DNA from: Marchantia polymorpha subsp. ruderalis
Lineage: Eukaryota > Streptophyta > Marchantiopsida > Marchantiales > Marchantiaceae
Direction of reading: 5' to 3'
DNA length: 64,000 nucleotides
Assembly (NCBI GenBank): GCA_037833965.1
Contig: AP031356.1
Coordinates: forward strand, 4,424,501 to 4,488,500
A program made the position numbers and the translations under genes. This document shows, piece by piece, positions 1 through 64,000 of the stretch (its first letter is position 1; each line of letters begins with the position of its first letter). The notes under the pieces are model-generated. The model had not been told where the DNA came from, searched no databases, and worked only from the letters and a program-made list of their open reading frames with translations.

Positions 1-102
1 ATCGAGCTAGAAGTTTTATGCGACAAATCATGCAGTTGGTTTATCAAGTTTGAAAGGACCCGAAACACATCTCTGCTGATTCACACGAAATCACTACTGC
101 AG

Positions 103-3100
103 GAACTGCTAAAGGATTCAATATCGCCTGGATAGCAGGGGGTCATCCCGTGCTGGACCCGGGGGCTATGGGTCAAGAGGCTAGCAAGAATGTTGGCTCG
201 CTGCTCAATCAACTAAGACCGTTTGAAAGCTCTGCACTTCCGGGTCCTGTTGCGATTGTGTTAGTTAACAGGTAATATGCTTTACAGTTGCATTTGCACC
301 GCTGTCTCCTCAGTGTTCTTGAAGCCGTTTTAGAAATTTTTTCCAGATTTCAGACTGATTGTGGGCAACGCGTAAAAGTCAGACAATGTTTGGAACACAA
401 ATATGATGGCCCTTAAAGTCCTTCTGACGGTCTCACCATGTTCAGTAGTTCTATTTCTTAAGGAATTTTCATCCCAAGCTATAGCTTCTTAAAGGCAATT
501 TTTGATACTAAACTCTACTTGGACTTGCGTTGATAATAATACTTTGATCAAAATGATAAATGAATGGTTGACAGCCTGGCGGCGGTTGCCAAGCGAAGGC
601 CATCACTTTATGGGCGTGTTCTTCCAGTGTTACTTGGTCTTGCTCCAAGTTGCGAGAACATTAAGGGAGGACAAGTTGCAAGTGTCGTACATGCATTGAA
701 GAACGCGTTCATTTCACTCTTGAAATGTCAGCACTCCGGAGCAGGGCCGGTACTGTACTCTTCCCGAAAATTCCTCGTGAACATACGCTGAGTCGTTACT
801 GAGAGTCTATTAAATTGGACACAGGATCCTTAATAGCTTCTCTTCGACGCCCTCTTATTTGAAGCATCGCACATACATTACTGATCTCAGATCATTATGC
901 TTACGCTTGAGTTCCGTTAGAGGGAGCGATTTTAACTAATTAAATCGTCAGTACTTCGAAAAGTTTTACTTTTCTAAAGAGTTGTGTTTTGACAACCACG
1001 ACTGCGGCATCGAGCATGTCCTAGTTGAGCTTGATATACAATTGTCTAAGTTGGTTAGCTCTGTTTGTGACATCCATAATCTGGTAGGCCCTGTCGAACT
1101 CACTTAGATATCTCAGCATGGCCTTCAGCTGAAGCTTTTGTAGCTAGTCAACACGGTAAAATTGTGACGTTTCACCTGTATGGGGATCTGTTTACGTGCA
1201 GTGGCGGGATCGTTTAGTGGGAGCATTACGATCAATGAATGCAGGTGATGTTGCCGATTCGACAATGAGATCGATCGACAGAGCGTTGCGGAATGCTGAT
1301 AGGGAACGGGCCTCTCGAGATCCTCGAGCAGTAAAGGTTGGAGATTGAGAACGTCGTGTAACCAGTTTTCGCTAGTTGAGATAGCTGCTCTCGTTCTGGA
1401 ATAGGAGGGACTTTGCCGATCATTATTGGATTTGATTTCACTGGAAAGTGAATCTTCTCAAAAAAATGCTTTTGGAAGATTATGCCTCCGTAATGTGTGG
1501 AGTGTAACATCCATCCTTACGGAGGAAACGATGAAGCAAATACCTCAAGTACAACTAGGAATGACTGGACGTCTTGCTTGTTAATAAAGTAGCAACAAAG
1601 TGGTACTGACATCACGTTCCAAATTTTTATTTCTTTCCTTGCCATGTGTCCCTTTGCTTGCTTCAATCCAGGATGAGAGAATGCAACCTGCTGGTCAAGT
1701 TGCGGATGTTGCCCGGAAGAGGCCTGTCATGCAAGAGAATGGGAATCTGTTGGGGGAGTCGGAAAGTAGCAATGGTAAACGTTTACGAGTGACACACCAT
1801 TCAGGAGCTGTGATGAATATGCAGCGGGACATGCCTAACAATGCTATGGATACAGGGGCACCTCCGGCCACACCCGTGCCGATGGATACAGGCCTCACCC
1901 CCATACAACAAATGATTTCGATGATTGGGGCTTTAGTTGCCCAAGGAGAAAGAGCCGCTGCTTCAGTAGAGTTGTTGATAACAAATATTGCTGCAGACAT
2001 GTTAGCGGATATTGTGATAGCCAACATGACTCATCTTCCCTCCACTCCACCACCCGTAGAAGAGGTAAGTGCCGGAGGGGAAAGTCGTGCTGTTGGAAAT
2101 ATAGTATCTATTCTTTCTCCTACTCCAGAGCTTGCAGCATCCCCAGCAATGTCTACAGTTTTAGCACCTCCTCCGCTACAAGCAGCTCCGACATATGTGG
2201 CTCCTCCAGTTATTGTGACTCCACCCTTAGCTCCTCCCACGGTAGTGGTTCCGCCAGTGTTGGCTCCTCCAGTCCTCCCAGTTTTGATATCTCCTTTAGT
2301 TGTTCCTCCGGCTGCAGAAACACTCAATCCTCAAAGTTCAGCTGAAGCTCGAAGAGATCCTCGGAGAGTAAGTGGAAGCCTATGCCTTCGATTGTAATGG
2401 GTTCACATCCTTGCTCCTGGTTTGGATATCTTGGTTGAATCTGTATCCCATGGTTCCTTTGATGTTAATCAGAGGCCTAATTATAGTAGGCCTAATTATT
2501 GAGTACTGTTTGCTTCTTACATTATAACATTTTTTTCATTAACTGGGTCAGAAATGACGTCGACCAGTTGTGAGTATTGGATTCTACTGTTCTATTAGAA
2601 AAAAGGCCTGATTTCCTACTTGTTGGAACCTTCTGCTCACCAAGAAGTAATTTATGTCATTGGCATTTGTTCTGTGTGCTACAGCAAGATCCTCGTCGAC
2701 TGGACCCACGTCGTTCATCTGCTCCAGGGGTTTCTCCTAGTGCAAAGGATGAAGATACCACTATGACAGGAAGTCCAGTGGCAGAAAATGAGCTTGTGAA
2801 TCATTTAGTTGATGTGAAACGAGAACCATTGGCGCCAGTTATGAGAGATCCGAGGGAAGTCTCACCGGTCCTTCCCTCACCAGTGGGACTGTCTGCACCA
2901 ATTCTTGCACAGGTGAAAGCAGAGCCTGTCGAAGAGAAGCCTTCTTCTGCTGGTACTAGACCTTTGTCACCACCTGCTGCGTCAGTAAGTGTACCGCTTG
3001 CTCCTCCGCAACCGGTACCTTTGGTAGCCTCTGTGAAGACTGAGCACCCTGCAGTAGTTTTACCTCCTTTTAGCTCACCAACATCAGGTGCTGCTCCCGC

Positions 3101-6100
3101 TCCTACCATCTCTAAAGACGGGCGAGCTGGGACTTCAATGTCGTCATCTGGATTAGGAGGAGGTATGGGTTCAGCAGGTATTCCGGTCAATGTTCCGGTG
3201 CCCACCTTACCTGTCATTTCACTCACAGAAGAGCAGCAGGTTGCACTTGGGAAGGCAGCTCTCGTCCGTATTTTGGAGGGGCACAAAACAATATCTGCCG
3301 CTGGAGGAAATGGCTTGAGGATTGCCTTACTTGCTCGACTGGTGGCACAGGCAAGTTGTTTTCTGCAGGTTGATCTGTTGGCGTACAAGTTGAATTCTCA
3401 GTTTAGGCAGTCTTTACGGCCAGAAGGGTTCACACTAGTTAGTCACACATTTCTGCAATTTTCGTACAGATGTAAGCCCAAAATCACAGAAAAGTTTGAA
3501 TATCACATGCTTGAGCTTCATCTATGTCATATTCATAATGGTGCTGGATCTGAGATAGGCGTTGTGCAGGGTTTCTCTGAAGAGATCTGAATATTTGCCT
3601 TATTATAATTTTCTGCTTACCCTCATGTACTGTTTCTACAGTCATGTGAAGATGAACAAGCTGTCGAAGTTGTGCGTAAACATATACTTGCTGATTATCA
3701 AAATCATAAGGTGAGCTTTTGTCATCGGATGTAGGGCCACAGTTTCCTTATTGACGCACACAAAGTCCTAATATATTAGTGGATAAACTGCTGTTTATGA
3801 TCAGTTGAAGATGAAGGCGACCTGACCCCTGGCATATGGTTGCTTTGATTGTGACTTTGTTAGGGTCACGAATTAGCTCTACATGTACTCTATCAATTGT
3901 ACGCTGAACAGGCATCAGAAGAGGGAACTTCATCTGCTTCTTCTTCTCCAATATCTTTGGCATATGATAAACTTCTCCTGTCTTTGGTGGGTTGATTTTT
4001 GTACGACCATAACAAGTCTCACAAATCTATTTGAATCAATTTGGCATTTGGTTGTTTCCTGTCTTCCGGTATTCCACGTTTTTACCATAGTTGTGTTCCA
4101 ACAATCGACACAAAAAGTTCCAAAAATTCAAGCCGGAAATTCTTAGTTACAAGACTGCAAGGCCAGGTTGTAGACAAGTAATCGTTTTGCTTCACTAATG
4201 AAGCAACATATTTTACGGAATCACCGACTACCGTCAAGTGAGGTGATGCTTTGGAATGAATCTCATAATCGCGCTTATTTTGTGTGCAGGCTCAAGGGTT
4301 GAGGGACACTTTGCCTCCTGCAGACAAAGCCCTAAGCAGATTGTTGGCTGAGGTGCCAGTGTTACCTATGACAGCCTTGGACCTACTTCAGGGATTATGT
4401 AATCCCGCTCTTCCAACTAAAGATGGCAAGGAACCACTAGGTGGTGACCGGATAACACAAGGTCTCAGTGCCATTTGGAGTCTAATTCTGCAGAGGCCAC
4501 CTGCACGAGAAACTTGCCTTAAATTGGCTTTGCAGGTATGGATCTTGTGTTTGACACAAAAAACTTATCACGTTAAAAGGTATAGAAGGAACATACATGT
4601 TTCAATTTTTCAGAGTATTCAGTTACCAGATCCACGTCCTACCAATTGAAGTTTCATACAAGGGAAAGGTTTAGAAGCAAACGGCTACCTCTAATGCTGG
4701 TGCGTTGACATGCAGTGTGCTGTCCACGAAGTCGATGACATTCGAGCGAAGGCTATCCGTCTGGTATATGTTTCTTTCTGCAACTTTTGCTCATCACTTT
4801 TAGCATATCTTTTACCAAGTTTGATCAGGGTGGTCGCATTTTTTGTTCGGCCTGTTCCTTGCGACGGTTATCGTGAACACTTTGACTTCCCATTATTGCA
4901 GGTGGCGAATAAATTGTACCCCCTTAGCTATGTTGCAGACAGCATCGAAGGATTTGCTCTAGACATGCTCCAATCTGTGGTCGAGTCAAGGCAAACACCT
5001 GTAGATGGAGTTGCAAAAGATCCCATGGATGTGGATGAAGGGGAACCTTCGTTACCACAAGTGAAAAAGGTACTACCAGCAGCTCTTTTGCTTTATATGA
5101 CTTAGTTCTGCTGTAGTCAGCATAGAGTGTGGGCGCTTTTTTTTTTCAAACTTAAGTTTTTGTTTACTGGTTAGTGATCGTAGACCTCATTTTTCTTCGT
5201 AGATTTTATCTAGAATTTGGATAGTCAGATGATTAGTTGTTTTCCCTCTGGGGGTCTTATGCAGGAGGAAGAAGAGCGTGAGCAATCCTCTAATGGTGAC
5301 CAGAGACTGGTTCAGGGTTCAGATGAAGTATCAATAAATGAATCCGGTGGTCGAAATGTACACCAAAGCAGTAGTGGCACTGTTTCCATGACTGAGGCCC
5401 AACGATGCATGTCACTCTTTTTTGCACTCTGCACTAAGGTATGGATGTAGCAGCAGAGCGTGGTTAGTTAGATTGGAACCCCCTGTGACAAGAACACAGG
5501 GTATGCTGGAAGCGGGGCTAGCAAAACTCCTGAGTCCCAAATCCCCGGAAATGGCGGAGTTAGCTCCGTGTTCGTTGCCGAACATGAATGAGTGCAATGC
5601 CTTTGCACAGAAATGGACTTGTGCTTTTAATCGTGCGGGACGGTCGGGTTCTTCACCCCGGTCAGAACCACACGTGCAAGTTTCTCTGCATGTGGCTCGT
5701 CCATGATAACTTATTCAGGGTTTACGGGCCTTCGTCTAGAGAACAATTTGAAATGAGAATACATAAACAATTGCTGGTCATAGAAAGGGAAACGCATAAA
5801 TTGCGTGAAAAGTTAAATTGGTTAAAACCCGCAGGCCGTCACCGAACCGTACGTGATGGTTTCCCATCATAAGGCTCCTACTGGAACATACCGGGGGTGA
5901 AAACGAGGCCCTGCAATTATCCCCTGATGGGGATAGAAGGGGGGTTACATTAACTCCTAGTTGGGATGGGGTGTGCTTATGCTAGAAAGGTTGGTTGCTG
6001 CAAGTTCAATAGAGTTTTATGCATATCTTTAGCTGAGCTTCATCATCCTCAGGCTCCATCTTGACAAATTCTTAACATATCTTTTTGCAGAAACACTCAC

Positions 6101-9100
6101 TACTACGCCAACTCTTTTCAGTGTACGGTCATGTATCTAAAACTGTCAAACAGGTGTGGCGGAGTTCTAAACGTTTTCTTTCTGTTCATATACTTTTGTC
6201 CAGACTTCCCATATCTTTATTCTAGTTACTTTTAAAATCGGTGCCAATTACACCATTCTAGAATTAGAGTAACTTGGTTTTTTTGCACATGAACTAAATG
6301 CAGTGGTCTCTCTTTGATGGCTGTTTTACTGTCCGTCAGTAAGCAGTTGTACATAGAGAATTGTGAAGTAGAGTTTTGATTTCATTCTTATGATATAACG
6401 TGCATGCTCGTTGCCCATTTAGGACTTTCTTTCCGCACTTTTGGAGGCTTTTTCTTCTCTCCTTTGTATCTTGTTACTACTTCTCGGTAGATTTGTTAGG
6501 ATTCTAGGAGACACGCAAGCGTTACCAACCCAATTAAAGACCTTTTGTCAACTTGAAACCGCTCTATAGTTTGATATATTTATTTGCACCATATGCAGGC
6601 AGTACATCGCCATATACCTATTCTTTTTCGGACTATTGGCTCGTCATCAGCAGAGCTGCTGCAAATTATATCTGACCCACCCGCCGGAAGTGAACATCTC
6701 CTTCTACAAGTGGGTACAGAAGCCGGTCAGGCTACTGCTTAGACTTAGGATGTTGGTTTCCAGCGTACAATATGTCTCTTCATCTATCACGACATTTCTT
6801 TGTTTACAGATGAGTTATCATCCTGGGATCATCTATAGGAGGACTTATAATACTTCATGAATTCTGCACAGGTTCTTCACAGTCTTACTGAGGGTAGCAC
6901 TCCTTCTCAGGAGCTCATCGCCACTGTTAAAAAGTTATACGAGACTAAGCTGCAGGTACGTATTGACCAACTTCCTGTCAAAAGCTGGGACTACAGACAA
7001 TTCATAGATAATCTGAAATGACCCTACATCCTCGTAACAAGAAAATTCTAAACGCTTGGTATTTGTTTATTTTTCTTTATGAAGGCACTTCATCCAATGT
7101 TTAACAGTAGACAAAATTCGGCAGACACAAGAGAGTTGATGATATAGATGCAGTTTTCAAGAATAGGACAGTTCTAATTTGTCGTATCATCTTATCTTCT
7201 TGAATGTTCAATGTGCAGGATGCAGTGTTTCTAATCCCTGTATTGTCCTCCTTAACGAAAGATGAGGTATTTCACATGCAGCTGAAGTGTATTTTTTCTG
7301 GATGGCTTTTCTTTCAGCATGGGATTATTGCGTTCGCTAATTAAGCTACTCTCAGCCTGCAATCGTTTTTAAATGTATACTTCGTCAAGCATTCCAATAA
7401 GGAATACATACAAACGCCTAGTTATCTGAAGATGTGAAAGAATGTACGAATCTTACATACGTGATGCTTGAATGTGGTGCTTCTTTCGTCTAAGATGACT
7501 CTTTTCGATCGTTTTGGCAGGTGTTGCCAATTTTCCCTCGCTTGGTAGATTTACCTCCTGAAAAATTTCAGACAGCACTGGCCCGCATCCTACAGGTACT
7601 CCTACATGCTCATCCATGAAAGGTGGAAGGAATACTTCGTCCATGGTATCGTACTGTGCTATACTACTGAGAAGATACCATTTTAGTATGCATTTTTCTC
7701 TGTTCCTCCAAGGTTTATTTTTTTTTTGTGATTAAAGTCATGCCTCCTTCTGGTACAGGGATCTGCGCACACTGGCCCAGCTTTGACACCTACAGAAGTG
7801 CTCATTGCCCTTCATGGGATCGATCCGAACAAGGACTCTGTTCCGTTGAAAAAGGTAGGTTCGTCTAATTGTATGAACCCTACTCAACAGTGAGTGTCAT
7901 AAGTTGAAGTACATGGATTCTGCTCAGGAGATGTCTGTTACTGCACTCACCCTGTCTGAGTGACGCTAGTAGTACTAGACTGGGATGTCAAGCATAAACA
8001 ATTAACGGTGTTTTCAAACCATCTCATAATATTAATTTGGATTCATCGTTGTTCTGTCATAAGCTTTCATTTTCCGGGATTAACTAACTTTTTCCAGAAG
8101 GCTGCACACGCAACATCTTTTCAAGTTCCATGCATTCGTAGCTATATAAAATGTGGACCAAACTTTACTAGGAAGTATTGCCGGACTTAACAAAAGAATT
8201 TTTAACTTTGTGGATCTAAGTTACGAATAGTCATTATACAGGGAAGCTCTCAGTACTTTTGGTAAGAAGGAAGCATTCACTGGTGTAACTTTTTGTTTAT
8301 AGCTGTGCAAATCCATAGGACACTGATTCCTGTTATTTAATACATGGGTTCCTGTTGTCTGGTGAAGGTGATGGATGCTTGTTCGGCTTGTTTACAACAA
8401 CGTACAGTTTTCACCCATCAAGTTTTGGCCAAAGTTTTGAATCAACTGGTAAATTCTTTTTTTTAGTGTCTTTTGTATAGCCTTACACGATTGTTAGATG
8501 TTCTCTTGGATGAAACCTTTCAGAGTTTGACTCTTGCCAAGCGTAGGTGTCCTGTTTTTCAGCACGCCACTGTCGGAAAATGTAACTTAATAATCTAGCG
8601 GAATGAGAATTCCTGTTGTCCAAATAACCCGGTCATACGTTCTAATAGCTGTGTACGCATGGAATGAAATAGGTCGAGCAAACTCCTCTTCCTCTACTAT
8701 TCATGAGGACTGTTATTCAAGCCGTTGGAGCCTTTCCCTCGCTGGTAAGTTGATGAATTCGGTCGATTTTTTGTCGATTGGCTACTATCCGGTCAGTGCA
8801 CAAGGTCGATGGATCCCGACTGAGAGCACATGTCTCCATATGAGCCTTTTTTCTAAAGCGTCTGAGCTACGTGAGTGTGGACGCTTATGCGTACCTTAAA
8901 CTCACTGATTGTTTTGTTTCCTTTTTACACAGGTCAGCTTTGTGATGGAGATCTTGTCTCGTCTTGTTAACAAACAGGTAAAGCTCAACTTGGGTAGGCT
9001 GATCAGCTTGACCCTTTTTTGTTTGGCAGGAAGTTGCATCCCTTTATTTGGCGTTTGATCAATATTGTGTGGCTTGCTCTATGCAGATTTGGAAGTTCCC

Positions 9101-10542
9101 TAAGCTATGGATTGGCTTCCTGAAGTGTGCGAACCAGACTGTACCGAACTCCTTTCACGTCTTATTGCAGGTTTCTACCTCGTTCTTATCATGGATCCAA
9201 ATTTGTTCCTTTTGAGTTTGATATATGACACCGTTAACTAAGTACAATTGTTCTGTTATGAGGACCACCTGATTGATTGGCCCCTCTCTGGCAGACTCCT
9301 GGGCCAGGACAGGCAGCACACGATCACAGTTTCGTCTGAGATGTACATGTGTTACTGCCTATTATGATCCCCTATGAGGTTCGAAATACCGACTTATCAT
9401 TTGATAAGTTAGGACAGGGCCTTGTGCTATCCGAAAATGTCTTGTGGAAAAAGGACAGGAAACATGCCAAATACTGTCAGTGTCTTGGTGCTTATTTGAA
9501 GCATCTGTTGGGCGTATACAAAAGCGGAAGAAAGTTCAGTCTGTCCTAGCACCTTACCAGTCTTTACTAGATAAGGCAGTTCTGAGGAGCAGATCATGAG
9601 AATCTGAATGGAGTCAAAGCTGGGTCCTGACATGTTGTAAAGGTTTTTTTCTGACGTCGTAACGTTTCTGTGTTTACAGTTACCCCTCGTTCAGCTCGAG
9701 GATGCATTCACGAAGCATCCGAATTTGAAGGGCCCTCTTGCTACTCATGCAAGCCAGCCCAACATTCGCTCCACCGTTCCCAGGTCGGTCTTGCAATTAC
9801 GTTGTCTTTTTGGGGTCGCTGTAGTGTCAAATGTCAGCCTGAAGCCTTCACTCTCTAGATGACAAAGAGGAATCCTGTATCAATGTCTCTCCTTAGAATT
9901 GGCCATTGAGATTCTGTGTGCAGTCTATAGACGTTTACTTTCGTTCGAAACTATGGAACGGGCGATGGTTAGAGAAGTTTCTGCGAAGTCAGATTGTTTT
10001 TCTAGTTCTCATAAAAAATCAGGAGAGAGAGGAGAACTGTGAGGTCGTTATCAAGCGGGAAAGCCTTGCTAGGGAGTAGCAATCGGGAGTTTGGATTCAC
10101 TTGACAGAGGACCCAGGTCGTAATAATGTTAGCTTTTACGTCCCATGCGAGCGTGTACTCGTAGAACAAGGACGCCGCCGACATCTTAGTATGAAGATAT
10201 CGGAAGATGTCGGCCCATCCGCTCTCATCAAAGCTAAGCCTGATCTCCTACTCATGGGAGTAGGAATATTAAGGGTACGGAGTTCAAGGGAGCCATAGAA
10301 ATTGAAACTCTTTGCTTAAGGCCGCAAGCCCATCAGTGGAGAGAACTCTAAGTGGGAACCTAGAACGTGTTTGTTTTGCAGGTTGGATGCAAATTGACTT
10401 TGTTGTGCTAAGTTGTGGTCGTGTGAACTGCCGCAGGTCATCGCTGGTTCTCTTGGGCTTGGCCGCGCAAGATGAGTCAAATGCTACTCCGCCGCAGTCG
10501 CTTCCAGAGGGTTCAGCTGTAGAGATGCAGGTGAAACATTAG
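103..10542 (+). CDS. ESP4: Symplekin/PTA1 homologue (ESP4-like), 5' partial, 23 visible exons
   Basis: Symplekin is the nuclear scaffold that joins CPSF and CstF subunits in pre-mRNA cleavage and polyadenylation. I read exons 103-271, 575-749, 1202-1330, 1672-2367, 2685-3350, 3642-3710, 3864-3986, 4290-4535, 4716-4763, 4902-5069, 5265-5438, 6091-6153, 6599-6709, 6872-6955, 7219-7266, 7521-7595, 7759-7854, 8368-8448, 8673-8744, 8933-8977, 9087-9170, 9680-9783 and 10437-10542. They join in one open frame of about 1,209 codons ending in TAG. Exons 1-3 match the symplekin/PTA1 N-terminal HEAT region ([28 protein letters not shown]). Exons 4-5 are Pro/Ala-rich and disordered, with DPRR repeats. 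Exons 6-10 resemble plant ESP4 ([24 protein letters not shown]), and exons 11-21 match the Symplekin C-terminal domain ([43 protein letters not shown]). The start codon lies upstream of the window. Positions 1-102 look like the end of an intron. Identification is from remembered family sequence; individual splice sites are inferred from GT/AG and frame. Confidence 0.95.
3351..3641 (+). other. GC-AG intron of the symplekin gene
   Basis: The only donor that joins LLARLVAQ to [10 protein letters not shown] with a length like the plant homologue is CAG|GCAAGT, a perfect donor consensus except for C in place of T. A conventional donor, CAG|GTTGAT, lies 18 nt downstream at 3369 and would insert six residues (ASCFLQ) in frame. 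If the intron is retained, the frame stays open to a stop at 3588-3590, which would give a symplekin cut short before its C-terminal half. GC-AG introns are a known minor class processed by the U2 spliceosome. Confidence 0.75.
5439..6090 (+). other. Symplekin intron 11, host of the organelle-type insert
   Basis: This 652-nt intron has an ordinary GTATGG donor and a TTTGCAG acceptor. It is among the longest introns of the visible gene and contains the minus-strand group II intron relic over roughly its middle half. The sequence either side of the relic (5459-5600 and 5950-6000) also has a different texture from neighbouring introns, being richer in G and C, so the insert may be larger than the part I can identify. 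Confidence 0.7.
5600..5950 (-). pseudogene. Organelle-type group II intron relic inside symplekin intron 11, with two domain V hairpins
   Basis: On the minus strand, 5877-5844 and 5698-5665 are each 34 nt and each has the layout of group II intron domain V. The layout is GAGCC at the 5' end containing the catalytic AGC triad, a GAAA tetraloop, a two-base AC bulge, and GGTTC at the 3' end. In the 5877-5844 copy the distal stem GATGG/CCATC is perfect and the basal stem has one mismatch. In the 5698-5665 copy the nine-pair basal stem is complete and only the closing pair next to the loop is off. A CGGG/CCCG pairing just 3' of the second copy could be domain VI. Group II introns of this type live in plant mitochondria and plastids, so this is most likely transferred organelle DNA (NUMT or NUPT). 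The limits 5600 and 5950 are approximate and I could not identify the host organelle gene. Confidence 0.75.
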
Positions 10543-10900
10543 GAGGCGGCCTTGCCTAGCCAGCCATGTATTATATTAGTTGGTTGTGGGTTGCACATGG
10601 TATAATCAGGCTCTGTCTGGAGTTAGCCAGCAATGTTCTTAACATTGAATCACATTGTTCAAAATTCTAGCAGATTGCTGGGGCCCAGCCTTTGAAAGCG
10701 CACACAAACACACACATACACACCCGTCTGTGGGGAAGCTTAGCTGTGTCAGCACCCTTTGTAGGCTTAGCACATTACAAAAGTCCAGCAACCCTGAGTT
10801 ACCCAACGGCCTTTTCGCGAGTGGTCGAGTTCTACACATTTAGGGAGCACTGTAATCTGGACATTTTGAATTTTGCCCATTCAGGTCTGTTTCGTGATAA
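10543..10900 (+). other. 3' flank of symplekin; no clear poly(A) signal
   Basis: After the TAG at 10540-10542 I see no canonical AATAAA in the next 350 bases, only weak AT-rich stretches near 10570 and 10600. A CA-rich microsatellite lies at 10699-10730. Plant poly(A) signals are often degenerate, so the transcript end cannot be fixed by eye. Confidence 0.4.
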
Positions 10901-12344
10901 TGAAGATAAGCAATTTTGCTCGAATATAGTTACAAGTGAGATCGGGTTGCAAGGCTTTTTTGTTCCGGACCTGGTTGACGATATCACACCGTCATCCCTG
11001 TCCATGTCCTGCTTACTCAATGTGTGCGCTGCTTCCATGCAAAGGGTGTGCATGCAACAACAACAACAGACTGGTCCAAGTGCCTCCAAGTTGAACATGG
11101 ACGACGATGCCTCGTCCTCCTGCCCAATCGCAGCACCCCATGCATGCACTCTGACAGAGACCGGCCCCCAAGTCTCCACCCCCGTAGTGGACCCGTGTGG
11201 ATCACAAGCGGAGGAGGCAACAGTTGCGACCAATCGAGGCACGAGGATCCTTTACGTGTTGGCGAGAGCCAGTCATGTCAAAGCCTCGCGCAGAAAGTGC
11301 CCTGAACCTTCGGGTTCCGAGGGTCGCCGGTCAAACGGGGTCGCAAATATGCCACTGAGGCCCATGGCCGCCGCGCTGGGCGTGCCCCATTGGAGCCTCG
11401 GGCGAGATAGAGCTCGAGCTCGAGCTCGCCCTGACCAAAAGCGAATCCATAATTGTCGCGTGCTGGAACCCCCGGAAAGTGTTGGTGGACACGTGAGCCC
11501 GAGTGGGCTCGCGAAATCCGAATGTGTCGCCGGAAAGGCCAAACCTTAACCACTGCGCTGCGCTGTGGCATATTCGCGGCCTGCACATGCGCAGAATCTA
11601 CTCGGCGTCGATTCCGCGACCCGGACTGCTGCCGCTGCCCTCGTCGTCACTGCGTGAATCATCACCCACGCTGCACCTCCTCCCTCGTCCTCCGAATTCA
11701 AACTCTCCAGCAGATCTCTTTGACTCATGCTGCACGTTTGCCCCGGCTCGAGCCTCGAGCCTCGATCCTCGATCCTCGATTGCCCGCCCGCCTTAAAGCA
11801 GCCCTTGCGTTCGGGAATTCCCCCGCCCAAGCTGAGAATCATCTGATAGCTGCGGGGCAATCTGACCATCATGCGCTCGTTATCATTAGAGGCTCCTCTC
11901 CTCTCTTTCTTCTCATCTGGCGGTGGACTGACTGACTCCACGGCTGCTTGGCTGCGGGAGCAGGTGTCGTAGGGTGGACTTTGGATCCTGTCGAGTTGTC
12001 TCTTCTTCTTCTTTATCTTCTTGCGGGGCGATGGGTTTAGTTGCATCTTTCGGCCAAGTTGCAAGCGGTGACCATTCTCGACAGCCCCCTTTCCGATCCA
12101 GAATCAAGCATGCGGAATGAACCCGGAGCAGACGAGGGTTCACCGTCGAGACGCCCTGCGAGGGCTGCCTGGCTTGATGACGAAGGTTCGATGCCAGTGG
12201 CGAGGCGCTCGCTCACTGGCAGGAAGTTCAAAAGCTCATGCGCCATCGTCGTCGTCGACACGGGCTTCGGTGCGAGGCGCTCACTCGCTCAGATAATGGT
12301 GCGGACAAACCCCGAAAAGAACGAGCGCCCGAGCGAACGAAGCA
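10901..12344. other. GC-rich intergenic region, no recognised gene
   Basis: Several long open frames overlap here on both strands, for example 10692-11549 on the plus strand, but none resembles a known family and they shadow one another, as expected in GC-rich DNA. Visible landmarks are a CAACAACAACAACAG run near 11055, an alternating GAGCTC run at 11409-11427 and a repeated CCTCGAT motif at 11758-11780. The region could hold a non-coding transcript or regulatory DNA. Confidence 0.4.
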
Positions 12345-12745
12345 AATGGCACCACCTCCATCTCCATCTCCACCTCATTGAGATCCTCGACCCTCCCCCT
12401 CCCCTCCCCTCCCCTCCCCTCCACTCGAGTGCTCGCTCGCTCGTCCCGACGACGACGACGGCCCCAACATCTTCTGACTTGTCGACGGCGAGCGCTCGAC
12501 AGGTCGAATGTTCCCCATCCCCGCCCCCACCCTCCCCATCGCTGCAGCCCCGCCGCGAGGGCTTTCATGGCGCCCACCTGGCGGCCACGCAAGCTCCGCT
12601 CGAGAGGGCAGGGCCCCGCGGCACAAGCAAGGAAGGAAGCCCGCAACGCGAACCCGCCTCCGCAATTTCTTTCCGTCCCTTTCCTTCCCTTCCCTTCCCT
12701 TCCCTTACCTTTCCTTTCCTTTCCTGTCCACGCGCCTTGTCTTTT
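12345..12745. repeat. Pyrimidine-rich (+ strand) simple-sequence tract
   Basis: The plus strand carries CTCCAT repeats at 12355-12375, a CCCCT run at 12390-12420, and CCTTT/CCCTT runs at 12675-12735, so the minus strand is strongly purine-rich. Comparable purine-rich tracts lie upstream of the two complete genes, on their sense strand. This may therefore mark the leader of a minus-strand transcript, but no minus-strand gene is recognised downstream of it. Long open frames through the tract are by-products of the low complexity. Confidence 0.65.
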
Positions 12746-15700
12746 CTTTCCGCGCGATCGATGGCGACGTCGCTATTTTCGAAGGATCCAAGGAGCGAAG
12801 GAGATCTGCAACTGGGTGACGTGTTACGCAGTCCAAAAGGCCACGACGACATTTGGGCTACGTCGTCGATCACCACCACCAGCTTCGAAGTGCGTGGTTC
12901 AACCTTTGGTATTTCCAGCTACGATACCGTATTTTTCACTTGCCCGCGGTGCCGTGTTTTACGACATCACGCTTTAATCGTATCTGCAATTTTTCTGGAT
13001 TCTCGCATAAATTTCACGTACATGTACCTATGAATGGTTTTGCCGCCGTTTGTAGCTGAGGGAAGATATAATTAGCTCAGTTTGTCATTCGATCTGAGCA
13101 AGGGCTCTTATCTTTCCTTAAAGAAACACGGGGACACCAGAATTTAGGGACGGTGTATTTGTTGTTTATTCGTATAGGCATAAATTGCGCCTAAATCTCT
13201 TCGAACTAAGAAAAAATCAGAGGAACTGAGGGGAAAACAATTGTGGGCCCAGCGAGCCATTGGATCTTAACTGGTGTCCTTCATTAGTATATTATGTTTT
13301 CACGAACGAATTTCCGACAAACAAAAAGCTCTTCTATTTTTTCACGAACCACGTCCAGCCACATATTGATAGTGAGAAAATGAACAGACATTTAAACTTT
13401 TTGTAGATCAGGATACCTGAACAGCTTTATCTTGTATATCTAATAGTGTATGACTTTTTCTTTGAATTCCGTCGAAATTGTTTTACTTTTTCCCGACAGG
13501 AAATACGGCCTAGGTCTTTTAAAAAAATAAAAAATCTCGGCCACATTTTGTGACGGAAAATGGCGAAATGGTAATTCGGATTATTGTTGTTTTTATTGGG
13601 AGGCGAGTTGCCCAAGTTTCTATGTTCGTAGTGGCTTACATTGTGCTACATCGTGCACACTTGGCCTACACGAATCCGCCTAAATCTATCTGCAAAAGGA
13701 GGCTGCCAAATCAAAGACCTGCTCGTAGTTAAGCACTTTTAATTGTGCATCAAGCCAAAGAGATGTCATATGGACGCAGGATTTTAACTACGTGTTATGA
13801 TGATAGGCAGAAACCTTCACCATTTCAGTGACTGGAGAATATATTTGCCGGTATGAATATGCATTCCTTCTTCACCATTTGGCAGCATGCGATCGAATGC
13901 CAAGACTTGGATGAGGATGAGGAGGAGGGTTGTTTATTTACCAAAATCTCCGATCCGAGTGTCATGTGATATCTATTTGGTGGTGTGAATAAAACAGCAT
14001 GAATGGATGTTGGAACCAGTACATGATGGGCGTGTACCAACTCTAGCACCAACCAGCTGCACCATCGTCATCACCTTCATCATCAACCGCCTCCTCTTCC
14101 TCCACGAGGATGCACAATAGTAGAATTTGTTCTTCTACATGAGAGGACTCTGAATTGAAAGTTCAACCCCACATCTTCCCTACCTCAAACATGGCCCAGA
14201 TTAATAGTTTTCTAGGCCATGTTGACTTGGTGCATCTCCGGTTGATGTGTGCTCTTGCTCTTGCTCTTTACTTGGGACGACCCCCGGCCAAAAAAGAGCA
14301 TCTATCTCCCTTCCACAACCAACCATTAATTCCTTCATGCATCCGTCATGTCAACTCCAATTTGCCTCGGGTTAAGCTAAGGTGAGGGTTAGTCTGCGAG
14401 GCATCTCGATCTCCTATGATTGACACAGTGCTCAACACGTGGGATTTTTGCATGTACTCCAAACAAGCGTTTGCATCAATACTGCAATTAAGCGACAAAA
14501 AGGACGACTTCGGAGTTGGGGAGAGGGTGTGGAGGGCGGCAGAGAAGGTGTTCGAAATGTTGGTGACAATGGAGGAGGAGGAGGAACGTAAGCTCGTGCT
14601 TATTATTATCAATATCACCGGCAGAAGAAGAAGGAGAAGAAGAAATTGGGCTGATTTCCAGATTGGTATTACGTCGTAAAAAGTTACACGAGTAGGACAT
14701 GTGAGAAGGTGTGAGAAGGTGGGGGAGGGAGGAGGAGAGAGGTATGTTTAGACCAGATGCTGACACAGGGAATTTCCTTCACCACCCACCGCTTTTTTGA
14801 AGGTGAAGCCAAATTGACCACCTCATTTGTGACTACATCGCCTCCTCCAAATTGTTGACGATGACGGTCATGGGATGATATAGATCCACCGAAGGTCCCC
14901 TTTTCCTCCAGAATGAATGCGACAGACGGACCGCCTGACGAAAAGAAGTGCGCGACGACTTCGGAGTCGGCTTTCATTTGTGAACTATTAATTTGTGTCA
15001 TCTGCAAGTGTCATGCACGAACGATTGAATGCGGCAAGAACTGTCACATATGATAAAGAACTGGTAGCACTTACTTTCATTACGTCCGCTCTGTGCACAA
15101 GCTTCTGCATCCATCCATCCATGCATCCATCCGCGTCACCTTCATTATTGGCCCCACAAAAAAAAAGCCCCCCCCACCTCGAGGGGTTTCGAGCAACAAA
15201 TTGCAAATCAGAAAGCAATCTTGGAGATCGATTCCAGATTTCCGAACTTCAATCTCTCCATCGACGCAATCTTGGAAATAGGTTTCTTCGCCTGTCTCGT
15301 GAGCCGGAACATCTGCTCTCATCTGAATGTCGATAGGGCTACAACGTCACTGACACGGGCGATCGAGTTTTTTCGTTGAACCGGTGTGAACGGGGCCCTG
15401 GAGGAACTCTGACAGGCGCGAGTAATGATGAAAAATATGAACCCCCCGCGGCTCATAAACAAAATAAATCGGAGGTTTAATAATTCGGATTAGATATGCT
15501 GGTCTTCGGCTTCGGTCTTCCTTTTGACAACTGGAAGTGCGAACCTAACCTCGCCGCCGGATCAGGATAATCGGACGGCGGGTAGGGTTCGGAGGCAGGT
15601 CCGGGGAGGATCATAATAATCATCAGCCCCCCACCCCCGTCATAAAAGGGTACTAGAAAAATGAAGGGAGTGTGCCGCACTCAAGCCTTCCACGAGTGAG

Positions 15701-16480
15701 AGTGACAGAGAGTGAATATGCAAACAACCTTTTACCATCTGATCGAGCGAGCTGCTGAAGATCCATCGATCTCTGCATCCACTCGCCGATCGATATGCCA
15801 AGACGTTGCGAGTTGACAAATCGAAGGATGAGTTTTCTTCGGGCCATGGCACTTTCGTCCATTGGATTTATTTATTATTCTTATTTAAATCCGCCTCTGA
15901 ATCTTTTAGTGCTGGGTGAGTGGTTTCTTCTGCATTGTCGTATGCTGATCTTCTGCTGTCCGATAGGTGTATTCGGGATATTTTAGATAATTTCTCTGCA
16001 TGGTGGAAGTTTCTGGACCTTTTGGTTGCTGTTGTTATTGTTTTGCCCTCGGGCTTGCATACCAAGTCTTCCTTCCAGGACTGTGATTCGCTTCTCGCCC
16101 TTGCGAGCGATTTCTGGCCCCACAAGGCAAATGAAATCATCTGAGTGTAGATCCTCGTCAATATTATATTCTTGGAGAGTCACCAAGAGAAAGCGGGGAG
16201 GACCGGGCATGTAAGGAAGATTATTCCCCAGGAGACTACTAAAATAATATATTTTCGGGAGAGGTTACAACGAGCTAGATTCAAAGAGTTGTTGAGGTTT
16301 GCCTTTTCACATGAAGAATATCCAGCTAGATTCATCCTAGTCATACCATTTGTGCGCTTTCATCATCACCCGCGATAGTGTATTTAACTTCGTCCTAATT
16401 TTGTTCTTGTATATGCATATGTTGCAAATAAATTCATTTTCACTCTTGAATCTTTGTAACTAAGCATGACGCAAGGATAA
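12746..16480. other. Intergenic region, no gene recognised
   Basis: I see no coding pattern that I can assign. There are small GA/GT-rich patches near 13905-13930 and 14500-14720, an ATCC run at 15110-15132 (CATCCATCCATCCATGCATC), and a C-run next to an A-run at 15159-15176. A possible TATA-like CATAAAAGG lies at 15641. Short open frames overlap on both strands and look incidental. Confidence 0.4.
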
Positions 16481-16485
16481 TTAAA

Positions 16486-16890
16486 TAAATTAGAGGGGGA
16501 GGGGAGGGGAAGGGACGAGACGAGACGAGAGGCGAGGCATGGCATGGCATGGCATCGAATGGCATCGCTCCAGCTCCTTGGTCCCTCCCTTGCACCGGCC
16601 ACGAAGGACGGAAAAGGACAAAGGGGCCGAATGACTGACTGGACTGGACTGACTGGCAACGAACTAACGTCCACGAGAGTCCAAAGGTCCAGAGCAAGAA
16701 CCGGAACACAGAGAGGACAAGGGCCTGCCAACTGACGCAAGCGAGGACCGGGACACAAAGAGGACAGGGCAGATGAGGGACAGAGGGGACCAACCGAAAC
16801 CGAAAAACCGAACTGCAACCCGAACCATGATGTGATGAGATGGGTGACCTCGGGTCATACATGTGTGATGGGAAGGGATGGGATGCGATG
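16486..16890. repeat. Degenerate purine-rich tandem repeats
   Basis: The stretch runs from a GGGGA-rich tract (16493-16515) through GACGA repeats (16516-16532) and a GCATG run (16537-16555) to several imperfect copies of a roughly 40-base unit. The unit holds ACCGGGACACAAAGAGGACA-like text (near 16699 and 16748). It ends in a GGGATG-rich patch at 16869-16890. It is low-complexity and non-coding; the long minus-strand frames across it are by-products. Confidence 0.55.
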
Positions 16891-18779
16891 GTATGATGAT
16901 GTGGAGGAGGAGGCTTTGTGCATCTTTTGTCCATGTCTACGATCTATCCTATCTGGATCATGTATTATGTTTGTTGATGTGTGGTGGTTCCACGAATAAA
17001 AATGCGTTTCTCGTAGGCACTTATCTCACTTTGCCACCTTAGCATTGACATTTTCTCCTCCGGTATGTATTCCGAACGTACTTCAGTACTATTGGGCTCC
17101 TCTTTCACAGGCATTTTTCTATTATGCTGCTTGCTGGATTTTCTGACTTCACCCTCACATGCCATCTGTGCTTTTTCTCTTTCTCAATTTCCACTGGTAC
17201 ATTCAGATAACTTGGCTTATATGCTGTTTGAGAGCACGCTTCTATCAACACACTTCTGGCTCTATACATTCGTTCAAACAGAACTTTAACTTACGCTATT
17301 TTACTACGTCTTCATGTATCAGAAAATAAATATGTTAGAAACCTAATCTTGATCTTCTAAGGTTGGCTTCTCAGATTATTATCGTTGGCTGAAAAATAAG
17401 CCTCGTTTCATAAATTTATCTCGTGCTATCATAATTCTAATAGAAACCTCATTACATAAAGAAAAACTTCCATCTTAATAAGATTATATGTTTTATCTAA
17501 TAGAAATAGTTTCATTCATTAAATTTTCTTCAAGTATGTAATATGCAACATCTGCAACGTACTTAGTCCGGTATGTTCTTAAAACTAGTTAGAGGGTCAC
17601 GGGCTTATAGGAATGATCGTACATAGATGAGTAATTTCTCCTTGAATCGTGTTATCAGATGGCACACGGTTGGGCTTCTACATCTGTGTCGAAAGTGGGT
17701 TGGATATAAAGGAAAAGAATTCCGTAAAAGGGAATGATTGAACGAATAAATATTTTAGGAAAGACATGACATCTTGGCTGAGTATTCGGTTGACTTCCTG
17801 CCATTGTTATTGCAGAGTTGTTAGGATTAAAACTTAGCATCATGCAGTCGTTTTGGCTATTCATTGTTTGTGCACGAGTCACCAACTGAAATCATTCTGG
17901 GGATAAGCACTACCTCACACCTTGAGAACCAGATTGTTACACAAAGTTTGTTACAATGGATAAGACTCACGAAGCGTACTGGGTAACATACATCATAATC
18001 TGGACGTAGGAGGGAAGCGGGGATGAGTCTTCCATTTCGAAAACTGGAAACAATTTTCGAACACATTGACTTTGGAACTTCGAACCTCGAATTATCAACA
18101 TGTTTCCTCACTTTTTTCCTTCTATCCAAATGGTGAATTTTGTTGTTTTTCCAGTTTTCCTTTGCATCTCCATAATCTCTGATCGTATGGATGCTGCGAT
18201 TGATTAATGATGTGACACATCTTTTCCAACTGAAATAGTATGCCATGGTAAATTTCGATATCAAATCAGTTCTCAATAAATTCTCAATTCAGTTCTCATA
18301 GAGAATTGAATTACCTTCATACTAAAACAGAGTCATGCATATTATTAGCTTGAAGATATAAATTTTTTAGTTTTCCAAATTAAAAATTTCAGCACACAAA
18401 ATTCTTTTTTTTTATACAATAGATTTTATTAATGATCGAGGAAGATTCTGTATCCATTGAAATTTATTAAGTTTTCAGATCCTTGAGTCGTTGATTGTAG
18501 TTTTCACAGAACTCAAAACCACTAGATTGAGTCCAGTGCTGATTGGGCCTAAAAGTGAGAACTCGAAACAAAGTACACTTGAAAACTTTAGTAAAGTAAA
18601 GTTTTCAGATCTAAAGTCAAGTCGCATGGCCAAAGAGAAAAATAAACAAATGACATTGATACGAACACATCTTATTCATCAACACCTCCAGATAGTTACT
18701 ATCGGTAAACGAAGTCACGATAGATCTAGAGGCAGCCCAGTAAAATCTAGAAGTCGTGGGTAATAATTGCGAAGCAGAT
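16891..18779. other. Intergenic region, no gene recognised
   Basis: The DNA is AT-leaning with short open frames only. The longest, on the minus strand at 17857-18276, has no motif I know, and neighbouring frames are closed. I see no RNA gene or clear mobile-element ends. Confidence 0.35.
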
Positions 18780-20660
18780 GTTAGGACCGAATATCAGGTC
18801 ACCAGGTTTTCCACGTCTACATTACCTGGACTCGTGGAGTCGATCAAAATCTATACTTTTGTCGTATCGAGTACAGGGTCCCGCCGGCAGCAACTTTGGT
18901 AGACTAACGTAACTGTAACGAAATCGGAGTGAGACCGGACGTAGCCAATTTGTGCTTGTCTGTTATCCAGCAAGGAAGCGGGTCCAGGCCTTGGAAGACA
19001 ACAACCGCTGCGGTGTCCAGATGGGAAGGATTTGGCCAGCATGTCGCCACGTAGGATATGACGTTGTAATTCCTCTCACCACGTAGCAGACGGTGGTACG
19101 CATTGACTGGGAACTGGTCGACCTTCGCAACCTTACCACAGGCTCCGATCTCCCTTAGCGGCCAAGTATTGTGCGAAGGAGCCACTCCGGTTTCTCCGGC
19201 TGGCCCCGAACATGCCAGTAAGTTCTCCTACTGGGTCCTCCAGGCTCCTTTTACCAAGTGCGCTGTGTGCCTGTTTCTAGTACGTGGTGGAAGCCTCGGG
19301 TAGCCGGGTAGCCGTGACGGCGTACGATGAACCTACACGGGAATGTCGTCACTGCTGAGTCTGCTGACCTCATTGAAATTCCAAGAAATGATTTTTTCCT
19401 TTCAAACAAAACTGGCTCTTTCCGAATAACTATTAGACCATTTGATAATTTGATCTCTATGAAATTATGTATGTATATATATATAGCGCGACAGGCTAGA
19501 TCGGATTCCATTTTTCTATATGAAATCTGGAATTTTATAATTTTAACTTAAGATAAATCTGCTGAAATTGCTCATCAAGATTATTCATACGTAATTCGGC
19601 AGTATATATGACGGAGCAATTTCTCTTTCCTTAATTGTTGCAAGCGAAGGGTGTGACAGAGTGGGGACCTGTGAAAAACATGTGAATTCCCTAGAAGAGA
19701 CAATCTGACGGTCTGAGGTTACAAACCGACTGCATCCGTCTACCGGATCAGAGGTTAGGATTGGACGACTTTTCCTCCCGCTGCTGGTGAATCGGAACAG
19801 GGCCCTCCTTGGAGCAAACTGGCCTTGTAACTGTGCTCGAGGAACTGGACAGCAACAAGCACGTGACAGGAAGGATCGGCCGAACCATCCGAGCGCTTTC
19901 CGTGATGTTCTCGTAGTCCAGGTTACGGTACCGCAAAACGTCAAAGGCAGCAGAACTCGCGGCAGCAGCCAGCGAGCCAGCCACAGATCCATCCCTCCAT
20001 CGGCACCGAGGCAGAGGCAGCGGCAGGCGCGTCTGGACGCAAGCGATCCTCATCGCATCCATCATCCAGTCGGCTTTGCGGCCTCCGCCAGCATGGACGA
20101 CGATCCGACGGCACCCTCACGTCACTCACGGACATGCCTGCCACGTGAGCACCATCCATGCGTGTCGTCGGTCCTCCTCCATATATGCTACGAGCAGAAG
20201 CGGTGCTCATTTGCTCCTTTGCTCGTTCCACATTCATTTTTGGTCGGTGCTGGTGGGCGGTTCCATATCCTTCTCTTGCTCGATCTATCCGCTACCATCT
20301 TTTATTTTTTTCCCAATTTTGGCCATTCCTTCACCCCATTTTCCCCATACCTTACCCCGATCACCGCACACTTCCCTTTTACTCCAAATGAAACCAAATG
20401 CACTCATTGTCCGGACCATCTCATCTACCTCAGCCTCGGTGTGTGAACGAGGACCAAACCCCAGCCCCGGCCGCCCTCGCTTGGGAGAAAATACAACGAC
20501 ATGTTTCCTCCCTCCAGGATTATATGCCGCCTTCCCACAATTGGCTATCACCTCCTATTCTGTTACAAACATTCCGTCACCGTGGCCGCATATTGTTTGA
20601 ACTATAGTCTCTTTGCCTAAGGGACTTCCGCAGTTCGCGATGCTTTAATAAATAATAAAT
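18780..20660. other. GC-richer unexplained island
   Basis: Base composition rises sharply compared with the flanks, mainly at 18780-19330 and 19640-20560. There is a G-box-like CCACGTGAG at 20140, a TATA-like CCATATATGC at 20180, and an AATAAATAATAAA run at 20647-20659. Together these could be the promoter and end of a short non-coding or poorly conserved transcript on the plus strand. Open frames overlap on both strands and none matches a family I recognise. Confidence 0.3.
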
Positions 20661-23075
20661 TTTATGTTATTGATAAATTCGTCGAGAGGGTCGTCGGCCT
20701 GATCCCGGATTATTCCATGCGTCTGCGTTGTTGTTGCTCGGTCCAATTTGTGTACGTTCGTTGGCTTTCGGCATGGACTTCCACTTGTATCATTTAGATC
20801 TCATGGGCCAGGCGCAAATGATGAGGTGGATACCTGTTCCCAGCGGATTTCAGTTATAATTCGCACCCATTCCAACTGACCTTATATATTCGACATATAC
20901 TCGATATAGGGGTATTTGTGCCTATATTTGGATGACTGTATATTAATGTAACGCCCCCTCTCTATTTGTACGTTCAGGCAAGTTGTCAGTGTATACCATG
21001 GACTCGAGCCTTCTTTGACTTCTATGGATTTTGTACTTTTAATTTCGGGTTTATGCATAATGAAGTGCCAAGATAAGAATACAAAATATGTCATTGATAA
21101 AAAATCTTGCACACCCCCCGTTTTCGTTATCATGCAATATTACTTTAGACGATAATTATCTGATTTTGGTACATTGCTTTCGTTGTCATGCAATCTTTCT
21201 CATTGCAAAATCATTTGTCCGCTCTGATTTTAACATGCTTTTCTGCTTACAATATGAACAGGATTTCTCTTTGGGAAAAGCGATACGAAGACCGACGTCC
21301 TCTTCTGTCTATGCTGGTTGTATAGACAAGTAATTATTCCTGCTCGAATAAGCAAGAAAATTAGAAAAAATATTGATCAGCCAAGTGTAGGGAAGGGATG
21401 ACTTTTTAGCACGTACACCCTCCGAAAATTTGGCATCGCGGCATTTATCGGCAGACAATCTTATCTCGTAGTAACAGCCACTTATCATCTTCTCCTTTCG
21501 AAGAGTCTAAGATAGTTCTAGGCGTGACAATTGCAAGCTACCGACTGGTTGTGCGTATCATAAGAAATCTGATCTATCTCTTATTTCCTTCGCTTCCGGG
21601 GCGGATTTCCTAAAGTCCGGGTCGTCCCTTTCATTGCACTCTTATCGATGAGTATTGCATCGCCCTTCTTATAACCCGAGAAGAAAAACAACAGCCAAGG
21701 TTAGCAAGGAGGGTTTGCTTTGGAGTCATCGTTCTCCAATTGCTACCGTTCCCTCACCAATTCATTTTCTCCGCCCAAGGATCCCTATGTCAGTATCTTA
21801 TCGGTGCGCGAGGATTTGTGCATATGAAAAATTAGACTTTGGTTACCTGCCTTCGATTCCCGAAAGTTGTTATTTCTTTATAATGTTCAACGTCCTAAAT
21901 GTCCATTATAGTTAGTAGCTTCAATCATCAGAACCGTAAAACATTCGCATGGAATAAAAAAATACATAATTATCACAGGAAAAGATCAGAGAAAGTTATC
22001 CAGATTCTTAGTTTATATAATAATTTATGTAACAATATTCATATATTTGCTCCTAAATCTATGCCCCAAATTTTTAGATAATTATAGATCATGGGTAAAT
22101 TTGAAAAACAAATCACCGGTTGTAGTTACATCATGTTAACTGGTATTTTGTCGAGAATTATGTTCTTAAACTTACTACTTGGAGACATTAAAGTGTATTG
22201 AAAGTAATTGTAGTCGGAGATAATTTATTGTCAATCCTTCACACTAACTGAAGCGCAATAGCTTAAAAGGTCAATGCAATATTCGATACTGCTATAATTA
22301 AATATCTGCAATGAACACAATTTTTCGACAGAGATACATTTGCACTATAGAGAACTCTGATAACCTATCAGACTTAATATTTGGAAATGCGTGATGACTG
22401 AACTTTTGTACATCTTGTATCTCTATAACTTCTTGGTCTTTTGCTATGTTTTTTCTGTCATATGTAAAACACAATGTTTAATTTTCACACAAAGAGGTTG
22501 TTTTCATGCGATCAATGTAGTGTATGTCATAATCTGGGTGTACTGATGATATCAAGTCGAAGTTTGATATTTAATATATAATATGAAGATATTATCCTAT
22601 ATACTTTAACTATTAAATTATTGACGTGAATGAATGTAGCTTGAAAAATGAGTAGGTTTTCTATTTTTAAGACTGAAAATACAAATGGTTGGAAATTATC
22701 TTTCATCTCGAGATTAATTTTTGAACTCAAGCAGCCTGTAAAGAGCAACTCATATAAAAGATGTAGAAATTTTTTTTGAGTTTTTTCATCTATAAAATCA
22801 TAAATTTTATAAGTATATACATATAGATCCCATAATAAATTGAAGAATATATAAATTCGTAAATAATTTTCTAATTTTCAAACATATAAATATTTTACTC
22901 CTGTTAATGACATATTCTCTAAGGAGTTGGAAGTTGAACTTAAACAGCGTTCGGAAGCATTCTAAAAATTCAAACGTGGTAAGATCTAGCAGAAATAGTG
23001 TCTTGTTCTCCAGGATAATTCATAAAATCAACTGTAGCCTCTTTTAACACGACCAAGATTAAAAATCTAGAAATT

Positions 23076-23110
<35 letters not shown>

Positions 23111-23600
23111 ATTCAAGATTTTTTAATCTAAAACCAGCTTGTATCAAAATTCTAGAGTTGGTCTGTTGTTACGAAGTACTGATAAGTTATTGGGAAAATG
23201 TATGGAACACAAAAATACCAAGCAAGTAGTTGATTTTCTGTCACTTAGAGCGTTTACTGTTTAAGTGGATGGCAACACCTATGTAAAGGCAAATTCGAAG
23301 TTATCTCGAAATCAGGTGTTTTGGAGCTCTATTTTGTAAAGGTTTAAATGGGAAAATACTGAAGGTGTGGGATGGGGCTAGGGCCCAATTATGTGTGGGG
23401 TGAATTAGTTTCCATAACAAATGTATGAGCAAAAGGTTGTTAAGCAGAGGTTGTCACAGGAAGTCGTAGACTGGGTAACTGCCTCTAGAGTATCTGGTAC
23501 ATCTGATGGAGACGGCAAAATAAGTGGGTGGGCAAGCTGTAAATGGAAATCGATTCACCGAAAGTTAAAAGAATGAAGGCTAATAACATATAAGAAAAGG
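20661..23600. other. AT-rich intergenic region, no gene recognised
   Basis: From about 21.9 to 23.2 kb the sequence is very AT-rich, with only short open frames. It includes a TA microsatellite at 23079-23108 (about 15 repeats). A GC-richer patch at 21590-21860 contrasts with its surroundings but I cannot identify it. Confidence 0.4.
23079..23108. repeat. (TA)n microsatellite
   Basis: About 15 uninterrupted TA repeats in an AT-rich context. Confidence 0.95.
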
Positions 23601-24232
23601 AAGAAAAAAATGAGAGCCAAGGGAATGAAGAGGCGGGGGAAGAGATAAATAAGCAGCAGGAGGTGGAGGCGAAAAGGGAATCTCATGAGATTCGAAGCAT
23701 AATGCTCCGAGGGGAAGAAAAATCGCCGTCTGGGAATGGCCTTATCGGCAAGCTACAGCAGGCGCGGATCGGGCATGCGATGGACGGATGGAAACATGAG
23801 TAGGGTAAAGAGGAGTTGACTGCAGTCGTGGACCGGAGGTCCGGTGAGATGAGCTTGCGCGGAGGTGAGCCAACCAAAAGCAACCGCGCGAACGTACAGT
23901 ACAGTCGAAGAAGATGCGCGGCCTGGCTGCGGCGCCGACAGTCGCGGCGCGGTGAGGTGAGGTGAGGGCAGGGGAGGGCTAGGCTAGGCTCCGTGGGGTG
24001 AGCGAGAAGGCCCGAAATAAGCCTAGCGATTGCGGTGGTCGATATCGGGGGCCGACGACGCCGCAAATAGAAAAGAAAGCGGAGCATTTAGCATGATGCC
24101 GCCGGGGCCGAACGCGTAGAGTGAATTCCAGAGAGATAGCTAGGGCTACTTCCGTGGCTAAAGCAGAGCTGGCGTGCTTGCTCTGCTGGCAGCGCAGAAC
24201 AAAAGAAAAGAAAAGAGCAGCAGCGTCGACGG

Positions 24233-24415
24233 ACGGAAGGAAGGAAGGAAGGAAAGAAGGAAGCACGCAAGCGAGGGAGGGAGGGAGGGAGGGAGCGAGC
24301 GATAAAGAAGGAAGGAAGGAAGGAAGGAAGGAAGGACGGACGGACGGACGGACGGGAAAGGGAGGACGAAGGAAGGAAGGAAGGAAGGAAGGAAGGAAGG
24401 AGAGAAGGAAAGACA
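24233..24415 (+). repeat. (GGAA)n / (GGAC)n microsatellite cluster upstream of the PP2C gene
   Basis: GGAA repeats at 24233-24260, GGGA repeats at 24275-24295, GGAA at 24309-24334, GGAC at 24334-24354, and GGAA again at 24367-24400. The cluster lies 1.25-1.45 kb before the PP2C start codon and is purine-rich on the sense strand. Confidence 0.9.
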
Positions 24416-24486
24416 AAGAGGCGACAGAGAGAGGCGCCATCGGTCGCACAGCGGAAAAGGCCTTTGGCCTTCAGACTCGGCCTTTG

Positions 24487-24506
24487 CTTGGCTTGGCTTG
24501 GCTTGG
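24487..24506 (+). repeat. (CTTGG)4 microsatellite
   Basis: Four copies of CTTGG about 1.2 kb upstream of the PP2C start. A similar run stands upstream of the transporter gene at 47841-47871. Confidence 0.9.
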
Positions 24507-24623
24507 CACACTCACTCCCAACTCACTCTCTCACTCACTCACGCACTCACACTCGCAACTCGCGCACTCGTTGCTTCATTTGTTTTTGAGAGGCCAGAGC
24601 GTCTGACGGTCCGGACCATTTTG

Positions 24624-24802
24624 CATACACACACACACACAACAACAACAACAGAGAGAACGAGAGAGGAGAGACAGCGAGGTAAGAGAGGGAGAGGGAG
24701 AGGGAGAGAAGACGACGAGTAGATAGAGAGGGAGGGAGAGAGAGAGAGAGTGCAGAAGAAAAAGCACGATTGGTAGAGAGGGATAGAGAGGGAGGGAGAG
24801 GG

Positions 24803-24853
<51 letters not shown>

Positions 24854-25110
24854 TCGAGCGTTTTTGGTGATCGAGGAGGAAGGTTGGCAAGAGGGTGTTG
24901 GATTGGTTGGGTGCAGATTGGAGGGGCGGGACTCGGACGAGGAGAAAGAGAGGAGGTGTAGGCGAGAGGGAAGAGGAGGAGGAGGAGGAGGAGGAGGATT
25001 TTTTTTTTCGTTGAGAGGGAGAGAGGGAGAGAGGGAGAGATAGAGAGAGGAGAGGAGAGGAGAGAAGAAGAGAAGAGAAGAGAAGAGAGGAGAGGAGAGG
25101 AGAGGAGGGC
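24624..25110 (+). promoter_or_regulatory. GA-rich putative promoter/leader of the PP2C gene
   Basis: An ACACAC run and an AACAACAACAACAG run (24627-24652) are followed by nearly 450 bases that are almost purely purine on the sense strand. These include an uninterrupted (GA)n at 24806-24850 and GGA repeats at 24974-25000. The tract ends about 560 bases before the start codon. Plant BBR/BPC proteins bind GA repeats of this kind, so a promoter or 5' leader role is plausible. I could not locate a transcription start. Confidence 0.6.
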
Positions 25111-25672
25111 GGAAGCGCTTGTTCATCCGGCAGGGGCAGAGTAGGAGGCGGTTCGATCCGGTGGAAATTTCTTGATTGTGAGAGAGGACGGCGGTGGAGG
25201 GGTCGTGCATCATCCGCAGCACGGGAAGGGAGAGGTTTTCGAGAGTGCGGGACTCGCTCATCACGCGTCGGACGAGAGAAGTCGCGAGGGCAGCAGACGT
25301 CAAACGGCAGGGAAAAGGATACGGAGACGGAAGAGTGCCGGTTGTTCCCTTTTTTGGTAAGAAAGAGTTGGACTGGCTGGCTGCACGACCTTGGCTGGAC
25401 GGGCGCTGCCGAGAATCGGAGCATGTGTAGGGTAAGGCAAAAAATATCTGCGAGAGAGATACCCAAGGAAGGTCAGGAATTAGTCGAGTGAGGAGAAGTT
25501 TGAGGAGGTTGGTCAATCAGGTGCGTTCTAGGAGTGGTGGGGCGAGGATTAGGAGTTGTTTCCAGGTTTTGAAATCTGCAGCAAAACGCAGAAGAAATTG
25601 AGTCCAAGGACGGGTGGACTCGTCAGATACTCAGGGTAATGCTAAAGACGTTCATGCCTATTAGAGGCAACA

Positions 25673-28600
25673 ATGGCAGCAGGTACAGATATTACACACC
25701 CTGTGAGCGCTTTAGAAGCAGCTTACAAGCCCATTCCTCTGGAACCTCTCCCTGTATGTACCATCAAGGAGAACGGCGTTGCGGTGGATAATAATGATCC
25801 CTCGATTGTGGAGAAAAATAGGAAAGATCGAGAAACTCTTCAAGCATCAAGCAGGCCTCCAAGGCCAAACCCGAACGCTGCTCCACCAACGGCGTCATTC
25901 GTCCGGAGAAGCGTCAGCACGGCTCGTCTCACCTCACTTTCGTCTGCATCTGATTTGGACACGGTACGCTTTAATCACCGGAACTCCAAGTGTGCGGTGC
26001 TTTCGTTGGGCAGTTTTTTTGTTCCGCCGACGACAATCGTTCCCTCCCCATCGTGTTTACCTCACTTGCCAGATTGTAACAGAAAGGTGGATGTGTCGAA
26101 CACACGACCTTTCTGGTTTTTTATTTTCAAAAAAAAAATCCCCGGCCAAACCCCTTATCACTCCATTTGCGCCTCTCAAGGACATTACATTACTTGTCTT
26201 TGATGTGGCGCTAAGCCCCAAGGTTGTGAGTTTTGTAGTCATGAATCTTTACGGTGGAACGTTTGGCCTCATCGTCGTCATTTGTTGTCCTCGGAGTCTT
26301 CAGAGTTCCATGGATCTGGATGCGCTCGTGTGGGGTTCAGCTTGATACTTCTCTCTATTTTTAGTCCTCACCTTTGAAGGCTAAGAGGTTTGTGTTCGAA
26401 GTCCCTACCCTGAAAGCTAGAAGAATCCTGTTGCGGTTGAATCCGAATTGAATAGATTCGGGATTCTGACTGCACGAATTCTGGATAGGGCTGCCCAACA
26501 TGTCGAGCTGCCCTCAACAAGGCCCTTCTAAGCATGATATCATTGACACTGTGGAAGACGCGAGTTTTTCGTAGGAGATCGGTGACAGTGAAGTCCAAGC
26601 AATGAAACACCTTTTCTTCTCTGTATGTGAAGCTTCTCCGGAGTTTCACGTGCAAAGAAGAAAACGTTCGAGGAGCTAGGTCACACTCAAGTACCGTTCA
26701 AAGTATTAGAAGGTCAAACCACTGCTTTGGATGACTTTTCGATGTTTGTTTTGGTTCGATGTGTGATCCAGTGCCCATTTTTCAGGTTTCTGTAATTTGG
26801 CACGAGATCTCTGCCGTTGCGTGCCGTCCCCCCCCTGAACGGAAACATTCATCTGGAATACACCTTGATGTAGTGCCTGTCCCCTGCTGCCCGGCTATTT
26901 CAATCCTCCCACAGGCTAGAGTGCACCTGCAGTCAGTGTGCACTTTGAGAACACTGCGCCTATTGGCAACAAGTAGGATGACCGAGAACGTAATTCTCTT
27001 TGTCAGTGGTGACACAGGAGTTTGAAGAATTGAGATTAAGTTGTTGGTGTGCAAAAAGTTTGCATGCAAGTGGTATTGTAAACAAACAAGCGAGTCCTCC
27101 AGTTTCTAATTGATATCGTAAGCCAACGTAGCTTGAATCCGCTAAGAGTGTGTGTACGTGGAACGTGGTTGTTAGAGATATAGTGCTTAGCTAGGAACGA
27201 ACGACAGAAAATTTTTTTGGCCACACTTCACGGACGTGTCATGTTTAGATCTACTGAGGTTCTTTACTCATTTGATTGTCAGAGCAGTCTGCGTGGAGTG
27301 TACAGCCAATCGTGTGCGATATAATTCAATACTCTGTCCCATTGTCGGTGTTCGCGCGTGGAATCTAAAGCTGCTTGTGACCGGTAGGGAACCCAGTCTC
27401 AGTTTGTAAGACTTCTTTCTGACCATTTGATCTTATCTCGATTTTCCAGGACGGAATAGAATCAAGCGAACGACCTATTTTTGAGCGTCATCCATTAGAG
27501 CGTATGGATAGAGCTATAGTGGAGTACACGCCCATTTTACGGTCAGGAGGATGGATGGATCAAGGAAATCGGCCAGCCATGGAAGACACGCATTTACGTA
27601 TCGACAATTTGGTCACTTGGCATGCCGAATCTTCCCAAACAAGTGAGGCCTCCCTCAGTTCAAATGAAGGCCCTGGGGCTTTTTATGGGGTAAGGATGCC
27701 TCTCACTGTGCCATGACATGGCCTAAGTCACGTTCGTGCTTTTGTGTTGTCACAGGCTTACTGCAGATCGCAGGCCTTCTGAAGTCTTTGTCAATCGAAA
27801 TTCAGAGTAGTGTTCCATCTCCGCCACGGAAAGCTTTTCATTCTTTTTTCATTGCCGATTTTGTGGACTACTGATGTATGATAAGGAATGTGTGCGTTCG
27901 TTCCTGAGAGTCTTTTTACGACAGTCAGGCGAAGGTGTACTTACGTTATTTTTACGTTGGGCAGGTTTTTGATGGCCACGGAGGGAAAGAGGCGGCAGAT
28001 TATGTCAGAGAAAATCTACTCATCAACTTCTTGGAGGATAGTTCGTATCCAAATTCTCTCAGTGAAGCTGTGAAAAACGCATTTTACAAGACGGACGTTG
28101 CCCTAAACAACGAATTCATTCGCCATCAGGAGTGGACCTGTGGTACAACTGCGCTCACAGCCATTATTTCCGGAAGGTAATGTCCAACCACTCTCTTTGT
28201 ATCTTATATTGTTTCATAGATGTCTAATATTAAACGTCGTCTTGCGTGTCAGTCGCTTTTAGCAGTGTCGGAGACGTAAGGCCTAGATTTGTTGTGACCT
28301 TCTTCGAAATTCCAATCTTTTTCAAAGAAGCATATAGGATAGCACGAACTGTGTATTGGTAGGTAGTGCTTTCAAGCAAGGCCACTCATATTCTCTCTCC
28401 ACATCGCTGTATCGACAAGGGCCTATATTTATGTTCCATAGTACTTGTTAGTTTAGCATTTGGTGCTGTGTTCTGAATCTCATTAGCCATCTTTGGAAGC
28501 GGAAATTAGAATGAAACTTGAAGGAATGCTGAGAAAGGTTTTTGTTACGCGCACTTCCAGGAATCTGCTCGTAGCAAATGCTGGCGATTGTCGTGCCGTT

Positions 28601-29155
28601 CTGTCGAAACGTGGTGTGGCTGTGCAAATGTCTAGGGACCACAAACCGTGTTGTGCAATGGAAAGGAGTCGCATTGAGTCAGTTGGAGGCTATGTTTACG
28701 ACGGCTATTTGAATGGTCAGCTCGCTGTTGCTAGAGCTCTTGGGGATTGGCACATGACAGAGCTGAAGGAGTTTCGTAATGAAATCCCCGGGCGTTCTTT
28801 CTTCGACGGTCCTCTAAGCGGGGAACCAGAGTTGCAGCAAGCAGTGTTGACGGATGAAGACGAGTTTATGATAATAGGATGTGATGGGTTGTGGGATGTA
28901 TTTACCAGTCAAAATGCAATAGACTTTGCACGGAAGCGCTTGCAAGCGCACAATGACCCCGAGCGTTGTTCAAAAGAATTGGTGAAAGAGGCCCTTGTAC
29001 GCAATACCTCTGATAATTTGACAGTTGTTACTGTCTGTTTTCAACCAGACCCTCCACCGAAGCTCGGAAAAGCCTGGGTTCCAAGATTCAGGAGAAGTAT
29101 CTCAGCCGAAGGTCTGCGCAATTTGCAAGATCTTCTAGATCACGATGCTCCTTGA
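25673..29155 (+). CDS. PP2C-family protein serine/threonine phosphatase, complete, 4 exons, 445 aa
   Basis: Metal-dependent phosphatase that removes phosphate from Ser/Thr residues. Exons are 25673-25963, 27450-27689, 27965-28176 and 28561-29155, with intron phases 0, 0 and 2. The start has a good plant context (AACAATGG). Residues 1-115 form a variable N-terminal region. The catalytic PP2C domain runs from about 122 to 410 with all main motifs: [14 protein letters not shown] (D143), FYGVFDGHGG (D180, G181), [22 protein letters not shown] broken here by the third intron, [17 protein letters not shown] (D356) and SDNLTVV (D399). The acidic metal ligands expected for the Mn/Mg centre are all present, so it should be active. 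I see no transmembrane segment or signal peptide, so it is probably cytosolic or nuclear. By overall pattern it is closest to the plant clade that includes Arabidopsis DBP1 and PP2CG1, but I am less sure of the clade than of the family. Confidence 0.96.
25964..27449 (+). other. Long first intron of the PP2C gene
   Basis: 1,486 bases between GTACGC and TTTCCAG. Open frames inside it are short and unrecognised. No RNA gene or mobile-element end was seen. Confidence 0.8.
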
Positions 29156-30088
29156 AATTGCTGTGCTTTGGCACTGTCGGCGTTACCTCTTCCTGGTGTT
29201 GGAAAGGTCGGTGATATGTCAGAAGCTCAATACAACAGGTGGTGTACATTACTGTAGTGGGTGAGGAGAGGAGGTAGATCATTGGATGGTGACAACAGTA
29301 TGCAGTGCCGCAATCCGTGTTTGCATGACTAGGGTTCACAGGAACAGGATTGACTCTGAAACCGTGTGGGGCAGGGGCATTCTTATTGAAACTTACAAAT
29401 GAGGCGTGTATATTCAGGCTTTATTATGTATCATAATTGAGTCAAAGACTCTGATTATTTCGGAATAAGGGAGGTGAACCAAGCACCACTTGAGGGGCAG
29501 TGTGAACTATTACCATCCGTCTATCAAAGCAGTATGTGGGGTTCTGGAGTGTGTCTCAAGTCACCCATGTGAATGCTTCCTTGGTCCTGGCCGGTGCTTT
29601 GATATGCTGCCTTTTTAGGTCGTGACTAGACCACCAAGGAGCAGCTTGACCACACCCGCAGATGAGTGCTTGCGAGATTCGACGCTTTGGAGATAGTGTT
29701 TGAGTAAGGCGCTTACGAGACTCGACGCTTTGGAGATAATATTTGAGAGCGACGACGACAATGATGAAAATGAGAATTTAGACTAGGAGATGAAGGTGTG
29801 ATGCCATCTGCTGTATGGGGTGGGTTGAACAGTGTTGTCGAGTCAATTTGTTGGTCCCTCAATGCTGGCCTGCCAGTGTCACACTCCAGTTTTGCTAATT
29901 GCAGTGGGGGTATTGCCCCTTGCCCCTTTTTACTCAAATGAGGCAAGTAATGTGTAGGTATATGTAGAGGGGATATTGCTGTGCAATAAGAGCGGAGCAG
30001 TTCCAGTCCACTAGGGGTTGATGTGCTCTCTTAAAATGTGGATCTTCCATTGAAGCTCATTTGTAAGGTTTCTCTCTAGATTAATAAA
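29156..30088 (+). other. Probable 3' UTR of the PP2C gene
   Basis: The stretch has no credible gene and ends near an AATAAA. It contains an imperfect direct repeat of about 37 bases (29668-29704 and 29712-29748) built around the text CGACGCTTTGGAGATA. A 3' UTR of about 0.9 kb is long, so the true end could be nearer the stop codon. Confidence 0.45.
30083..30088 (+). terminator. AATAAA poly(A) signal candidate
   Basis: Canonical AATAAA followed by a T/G-rich stretch (CTTGTTCTCAGTGTCTG), about 930 bases after the PP2C stop. Confidence 0.5.
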
Positions 30089-30099
30089 ACAATCTTGTT

Positions 30100-33000
30100 C
30101 TCAGTGTCTGCGCTGGTGAACGTCGTCGTGTGCTTCACTTTAAGCACAATGATTCATGCTTTGATCCTTGCTCTTCCGTTTGCTTTTGCATTCCATATCG
30201 CTAGTTGGAAGTTTCTTTCTGTTACTCGCCGTCATGGTTGAAATCTTCGTCGTCGTAACATGTTTGTTCATCATACTGATGTGTCGAGGTCTGTCTATCA
30301 AGTCTCGCCCATTGACAAGAATGTATCAATTGCTTTTGACAAAAATGTATTAAGTGCTTTTGACGTGTAGTACATAAGAATGTAATCCATCAGATGTACC
30401 TTATGCGACATTCACTTTGAACGTCTAATCCTGGTTGGTATTCGGTTGGTATTCATCCATGTCAGGTTGTTTTTCCAAGTCAATAAGTTCGTGGATAAGC
30501 TTGACTCTGCCATGTCTTACACGTGCATGACTGAAGATTGCAAATACCTAGATTGAAAACTTCAGGTGTTTCCGGTGAAGTTCCAGAGGCTTTGCGCTTT
30601 TTCAGATCTACATGACAAATCAGTGAATGTCGTGAGGCTGGAGAGAACTTTGGTCACTGCAAGTGGGAAAGGAGCGTAGAGACATCGACTAAAGTTGACA
30701 TAGCAAGATGCTTATATCAGGTATGTGGTAAATTACGAAGTGGATGCGTAGCAGTAAAGCCTTATGCTTTCTACAGACGTGAAATAATGTAAAACTGTTG
30801 TCTGGCCTTGGTAGGGTTTAGAGTTCAGGGTTTAGACCATGTCATGCACTGGGTGAATCTAAGCTTCTCGCCAACAACTTTCCAGATCGTTGCGAACCTG
30901 ACACGTAATAGTCAAAACGCGAAGCTACTCGAATCTGCTAAAGTACGTACTGTCGGGTTTGGGGTTTTCACTTCTTTTGACTTAGTCCCAAGTCCTTCAG
31001 CACATCGCTGTTTCCGAATCTATTCCAACTTCATCCTCTCTTGAAGAACGTGAGTGACCATCCAGAGTAGACTGGAGGATTTTAGATCCACGTCCTTGCT
31101 CAGGAATGTGCATGGAGATGAATGGCACTAGAATGGCCTTCTCTAAGAAATAGGCTGATTCGGTTGTGGCTGCTGTACGCCTGTCACAATTCAGGACACA
31201 GATTTTAGACAGTGTTTAACCGGTGAATCAGCTTCGAATAAATTATGGCTTCAATTTGCTGTTCACTGATGACGTCAATTTCTATTACACCAAGTGATGA
31301 AATGTTGTTGCAGGTAATTGCACAGATTATGTGTTGTGTGCTTCATATACTAACGTGTCATTTGCATGCTGTCAGATGAGATTAAAGTTTGTTTTAGATT
31401 TTTGTTATTCTGTGTGTAAAGAACTGTGATGGAAACTGTTTCCTCCAACACTTCTGTGTCTACAAACGATGTTTCAAACTCAAGCAATCAACCTTTTGGA
31501 GTACCTTTGAGACCAAAAGGTAGGTCAGTATTGAAACCTTCTGAAAAAATAGAAAAGCCCTTAGAAATGTATCCAGGTTATGAGATTCTGGGTTGCAATG
31601 TGCAGGCTAGAGTCTCAGTAAGTGTTGTATGTTTGAACCGAAGGTCAATTTTTCATTGATATATATTTTATTGTTATACTTTTTTGAACCTGAGAAGAGA
31701 AGTCCATGCAGTCCTGCATTTCCCCTCAAACGGCTCCTTCCTCTGTCGTACCACATGTCTTGTAGAAAAACTAAACTGGAGTCCTACGTTACCTCTTTAA
31801 AATGGAACACCACGTATGACGAGGGACTGCATTTTATTTTATCTTTGTTCCCAATTTCCTCCGCTCTTCCGAAAGTCAAAATTGTCGGTTTTCCATCAGA
31901 TGTATTCTTGAATTTCCGCCATCATTGAGTCCAACACACGCAAAATCTAGCACTCTATTTCTATTTGTCATCATTGTTTGCTAGTAAATCCTCACACAAA
32001 ATACATGCTCTTACCCTCTGCTCTGTCGACCCAACGATTATCAGTTTACATGCGTAGCAGAGTTAAACGAAAACTCTCTGCCATGAGAAACATTCTCCTA
32101 TGCCTACACCGAACACCTAGAGATGTGGGAAAATATATCCCGTGAGGACTGTTATCTTGCACGTCCCATGGTCTCCGCCATATTCTGTATCCATCTGTTG
32201 GTATGACTGTGTGGTAATCGTTCGTCCCTTAGCATGAACCTACAGCGCCACACCTGATCAAAAAAATAGATTGTATATTTGACTCAGGATTGAATTGGAA
32301 GGCGTTAACAGAACTTTTCTATTCAATCTTTGACTTGCCTGCTGTTCAGCCATGAGAGGCATATCAAACATACTTAGCATGTTTCATGTTACTTTGCTCC
32401 AGTGTTACAGCATGTTTCATGTGAGTTTGCTCCAGTGTGACAGACCATTTCTTCCAGCAATCGCTACCCACTCACGAACTACCTGACCACCTGAAGAGTT
32501 CCATCTGACTTCAAATACAGACGAGCAGATGTAGATTCACTGATGCCAGGGAAACACTACCCATCCATCCAGCACATTCGCAATCAGACCATTCTCTCTC
32601 AGTAGACTGGCTCTTTCGTTTCGCTTATCTGTTCACAATCCGCTTGTTTACCCGGTGAGACAGATCAGTCAACCTTTCAAACCTCCCTCAACTAGGCCTC
32701 ATATTCTCGTAAACTATCAATAAATTGTAGAGGGCCGAAAATCTCACCAGCCATACTACTTTCCTGCCTGCTGTGCTCTACAGTGGTCAGCAGGAACATC
32801 CTCATGCTTTTGCATCAGAGGAAAAAGAATTGGCTTCGTTCCTCTCGTCAGTGACGTTCAGGTGCAAAATATTATGAAGTTTATAACGCATGGCGAGCTG
32901 ACTTTGAATATCTTAAAAGGGACCTTATAATACCCATACCCACTCATGTATACGTTGAACGCAAAATCTGTAGTTCCAAATTTTAGGTTCAAGCTAGGAA

Positions 33001-33150
33001 TTTGTGTGGGCCATATTATTTGGTAACTCTTGAGTTCCTCTCAATAAGGTCGAACAATGCATGTGCAGTTAAGTGGACGTGGGATTAGCGTATAGAATCT
33101 TAGTGAAGATTCACCTAAATTTAATTTCATTGGAGTTTAACAATGTTCAC
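30100..33150. other. Intergenic region, no gene recognised
   Basis: Only short unrelated open frames occur, the most coherent at 31426-31659 on the plus strand, with no motif I know. Small local duplications are visible: two tandem copies of a ~33-base unit (CATGTTTCATGT...) from 32378 and 32411, and a repeated TTTTGACAA/TGTAT motif at 30316-30365. Confidence 0.35.
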
Positions 33151-33161
33151 TTATGCATCCA

Positions 33162-34653
33162 GAGATTTGCTTGATGGGACTCCTCGGGAAAGTAATTTGC
33201 TTCATGGGACCCCTCAGGTTTAGTTTTCCCCTATGGGACCTGCCTATGCGACGAGGAGCTCGTACCGGAAAGTGATCCGAGCTCAAGTCTCGCGAACTAT
33301 GTACCGTCGGCCATAGTTCTTGTAACTATGATTGATAGTTACACTGCGGGGATTACAATCAGAGATCAATATCTGATTATAATTTCTGGTGGATTATCAC
33401 GGGGACAAAGATCAATTTTGCCCGAAGTGCAATTTGTATGCTTCAATCCTCCCAATCGCACTGATTTGCGAATTTCTCTGTTGACTCCGGCCTGCACCCT
33501 CCTTCCGTAACCCTGCCTATGCGACGAGGAGCTCTTACCGGAAAGTGATCCGAGCTCAAGTCTCGCGGTCACCCATTTGTGGCAAACAAATAAACTCTGG
33601 ATGAGTATTTCTTTGCTCATCAATACCTGATTATAATTTCTGATGGTTTATCACGGGGAAAAGATCGACTTTGCCCGAAGTGCAATTTGTATGCTTCAAT
33701 CCTCCCAATCGCACCGATTTGCAAATTTCTCTGTTGATTCCGGCCTGCACCCTCCTTCCGTAACCCTGCCTATGCGACGAGGAGCTCGTACCGGAAAGTG
33801 ATCCGAGCTCAAGTCTCGCGGTCACACATTTGTGACAAACAAATAAACTCCGGATGAGTATTTCTTTGCTCATCAATCCCTGATTATAATTTCTGGTGGA
33901 TTATCACTGGGAAAAGATCAATTTTTCCTGAAGTGCAATTTGTATGCTTCAATCCTTCCAATCGCACCGATTTGCGAATTTCTCTGTTGCCTCCCACCTG
34001 CATCCTCCTTCCGTAACCCTGCCTATGCGACGAGGAGCTCCTACCGGAAAGTGATCCGAGCTCAAGTCTCGCGGTCACCCATTTGTGGCAAACAAATAAA
34101 CTCCGGATGAGTATTTCTTTGCTCATCCAGGGGAGTGGCGGGATACACAATGACAAAAACAAAACAAGTCTCGCGGTCACCCATTTGTGGCAAACAAATA
34201 AACTCCAGATGAGTATTTCTTTGCTCATCCAGGGGAGTGGCGGGATACAGAATGACAAAAACAAAACAAGTGAATGTGATGATGCCTCCCGCTTGCACAC
34301 TCCTTTCGTAACCTTGCCTATGAGACGAGGAGCTCGTACCGGAAAGTGGTCCGAGCTCAAATCTCGCGGTCACCCATTTGTGGCAAACAAATAAACTCCG
34401 GATGAGTATTTCTTTGCTTATCGGGGGAGTGGCGGGATACAGAATGACAAAAACAAAACAAGTGAATGTGATGGAGTGCGAAGTCCACTCTGTCCGTGGG
34501 TGTGGTTGATTTGTTGCACTCTCTCTAAAACTCAAGTCGTCAATAGAACATGGGTGACGGTACATCGTGCATAGGATCCCATCGGGTAAAACGAAACCTG
34601 AAGGGTCCATCAAGCAAATTACTTTCAGCAGGGGTCCATCAAGCAAATATCTC
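33162..34653. mobile_element. Non-autonomous long-TIR DNA transposon, family member A (Mutator-like?)
   Basis: The left end (33162-33240) and right end (34573-34653) are inverted repeats of about 80 bases, each holding three copies of a TTGATGGGACC-like box. They share GAAAGTAATTTGCTT and TCAGGTTT/GTTTT segments. The interior has no transposase, only a tandem array of ~253-base units. No matching target duplication is evident at this copy, whereas the two other family members have 10-base near-duplications, which suggests the Mutator-like group. Minus-strand open frames inside simply repeat with the array. Confidence 0.75.
33244..34400. repeat. ~253-bp tandem array inside element A, with a nested ~102-bp repeat
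   Basis: The text CTATGCGACGAGGAGCTC starts at 33244, 33517, 33770 and 34023, and in altered form at 34318, giving spacings of 273, 253, 253 and 295. Each unit continues with GTGATCCGAGCTC and a TGGCAAACAAATAAACTC segment. In the fourth unit a sub-segment of about 102 bases (GCGGTCACCC at 34071 and 34173) is itself duplicated, which accounts for the longer spacing. Confidence 0.9.
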
Positions 34654-34661
34654 CTGATGCA

Positions 34662-36135
34662 CTAGTGGTAGCTTTGAATCCTATAACTCCATATTTCAAT
34701 TCCAAGTTGCGATAATGGTAACTCATTCAAGGTGTACAGATATATTTCAAATACTTTGTGTGTGTGCGTTTCTTAATATAACTGGTTACAAGTGAATATT
34801 GCCTGGTCAATGACTGAATGACCTGGCACAGTAAATATCTAAGGTTTGAGTATAGACATCAGACCCTTCCTTCAAAAAGTTCTTCTTCCGGTGCAAACAT
34901 GCGTAGTAGGCCAAAGGTGGCTTTGTTACTTTCAAACGCACTAACCTCCCTCCCCCTCTCTGAACAAGAAAAATGGTTGTGAGCTAATTAAAATAAAACT
35001 TCGTATATTGAAAATAATGTGAATTACTCCGACTCCCTCTTCTTTCCCATATTTTTGTATACAGCAGGTTCCATCCAAGTCTGCAGTTCTGTATTGATTA
35101 CCATAAATGTAAGGCTTTAAAGCAGACTTAGTAAAAATGGGAGTAAAATAGCTATATTACATGGTTTCCCGCTTTTAAAGTACAATTCCCAGTTGCACTT
35201 TAGGTCCTTTTGCATTTATACAATACCTCTGTAATTGCAATTGACCTGACAGTGGCACTTTTTTGATATTAGCCCATGTTCTTCGTTCAGTTTCTTCCTT
35301 GAATGGGGTCATTCGATCCTTGTTGGTATATACTCGGGCCCCTCTCCCTCTATTTCCGTGATTGAGTACAAGTATCTATCCAAAAGTAATGTGAATGAAA
35401 CAACTTCATTCACAGGAGATAAACCAGGGTTTGCCACGTAAACACATAGTATGGTTACTTACTGTTTAATTGTTTCATACCCTAGATGTGAATGTATGTG
35501 AAGTTACCATCACATTTAGATAGATAGATTGAACTGTAGTTGAGGTGGAGTAAAATTGCATCAAAATTTTTTTACACCAATTACTCTATGATTTGAGATT
35601 ATTTTATCGAACACTCGCATACTTACAAAAAAATTGTAATATTATTCTTGTTCATATTTACACATTCTACTCACTAAACTTTGGCACTAAACACATCGTT
35701 TCAAACGGACATTTGTGACATTGACAGGCAGATGCTTCGCACTTGCAAACGCAAGGATTGATTTGACCACTTGCAATTCCTCAAATACCTCACCTCGCAA
35801 ATCTACGATTGCATACATGCATTTGTAACCTACTTGTTAGTAGTGAATTAATTGCAAAGAAAGTCTATTATTATCTATAGATTTTTTAAGTAGTTAATTC
35901 AAGTATTGTTAATTCAGGCTAATATTACTTGAGTTTGTAAAACTAAGATTAGTTTGTAATAATATATGAGACTGGTTGTTGATCGAGTAAAATATTTATG
36001 TTCATTCGTACTTAGCTTCATGAAATCAACCAATTACTTTCAATCTTCCCATTAATTCACGTTGAGTAACAGTAATTTCTATAACATACATTTTTATTCC
36101 GCGGTAAGTTCTACATATAAACCTATTGTAAGTTA
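34662..36135. other. AT-rich intergenic region, no gene recognised
   Basis: No frame longer than about 80 codons with any family resemblance. Simple AT-rich sequence. Confidence 0.4.
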
Positions 36136-36140
36136 TTTTC

Positions 36141-36381
36141 TTTATACAAGAATTAATTAGAACTAAGCCTTTGCCATCACATGATACAGTAATAACATAA
36201 AGAGTTAACAAAAAATCAGCTAGAATAGAGAGAACAGAAATCTCGTAATATATATAATTATTTAGCAAGAAGTTATAGAAAGAAACCTAATACAAGACAA
36301 CTCTTTACACGTGAGTTAACTAGAACTAAGCCGTAGTCATCATATGATAGAGTAAATACATAAAGAGAATACTAAAAAATC
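36141..36381. repeat. Imperfect direct repeat, two copies ~162 bp apart
   Basis: Copies at about 36141-36212 and 36303-36381 share CTTTA, TAGAACTAAGCC, ATGATA, ACATAAAGAG and AAAAAATC in the same order. They may be a remnant of mobile-element ends. Confidence 0.6.
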
Positions 36382-36619
36382 TATGTTAGCAAACTCTAAC
36401 TCTACTCCTCATGCACAACCTACATGATAGCACAATGTTGCTTAAACCTCTATAGAGTAATAACTTTGATCAACGCATCAACTAGATTGAGTTTACCGTT
36501 AAAATTGACTAGCTCAATCACCAGAGTCTATCGTCAAGATTGGCTAACTCAATCATCAGCTCAAGAACTCCACTAGTATAGTTGCCCCATCTTTATCACT
36601 AATCACATAATGATCAAAA

Positions 36620-37988
36620 CTCCCCCACAACCATATTCGTGAGCAGAGATTTTCCCCTTGTCAGTACGGAGATACTAAGAGCTCTCTCCCTCTTTCAATG
36701 ATTTGGGATTAATGAAGGCATATCTATACTGACAAGAAACTTACAAGTTCTCAGTGTATAACGCTATTTTTGCCAAAGCACTTGTGTGCACATCCATGTC
36801 AATGCAGCCTTTCGACTTCATTTCTTTGCATTCTCAAAGCAAAGCTTGAAAATTGTCGAGCGTATGACGGTCATCACTTAGACCTTGAGAATGCTCGAGG
36901 CGCTGTTCCTCTATTTCGGAGCCTTTGTTCGCAAGGACGTCATTGTCGTGTCTCGATGTGCTTTCGTCTTTTATTGGGACACGTCCGGAGCACTTTTGTA
37001 CTCCTTGGTGCTTCCTATTCGACGTTCATAGTGATGCTCGCTTCAAGCAAACATCTACATGCAAGCTTTACAATCTTGTACTGAACGCCGAGTAGTTTAC
37101 TTTGTGAGAGTTGAGGTCACTTGGTTGCATGAAGATGAAGAGACCAAGGACAAACAAGGACCGATTTCGGATCGAGCACGATTTTCCTCATAAGCTCTTT
37201 GAACCATGCTTTTGAAACAAGAACTTTCTTTTTAGACTCTTGACAAATCGTAAGTAGTGAATCAATGGACTGCTTAGTTGTACGATATCCGAATTGCTCA
37301 ATTTCATTTCTACTTGTACTTTGCAGAACAAGTTTGATTTCTAGTATAGTGGAGCTTTTACACTCAGTCGAATTGTTGCATACTTTGAAGAATCACTTTG
37401 GTCTGATGATGAAAGACTCAATACGACTGCAAGGTGATAGATTGAGTCTTCAATCTCACAAAAGATGATATTCCTCAATGTAGCCGCCGAGAGTGGATTG
37501 CAGCGCACACATTTTGTTGGATGTGTTGAAGACGTTCCGTGCCATAAGCAAAGAGGTGTCAGTGGCATACCTCCAAAAACCATGAGTTTTGACCAAATGA
37601 TTTCACCTCACAGACAAAAAATGTCAACAGAACATGTCACTTGAAAAACCGTGACTTTTGTTAGAAAACCGATCACCATCATAAATTCTAAACCGAAAAA
37701 ACCTATCATTGACAAAAAACGCTTTGACACCAAGCCCGCACCAAACCGGCTCTAATACCAATTGTACATGTAAAATCCAAGAGAGACAAAGCGACACAGA
37801 AAAACCGTGGTGCACTCTCAGGATGAGAGCTATGTCTACCCAAAACTCTCAGCACTTTACTCCAGGCTTTGTCAAAAAGACTCAATGTACAGGACGAATC
37901 CCGAGGTATTTATCACCAGTCTAGGCAACCGTTCTAGCTATAAATAGCTAGATCCTGAGGTTAGTCTCAATTGAAGTTAACTTCAACA
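36620..37988 (-). mobile_element. LTR/Copia retrotransposon fossil (minus orientation), incomplete
   Basis: On the minus strand, an LTR of about 226 bases (37988-37763) is followed by a primer-binding site reading TGGTATTAGAGCC, close to the initiator-Met tRNA complement typical of plant Copia elements. Reading on from there, the interior runs to a G-rich run at 36632-36621 that could be the polypurine tract. No matching second LTR was recognised and no conserved polyprotein domain is legible, so the copy is broken or non-autonomous and looks old. Confidence 0.6.
37763..37988 (-). repeat. Copia-type LTR
   Basis: The LTR begins TG (TGTTGAAGTTAACTTCAA on the minus strand, itself palindromic) and ends CA (TTTTACATGTACA). 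It carries a TATA-like motif within the palindrome CTAGCTATTTATAGCTAG and abuts the primer-binding site after two bases. Confidence 0.65.
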
Positions 37989-37999
37989 ATTGCTATATA

Positions 38000-40640
38000 T
38001 AACCAAAAAAATTTGAAACATAAATTTTATGTTTTGAGTTAATGTAGATTTTGAAAAATGAAAGATATAATTCATATCAACTATATTAAAATAATTATCA
38101 TTGTGAATACTAAACAATATTGGCAATATCTAAACATGATTATTTCAAAAAGTAGATGGCAAAACTTTTTAATGAATGATACTCAAAATGCAAAACAGTT
38201 GAAGATTATGAGATCAATTTGTGAGCACAATTTAATATTTGACGTACAAAAAGAGAAATTTGACCAAAAAAATTAACAAGTGAATATTTGAGTAATTTGA
38301 ATAATCAATAGATGAAATTTTTTGAAAAGAATTCATAACGTAAAAGCAAGATAAAATAACAATAATTCTACTAAATTTTTTTTTCAAGCAGTTTGTAATG
38401 AAGATCAAGTTGATATCAATGATTAGTAAATTTTGAAAAAAGCGGCATGAAGGAATTGTTTAACAAATTTTGCTCTAAAACTTTGCTAAAGCATTTCAAG
38501 CAAAAGTAAAACACTTTTCTATTCATCTATTGAATTTTAAATCAAAAATTTTAAATACGATATAAATTTTTTCACAACATAAACTCTATTTTTTGTTAAT
38601 GTAGAAAATAAATCTTAAGATTTTAATTTTTTGAAAATTTTTATCTTTTCTTTGACTTGTTTTTTGTCTTTCAAATAATAAAGACAACTCTTGTATTTGA
38701 TAATTTTATTATCTTCTTTTTGAATCTTTGTGTTTGCAATGTCATTTTACCATACTTGAAATAATCCATGTGTAGAATGATGAAATAATATTCTTTTATA
38801 TTTTGTGCAAAAACCAAGGTCTATGTGAAATGAAATCAGACTGTTTAATCACAAAGATTACATTCAATGGAATCACATAAAAATATTTATACAAAAAACT
38901 TTGAGGATAATATTCCAGGATTTCAAACTTTAACTAAATTTCAAAACTTTGTCTACCTAAAAGATGAAACTAATTTTTTGTATAATAGCAAGCTTATAAA
39001 TTTATATGTTGTAATTTTAATAATTCTATTCATTTAAAACTCCAAAGATAATTACAAAAAAATTAACCTTGACTTTTGTGTGATTTGTTTTATATTATTA
39101 CTCATATTTGTTTCTATGTATTGATAAATTTTCCTTGAAAGTATACTAAAATAAATTTCTAATATAAAGCATCAAATGTATTAATTTAATATGATAAAGC
39201 TGTAATAAGACTATTTTCATAGAATTATGTTATCAATGATGAAATCAAAAGGATTTTATAATATATTTTTGGTATCATACTATTTGATTATATGTTAAAA
39301 TGATTAATTTTCACATGCTATTTTTTTTCTGGAAAAATAACATTCCAATTAATATAATATTAGAATATACATAATTTTTTCTAAATATTATTTCAATATA
39401 TTGAAATAAATAAACTTTGATTATTTTTTCATTAATATATCTTTCAAAAAAATAATCCTATTTTTGAAAATATTGAGTATAATTAGCTTTCACAAGAACA
39501 AATTTCAATATTTGTAATAATCATGATTGATAAATTTTGCATTTTATTGTGATTGCAAATCATATTTTGTAAATAATCATATTTATTTAATCATCATTTA
39601 CAAGATAATTTAAAATTTAAATCAGAATGAAAGCAAATTGGCTCAATTACTGATAACTATACTTTTATTGTTTGAACCAAGAATACACTTGGCCTAAAAA
39701 ATGTTGAATTTGAAGTAATTTAGAATTTTTGTCAGTCAAATGTTTTTACAATTTCAAGTGTATGATTAATCACCAACCATTTATAATGTGAAATCAAAGA
39801 TCAAGGTTTGAAATTGATTGGCAAGATGAATCAGTAAATATCTCATTTTGTACATTCAAAGTTGAAGAATAAATATGACTTCTTGAAAATCTTTCATTTT
39901 ATTATTTTCTTAAGAATTTCAATAAAAAAGTTAAGATTCACTGAAATTATTTTTTAATGATAAGCTTCGATTACCTAATGATGTTTAAACTTTTATATGC
40001 ATAATTCTAATAACAGTAATGGAGTTAATTCATGACTACAAACTTTGATGAAAATTTTGCTATTCTATGTAAGCTTTAAAAAATACTTAAGAATATTTTG
40101 ACTATTTTTGAATGATATATTGAAATTATTTTACTATTATATATACATTGCTTACAAATTATAGCATAAAATTATTTTTAATATCAACAAAAAAACTATA
40201 ATTAAAAATAAAATAAAATATGGTATTACAAATAAGGTTTGAAATACGTTAACGTTCCAATCCTCGAACATTCCATAATTTCTATGTTAGAACTAAATAT
40301 TTTGTAATCCATGTGAATTGATGAAGAAAAAAAAAGAAAAAAACTCTTCACAACAAGATATAAATTTTTTTGGTAAATCTTTCTTTTAAAGATTTTTTAG
40401 AGGAACAATCACTGTTCAGAAAAAAATAAAATTAGACTTTTTATAGATGAACATGATTACATAATCCTAAGGATTTGCAATGTAATTCAATCCTTAACAA
40501 AATCTTTTAATCAATCTCATATGTCGGACATGTATTCGAATAAATATAGATGTCTTTATTTGCTAAAACGAAACCTTTTCTAAAATTACTTTTGCTTTTT
40601 GTCGTATCGAAGAAGTGGTCAAATCCCATTTTGATGTCCA
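38000..40640. other. Extremely AT-rich block
   Basis: About 2.6 kb of sequence that is mostly A and T, with no open frame above about 72 codons and many TTTTGAAAA-like motifs. It may be decayed transposon DNA that has lost C and G by methyl-cytosine deamination. No element ends are visible. Confidence 0.5.
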
Positions 40641-40779
40641 TCAATAGGCAACATGCATCTAGTTTCGTCCCATTCTAGACTTGCTCCCTTGGAAGACATA
40701 CTGACACAATCTGACTATTTTTGGCCCCTCACCTCGTACGTGAAAGTACCTCCAAATTGCAAATTCAGACTGTTATTTC

Positions 40780-41185
40780 TCAAAATTGCAAACGGTCGAG
40801 ACAAGTAGCATAGCCAAAAGTCCCGCAAGCATGAAACCAAAGTGGATAAGATAATAATAAGATGGGAAAGAGCACTGAAGGTGATCGTTAGATGGTTAGG
40901 AGGCTGGTAAGTCAGACTGTTTGTTCTTAGAGGTGCAAATCGGGGGACAAGCACGAAGGGGTCCAAACTGGATAAGATGAGCGTGGAAATTCCGGCAGTC
41001 GGTTCTAAGACTGAGGTGAAAGTAGGGGACAAGTGTAACATGGGGAAAAGGATCGAAAGACTCATCGAGTCGGACGCAACCAACGTGGATAAGACGGGTG
41101 TCAGATCTTGAGGTGGTCGTTAGGACACTGGTAATTCAGACTGTTTTGTTCTAAGAGGTGCAAATGGGGGGACAAGTTACAAGTA
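40780..41185. repeat. Degenerate tandem repeat, ~118-bp unit / ~235-bp higher-order unit
   Basis: A CCAA.CTGGATAAGA-like motif recurs at about 40840, 40966 and 41080. A longer match (GGTGRTCGTTAG ... CAGACTGTTT ... AGAGGTGCAAAT) recurs at about 40880 and 41113. A GGGGACAAG motif punctuates the units. Confidence 0.6.
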
Positions 41186-43217
41186 AGCAAAAAGTAAAGG
41201 AAGACCGCCATTAAGTCGTCCCAGGATGCAATTTGACCGGTAGCTCTTAAAAGTGACATTCTTTTGTTTGCCGTCCGTCCACAAAACTATCTTCCCAGGG
41301 TCCAGGTTCCTATGTACTCAGAGGGAGAATTTCCCAGAACAAGACAAACTTGCCAGGGATCTGTATGTATTGAAAGATGCGTTCCAGGTTCCCGGGCCAG
41401 CTGGTACATTCTCGACAGCTGAATCTATGTTACTCATAAATATGTTTGCATTGAAGGCCACATTCAATTGAGTTCCGTATGAGTACGTCGTCTTCCCGAC
41501 GGTGGGTCCCTCTGTTGCAGGAATTGCGGCGTAATAATGCCCAATTTCCCATTGGTGTAAGTCGCCGAAATTTGATGCTTTGCTACGTGTGCTCTGCTCG
41601 CGTGTTGCAGTGTCACGCATTCTGACCTGTTCAGCTTCACTTGCAGGCTGAGACATCGTGCTGCCATACTCTGTGAGATTGTGTAGACCCGCCAGGCATG
41701 GCATCGCTGGTGCGGTGCCGTCGTATCAGAGCGTCTTCGGGATTCATTGGGATGCGAGGAGAAAGAACTGTCCGTAAGAGATGAACGAGGGAACTAGAGG
41801 ACATCAGAGATGAGTTCATCATTTCGTGCGAGGTTTGATTTAACAACACAGCAGCGTGCTTGGATTCGTTCGCCCTGGCATGACAGGCTGCACTGCCAGG
41901 GCAGGGCTGGGCTGGTCGACAAAACGGGTGTGAATTGCGTTGCCAAGTCCAAGTAGACAACTCTGCAACTTCTCTGCGCATCTGAGCCAAGCAATTTCCC
42001 CATTCGAGCGAACTGAATAACTGCCGCTGCCATGCCACGACCACTGCTCCAACTCGTAATTCGCTCTCATTGAACAACAAACACGTTGTCGGCTTGGGGG
42101 CTGACCGAGCACTCTCCATAACCGTCGTGAGAGATATACAAACACAGCAACATTACACTGACACGATCGCGAGTCCAACATAGACAACCATGCCTGACGA
42201 ACATATGGCTGATCGATCCAGTATGCGCTCATCGACAAAGCTTATAGCAGAAGAAGCAATAATCAAGGGCATGATGGGAGTCGATCGAGTCCACACTCGT
42301 GCTCAGAGCCGGAGACTGGAACAGATGAGAAAGAGCGTAGATAAAATCCCGTGGTCTTCACCACGGGAGTGTAGTGAGTAATTTATTCTCATCAATGGCG
42401 TTTTGAAATAGACAGAGGGAATGACGTTTGCTCTGCACAATTTGAACAAATGTGTAATCTCTAATGGTCTTTTAAGCGTACTTTCGTAGAAGCTGGTAAG
42501 TAGCTGTAACTCAACAGTGATGAGAAGAGATTCTTCTTCCTTCGATGACGATGGCTTCTCCTCTTCTCTCCTATGAAGATTTGTCGCAGATACAAAGAAG
42601 AATTTTAGTGGATGAGGGTGGTGGTGGCGGTGGTGGCGGCCGAGATGAAAACGAAGAGAGTGCGCCGCGACGGAATAACATTGTTGCTGCTGCTGCTGTA
42701 TTGGATCTCGTGAGTACACCACCGCCACCACCATCACCACCACCATGGCGGCGGCGGCGGCGGCCGGACGATGATTCTCGGCGCAATGCTTCTCCCTCCC
42801 TAACCAACCACCAGGTCACATCAATCACCTCGAGTATACTCGGTCACACTACGTGATTCCTAGCCGTGATGTCTGATCGGCACAATCCCGCAAGCTCTAA
42901 GGGTTTGCAAGCTATGGTTTCCGAGGTCGTTCCTTCACACACTCACGATTCCCGATGGGCTCGTATCGACAACCTGACAGACAAGAATGAATGGACATGA
43001 ATGTCAAGGAGCTCGAGCCTCCTCAAGATCCTCCTCCTCTGGCCCTGCGGCTGCGGATGCTGCTGCTGCTGCGGCTATGGCCGTGGTGTCCTCTGCAGCG
43101 ATACACATTTGACTCCAGAAAAAAAACTCAAGAGTGTGGGCGTGCATCGACTCGATCAATTCGCGCGGGGGGGTATACACAATTATAAAAGAAAGAGCGC
43201 AATCGACGACGGGAGCT
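41186..43217. other. Intergenic region 3' of the transporter gene
   Basis: No gene recognised. A minus-strand open frame at 41318-41704 is unremarkable. Low-complexity GGT/GGC and GCT runs lie at 42619-42640 and 42688-42765, and GCTGCTGCT at 43056-43070. A perfect 9-pair hairpin with a four-base loop sits at 42347-42368. A minus-strand AATAAA at 42387-42382 could serve the transporter transcript, about 830 bases past its stop. Confidence 0.4.
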
Positions 43218-44271
43218 CTAGTGAAAGCTGCTGGAGGACGAGGCGTCCTGCTCGAGCACGGCGCGGGGCACTTTGTTGTGGAGCAGCGAGTCGCCGCGCT
43301 TGCCGTAGAGCGCTTGGTAGACGCGGTACGTGCGCTTGATGAGGATGAGGTTGAGCACGACGCCGAAGATGCACACGGCGGTCATGATGAAGAAGGTGAG
43401 CTGGAAGCAGATGGCGCCCTCGCACACCAGGCTCTCGTCCGCCAACGGGCCGCGCGCGTACGCGCCCAACGCGCCGCTGCGCTGCTTCTCGGCCTCGGCG
43501 TCGTAGATGGGGCCGGCGATGAGCCCCGAGAAGACGAGCGACCCGATGGGCACCGCGATGGTCAGCACGTTGTACAGCGCCCCGAAGTTCTTGAGCCCGA
43601 AGAGCTCCGACGCCGTCGCCGGCACGATGGCCCAGTGGCACCCGTACCCGAATCCCACCAGCAGCGACGCTATGTACATCGACCCCGGCCACGCCATCGC
43701 GAACATCAGGTGCCCCACCGCCATCATCCCCTGCGCGCACGCCATCAAAATCGGCCTCGGCGCTGCGTAATCTCTGCATCCACCATACCACATCCATCCA
43801 CTCTTTCATTCAATTACTCATTCATTCAATCCTCATTCAATCAATCAATCAATCAATCAATAATTCATTCAATTAATCGATCCATCATCCATTAAATCCT
43901 CCTCCGTCGGTGACCACCAATTTCACAGGGCCAGACATTTCCTACAATTCCAGCTCCTCGACTGAAATTCCTCTCCAGTGCTGAATTCCGAAATCCGAAT
44001 GCCAAATTTTTCCGAGTTCGATTCCAGCGGGCAGGACTGCTGCTCTCGGAGCCGCTGTTCGTCGTCCCCGCAGCCGAGAGAGCTGCGCGATGCCCCGGCG
44101 GCGGGATTCCAGGGAATTCCAGAGCAAAGTAGAAGATTGTTTCCGCTTCCCGTGCACGAGCTCTCCGCGCGCATCGATTCATGACTCGAGGGCATGGGCG
44201 GAAGTCCGCTATGGCGACATTGGATTGGATTGGATTGGCCCGTCGGGCGACGATAGCAAGACATGAATGAA

Positions 44272-44327
<56 letters not shown>

Positions 44328-46022
44328 ACCGGGCGACGATCTCTGAGGCATAGCCGGCTCCGAGCCGACCCAAGAAGCTCCAAATGCTGATGAGGGAGAC
44401 GAAAATGTGTGCGTTGAGGAAGCCCTGAGCTTCGCCCATTTGGCCCAGATTGTCGATGGCGGTGATGCCAGTGCCGGCGCCGCAGACGAGGGCCACGAAC
44501 ATGAGCCAGAAGTCGGCCTTGATGAGCGCCTGCGCCAGCGTGAAGTCCTGCCCTCTTCTGGGTCCTCTCTTGCGCTTGACCTTGACGGCGCCCTCGGCCA
44601 CGGCCTTGTACAGCCTGGAGCTCATGCGCGCCAATTGCTCGTGGCGCGCTCGCTCTGAGACTTCTGGCCTCATCTTCTCGTCTTCCATTTCACTGAATTC
44701 GATGAAATCCCCGGACGGCGGCGGGTAGTATGTAATGGTCGGCTTGATGGCTTTGGGATACTCATTCTTGATTTCGCGGCCACTCGGGGTTCTCTCTGGA
44801 GGCGCAGGGGCCAACAATGGCGCTTTGATGTTGTAGTCGTTCTCGATGTCGGATTGGGGTTTCTTGGGGTCCACAACGAAGACCTGATAGAAGGGCACGA
44901 TCAGAGGAATGAAGAGCAGTAACAACAAGCCGAATGCGAATCCGACTTGCACGTAGTGGTTCACGGACAGGAAATCGTGCACGATCATGGCGCCCATGAG
45001 GTAGGCGGCGATGACGAGACAGACGCTGTATATGACATTGAAATTCTTGTCATCCTCCTTGATGATGGATACGACCTGCGGGATGGGGCGGACGATCAAG
45101 AGCGTGAACAGAGCCACCATGGACGGCCCCGTGGCCACGAGAAAGATGAACTTGGCTTGGTCGGGCGCATAGAACGACGTGTACAGCTGCGTGAAGATCG
45201 CTCCGCTCAGCCCTGTGAATCCCTTCAAAATTCCTACGATTCCTCCTCGATTCTGAGGGAAGTTGCGCACGCATGCCACCAGCGCTCCCGTGTTGAAGAA
45301 TGTCTCTCCGTTCGTAGCCACCATCATAATTAAGCACATCTGCGCATCCCGTCCAACCAATTCCCCATTCCATGCCTCCATCAGTCCCTATCTCTGGCTG
45401 CTCTTCGACCAGACATCCCTACCCACGACATGCATTTCCAAAGATCTATCGAAACATGCCTCGCTCAGCTCCCCATGCTCTACGATTCGGTCATGAGCAG
45501 CACTGAACGAATTGGAAAGTGGTTGCAATCAAGGCCATACATAAGCTTCAATTCCGAATGCTAATCAGGGATACTTGAGATATCGAATGGATGAATGAAT
45601 GACAGACTGACACTCTACTTATTGTCGAAGCTGATGAATATTGAGAGAGGAGGCAAGAGGGGAAGGATTGGAGGAGGAGAGGAAAAAATACTCACAGCCC
45701 AGAGAGGAACGGGGGGCAGCTGCTTGGTGACGATGAGCCAAATCGACCCATAGCCGATGAGATTGACCAGAGCGCCGCAAATGAAGAGACCCCATATGGG
45801 GACAAGATCACACAGAGTGCCGGCGAGCAGGCCTACACTGTCTCCGATGTCCTTGGCGACTCCCAGGCGACTAATGCCCTTCTGGTCGAATCCCAGAACG
45901 CTTTTAATGATGGGCGAGTAACTTCCGAAGGCATAGCCTACTCCGGAGCACGACTGTATCCATATGGAGAACGCCAGCACCAGCCATTTGTTCTTGTACA
46001 GGCGTTGCCATGCCTCTCCCAT
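43218..46022 (-). CDS. Nodulin-like / NFD4-type major facilitator superfamily transporter, complete, 3 exons, 630 aa
   Basis: Predicted multi-pass membrane transporter; the substrate is unknown. Minus-strand exons are 46022-45696, 45339-44330 and 43773-43218, with intron phases 0 and 2, GT-AG boundaries and a TAG stop. The N-terminal half is the Nodulin-like domain (WLVLAFSIWIQSCSGVGYAFG as the first membrane segment, then DIGDSVGLLAGTLCD, CLIMMVATNGETFFNTGAL and GIVGILKGFTGLSGAIFTQ). Residues 266-385 or so form a hydrophilic central loop rich in Pro and charge, ending in a basic KVKRKRGPRR run. The C-terminal half (ALIKADFWLMF onward) has six further membrane segments with the family's IDNLGQMGEAQG and LFGLKNFGALYNVL motifs. 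Length is close to plant homologues (about 560-600 aa). Nothing is broken. The closest named plant protein is NFD4, but most family members have no proven substrate, so I give no symbol. Confidence 0.95.
44275..44325. repeat. (GA)n microsatellite abutting a 5' splice site
   Basis: About 25 GA repeats on the plus strand. On the transcribed strand this is a (TC)n run that begins four bases after the GT of the second intron of the transporter gene (CG|GTAAC then TC repeats). Confidence 0.95.
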
Positions 46023-46047
46023 CGTCTGAACCCACCACTACAACCGC

Positions 46048-46071
46048 CAGCAGCAGCAGCAGCAGCAGCAG
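46048..46071. repeat. (CAG)8 / (CTG)8 in the transporter 5' leader
   Basis: Eight CAG repeats on the plus strand. In the sense (minus) direction it is (CTG)8 and ends about 26 bases before the start codon. Confidence 0.9.
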
Positions 46072-48500
46072 AAGCGACCTGGTGCCTGTCAGATGGATCT
46101 GTGGTTGAAGAATAAGAAGAAGAAGAAGAATAGCCCAGCTCTTGCTTGCCGGCTTTGTTGCGTGATATGACAGTCGAGCGGGAGCTCTAGAACATCTCTG
46201 CTACCTCCGGTGGAGACGAGAAGAGATGGTGGAGTGAGTCACTGCTGAATTCCTGAAAGTATGGTTCTACGGAACCTATGTGCAGAAAGGAGTCATTTCG
46301 CCTCTATGATTCTGCCAGCAAGTAGGAATGGTATGGGAGACCTGCTGATCGATGGATAAAGCACGAATTGGTTCCGGTCCTCTAGGTAGACTACTAATTC
46401 GCACGACAGACACACAGACTCGGACAGCGAGACCGGTTGGATTCCCGAGAAGAATCTCGACGCAATCTCACGCAGTGCTGTGTGTTCTCGAGATGTTGCC
46501 TTGAGAATGCTGAGATAGTAGTACCTGCTCTTCAATCTCCAGCTCCTTCGCCTAAAGGCGCATCAGCGATGGCACAACGAGCAAACCGAGAGAGAGAGAG
46601 GCTTGACAACTGCTGCGAACCGCCTAATAATCTGTATGGTAGAAACCGGGTCAGAGAGTCCCAAGGATTGCTTGTGCTAAAGTAGAACACAAGCTTTGGC
46701 CCCGAGTGGAAGAGTAATTATGTGCTCAACAGGAGCCTCGAGAGCTCGAGGAGAGATGATGTTGCGAGTGCCAGTGACCGCACTCCCGCAGCCTCAGGAC
46801 GTGCCTGCACTGCCCGTGGTTGCTGTGATGTGCTGTGGTGCGCACTCTTCTCTGGTCGATCTGCGACTGGAGCACTCCTCCGCTACTTCAGAAGCCCAGG
46901 CAGGCAGGCAGGCTCTGCGCAAGGCAGGCCGAATCTGATCTGTGTTCGTTGCTTTCTGTCTAATTTAATCTCAATCTATCAACCACTCATGAGCCAACAA
47001 CAGGACCACCCACCGCAAAAAATAACACCAACAACAACAACAACAACAAGCGCAAGAACTCCAACAGCATCAGCTGCTGCTGCAGTGCAGTGCCCTCAAG
47101 CTCTAGCCAGAGAGAGAGGGAGGGAGAGCGCGCGAAGGACAGGACACGCAGGGGCCAGGGGTAGCTCGCATCTGATGATGATGACGATGGTGATGGTGAT
47201 GCTGCGCGGACGGATAGTACACGAATGAACCAATCAAGCAATCAAATGCTCATAAACTTCTGAAGAATCTCTTTTCTTTTCTGTGATTCAACAGGGACCC
47301 TTATGCACACAATCAAGACAACTCTTAACGACGCTTAGCGGGTATAGCTGTACACAAGATTACTGTACGAGAAACCACTGCAGGTCTGACATACACTGCA
47401 CGATCATCATAGCCTCGGTTGAGCTCGGCTCAAAACACTCTCCTCCCCTCCCCTCTCCTCTCCTCTCCTCTCCTGCTCTCCCCTCCCCTTCCCTTCCCTC
47501 TCCTCTCCTCTCCCAAGCTCAGCCCCGATTACCCCACTCCTACAAACTCCGGTTCCCAGTTCAATCCGATCTTCCGGTCGGGAGTGGATCTGTACTCCTA
47601 AACTCTGCACCGGGAAAAGTACATCTAGATACTATCTTCTCCACACCATCTCCTTTTGCCCACCCCACCCTCTGGCCCAAACCCCTCTGGCGCTTTACTG
47701 GCGCGAGTCTGCGTATCAATAGTTGAGGCAATCGATGGCTCGCATCACATCACATACCGCTCACTCACTGTTACTGTACGATCTTCCCTCCTCTCTGCTG
47801 CTGCAAGCTACACTGGTGCTGGTGCTGGTGTTGCGCTGAGCTTGGCCTGGCTTGGCTTGGCTTGGCTTGGGCCTTTTTAGACCGCACTGAGGAGGACCTG
47901 GCAAGGCTGAAGCTTGGGCATCCATCGACGGCCTGTACCGATCCAGCCAGCCGCACACAGAGCCAGAGTCACTGCGCCGGCTTCTTATGGACGCCCGCCC
48001 GCCCGGTGCCTTCTGGCCTCCTCCTCCTCCTGCTCCTCCTCCTCCCCCTGCTTCGTTCGAGACCCTTTGGCCTCCTCTCCTCGCACATGAGACATGTTTG
48101 CCCTCTCTGCCTGATGATGTCCCACTTTCCGTTTCGGTCAGGACTCGGCGAGTCCGAGGCCCTTCTTCCTTCCTTCCTTCCTTCCGTCTCTGCGTCCATG
48201 GGGCAGTCAACGTTCGTGGGGGGCTTCTCAATACTCGATTCTCTGCGTCTTCTGCATCTTGCAGCGAGTATTAATTACATTACCAGAGTTTCCAAAGAGA
48301 CCCTTCTCCCTGGCACCAATTTCGACCGTCGAATCTGTGCTCGAGAATTGCTTCTTCGCAGTGCAACTGAATATTTTGCAAGTGTGGTTTAGATTCGCCG
48401 ACCTATGAAAAAGACGCCTACTGGACCTCGAAATATGAATTTCTCGGCGTTCTTGTGCGAGCCATTAGATTCTACTGTCTCTAGAATATGAACGGCTTTT
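46072..48500 (-). promoter_or_regulatory. Putative promoter/leader region of the transporter gene
   Basis: No gene is recognised here. Reading upstream from the transporter start, there is an AAC run near 47030-47050, a tract at 47437-47514 that is nearly pure purine on the sense strand, a CCAAG run at 47871-47841, and a GGAAG run at 48185-48165. The region is richer in G and C than its flanks. The same classes of repeat, in the same order, precede the PP2C gene. Confidence 0.45.
47437..47514 (-). repeat. (GAGGGGA)-type purine tract on the transporter sense strand
   Basis: 78 bases of CTCCC/CTCTC on the plus strand interrupted by a single G, about 1.4-1.5 kb upstream of the transporter start. 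Confidence 0.9.
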
Positions 48501-49179
48501 ACACTCGTCTTTTACGTTACATGTCCGACAATAAAATAAAATACCACAAAATCTGAGACGTCTATTCCGTCCTTCCTCCAGATTGTGCTTCTCCCTCTTT
48601 CACTCTTACTTGGTTGCATCATTACGTGGTTCCCTTTCACTTCCGTCCTTGTGGGCACGTAAGTCTCTTTTACTACATCCTAGCAACTACCGCCAAAGCC
48701 TTACCTTTACCAAAGCATTACCTTCTTCTAAGCCTGAAGTGAACCCTTCACTTTCTACAGGTCGTATGAAGTAAAATATTCTCCATATTTCTCTACGTTA
48801 AGAGTGCAAGGCATTTTATTATTACATGTGTAGTTCTGTGTGCTACCGGTCCTCGATGCAGTAGTCAGCCCAGATTTTTCATTCTTTAATCAATCAGGAG
48901 ATCGTATAGATATTTCTTTTGTTTTTTAATGTATTTTTTTTCGTTTATATTCAATATATAGGCCAAAAGTGCATTTTGATGGGAGGAAACTTTGATCTGA
49001 GAACCGGTGAAGATGAGCCCTCTTCTTTGTGGTTCCGTTGTTGGATTTCCCATCGTTTTTTGCTATCCATCTAAATACCAAATTGGTTCCGTTATTGGAT
49101 GAGGTATTCAAGAATTTTGTGTGTGGCGTGCTTTTGGACCTCCCAGCTGTAAATGTATGCTAATACTAAGTTCACAACT
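48501..49179. other. Intergenic region, no gene recognised
   Basis: AT-leaning DNA with short frames only. A plus-strand frame at 48583-48774 has no known motif, though given the neighbouring plastid fragment some of it could be organellar too. Confidence 0.3.
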
Positions 49180-49311
49180 GCGACAAAATTTATTTTGTAT
49201 ATTTCAGCTGGGTCTCTTTTTATTTTAATAGGGGAACTAAATATGGCATTTTATAATTCTAATGAATTTACTTTCGATTTTCAGCTTTTAATTAATAAAA
49301 AATATGCTTTA
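49180..49311 (+). pseudogene. Plastid ndhD fragment in nuclear DNA (NUPT)
   Basis: 44 uninterrupted codons read ATKFILYISAGSLFILIG and then MAFYNSNEFTFDFQLLINKK, which matches a membrane segment and following loop of NdhD, chain 4 of the plastid NAD(P)H dehydrogenase complex, as I remember it from bryophytes. The match stops abruptly on both sides and the rest of the gene (about 500 codons) is absent. It therefore looks like a small piece of transferred plastid DNA that cannot function. Identification is from memory, not from alignment. Confidence 0.65.
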
Positions 49312-50150
49312 GGCGAAACTCTCTGTGAGCTGAGACGGAAGGTGGACTTCGTAACTGGACAGCACTAGCGGTCTGAATTCCTCATCACAGCTACAAGACC
49401 AAAAAATACCAAAGTAAATAAAGAAGTTGAAACTGGCCACAACCTCAAAGCAGGTCCTCTGGCAGTGTCTTTCCTGGGCTGGACCTGACACTGAGTCGTG
49501 CAGCTCTGCAGGTCACCTTCATTTGGTAGAACCCAACAGTTCAAACCTGAAAACCCCTTCACCGTACGAGCGACCAGAAGATATTCACAGCTAATCGAAT
49601 CACCTTTTGCTCTTTTTTTCCTCGAATTTTTTCAGCTGCCTCTGATGCACAGTCAGTACATTACGTGTTATGGTCAAAGCAATTGACTTCTGTAGCCTTT
49701 TATACCCCTACTCCGCTAGGCTCTCTCTCTCTCTCCTTTTCCTTTATTGAAAGGGAGAAAACAATGGACTCGAACTTTCCATTTGTGTCACTTCAACTTG
49801 TCGTTTTTTGGATTCCCTTTACTGCATCAGTGCAACTTACTGCGTGCTTTTCAGGTACGCACCACAAATCCTTCGATTTTTTGGCCACTCGTATTGATAG
49901 TGTATGGGCCGAGGCAAAAATAGTTGAACATGCTTTCCCATCCCCATTTCTTAAGTCCCATTCACATGATTCACAATCATTGATTTTGATATCTTCAAAC
50001 TCCCAAAAAAATCTATTTTACAATACCAAAAAAGCAAGATGATAGCTATGAAGAGACAATTATGCTTAGTGGATCCAAGAAATGGATGTAATGGAAAATA
50101 CAAGAAGATGGGAAGATCTAATGAAGTTAAAGAAGTGACAAATTTAATAA
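49312..50150. other. Intergenic region, no gene recognised
   Basis: No family resemblance in any frame. A CTCTCT run lies at 49722-49735. Confidence 0.35.
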
Positions 50151-50160
50151 CAAATTATAG

Positions 50161-50756
50161 GAGATATTAACTTGATGGTACCCCATTGGAAACTAAACTG
50201 TTTAATGGGATACTTTAAGTTTTGTTTTACCTAATGGTACCCCACCGAAGGCACACATCATGCATTTTATTGTATCAACACACAGTGCAGGTAGTGGAAC
50301 TGTGACAGCGAGACTGAACTCTTCCATCATTTAATCTCCCAAATTTACACTGAGTGCAATCGGACCCCGACACTTCTTTGTCTGAAACTTCCCCGTAGCA
50401 TCAAAATTTGTAAAATTACCTGACAATGGAATTCACAAGTACTCCACTTCACTCCTTGTGAATTTACTTCACAGATTACACATGTCCGCTGTTGCTCACC
50501 GAGTCGAATTTCCGACAGCTCAAAACTGAATACCTATGTGCCCTTGTGATAATGTTTGTCACAGTTCATCATTCTATAATTTGCGGTTGCAAAGAATCAC
50601 TAAAGTTTGCGTATGATGCAAGCTTTAGTGTACAAGAACATCTTGTAGAAGTTCTCGATGGTTTGACTCCGATGGTATCCCATCGGATAAAATGAAACTA
50701 GATGGGTTCCATCAAGCAGTTTAGGTTCCGATAGAGTCCCATCAAGTAAATAACTC
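50161..50756. mobile_element. Non-autonomous long-TIR DNA transposon, family member B
   Basis: The ends 50161-50240 and 50680-50756 are imperfect inverted repeats with three TTGATGGGAC-like boxes each (for example CTTGATGGTACC at the left and GTCCCATCAAG at the right). Both termini begin GAG on the inward strand. Flanking 10-base sequences CAAATTATAG (50151-50160) and CAAGTTATAA (50757-50766) agree at 8 of 10 positions and look like an aged target duplication. There is no coding capacity. Its interior is unrelated to that of member A. Confidence 0.8.
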
Positions 50757-50800
50757 CAAGTTATAACATATATTTTAAAATATCTTCATGCGATATATAC

Positions 50801-50842
50801 ACCACAACATCTACAATATTTAAATATTGTATATGTTGTGGT
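50801..50842. repeat. 42-bp near-perfect palindrome
   Basis: Arms of 21 bases (starting ACCACAACAT and ending ATGTTGTGGT) meet without a loop and differ at one pair only. It lies 45 bases beyond the end of transposon member B. Confidence 0.9.
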
Positions 50843-53800
50843 CTAGCATACAACTTAAATATTTTGTGCCTTACGATACATCGTGACTGCTCTACTATGT
50901 AGAAAGCTAGCATTGAAAATTTATAGAGCAATTAAAACACTTTAACAAACATAAGTTACACAACCATCCAAAAAACAATAACAAAAAATTATGCAGTTTT
51001 GTGTAGTGCACTTACAAAAAAATGTCTTAAATACATTTCAAGTATAGTTAAAAAAATATATCATAGAACAAAGAGATGATAAATATATCATTAGTATTCA
51101 ATACCTCAAGATTAATGATGTTGTCATCTTCAGTTTTAGTATTCAATCCTCCAATTCAAAATAGTTGTATTATCAGAATGTAATCAAAAAAATTATTCAG
51201 ATTTTTTTCAATAAAAAATAAGTCAAAGGAACAAGAAAAAAAAATCAATATAAAATATGAAAGATTTAACCACAATTGATAAAAATACAAGATTAGTAGA
51301 ATAAAAAAAATTTATCCAAAATTATCTTGATTCACTACTTTGTTGTATTTTAAAGAGTGACAAATTTAAACAAGTTTGAATCAAATGATGTTACAGATGA
51401 AAATATCATGATTCATTATTTTTTTTTATTTATAATCATAATATTTGAATTTTTCTGATAATAAATTGAAAAAATTATTTTTTGAAAAATATTATAAAAT
51501 GAAAATTGCACCATACTTAATATCATACAAAATAAATCTATGAATCTGTTGTCGACCAATTTTGATTAAAAAATTAAAATTTTATAATTTATAATTTTTG
51601 TACACAAACTCAAACATTCAAACAACTCACATCCAACCAGAAATATTTGTACTTTTATTTTATTTTATATTATTAGGTCAACATATCAATTCAAAAGCTT
51701 TGCTTCTTTATTTATAATTTTTTCTTCATAAAATAATATTATTGCAAAATATTTTGTTGAAGTTAAATTGAATGTAATATTTTCACTGTAAAATTTTGAA
51801 ATTAAAAAATATTATAAATTGAAAATATTAAATAAAAATATTTTTTTAGGAGAAAGTAATGATTTACAAGTTTTTATTTGTAATTCAATAATATTGAATC
51901 AATCCTAAAAAAATTTGCAGAAAAAATAGAAGATACTATACTTAATTCAAAACAGATTTATGTCATTAATTTTGAACTCAAATGAAGATAATTCATATTT
52001 TTTTGCAATCATCAATTTAAATAATTCTGAATTTATATGACACCAAATTTTATAAGAAATAAAATTATTTTTAATTTTGATCTATAGTCAATCAAAACCT
52101 TGCTGCATGCTAACAAAGAATAAATCTAAATCAGGTTTCAAACAATGGTCAAAATCACACTTTTAAATGCATTTGCAATAAATTCTACAATGAACTAATA
52201 AAAAATTATCATTATAAGAAATTCCTACTGTTATAATCTGAATTAATTATAGATTATGAAATTTTCGAATTATAATTTAAATTGGTTTAAAGTGTAAAAT
52301 TGCATGAATGTGAATGCGTAGTATATTTTTAAATTTTTTTTAATAACATATGACATTATAATTCAGGTTTCATGTTATAAATGATAATATATAACAAATT
52401 AAAAGCAATAAAAAATAAATACCACATGCAAAATGAAATCTCAAATTTTTTCAGATTTATTCAGATCTTTGTTGCAAATATTGATTTTCAATTAATTTCA
52501 TACAAAGTTATTAATTATATTATACATGTTTTATATAAAAATTTTCAATTTCATTTTAACTGATGCTCACAACTCAAAGTTAAACATTATAAAGATATAT
52601 TTTCATGTCACATTTGCAAAGACAACATTTTTCATTGGGAAATTGTTCTTGTGAATTTAGTTCTTGTCCTTTTAAGTTAAAAAGTTCATTCTATATCATA
52701 AGTATTGAATTGAAACTTGATAACATTTAGATTTTAAAATACATGCAAAAGCATCATGGATTCTCCGTTTTGATATTGATATTTTTTAATCATAATAGAG
52801 TAAGAAGTACAATTTACAACATAAAGCAAACCATATTCTTATCGAAAAGCCAATAACTTTGGTTATATGCGACAAACCCATGCTCACTCTAAGAAAGTTT
52901 AGATTTTTAGAAATCTAACCATCAATCGTCATAGATTTGATTCATGTTGTGGTTGCTACCTTACTTATTTGTCAATTTCCTCCCTGCTAAATTTCACAAA
53001 CTTATTCTTGAATCATAGGAGTGAAGGTTTAAATGATACAAAAATCTACACAAGAATTTTTAAAAATTTACTCAGCAGTAATTGAGATGTTAGTCAAACT
53101 AGAATATAGTCAATTTTAATTTGGATAATTTTTCAAGCATTGTATTCAAAGTAAACTGGCAATGCATTAATGAGGTTCGGTTTTAAGTAAAGGATTAAAT
53201 TTAGAAATATATCAACAAACTGCCGATAAATATTCTGAGGGAGTGTCAGCAGTAACAACCGGCTTTGCAACTCTCTTCCCGGTCACAATTTAGATATTGT
53301 GATTTTTAAGTAGAGAAATTTCTGATTATCGTATTCATTTCACGATTCTATATGTAAATGAAAGAAAAAACTTAAATAGAAAAAAAAGGCGAGCAAGTTG
53401 TCCAAATTGATAAAAATACAATAAATATTAAATAGTGGAAATCGATTAATCTAGTAAAATCGTAGGTAAACATGAATAGGAGTATCAAATAGATTGGGGA
53501 TAGACTAAAAGAACGTTCAATTTCCTCAATTTTACTCATATTTTTATAATTGGAGCTAAACATTTTTTGATTTTGAAACTCGTGAATTGATGCCATAAGA
53601 TTTAGGTTATTTCACAACCTCATTGATTTCAATGTACTAAGTGTTAGATTTACTGACATAATATGCACGGATAAAATACTAGCCATAAGATATAACAAGC
53701 CAGAAAAGCTGGTGTGGTACAAGGGAAAGCGAAACTTGTGTAGACTGATATTCAATATGGACCGAAATAAAAAAATTTAATTGTTAAAAACGAAAAAAAG

Positions 53801-53900
53801 TGAATGGAATGATCAATTTAGAGGAAAAGCCAGGGCCTGTTAAACTGTTCTGTTTCTCTTTGTTTTTACCTGCAAGAAACCACGAGATTGCATTGCCTTC
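50843..53900. other. Extremely AT-rich block
   Basis: About 3 kb of A/T-dominated sequence, like 38.0-40.6 kb, with no frame longer than about 75 codons. No element ends or genes are legible. Confidence 0.5.
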
Positions 53901-53968
53901 GAAGGGACTCAGTACGAGGACTTATAGTAGTGCAGAGCAAAAGGCAAAACAAAAATGACCATCGAAGA

Positions 53969-54360
53969 GAGGAAATTACTTGATCGTACCTCGGGGAAAT
54001 TCAAATCGCTTGATGGGACCAAACAGGTTTCATTTTACCCCATAGAATCCATCAACGGTCTTGCAGCCACACCGTAAGTACGGTTAAGAGTCATGGTGCC
54101 CGTCGTTTTTTTAGACATGGCTGCGAAGGAGTCGCCAAAATACTCTGGTCCGACAGAAGCGGACACTCCCCACTCTATAGAGCAAATTAGTAGGTTATAA
54201 GAACATGGATGATAGTGGCCGTGGACACTCCCCACTCTATAGAGCAAATCAATAGGTTATAAGAACATGGCTGACAGTGGCCCTGGAATGGGGTCTCATC
54301 GGTTAAATTGAAACCTGTTGGGTCCGTTGAGTTTCCAAGGTCCCATCAAGTATTTTCCTC
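53969..54360. mobile_element. Non-autonomous long-TIR DNA transposon, family member C
   Basis: Both termini start GAGGAAA on the inward strand and continue with the boxed inverted repeat (TTGATGGGACC, then AACAGGTTTCA). The flanking sequences CCATCGAAGA (53959-53968) and CCATCGAGGA (54361-54370) match at 9 of 10 positions, a clear target duplication. At 392 bases it is a MITE-sized member. Its interior holds a ~62-base tandem duplication (GGACACTCCCCACTCTATAG at 54161 and 54223). Confidence 0.88.
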
Positions 54361-54559
54361 CCATCGAGGAGGATAGTTTTGAGTCACGGAATCCTTCATG
54401 ATTCGGGAAGAGCAATCGATAGGGTAGAAATGCAATGAAAAAGCGGTGGCTAATTATTGTGCCGAATAAGTTAACCCAAGTCTCCAGGGTGATGGGGCCA
54501 AGGGTAAAAAAGCCTTGGTATTTATTCAATGTGAAACAAACCATGTACTTTGGGGATGT

Positions 54560-55580
54560 ATTGGCAACCGGCATGACAGGAGATCACCCCCACCCCTCCC
54601 GGGTCCGACCCATTGACATTGACATTGGTGCTACTGGCTGGGGCCCTCGAGGTAGAGCTGCACTAAAGGCTTTAAGAAACACTATGAAATCATTAAGCTT
54701 GAATCCAGCACGAAGACAGTTACCGGGAACCGGAGGTCAGGATTTTCCAGAAGCCAGACAGAAGCGCAAGTCTCGCTTCATTTCATGCAACGACGGAAGC
54801 CCCTAATAAATTTAGAGGCACCCGGAAGCCAGCCAAACTTAGGAACAGCGAGTGATGGAGACGAAGTCAAGCATGACGCAGAACAAAACGTGCCGTCTCG
54901 AATTCCAGGTCGCCTGGCGGGCGAACAAGATCGCAGATATTTGGAGCATGTAGGCCCCAAGGGAGGTCGGAGGCACGGACAGTCGGGCACAAGTCAAGCG
55001 ACGAGGGGCCGAAGGGGCGCGCGACATGTGGGCTCGGACTGGCGAGGTCAGGCCCTCGGCCACAACCAGTCCCGCGGTTGCCATTTGCAGCTAGTCCAGC
55101 GGCTCCAGCTTGGAGGGAGCGAGGGTCCATGGGCGTAGGCCCATCCAAACTTAGCAACACGGACAGAAAAGATGCCCGGCCCCGATAGAGATAGATATTG
55201 GGCGGGTGCCGTACGTGGCGGGCGGGCCCCACTTTCTGCCACGGTGCTGACTGGATGGAGGTCGGGAGGAATGGATATGGCGGGGTACGGATCCTACCAG
55301 AAGGAGGCTTTGCAAAAGGTTTAGAGTCACGGACAGTCGAGCAGAAGGCAAGTCCACGCAAGAGCCAGAGGGAATGAGCTGCGGCCCACTCGCAGACGAT
55401 CAGAATGGGGTCCCCCTTTAGACCTCTCCAAATGTTGCTGCTCCAGATAAGAAGCCCAGTTGCTCTATATATGACCGCTCCACGTGTCACTTATCAGGGG
55501 TCGAATTGGTTTCCTCTTATGGTCACCGGCCTCGGCATCACATTGAGCTCGGCCGACCCGTCTCGTCTTTGGCCCCAGAG
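54560..55580. other. GC-rich island in AT-rich surroundings, unidentified
   Basis: Composition changes abruptly from the AT-rich flank. Long overlapping frames exist on both strands (for example 54867-55490 minus, 54435-54806 plus) with no recognisable domain. The phrase CCAAACTTAG recurs at 54834 and 55145. It may be part of an unidentified mobile element or a decayed gene. Confidence 0.35.
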
Positions 55581-56758
55581 CCATTAATGTTTTATGCTTC
55601 GTTCAAATATTTCATGTGCACCAAGTGCAGTACTGTTCCCGTGCATTCCATTCTTTCGAAGTCACCATCGCTCGTCAAGAGTCAACCTTTACACCTAAAT
55701 TAGTTCACATGTATGTAAGGTGCACTAGCGTATCTGCCCCAGAGTGACTTTCTTCGGGTTAGCCCCGTGTTAACCGCATGGTTTCATCACTACACAAGGT
55801 TACTTAATAATCTAGGCAGTGATATTTACATCGAGCATTACCTCATACCAATCTTGTATTATTATTATTAATTTTTAATGCAGGATTCTTAAGTAACATT
55901 TCACCTTAGTTTTTCGCATCTCTTGGTGTCATTAGAAATACATCTTTGTTATGACATTATTGGAATCTAATCACATGTTAACGGTGTAATCTAGGTATAT
56001 TATTTGGCGTCTTACAATTTGTAGATATTTTCAGAAAATTTCGTAAGTACAGATAGTGTATCAATTTTGTATTTATATTATGCTTTAAAAAATATAGAAA
56101 TCCTCTTCTTCTAGAGGAAGTTTTGATGATATCGTAAAATTCTTTAATCAAATTCATAAATAAAGAGAAAAAAATATTTTTCCTTGTTATCGTTCCTGTA
56201 ATTTTTATCTTATTTTAATCAGTACAACACAGCCTCACTTAGAATCACTCGTTACTATCTTATCCCAATTCAATCGCCAAAGTGAACTGTTGCCTCCGAT
56301 ATCTTCGTTCCAGGCACTCTGTACACAATCTTTCTTACTGATATCGTCGCGGAATACGTTCATCAGACTATTAAGGTCAAACGCTTCGCTGTTAGGGTTA
56401 CATCTTGGAGTGTTAGGGTTTGGGTAATTTGAAATGCATTTACAAAAAACATATGTCAACTTTTCATCTATATGGACTACATGCTTGATTACAAAGAAGG
56501 AAAAGGCCATCGTCAAACGCGTGATAACCTCCACCGCCTCACTATCAGTTCTCGTATCAGTCCACCGACACAAAAAAGTACCAAAGCTGATACAACAAAG
56601 ACAATTCACTGTGCCCTACATGTACTTGCTTTACAGACTTTGCACAGTTCTAGGGCCCATGGTTAACTTCTTTCATCCACAATCGCAACTGCTGGAATAT
56701 GAAGTCCAGCTGGTAAAGTCCACTTTCCTCAGAAAAGATGAAATCAACAGAATTTTGT
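55581..56758. other. Intergenic region, no gene recognised
   Basis: An open frame at 56434-56778 on the plus strand runs into the hairpin that follows but has no known motif. Elsewhere simple AT-rich sequence, including ATTATTATTATTA at 55858-55870. Confidence 0.35.
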
Positions 56759-56829
56759 GTACCTGTCTAATTCGATAATATCTAGTAAATAAGCATTATT
56801 TACTAGATGATATCGAATCAGGCAGGTAC
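56759..56829. repeat. 71-nt snapback hairpin (34-bp arms, 3-nt loop)
   Basis: The left arm 56759-56792 and right arm 56796-56829 are reverse complements except at four positions. They start GTACCTG and end CAGGTAC, with GCA as the loop. A foldback this tight could be a miniature inverted-repeat remnant or a small-RNA precursor-like structure. Confidence 0.9.
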
Positions 56830-59800
56830 TAACAATGTTTATTCAGCACAACATTTGACAGGAAGTATTTAGGTTGGAACTCCTATTTCTCGAAGTTTGG
56901 CTTTCCCCCCTAAAACTTGTTTGGCTCCTCCAGTGCATTTTGATTTTCTGACACCAACATATTGTAAGAAACCTTAGATTATGAACTCAAGAAATTTAAG
57001 TTTTCAATCTTTTTCACTATATTAGAACGTATAATCAGTTAGGAAAGAAATTTCATTTGAGATAAGATTTTTTGTGTGCAATATTTGTATATTAGGTATT
57101 CTTTTTATGGAAAAACCACAATTATTGTAAAGTTCTACTACTGCTTAACAAATTACTGTTAGTTTATCAAGGGATGGGAATTTAGGTTGTAGATATCAAA
57201 ACTCCTTACGGGTAGAAAGATTTTTGTAAGCATTCCTTTAACCTCTTGCACATATCTTGATAGGCCACCTAGCAAAGCCTTTAACATTATTTTCTTAATA
57301 CAGTTCCACTAAGTTTTTGGAGCAAAAGGTGGCAGTGGATCAAGGGTTGTAGAGGGTAGACCTGGATTTACGGGAATTCAATGAATAAATATGTAAATAA
57401 ACATAATGCACAAATTAAAGCACAATGGAATTTCCTTATATTATTTTACAAGATAAATCAACGAATATGAGCCTCATCTACCGAGATGAATTATCATCTT
57501 GAAAGTACCATTGCTACAAATTCTAGATGGAAAAGAATAATATCTATCTATTTTATTATAAAATGAGTTAGAGGTTTTCAGAGAACGGTTTTTTCACATT
57601 TCAGATTATTCAAAATTTTTTCACAAAAAGGACACATTCGAACGCTGCTTCATCAAACTCTTACTCAAAACTGTTACTTACTGGTTGATAGTAGTTTTGT
57701 TTCTAAGCATATCCTGATGCGTAAACTTGTAACCTAGACACAAAAATCATTCATTTCACTCAAATCAAAATTTCAGAGTGACATCGCTGATAATGTCCAC
57801 TCTACGCAGATGTTGGTAAGATGATGAGTCGGTACCATCCAAAGATTGTCTACGAAGTGCATGCGGTGAGTGATTCACAAACCTTTTCTGAATTTCGTTC
57901 ATTCAATCATTGTCTCTCATGTACGAACAAAACTTGTATCTGAAATACTTTTTGAACTGTACAATTTAATGGAAACTAAAACAAATTCTGAAGTCAAATG
58001 ACAGAGTAACATGTGAAAAGAAGGGAGCGCAAGTTTTAACCTCTCCAGCTTCCATTTATCTCGAACCCCGACCATATTAAATTTGACGTATGGACGAAAG
58101 AGAGCAGTACACATACGGATCCCGATACTCTTGAAGAAAAATATCAGCAGGTCAGAAACCTCGTATCTGCCGAAAACAGATTCGTGTGAAGATCTCTTTG
58201 GAAGGATGAACACCTTCTGATAGGAGACAACTTGAGGACACAATCATGTGCAGCATAAAAGGGCGCTTCTGAAGGTTCTTTTGGTTCCAGGTTCATTCCT
58301 TCTCATGCATCACACAGCTCCGTGGCCTGGATGCTATTGGCATTTGTCATCTGCTACCGGACAAACTACGCTAGCACTCATTCCCACCTACAATTTCTTC
58401 GTTGTGATCTGGTCGTCCGCTGGTCAATCGTAATCAATGTGTTGTTTATTATGCAATATTTAACTGCCTTTGTACAACACACAGCGGATCATGAGGTTCC
58501 TAGCAAATCTCATTGCCTGCCTACTGTCTGGGCCACGGGCATCGAACCAATGTTGAGGTACTGGTCGGTTATGGTAGAAAGACTAATTATGACAGGCTAG
58601 AAAAGCATACATATGGATGTACTGGTCGGTTCATCCAGAGTAGTGTTAACTGAGCAGTGATATCATACATTATGACATTCTAGAAAAGCATAGACATCCA
58701 AAAGCTATTGTAAGACCCACATAATTCTCACTCTCGACCGATCGAATGCTGAACAGTTACAACATGTGAGGAAATCTTCCGTATTGTGGAAGTCGACCAC
58801 CGACTGACCCAATAGTTCTTGATAAGAAGAATCTGCTTTCTCCCTTTGTTAGCTTCAGCCGGTACAACGTCAAAGTGGGTCGAAGCTGTCCGAGCTTTAT
58901 AGGTTAGACTTCTATTGAAATATTGATCCGGTGGAGTGCAACGCAACTCAGTCGTGTGAAGGTGGAAAATGTTAACTAACCTTTACTTTCATCTAGGTGA
59001 GAAAGGCAAACAACATTAGAATCACTGTCAAGAACGAGCAAACGGTTTCATCCTTGAGATGTTGGATACGTGCCCAAGAAATAGCGAGTAAGACCAGCAA
59101 AACGAGGAGTAGGGCGGCCCATCAAACAGTGCCGACTGCAAATGATATGAGAATGTCGCCGCGAGAATTGATCTCGGGGGAGTTGCATAAACTCGTACGT
59201 TTTCATTCCCTGCACTCAAACACAAACTCGAGGTCCACCAGTACATGACAATTGATTGCTGGATCGATCGATACATACCAACGGCACACGTTTTGCTCGC
59301 ATCGAGACAGCCCACGGAGACCGAACACGCACTCTCCACGCGCGCTCTCGATCTCAATCTCAGATGTGATGCGTTTCAAACATTCTCATTCGCCCTCGAC
59401 TCCGCGCGTGTGTCCTCAAATTCAAATTTAACGTCATTGCGCCCGTGATCCGTGCCCCATGACACGTCATCACGGAGAGCTCGTCTTCGTTCGAATTCCT
59501 TCCATCTATAGGCGAGCATTTCTGTATTTTCCCAAAATGACGGGATATTTTAAGTGTTATGGAATACTTATGCTTTGTAGACAGGACTGAGATAATTAAA
59601 TACACATTGATGCTTCAAACTTCTTCAGTCTGGACATGCACATGATATCTTTATTTGTAAAGAATGTTATTTACTCTTTTTATGTTATTTGATAACACGT
59701 TGTAACATTACGACGTGTTGAACAATCACACATCTGAGTTTATTTTCAACTTTTTTTTGAAAAAATTCTTTCTATTGTAAAATACTTTTTTCCACATGGA

Positions 59801-62238
59801 TAAGCAATAAAGATATCACCGCATTAACGTTGGGATAACATCCAGACATGTAATTGTCTGAAATCATTGCATCAATCATGTAAAACACATTTTCATAGTA
59901 ACATAGGAGAAGGTTTTATTTTCTTCAGAGTATGAATTATATGTGTGGCAAAATTTTTCATGTGAGCGTAATATTAGAGTTAAAATCAAAATGATTACAA
60001 AGTTACTGATAAGTTTGAAACGATTTCATTTGTTATCATCATGTTGAGAGATATGTTCAAACTCGACCGGATACATAACATCCTAAGTTTTATAAGAAAT
60101 GCAAATCATAACAGTTCATCAGTGTACATATTGATCATCTTGTCAAGGCTCCTTCTCGTGTAGATGATTTTACAAGCCCAATCTTATAAACTTTTACTCG
60201 ATATCTGATGAAATTATTGTATATACATAGAGTGAGTCGAAGAAGCATTCAACTGATGTTCTTACTAGGGCACAGGACTTTTAGTAGACCGACATACACT
60301 GTACAGGCGTTGGTCAGCTAGTACGTGAGGAAGGCATATCATAATCTCGTAGTCTAGAAGCTTTGGATTCAGTATGATAGAGATGTCATTGTAGGGATGT
60401 AGTAATTTTTTATGACCATCTTCTTCATGAATACTTACTGTCTATCTTCTTCAACAAGATTGTCCGTGGGTATTTATAGGGTAAATTTGAAGCTTCTAAC
60501 CTAGGGACACTGGAAGAAGATCTGAATTCGCAAAATGCATATGACGCTAGTTCTTCATGCCCAAATTTGGCCGAATTCCCGGTATATAGCACTGACGCGG
60601 GGTTAATTTGATCAATTGCTAGTCGGATTTTAGGAAAGCAAAGCGGCAGTTTGTATGACATGGTTTTTATGTTAGATTTTTCATGATTCCTATAATATAA
60701 AATTTCACATCGTATGGCGTTGGGTGTGGTTGCGATGTTAAAATGAAGCAAAAGATAATAATGAAAGCATTTTTCATTCATTGTGTTACCCTAAACAGAC
60801 GTATTGTTGAATGTAAAGCCCACCGCTCTGAGAATCTAGTCATTTGAAGTCGTTCAACTTTGATAACTTTCATGGATCCAAAACTGAATGAATGTGCTTG
60901 CAAGGAGAAGCGATATTTGCAGAAAGGTTCAGAGCATATTTCCTGGACTTTATTCAGAAGTGATTGAGTCTTTTTTGGAGCACGGAGTTGACCATTTCAA
61001 CATGAGGTAGAACATGTGATTACATTCACATCGTTACATATTCATTATGATGTGACACAAACATTCGCTCCATTTGGATGTACAGCTCATTACATTTGTC
61101 TACCACGTAACCCCATCTACTAGCCTAATGAATCATCATGTGTTTCTAGGTCGATAGGTAGCACATATACCTTTTTAACATTCGAGTCTTAGTGAACGCA
61201 CGTGGTGTGTCTTAGTGAGCGCATTGCAACCAGTTGCTTCCAACAAGGACATTGTAAGAGATGAAATGACTAAGAGAGCTAGATATCTCCATAGAATATG
61301 TTCCATAGATTACAAAAGCTGGCCAAAGTAAATAGAAAAAATGATGGAAAGAACCAACAAGGAGTATAATGATGAAACCAAACTAAAAAGTAGACCCAGA
61401 ACTTTCATGAGGGGCATATGTTTTACAATGAGAGTTTTATTTTTATTAACAAATAAAATTCATAATTACTAGGTGTATCTTATTGTGTGATCTTGTATCA
61501 TCGAAATTGATTGATCGTTTGTGTAGAGCATTTTCTAGTGTTGTTTGTGAAGTTTTCTAATATATGCTAGAAAAAGGTTTGAGAAATTATATAACTGGTG
61601 CCTGTACATCAAACAAGTTCTGATAATATATATGCATAAGTTATGTACAAGTGCAGTCGACTAATGTTTAAGTCTATGTTACAAACTATACTGACCTAAG
61701 GATGATACAGGTTGAATACATATCTTTTTCAAAAAATTTGTGAGAATTCCATCAGATAGTTCTATCGGACGAGGGAGTGAATTTGTCATCCTTGGACCTT
61801 GAGATTGAGGACTGAAGATGATGACTTATGTCACGACATCCATGATGACATTGTGGTTAATAATATGCTTGCACGTATGCCAGTATGGACAATTTGATCA
61901 CAGTGTGTTGTTGAAGTATCTATGTACATTTGTTTTAGTTGACACTTTCAGTCCAAAGAGTAACTTTAAGTTCTACGAAGAGTTTGACAATTGATATGAG
62001 ATAAATATCTTCATAGATGAAAAGATGAGAAATTTTGACTTTTATAATATATATATTTTGATAAAAAATTTATGATATTTTATGACATCATTCAATCTAG
62101 CACACAAACGTTACATTGCCAATCCATATGTACCTTGATCATTGGTTTGGATTTGTAAAAACTACTTTTAATGGAATTTAACAATATACGAGTGACTATA
62201 GCCAGTTTCATGAAAGTGTGTTGAAATTTGAAAGTTTT
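56830..62238. other. Intergenic region, no gene recognised
   Basis: Mostly AT-rich with short frames. A GC-richer patch occurs at 58990-59500. A minus-strand TATA-like CCTATAAATACCC at 60485-60473, in the longest frame (60425-60781 minus), recalls an LTR promoter, but I found no repeat ends to support one. A short motif CTAGAAAAGCATA repeats at 58600 and 58681. Confidence 0.35.
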
Positions 62239-64000
62239 AAGTTTAATGGGATTATGGCCCTACTACATAATTTTCTTTTGCTATGGAGAGGAAAAGATTG
62301 TTGTTAATATTTAGAGAGATAAATCAGGAATTGAAGATACATTTGTATATTTTTTATGTAAAACAATTATTTTATCTTTTCAAGATTTAAAGAAAGAGTA
62401 TACAAATTTAGTTAACCTTTGACGTAAATTGAGGTTGTTGTTATCTCACTTTTGTAGGCAATGTTGTGACTTGAACAACAGTAGGGGAGGGTCGGCGGAC
62501 CATACATTCCGGCAACCATGTAGATGCCATCAACCGGATGAAATTCCAACAACCATGTAGAAGAGAAGCCGTCACTGTAGAGGCTGCAACGTTGTATCTA
62601 TTGTGTTGCAATGATCTACGCCGTAACAATGATCGCGATCGTGTCCTGGAACGTTGCGGGTACTAAAAACTAAAACTGAACCGCAAGAGGGATAGCTCAT
62701 ATGGAATCCCTAGTGTTCAAACTGTAATATTTGTAATCAAACGGTGATAACATATCGTATAGTACGGCCGTTTGTAAAAGTTCGTGCAACTAAGCGAGTC
62801 GTGTGAAGAATAAGTTTAATGGGATTATGACCCTACTACATAATTTTCTTTTGCTATGGAGAGGAAAAGATTGTTGTTAATATTTAGAGAGATAAATCAG
62901 GAATTGAAGATACATTTGTATATTTTTTATGTAAAACAATTATTTTATCTTTTCAGGATTTAAAGAAAGAGTATACAAATTTAGTTAACCTTTGACGTAA
63001 ATTGAGGTTGTTGTTATCTCACTTTTGTAGGCAATGTTGTGACTTGAACAACAGTAGGGGAGGGTCGGCGGACCATACATTCCGGCAACCATGTAGATGC
63101 CCTCAACCGGATGAAATTCCAACAACCATGTAGAAGAGAGGCCGTCACTGTAGAGGCTGCAACGTTGTATCTATTGTGTTGCAATGATCTACGCCGTAAC
63201 AATGATCGCGGTCGTGTCCTGGAACGTTGCGGGTACTAAAAACTAAAACTGAACCGCAAGAGGGATAGCTCATATGGAATCCCTAGTGTTCAAACTGTAA
63301 TATTTGTAATCAAACGGTGATAACATATCGTATAGTACGGCCGTTTGTAAAAGTTTGTGCAACTAAGCGAGTCGTGTGAAGAATAAGTTTAATGGGATTA
63401 TGGCCATACTACATAATTTTCTTTTGCTATGGAGAGGAAAAGATTGTTGTTAATATTTAGAGAGATAAATCAGGAATTGAAGATACATTTGTATATTTTT
63501 TATGTAAAACAATTATTTTATCTTTTCAGGATTTAAAGAAAGAGTATACAAATTTAGTTAACCTTTGACGTAAATTGAGGTTGTTGTTATCTCACTTTTG
63601 TAGGCAATGTTGTGACTTGAACAACAGTAGGGGAAGGTCGGCGGACCATACATTCCGGCAACCATGTAGATGCCCTCAACCGGATGAAATTCCAACAACC
63701 ATGTAGAAGAGAAGCCGTCACTGTAGAGGCTGCAACGTTGTATCTATTGTGTTGCAATGATCTACGCCGTAACAATGATCGCGATCGTGTCCTGGAACGT
63801 TGCGGGTACTAAAAACTAAAACTGAACCGCAAGAGGGATAGCTCATATGGAATCCCTAGTGTTCAAACTGTAATATTTGTAATCAAACGGTGATAACATA
63901 TCGTATAGTACGGCCGTTTGTAAAAGTTCGTGCAACTAAGCGAGTCGTGTGAAGAATAAGTTTAATGGGATTATGGCCCTACTACATAATTTTCTTTTGC
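62239..64000. repeat. 573-bp tandem array, 3 full copies and the start of a fourth
   Basis: Units at 62239-62811, 62812-63384, 63385-63957 and 63958 onward have identical spacing of 573 bases and differ by only a handful of substitutions, with no length change. The array continues past the window. Each unit holds a 62-codon minus-strand frame (62629-62441, 63202-63014, 63775-63587) of unknown origin, starting MLRRRSLQHNRY. One amino acid differs between the first copy and the others. I cannot assign it to a known element; it behaves like a young satellite or local amplification. Confidence 0.95.

What the first reader, a model, noticed from the sequence alone, without database searches (positions are those of the whole stretch)
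5665..5877. Two group II intron domain V hairpins in tandem inside a nuclear symplekin intron
On the minus strand, 5877-5844 and 5698-5665 are both exactly 34 nt with an AGC triad, a GAAA loop, an AC bulge and a closing GGTTC, as in organelle group II introns. They start 179 nt apart, too close for two complete introns. This points either to a rearranged organelle insert or to two 3' ends fused before or after transfer. Because they lie antisense in the host intron, they should be inert in the pre-mRNA. Splicing of the flanking exons appears intact in the sequence.
Basis: partly seen in the sequence, partly recalled or inferred. Interest (0 to 1): 0.75.

Follow-up and report, generated by a model that had tools for sequence, protein, structure and literature searches.

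The report
Patchwork mitochondrial DNA in nuclear intron
A nuclear gene intron in this plant carries about 490 bases of patchwork organelle DNA, at least six short scraps joined end to end, two of which happen to hold the catalytic hairpin of an organelle intron; it is a relic of a known kind and very probably inert, although a mobile repeat later copied part of it elsewhere.

Summary
In detail: both minus-strand hairpins are group II domain V (RF00029, 46.1 and 45.8 bits, cut-off 40), 179 nt apart, antisense in a symplekin intron. They lie in a mosaic organelle insert (about 5456-5944) of at least six short pieces: 21 other nuclear loci each match one piece. Hairpin 2 is in piece 4; piece 5, between the hairpins, is mitochondrial rps10 coding sequence; hairpin 1 is in piece 6, the 3' end of an intron before an atp1-like exon. 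For three of five joins, at least two relatives agree with each other in continuing differently, so the order is not the normal organelle order. Similar scraps are common here: 33 matches cover one 3.2-kb mitochondrial-like stretch 1.9 times, with 40 of 194 candidates scored. Later a dispersed repeat captured part of the symplekin gene: 13 copies share one deletion junction and two still carry hairpin 1, so the insertion predates the capture and that half is no assembly artefact. Best reading: filler DNA from break repair, inert. An ordinary class with a readable history.

The parts
5264..5438 (+). symplekin exon upstream of the host intron
   Evidence: joins in frame with 6091-6153; peptide match to Symplekin
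5439..6090 (+). host intron, GTATGG...TTTTTGCAG
   Evidence: splicing itself not tested
5456..5517 (.). piece P1 of the insert, source unnamed
   Evidence: 3 nuclear relatives, L041, L044, L045; the L044 alignment runs on to 5527
5512..5565 (.). piece P2, source unnamed
   Evidence: 2 relatives, L042, L046
5564..5646 (.). piece P3, source unnamed; right limit 5646 rests on L036 alone, others stop at 5640 or 5627
   Evidence: 6 relatives, L031-L034, L036, L037
5647..5655 (.). about 9 unassigned bases, possible filler
   Evidence: no relative covers them
5656..5735 (-). piece P4, part of a group II intron holding hairpin 2; intron unnamed
   Evidence: 4 relatives, L035, L038, L040, L043
5665..5698 (-). 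group II domain V, hairpin 2
5735..5827 (+). piece P5, mitochondrial rps10 coding sequence, 31 codons
   Evidence: relatives L039, L050 cover 5734-5794
5826..5944 (-). piece P6, 3' end of a group II intron that precedes an atp1-like exon; domain VI cut before its 3' strand
   Evidence: 4 relatives, L030, L047, L048, L049
5844..5877 (-). group II domain V, hairpin 1
6091..6153 (+). symplekin exon downstream of the host intron
5801..6436 (+). stretch captured in dispersed repeat copies L017 and L018; in the 11 other copies it starts at 5947
6722..7008 (+). second captured stretch, joined directly to 6436 in 13 of 13 copies (to 7040 in L018)

Best explanation
A break in a symplekin intron, about 20 nt after its 5' splice site, was repaired by end joining that took up a chain of short mitochondrial DNA scraps as filler. 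At least six pieces of about 55-120 nt, from different organelle places and in more than one orientation, were joined with little or no homology. Two came from the 3' parts of two different group II introns, which is why two domain V hairpins lie 179 nt apart. The insert is antisense to the gene, lacks the rest of either intron, and is expected to leave with the host intron and do nothing. Later a dispersed repeat captured a stretch of symplekin reaching into the insert; at least 13 copies exist and two keep hairpin 1. Shown: hairpins, piece structure, rps10 identity of P5, intron-exon context of P6, captured copies and their order in time. Inferred: mitochondrial origin of P1-P4, the repair mechanism, a single insertion event, inertness.
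For: Both domain V matches. 21 of 21 fetched relatives match one piece each, with limits that coincide. P5 is rps10, E 4.2e-6 to a mitochondrial S10. P6 relative L030 runs on into an atp1-like exon and C8:7010680 crosses the same join at 84 percent. Relatives agree with each other and not with the window beyond P3 upstream, beyond P4 and beyond P6. Joins share 1-6 bases or carry about 9 unassigned bases. Other mosaics: L046, L035. Repeat copies L017 and L018 keep two of the joins. Review passages describe plant organelle inserts as multiple segments joined by microhomology of 1-7 bp (PMC7037861).
Against: No organelle genome of this species was available, so P1-P4 are not placed in one. The L044 alignment runs 10 nt past the P1/P2 limit, at 86 percent overall. 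L035 and L040 share both ends, which independent random scraps would not. The P4/P5 join shares only one base and P3/P4 none, so microhomology is not shown at each join. The left half is seen once. No empty site was seen.
Confidence: 0.85

Rival explanations
1. The pieces were already joined inside the mitochondrion, as a rearranged molecule, and entered the nucleus as one fragment.
For: Nothing here excludes a rare rearranged molecule. Piece order cannot be compared with the species' own mitochondrial genome.
Against: None of the 26 non-repeat places spans a join beyond the shared bases, apart from the weak 10-nt overrun of L044, although these regions are each found several times; relatives agree on other continuations at three joins.
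Confidence: 0.08
2. Several separate insertions or later rearrangements at one weak spot built the array step by step.
For: Pieces differ in identity to their relatives, 86 to 100 percent, which could reflect different ages.
Against: Pieces abut with 0-9 bases between them and no host intron sequence was recognised in between; the identity differences are confounded by the ages of the relatives.
Confidence: 0.05
3. Scraps of organelle RNA, copied into DNA, were used as filler, favouring stable structured pieces such as domain V.
For: Two domain V pieces in one array; L035 and L040 share both ends.
Against: L030 runs from intron across an exon into what looks like the next intron, as unspliced RNA or DNA would. 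P5 is coding sequence. Ends of 33 matches to a 3.2-kb stretch coincide no more than chance.
Confidence: 0.03
4. The joins are an assembly artefact.
For: The left half, P1-P4, is seen once and no reads could be examined.
Against: The P5/P6 and P6/host joins recur in copies on C5 and C8. The pieces differ from their nuclear relatives by up to 14 percent.
Confidence: 0.02

Closest known systems
Rearranged or mosaic nuclear integrants of organelle DNA (NUMTs, NUPTs) in plants
   Same: Short segments from different organelle regions, mixed orientation, joined end to end with little homology, inside an intron; described in review passages (PMC7037861; PMC3989485).
   Different: Two of the pieces carry a recognisable domain V, and part of the array was later carried away by a dispersed repeat. 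Kind is the same.
Mitochondrial intron sequence beside a nuclear lectin gene (Knoop and Brennicke 1991; only the title was seen, in the reference list of PMC7037861)
   Same: Organelle intron sequence at a nuclear plant gene.
   Different: Here inside an intron and as one part of a mosaic; the paper itself was not seen.
Organelle group II introns
   Same: The two hairpins meet the domain V and domain VI model.
   Different: No complete intron; both are fragments, so nothing here is a working group II intron.
Transposable elements that carry host gene fragments (Pack-type elements; recalled, from no call)
   Same: Dispersed copies with exon and intron parts of symplekin and a common left end in 10 of 13.
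   Different: The element was not classified; Pfam gave no transposase match for 5 reading frames of L020.

Membership tests
Mosaic NUMT | sequence of mitochondrial origin | tested here: inconclusive
   Met for P5 (rps10) and well supported for P6 (atp1-like exon); P1-P4 not placed because no organelle genome was available
Mosaic NUMT | several segments that are not neighbours in the organelle | tested here: met
   mutually agreeing relatives contradict three of five joins
Mosaic NUMT | embedded in nuclear sequence | tested here: met
   inside a symplekin intron on a 28-Mb contig; right edge repeated in L017 and L018
Mosaic NUMT | end-joining signature at the joins | tested here: inconclusive
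   shared bases: about 6 with one mismatch, 2, 0 with about 9 extra bases, 1, and 2 by inference; short overlaps also arise by chance
Group II intron | domain V | tested here: met
   both hairpins over the RF00029 cut-off
Group II intron | complete set of domains I-VI with 5' and 3' ends | tested here: not met
   each hairpin lies in a piece of 80 or 119 nt; P6 lacks the 3' strand of domain VI
Group II intron | self-splicing or splicing in the organelle | not testable with these tools
   sequence only
Gene-fragment-carrying transposon (the dispersed repeat) | transposase or defined ends with target-site duplication | tested here: inconclusive
   common left end in 10 of 13 loci, inverted repeats of about 240-280 nt in 7 of 13, no Pfam transposase match in 5 frames; target duplications not established

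The most novel reading that the evidence does not exclude
This plant's nuclear genome has repaired breaks with tiny mitochondrial scraps so often that the mitochondrial genome is covered several times over by mosaics of 50-200-nt pieces, and repeats then carry some of them further, so that fragments of organelle catalytic RNA become dispersed nuclear repeats.
Probability: 0.4. Interest if true: 0.45.

Novelty: new member of a known kind. Interest (0 to 1): 0.3.

Why it matters
It shows how a strong covariance-model hit in a nuclear genome can come from patchwork organelle filler with no intron behind it. It also gives an ordered chain of events at one locus: organelle insert, then capture of the gene fragment, then dispersal. 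If the density of such scraps holds genome-wide, this genome would be a rich record of end-joining junctions.

Tried and rejected
Recurrent break points in organelle DNA: suspected because L035 and L040 share both ends. Tested on the 55 rows; 22 rows were dropped (the self match, 6 local copies on C9, 1 neighbouring copy on C4, 1 weaker neighbouring copy on C2, 13 short secondary rows), leaving 33. Pairs of like ends within 0, 1, 2 and 5 nt: 0, 1, 1 and 5 observed, 0.31, 0.98, 1.69 and 3.76 expected. Not supported as a general rule; small sample, and L035/L040 stay unexplained.

A pre-insertion allele preserved in the 11 copies that start at 5947, almost at the edge of the insert: rejected, since their left flank shows no match to the window.

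Plastid origin: no plastid group II family of Rfam reached its cut-off in 5400-6000 (best 30.9 bits, cut-off 53). This does not by itself prove mitochondrial origin of P1-P4.

Outside collections: two patterns found nothing in viral contigs. One 16-base pattern from hairpin 2 found 50 stretches in bacterial and archaeal contigs, not pursued. The intron that gave P4 could not be named: L035 changes at the P4 edge into another repeated piece, and the search with L038 brought no place that reaches past hairpin 2. The control search with the COX1 family did not complete, so there is no independent NUMT count from a coding gene. Folding: a 76-nt stretch of L030 with domains V and VI was no more stable than shuffles (z -0.77, 35 of 200 as good), and the L018 slice that I gave was misplaced and says nothing.

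Papers: six searches. Listed were 3 of 3, 2 of 2, 20 of 24, 6 of 6, 15 of 142 and 6 of 6 papers. Going by titles and the starts of abstracts, none of those listed is about NUMTs in a liverwort nuclear genome or about domain V in a nuclear intron. Only passages of PMC7037861 (12 of 16 places) and PMC3989485 (6 of 6) were read.

Full report
Observation. RF00029 matches 5800-5879(-) at 46.1 bits and 5643-5700(-) at 45.8 bits against a gathering score of 40, and these are the only two gathering-level Rfam matches in the window. With a laxer limit, no plastid group II family reaches its cut-off in 5400-6000. Each 34-nt strand folds into a bulged hairpin with 0 of 200 shuffles as stable. The search of the 241-Mb, 9-contig genome lists 38 matches, 31 over the cut-off, from 57 scored of 18,856 first-look candidates, so the count is a lower bound. 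Among the 38 no pair other than this one is within 1 kb; the next closest are three on C3, about 1.3 and 1.6 kb apart.

Host gene. The exons at 5264-5438 and 6091-6153 join in frame. A 74-residue peptide from these and the following exon matches Symplekin (PDB 6v4x chain J, residues 759-827) at E 6e-6, though no Pfam family at E 0.01. The gene is on the plus strand, the hairpins on the minus strand.

Piece structure. The search of 5439-6090 against the own genome gave 40 places: the window itself, 13 repeat copies and 26 others. The 21 divide as P1 5456-5517 (3 loci), P2 5512-5565 (2), P3 5564-5646 (6), P4 5656-5735 (4), P5 from 5734/5735 (2), P6 5826-5944 (4), at 86 to 100 percent identity. 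One of the 21, L044, aligns 10 nt past the P1/P2 limit, weakly. The right limit of P5, 5827, comes from the rps10 reading frame, since its relatives end at 5769 and 5794. The right limit of P3, 5646, rests on L036 alone.

What the pieces are. P5 reads on the plus strand as 31 residues of mitochondrial ribosomal protein S10 (best match 6xyw chain Bi, named '40S ribosomal protein S10, mitochondrial', E 4.2e-6). Pfam gives Ribosomal_S10 at E 0.0011, just below its cut-off, and a weaker match to RVT_thumb at 0.0074. P6 is the 3' part of a group II intron. Its relative L030 continues past the window's limit into a reading frame with [21 protein letters not shown], then GTGCGAC, which looks like the 5' end of another group II intron; Pfam gives ATP-synt_ab at E 0.0038, below its cut-off. 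A second locus, C8:7010680-7010736, crosses the same place at 84 percent. The length of about 61 nt fits the interval between the introns known as atp1i989 and atp1i1050; these names are recalled and come from no call. By my reading of domain VI in L030, the window piece stops just before the bulged branch-point adenosine. P4 holds hairpin 2; its intron is not named. P1-P3 are not named; the P3 region has 16 places in the genome, the query's own and the window included. The two hairpins differ at about ten of 34 positions by eye, and each has its own set of relatives, so they come from different introns.

Not the normal organelle order. L031 agrees with L032, L033, L034 and L037 over 100-146 nt, up to 48 of them upstream of P3, where the window has P2. 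L038 and L043 agree over 138 nt at 98.6 percent, about 95 of them beyond the P4 limit, where the window has P5, and a third locus on C4 agrees. L030 and C8:7010680 agree beyond P6, where the window has P5. So three of five joins are contradicted by at least two relatives that agree with each other. For P1/P2 and P3/P4 the evidence is weaker.

Joins. P1/P2 share about six positions with one mismatch; P2/P3 share CT; P3/P4 have about nine unassigned bases; P4/P5 share one T; P5/P6 share AA by inference from the rps10 frame. This fits the description of plant organelle inserts as multiple segments joined by microhomology (1-7 bp) or blunt ends (PMC7037861, passages), but such short overlaps prove little alone.

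Setting. A 3.2-kb nuclear stretch on C3 (L103) with three domain V matches and reading frames that I recognise as cox2-like and nad4L-like (the names are by recall, no search was run) served as a stand-in for mitochondrial DNA. It matches 55 rows, with 40 of 194 candidates scored. After 22 rows were dropped (listed under Tried and rejected), 33 remain, median 159 nt, covering it 1.9 times; two of the 33 are neighbours on C7 and may be one insert. Other mosaics: L046 joins a P2-type piece to a piece matching L103 2523-2622 with a 2-nt overlap, and L035 joins another repeated piece to P4. A control with L103 reversed gave no match. Against this background two domain V pieces in one mosaic may be a coincidence that a scan picks out; I did not compute its probability.

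Later history. Window 5947-6436 joined to 6722-7008 occurs in 13 dispersed copies (L017-L029) at 94.3 to 97.6 percent; 13 of 13 have the 6436/6722 join, so one capture is the simple reading. L017 on C5 and L018 on C8 start at 5801 and carry the rest of P5, P6 and hairpin 1. The 11 others start at 5947 with unrelated sequence to the left. Hence the insertion came before the capture, and the P5/P6 and P6/host joins are seen on three chromosomes. L018 and L030 share a base in hairpin 1 at which the window differs, so the window probably changed there after the capture. The carrier shares 7.5 kb or more between L020 and L022 and has a common left end in 10 of 13 loci. Inverted repeats of about 240-280 nt were found in 7 of 13, and no transposase match in five frames of L020; it stays unclassified.

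Function. Nothing points to activity. Both hairpins lack the other intron domains, lie antisense to the gene, and the exons join in frame. Transcription and splicing were not tested.

Noticed in passing
L017-L029; window 5801-6436 and 6722-7008: A dispersed repeat of 7.5 kb or more has captured symplekin exons and introns, with one internal deletion common to 13 of 13 copies; it is unclassified.
   Followed up: partly
L103 (C3:6149800-6153000): A long mitochondrial-like stretch in the nucleus with three domain V matches and cox2-like and nad4L-like frames, matched by many short fragments elsewhere.
   Followed up: partly
L035 4920-4991 and L040 1460-1529: Two loci with unlike flanks carry the same stretch around hairpin 2 with nearly the same two ends.
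   Followed up: partly
window 38001-40000 and 50001-54000: Very AT-rich stretches, GC 0.21 and 0.27-0.28.
   Followed up: no
window 24001-26000: Strong purine bias on the plus strand (GC skew 0.35, AT skew 0.32), with GGAA, AG and GAGAG repeats at 24231-25109.
   Followed up: no
window 33365-34271: Tandem array of a 253-nt unit, 3.0 copies, 93 percent, beside a 102-nt unit, 2.0 copies, 98 percent.
   Followed up: no
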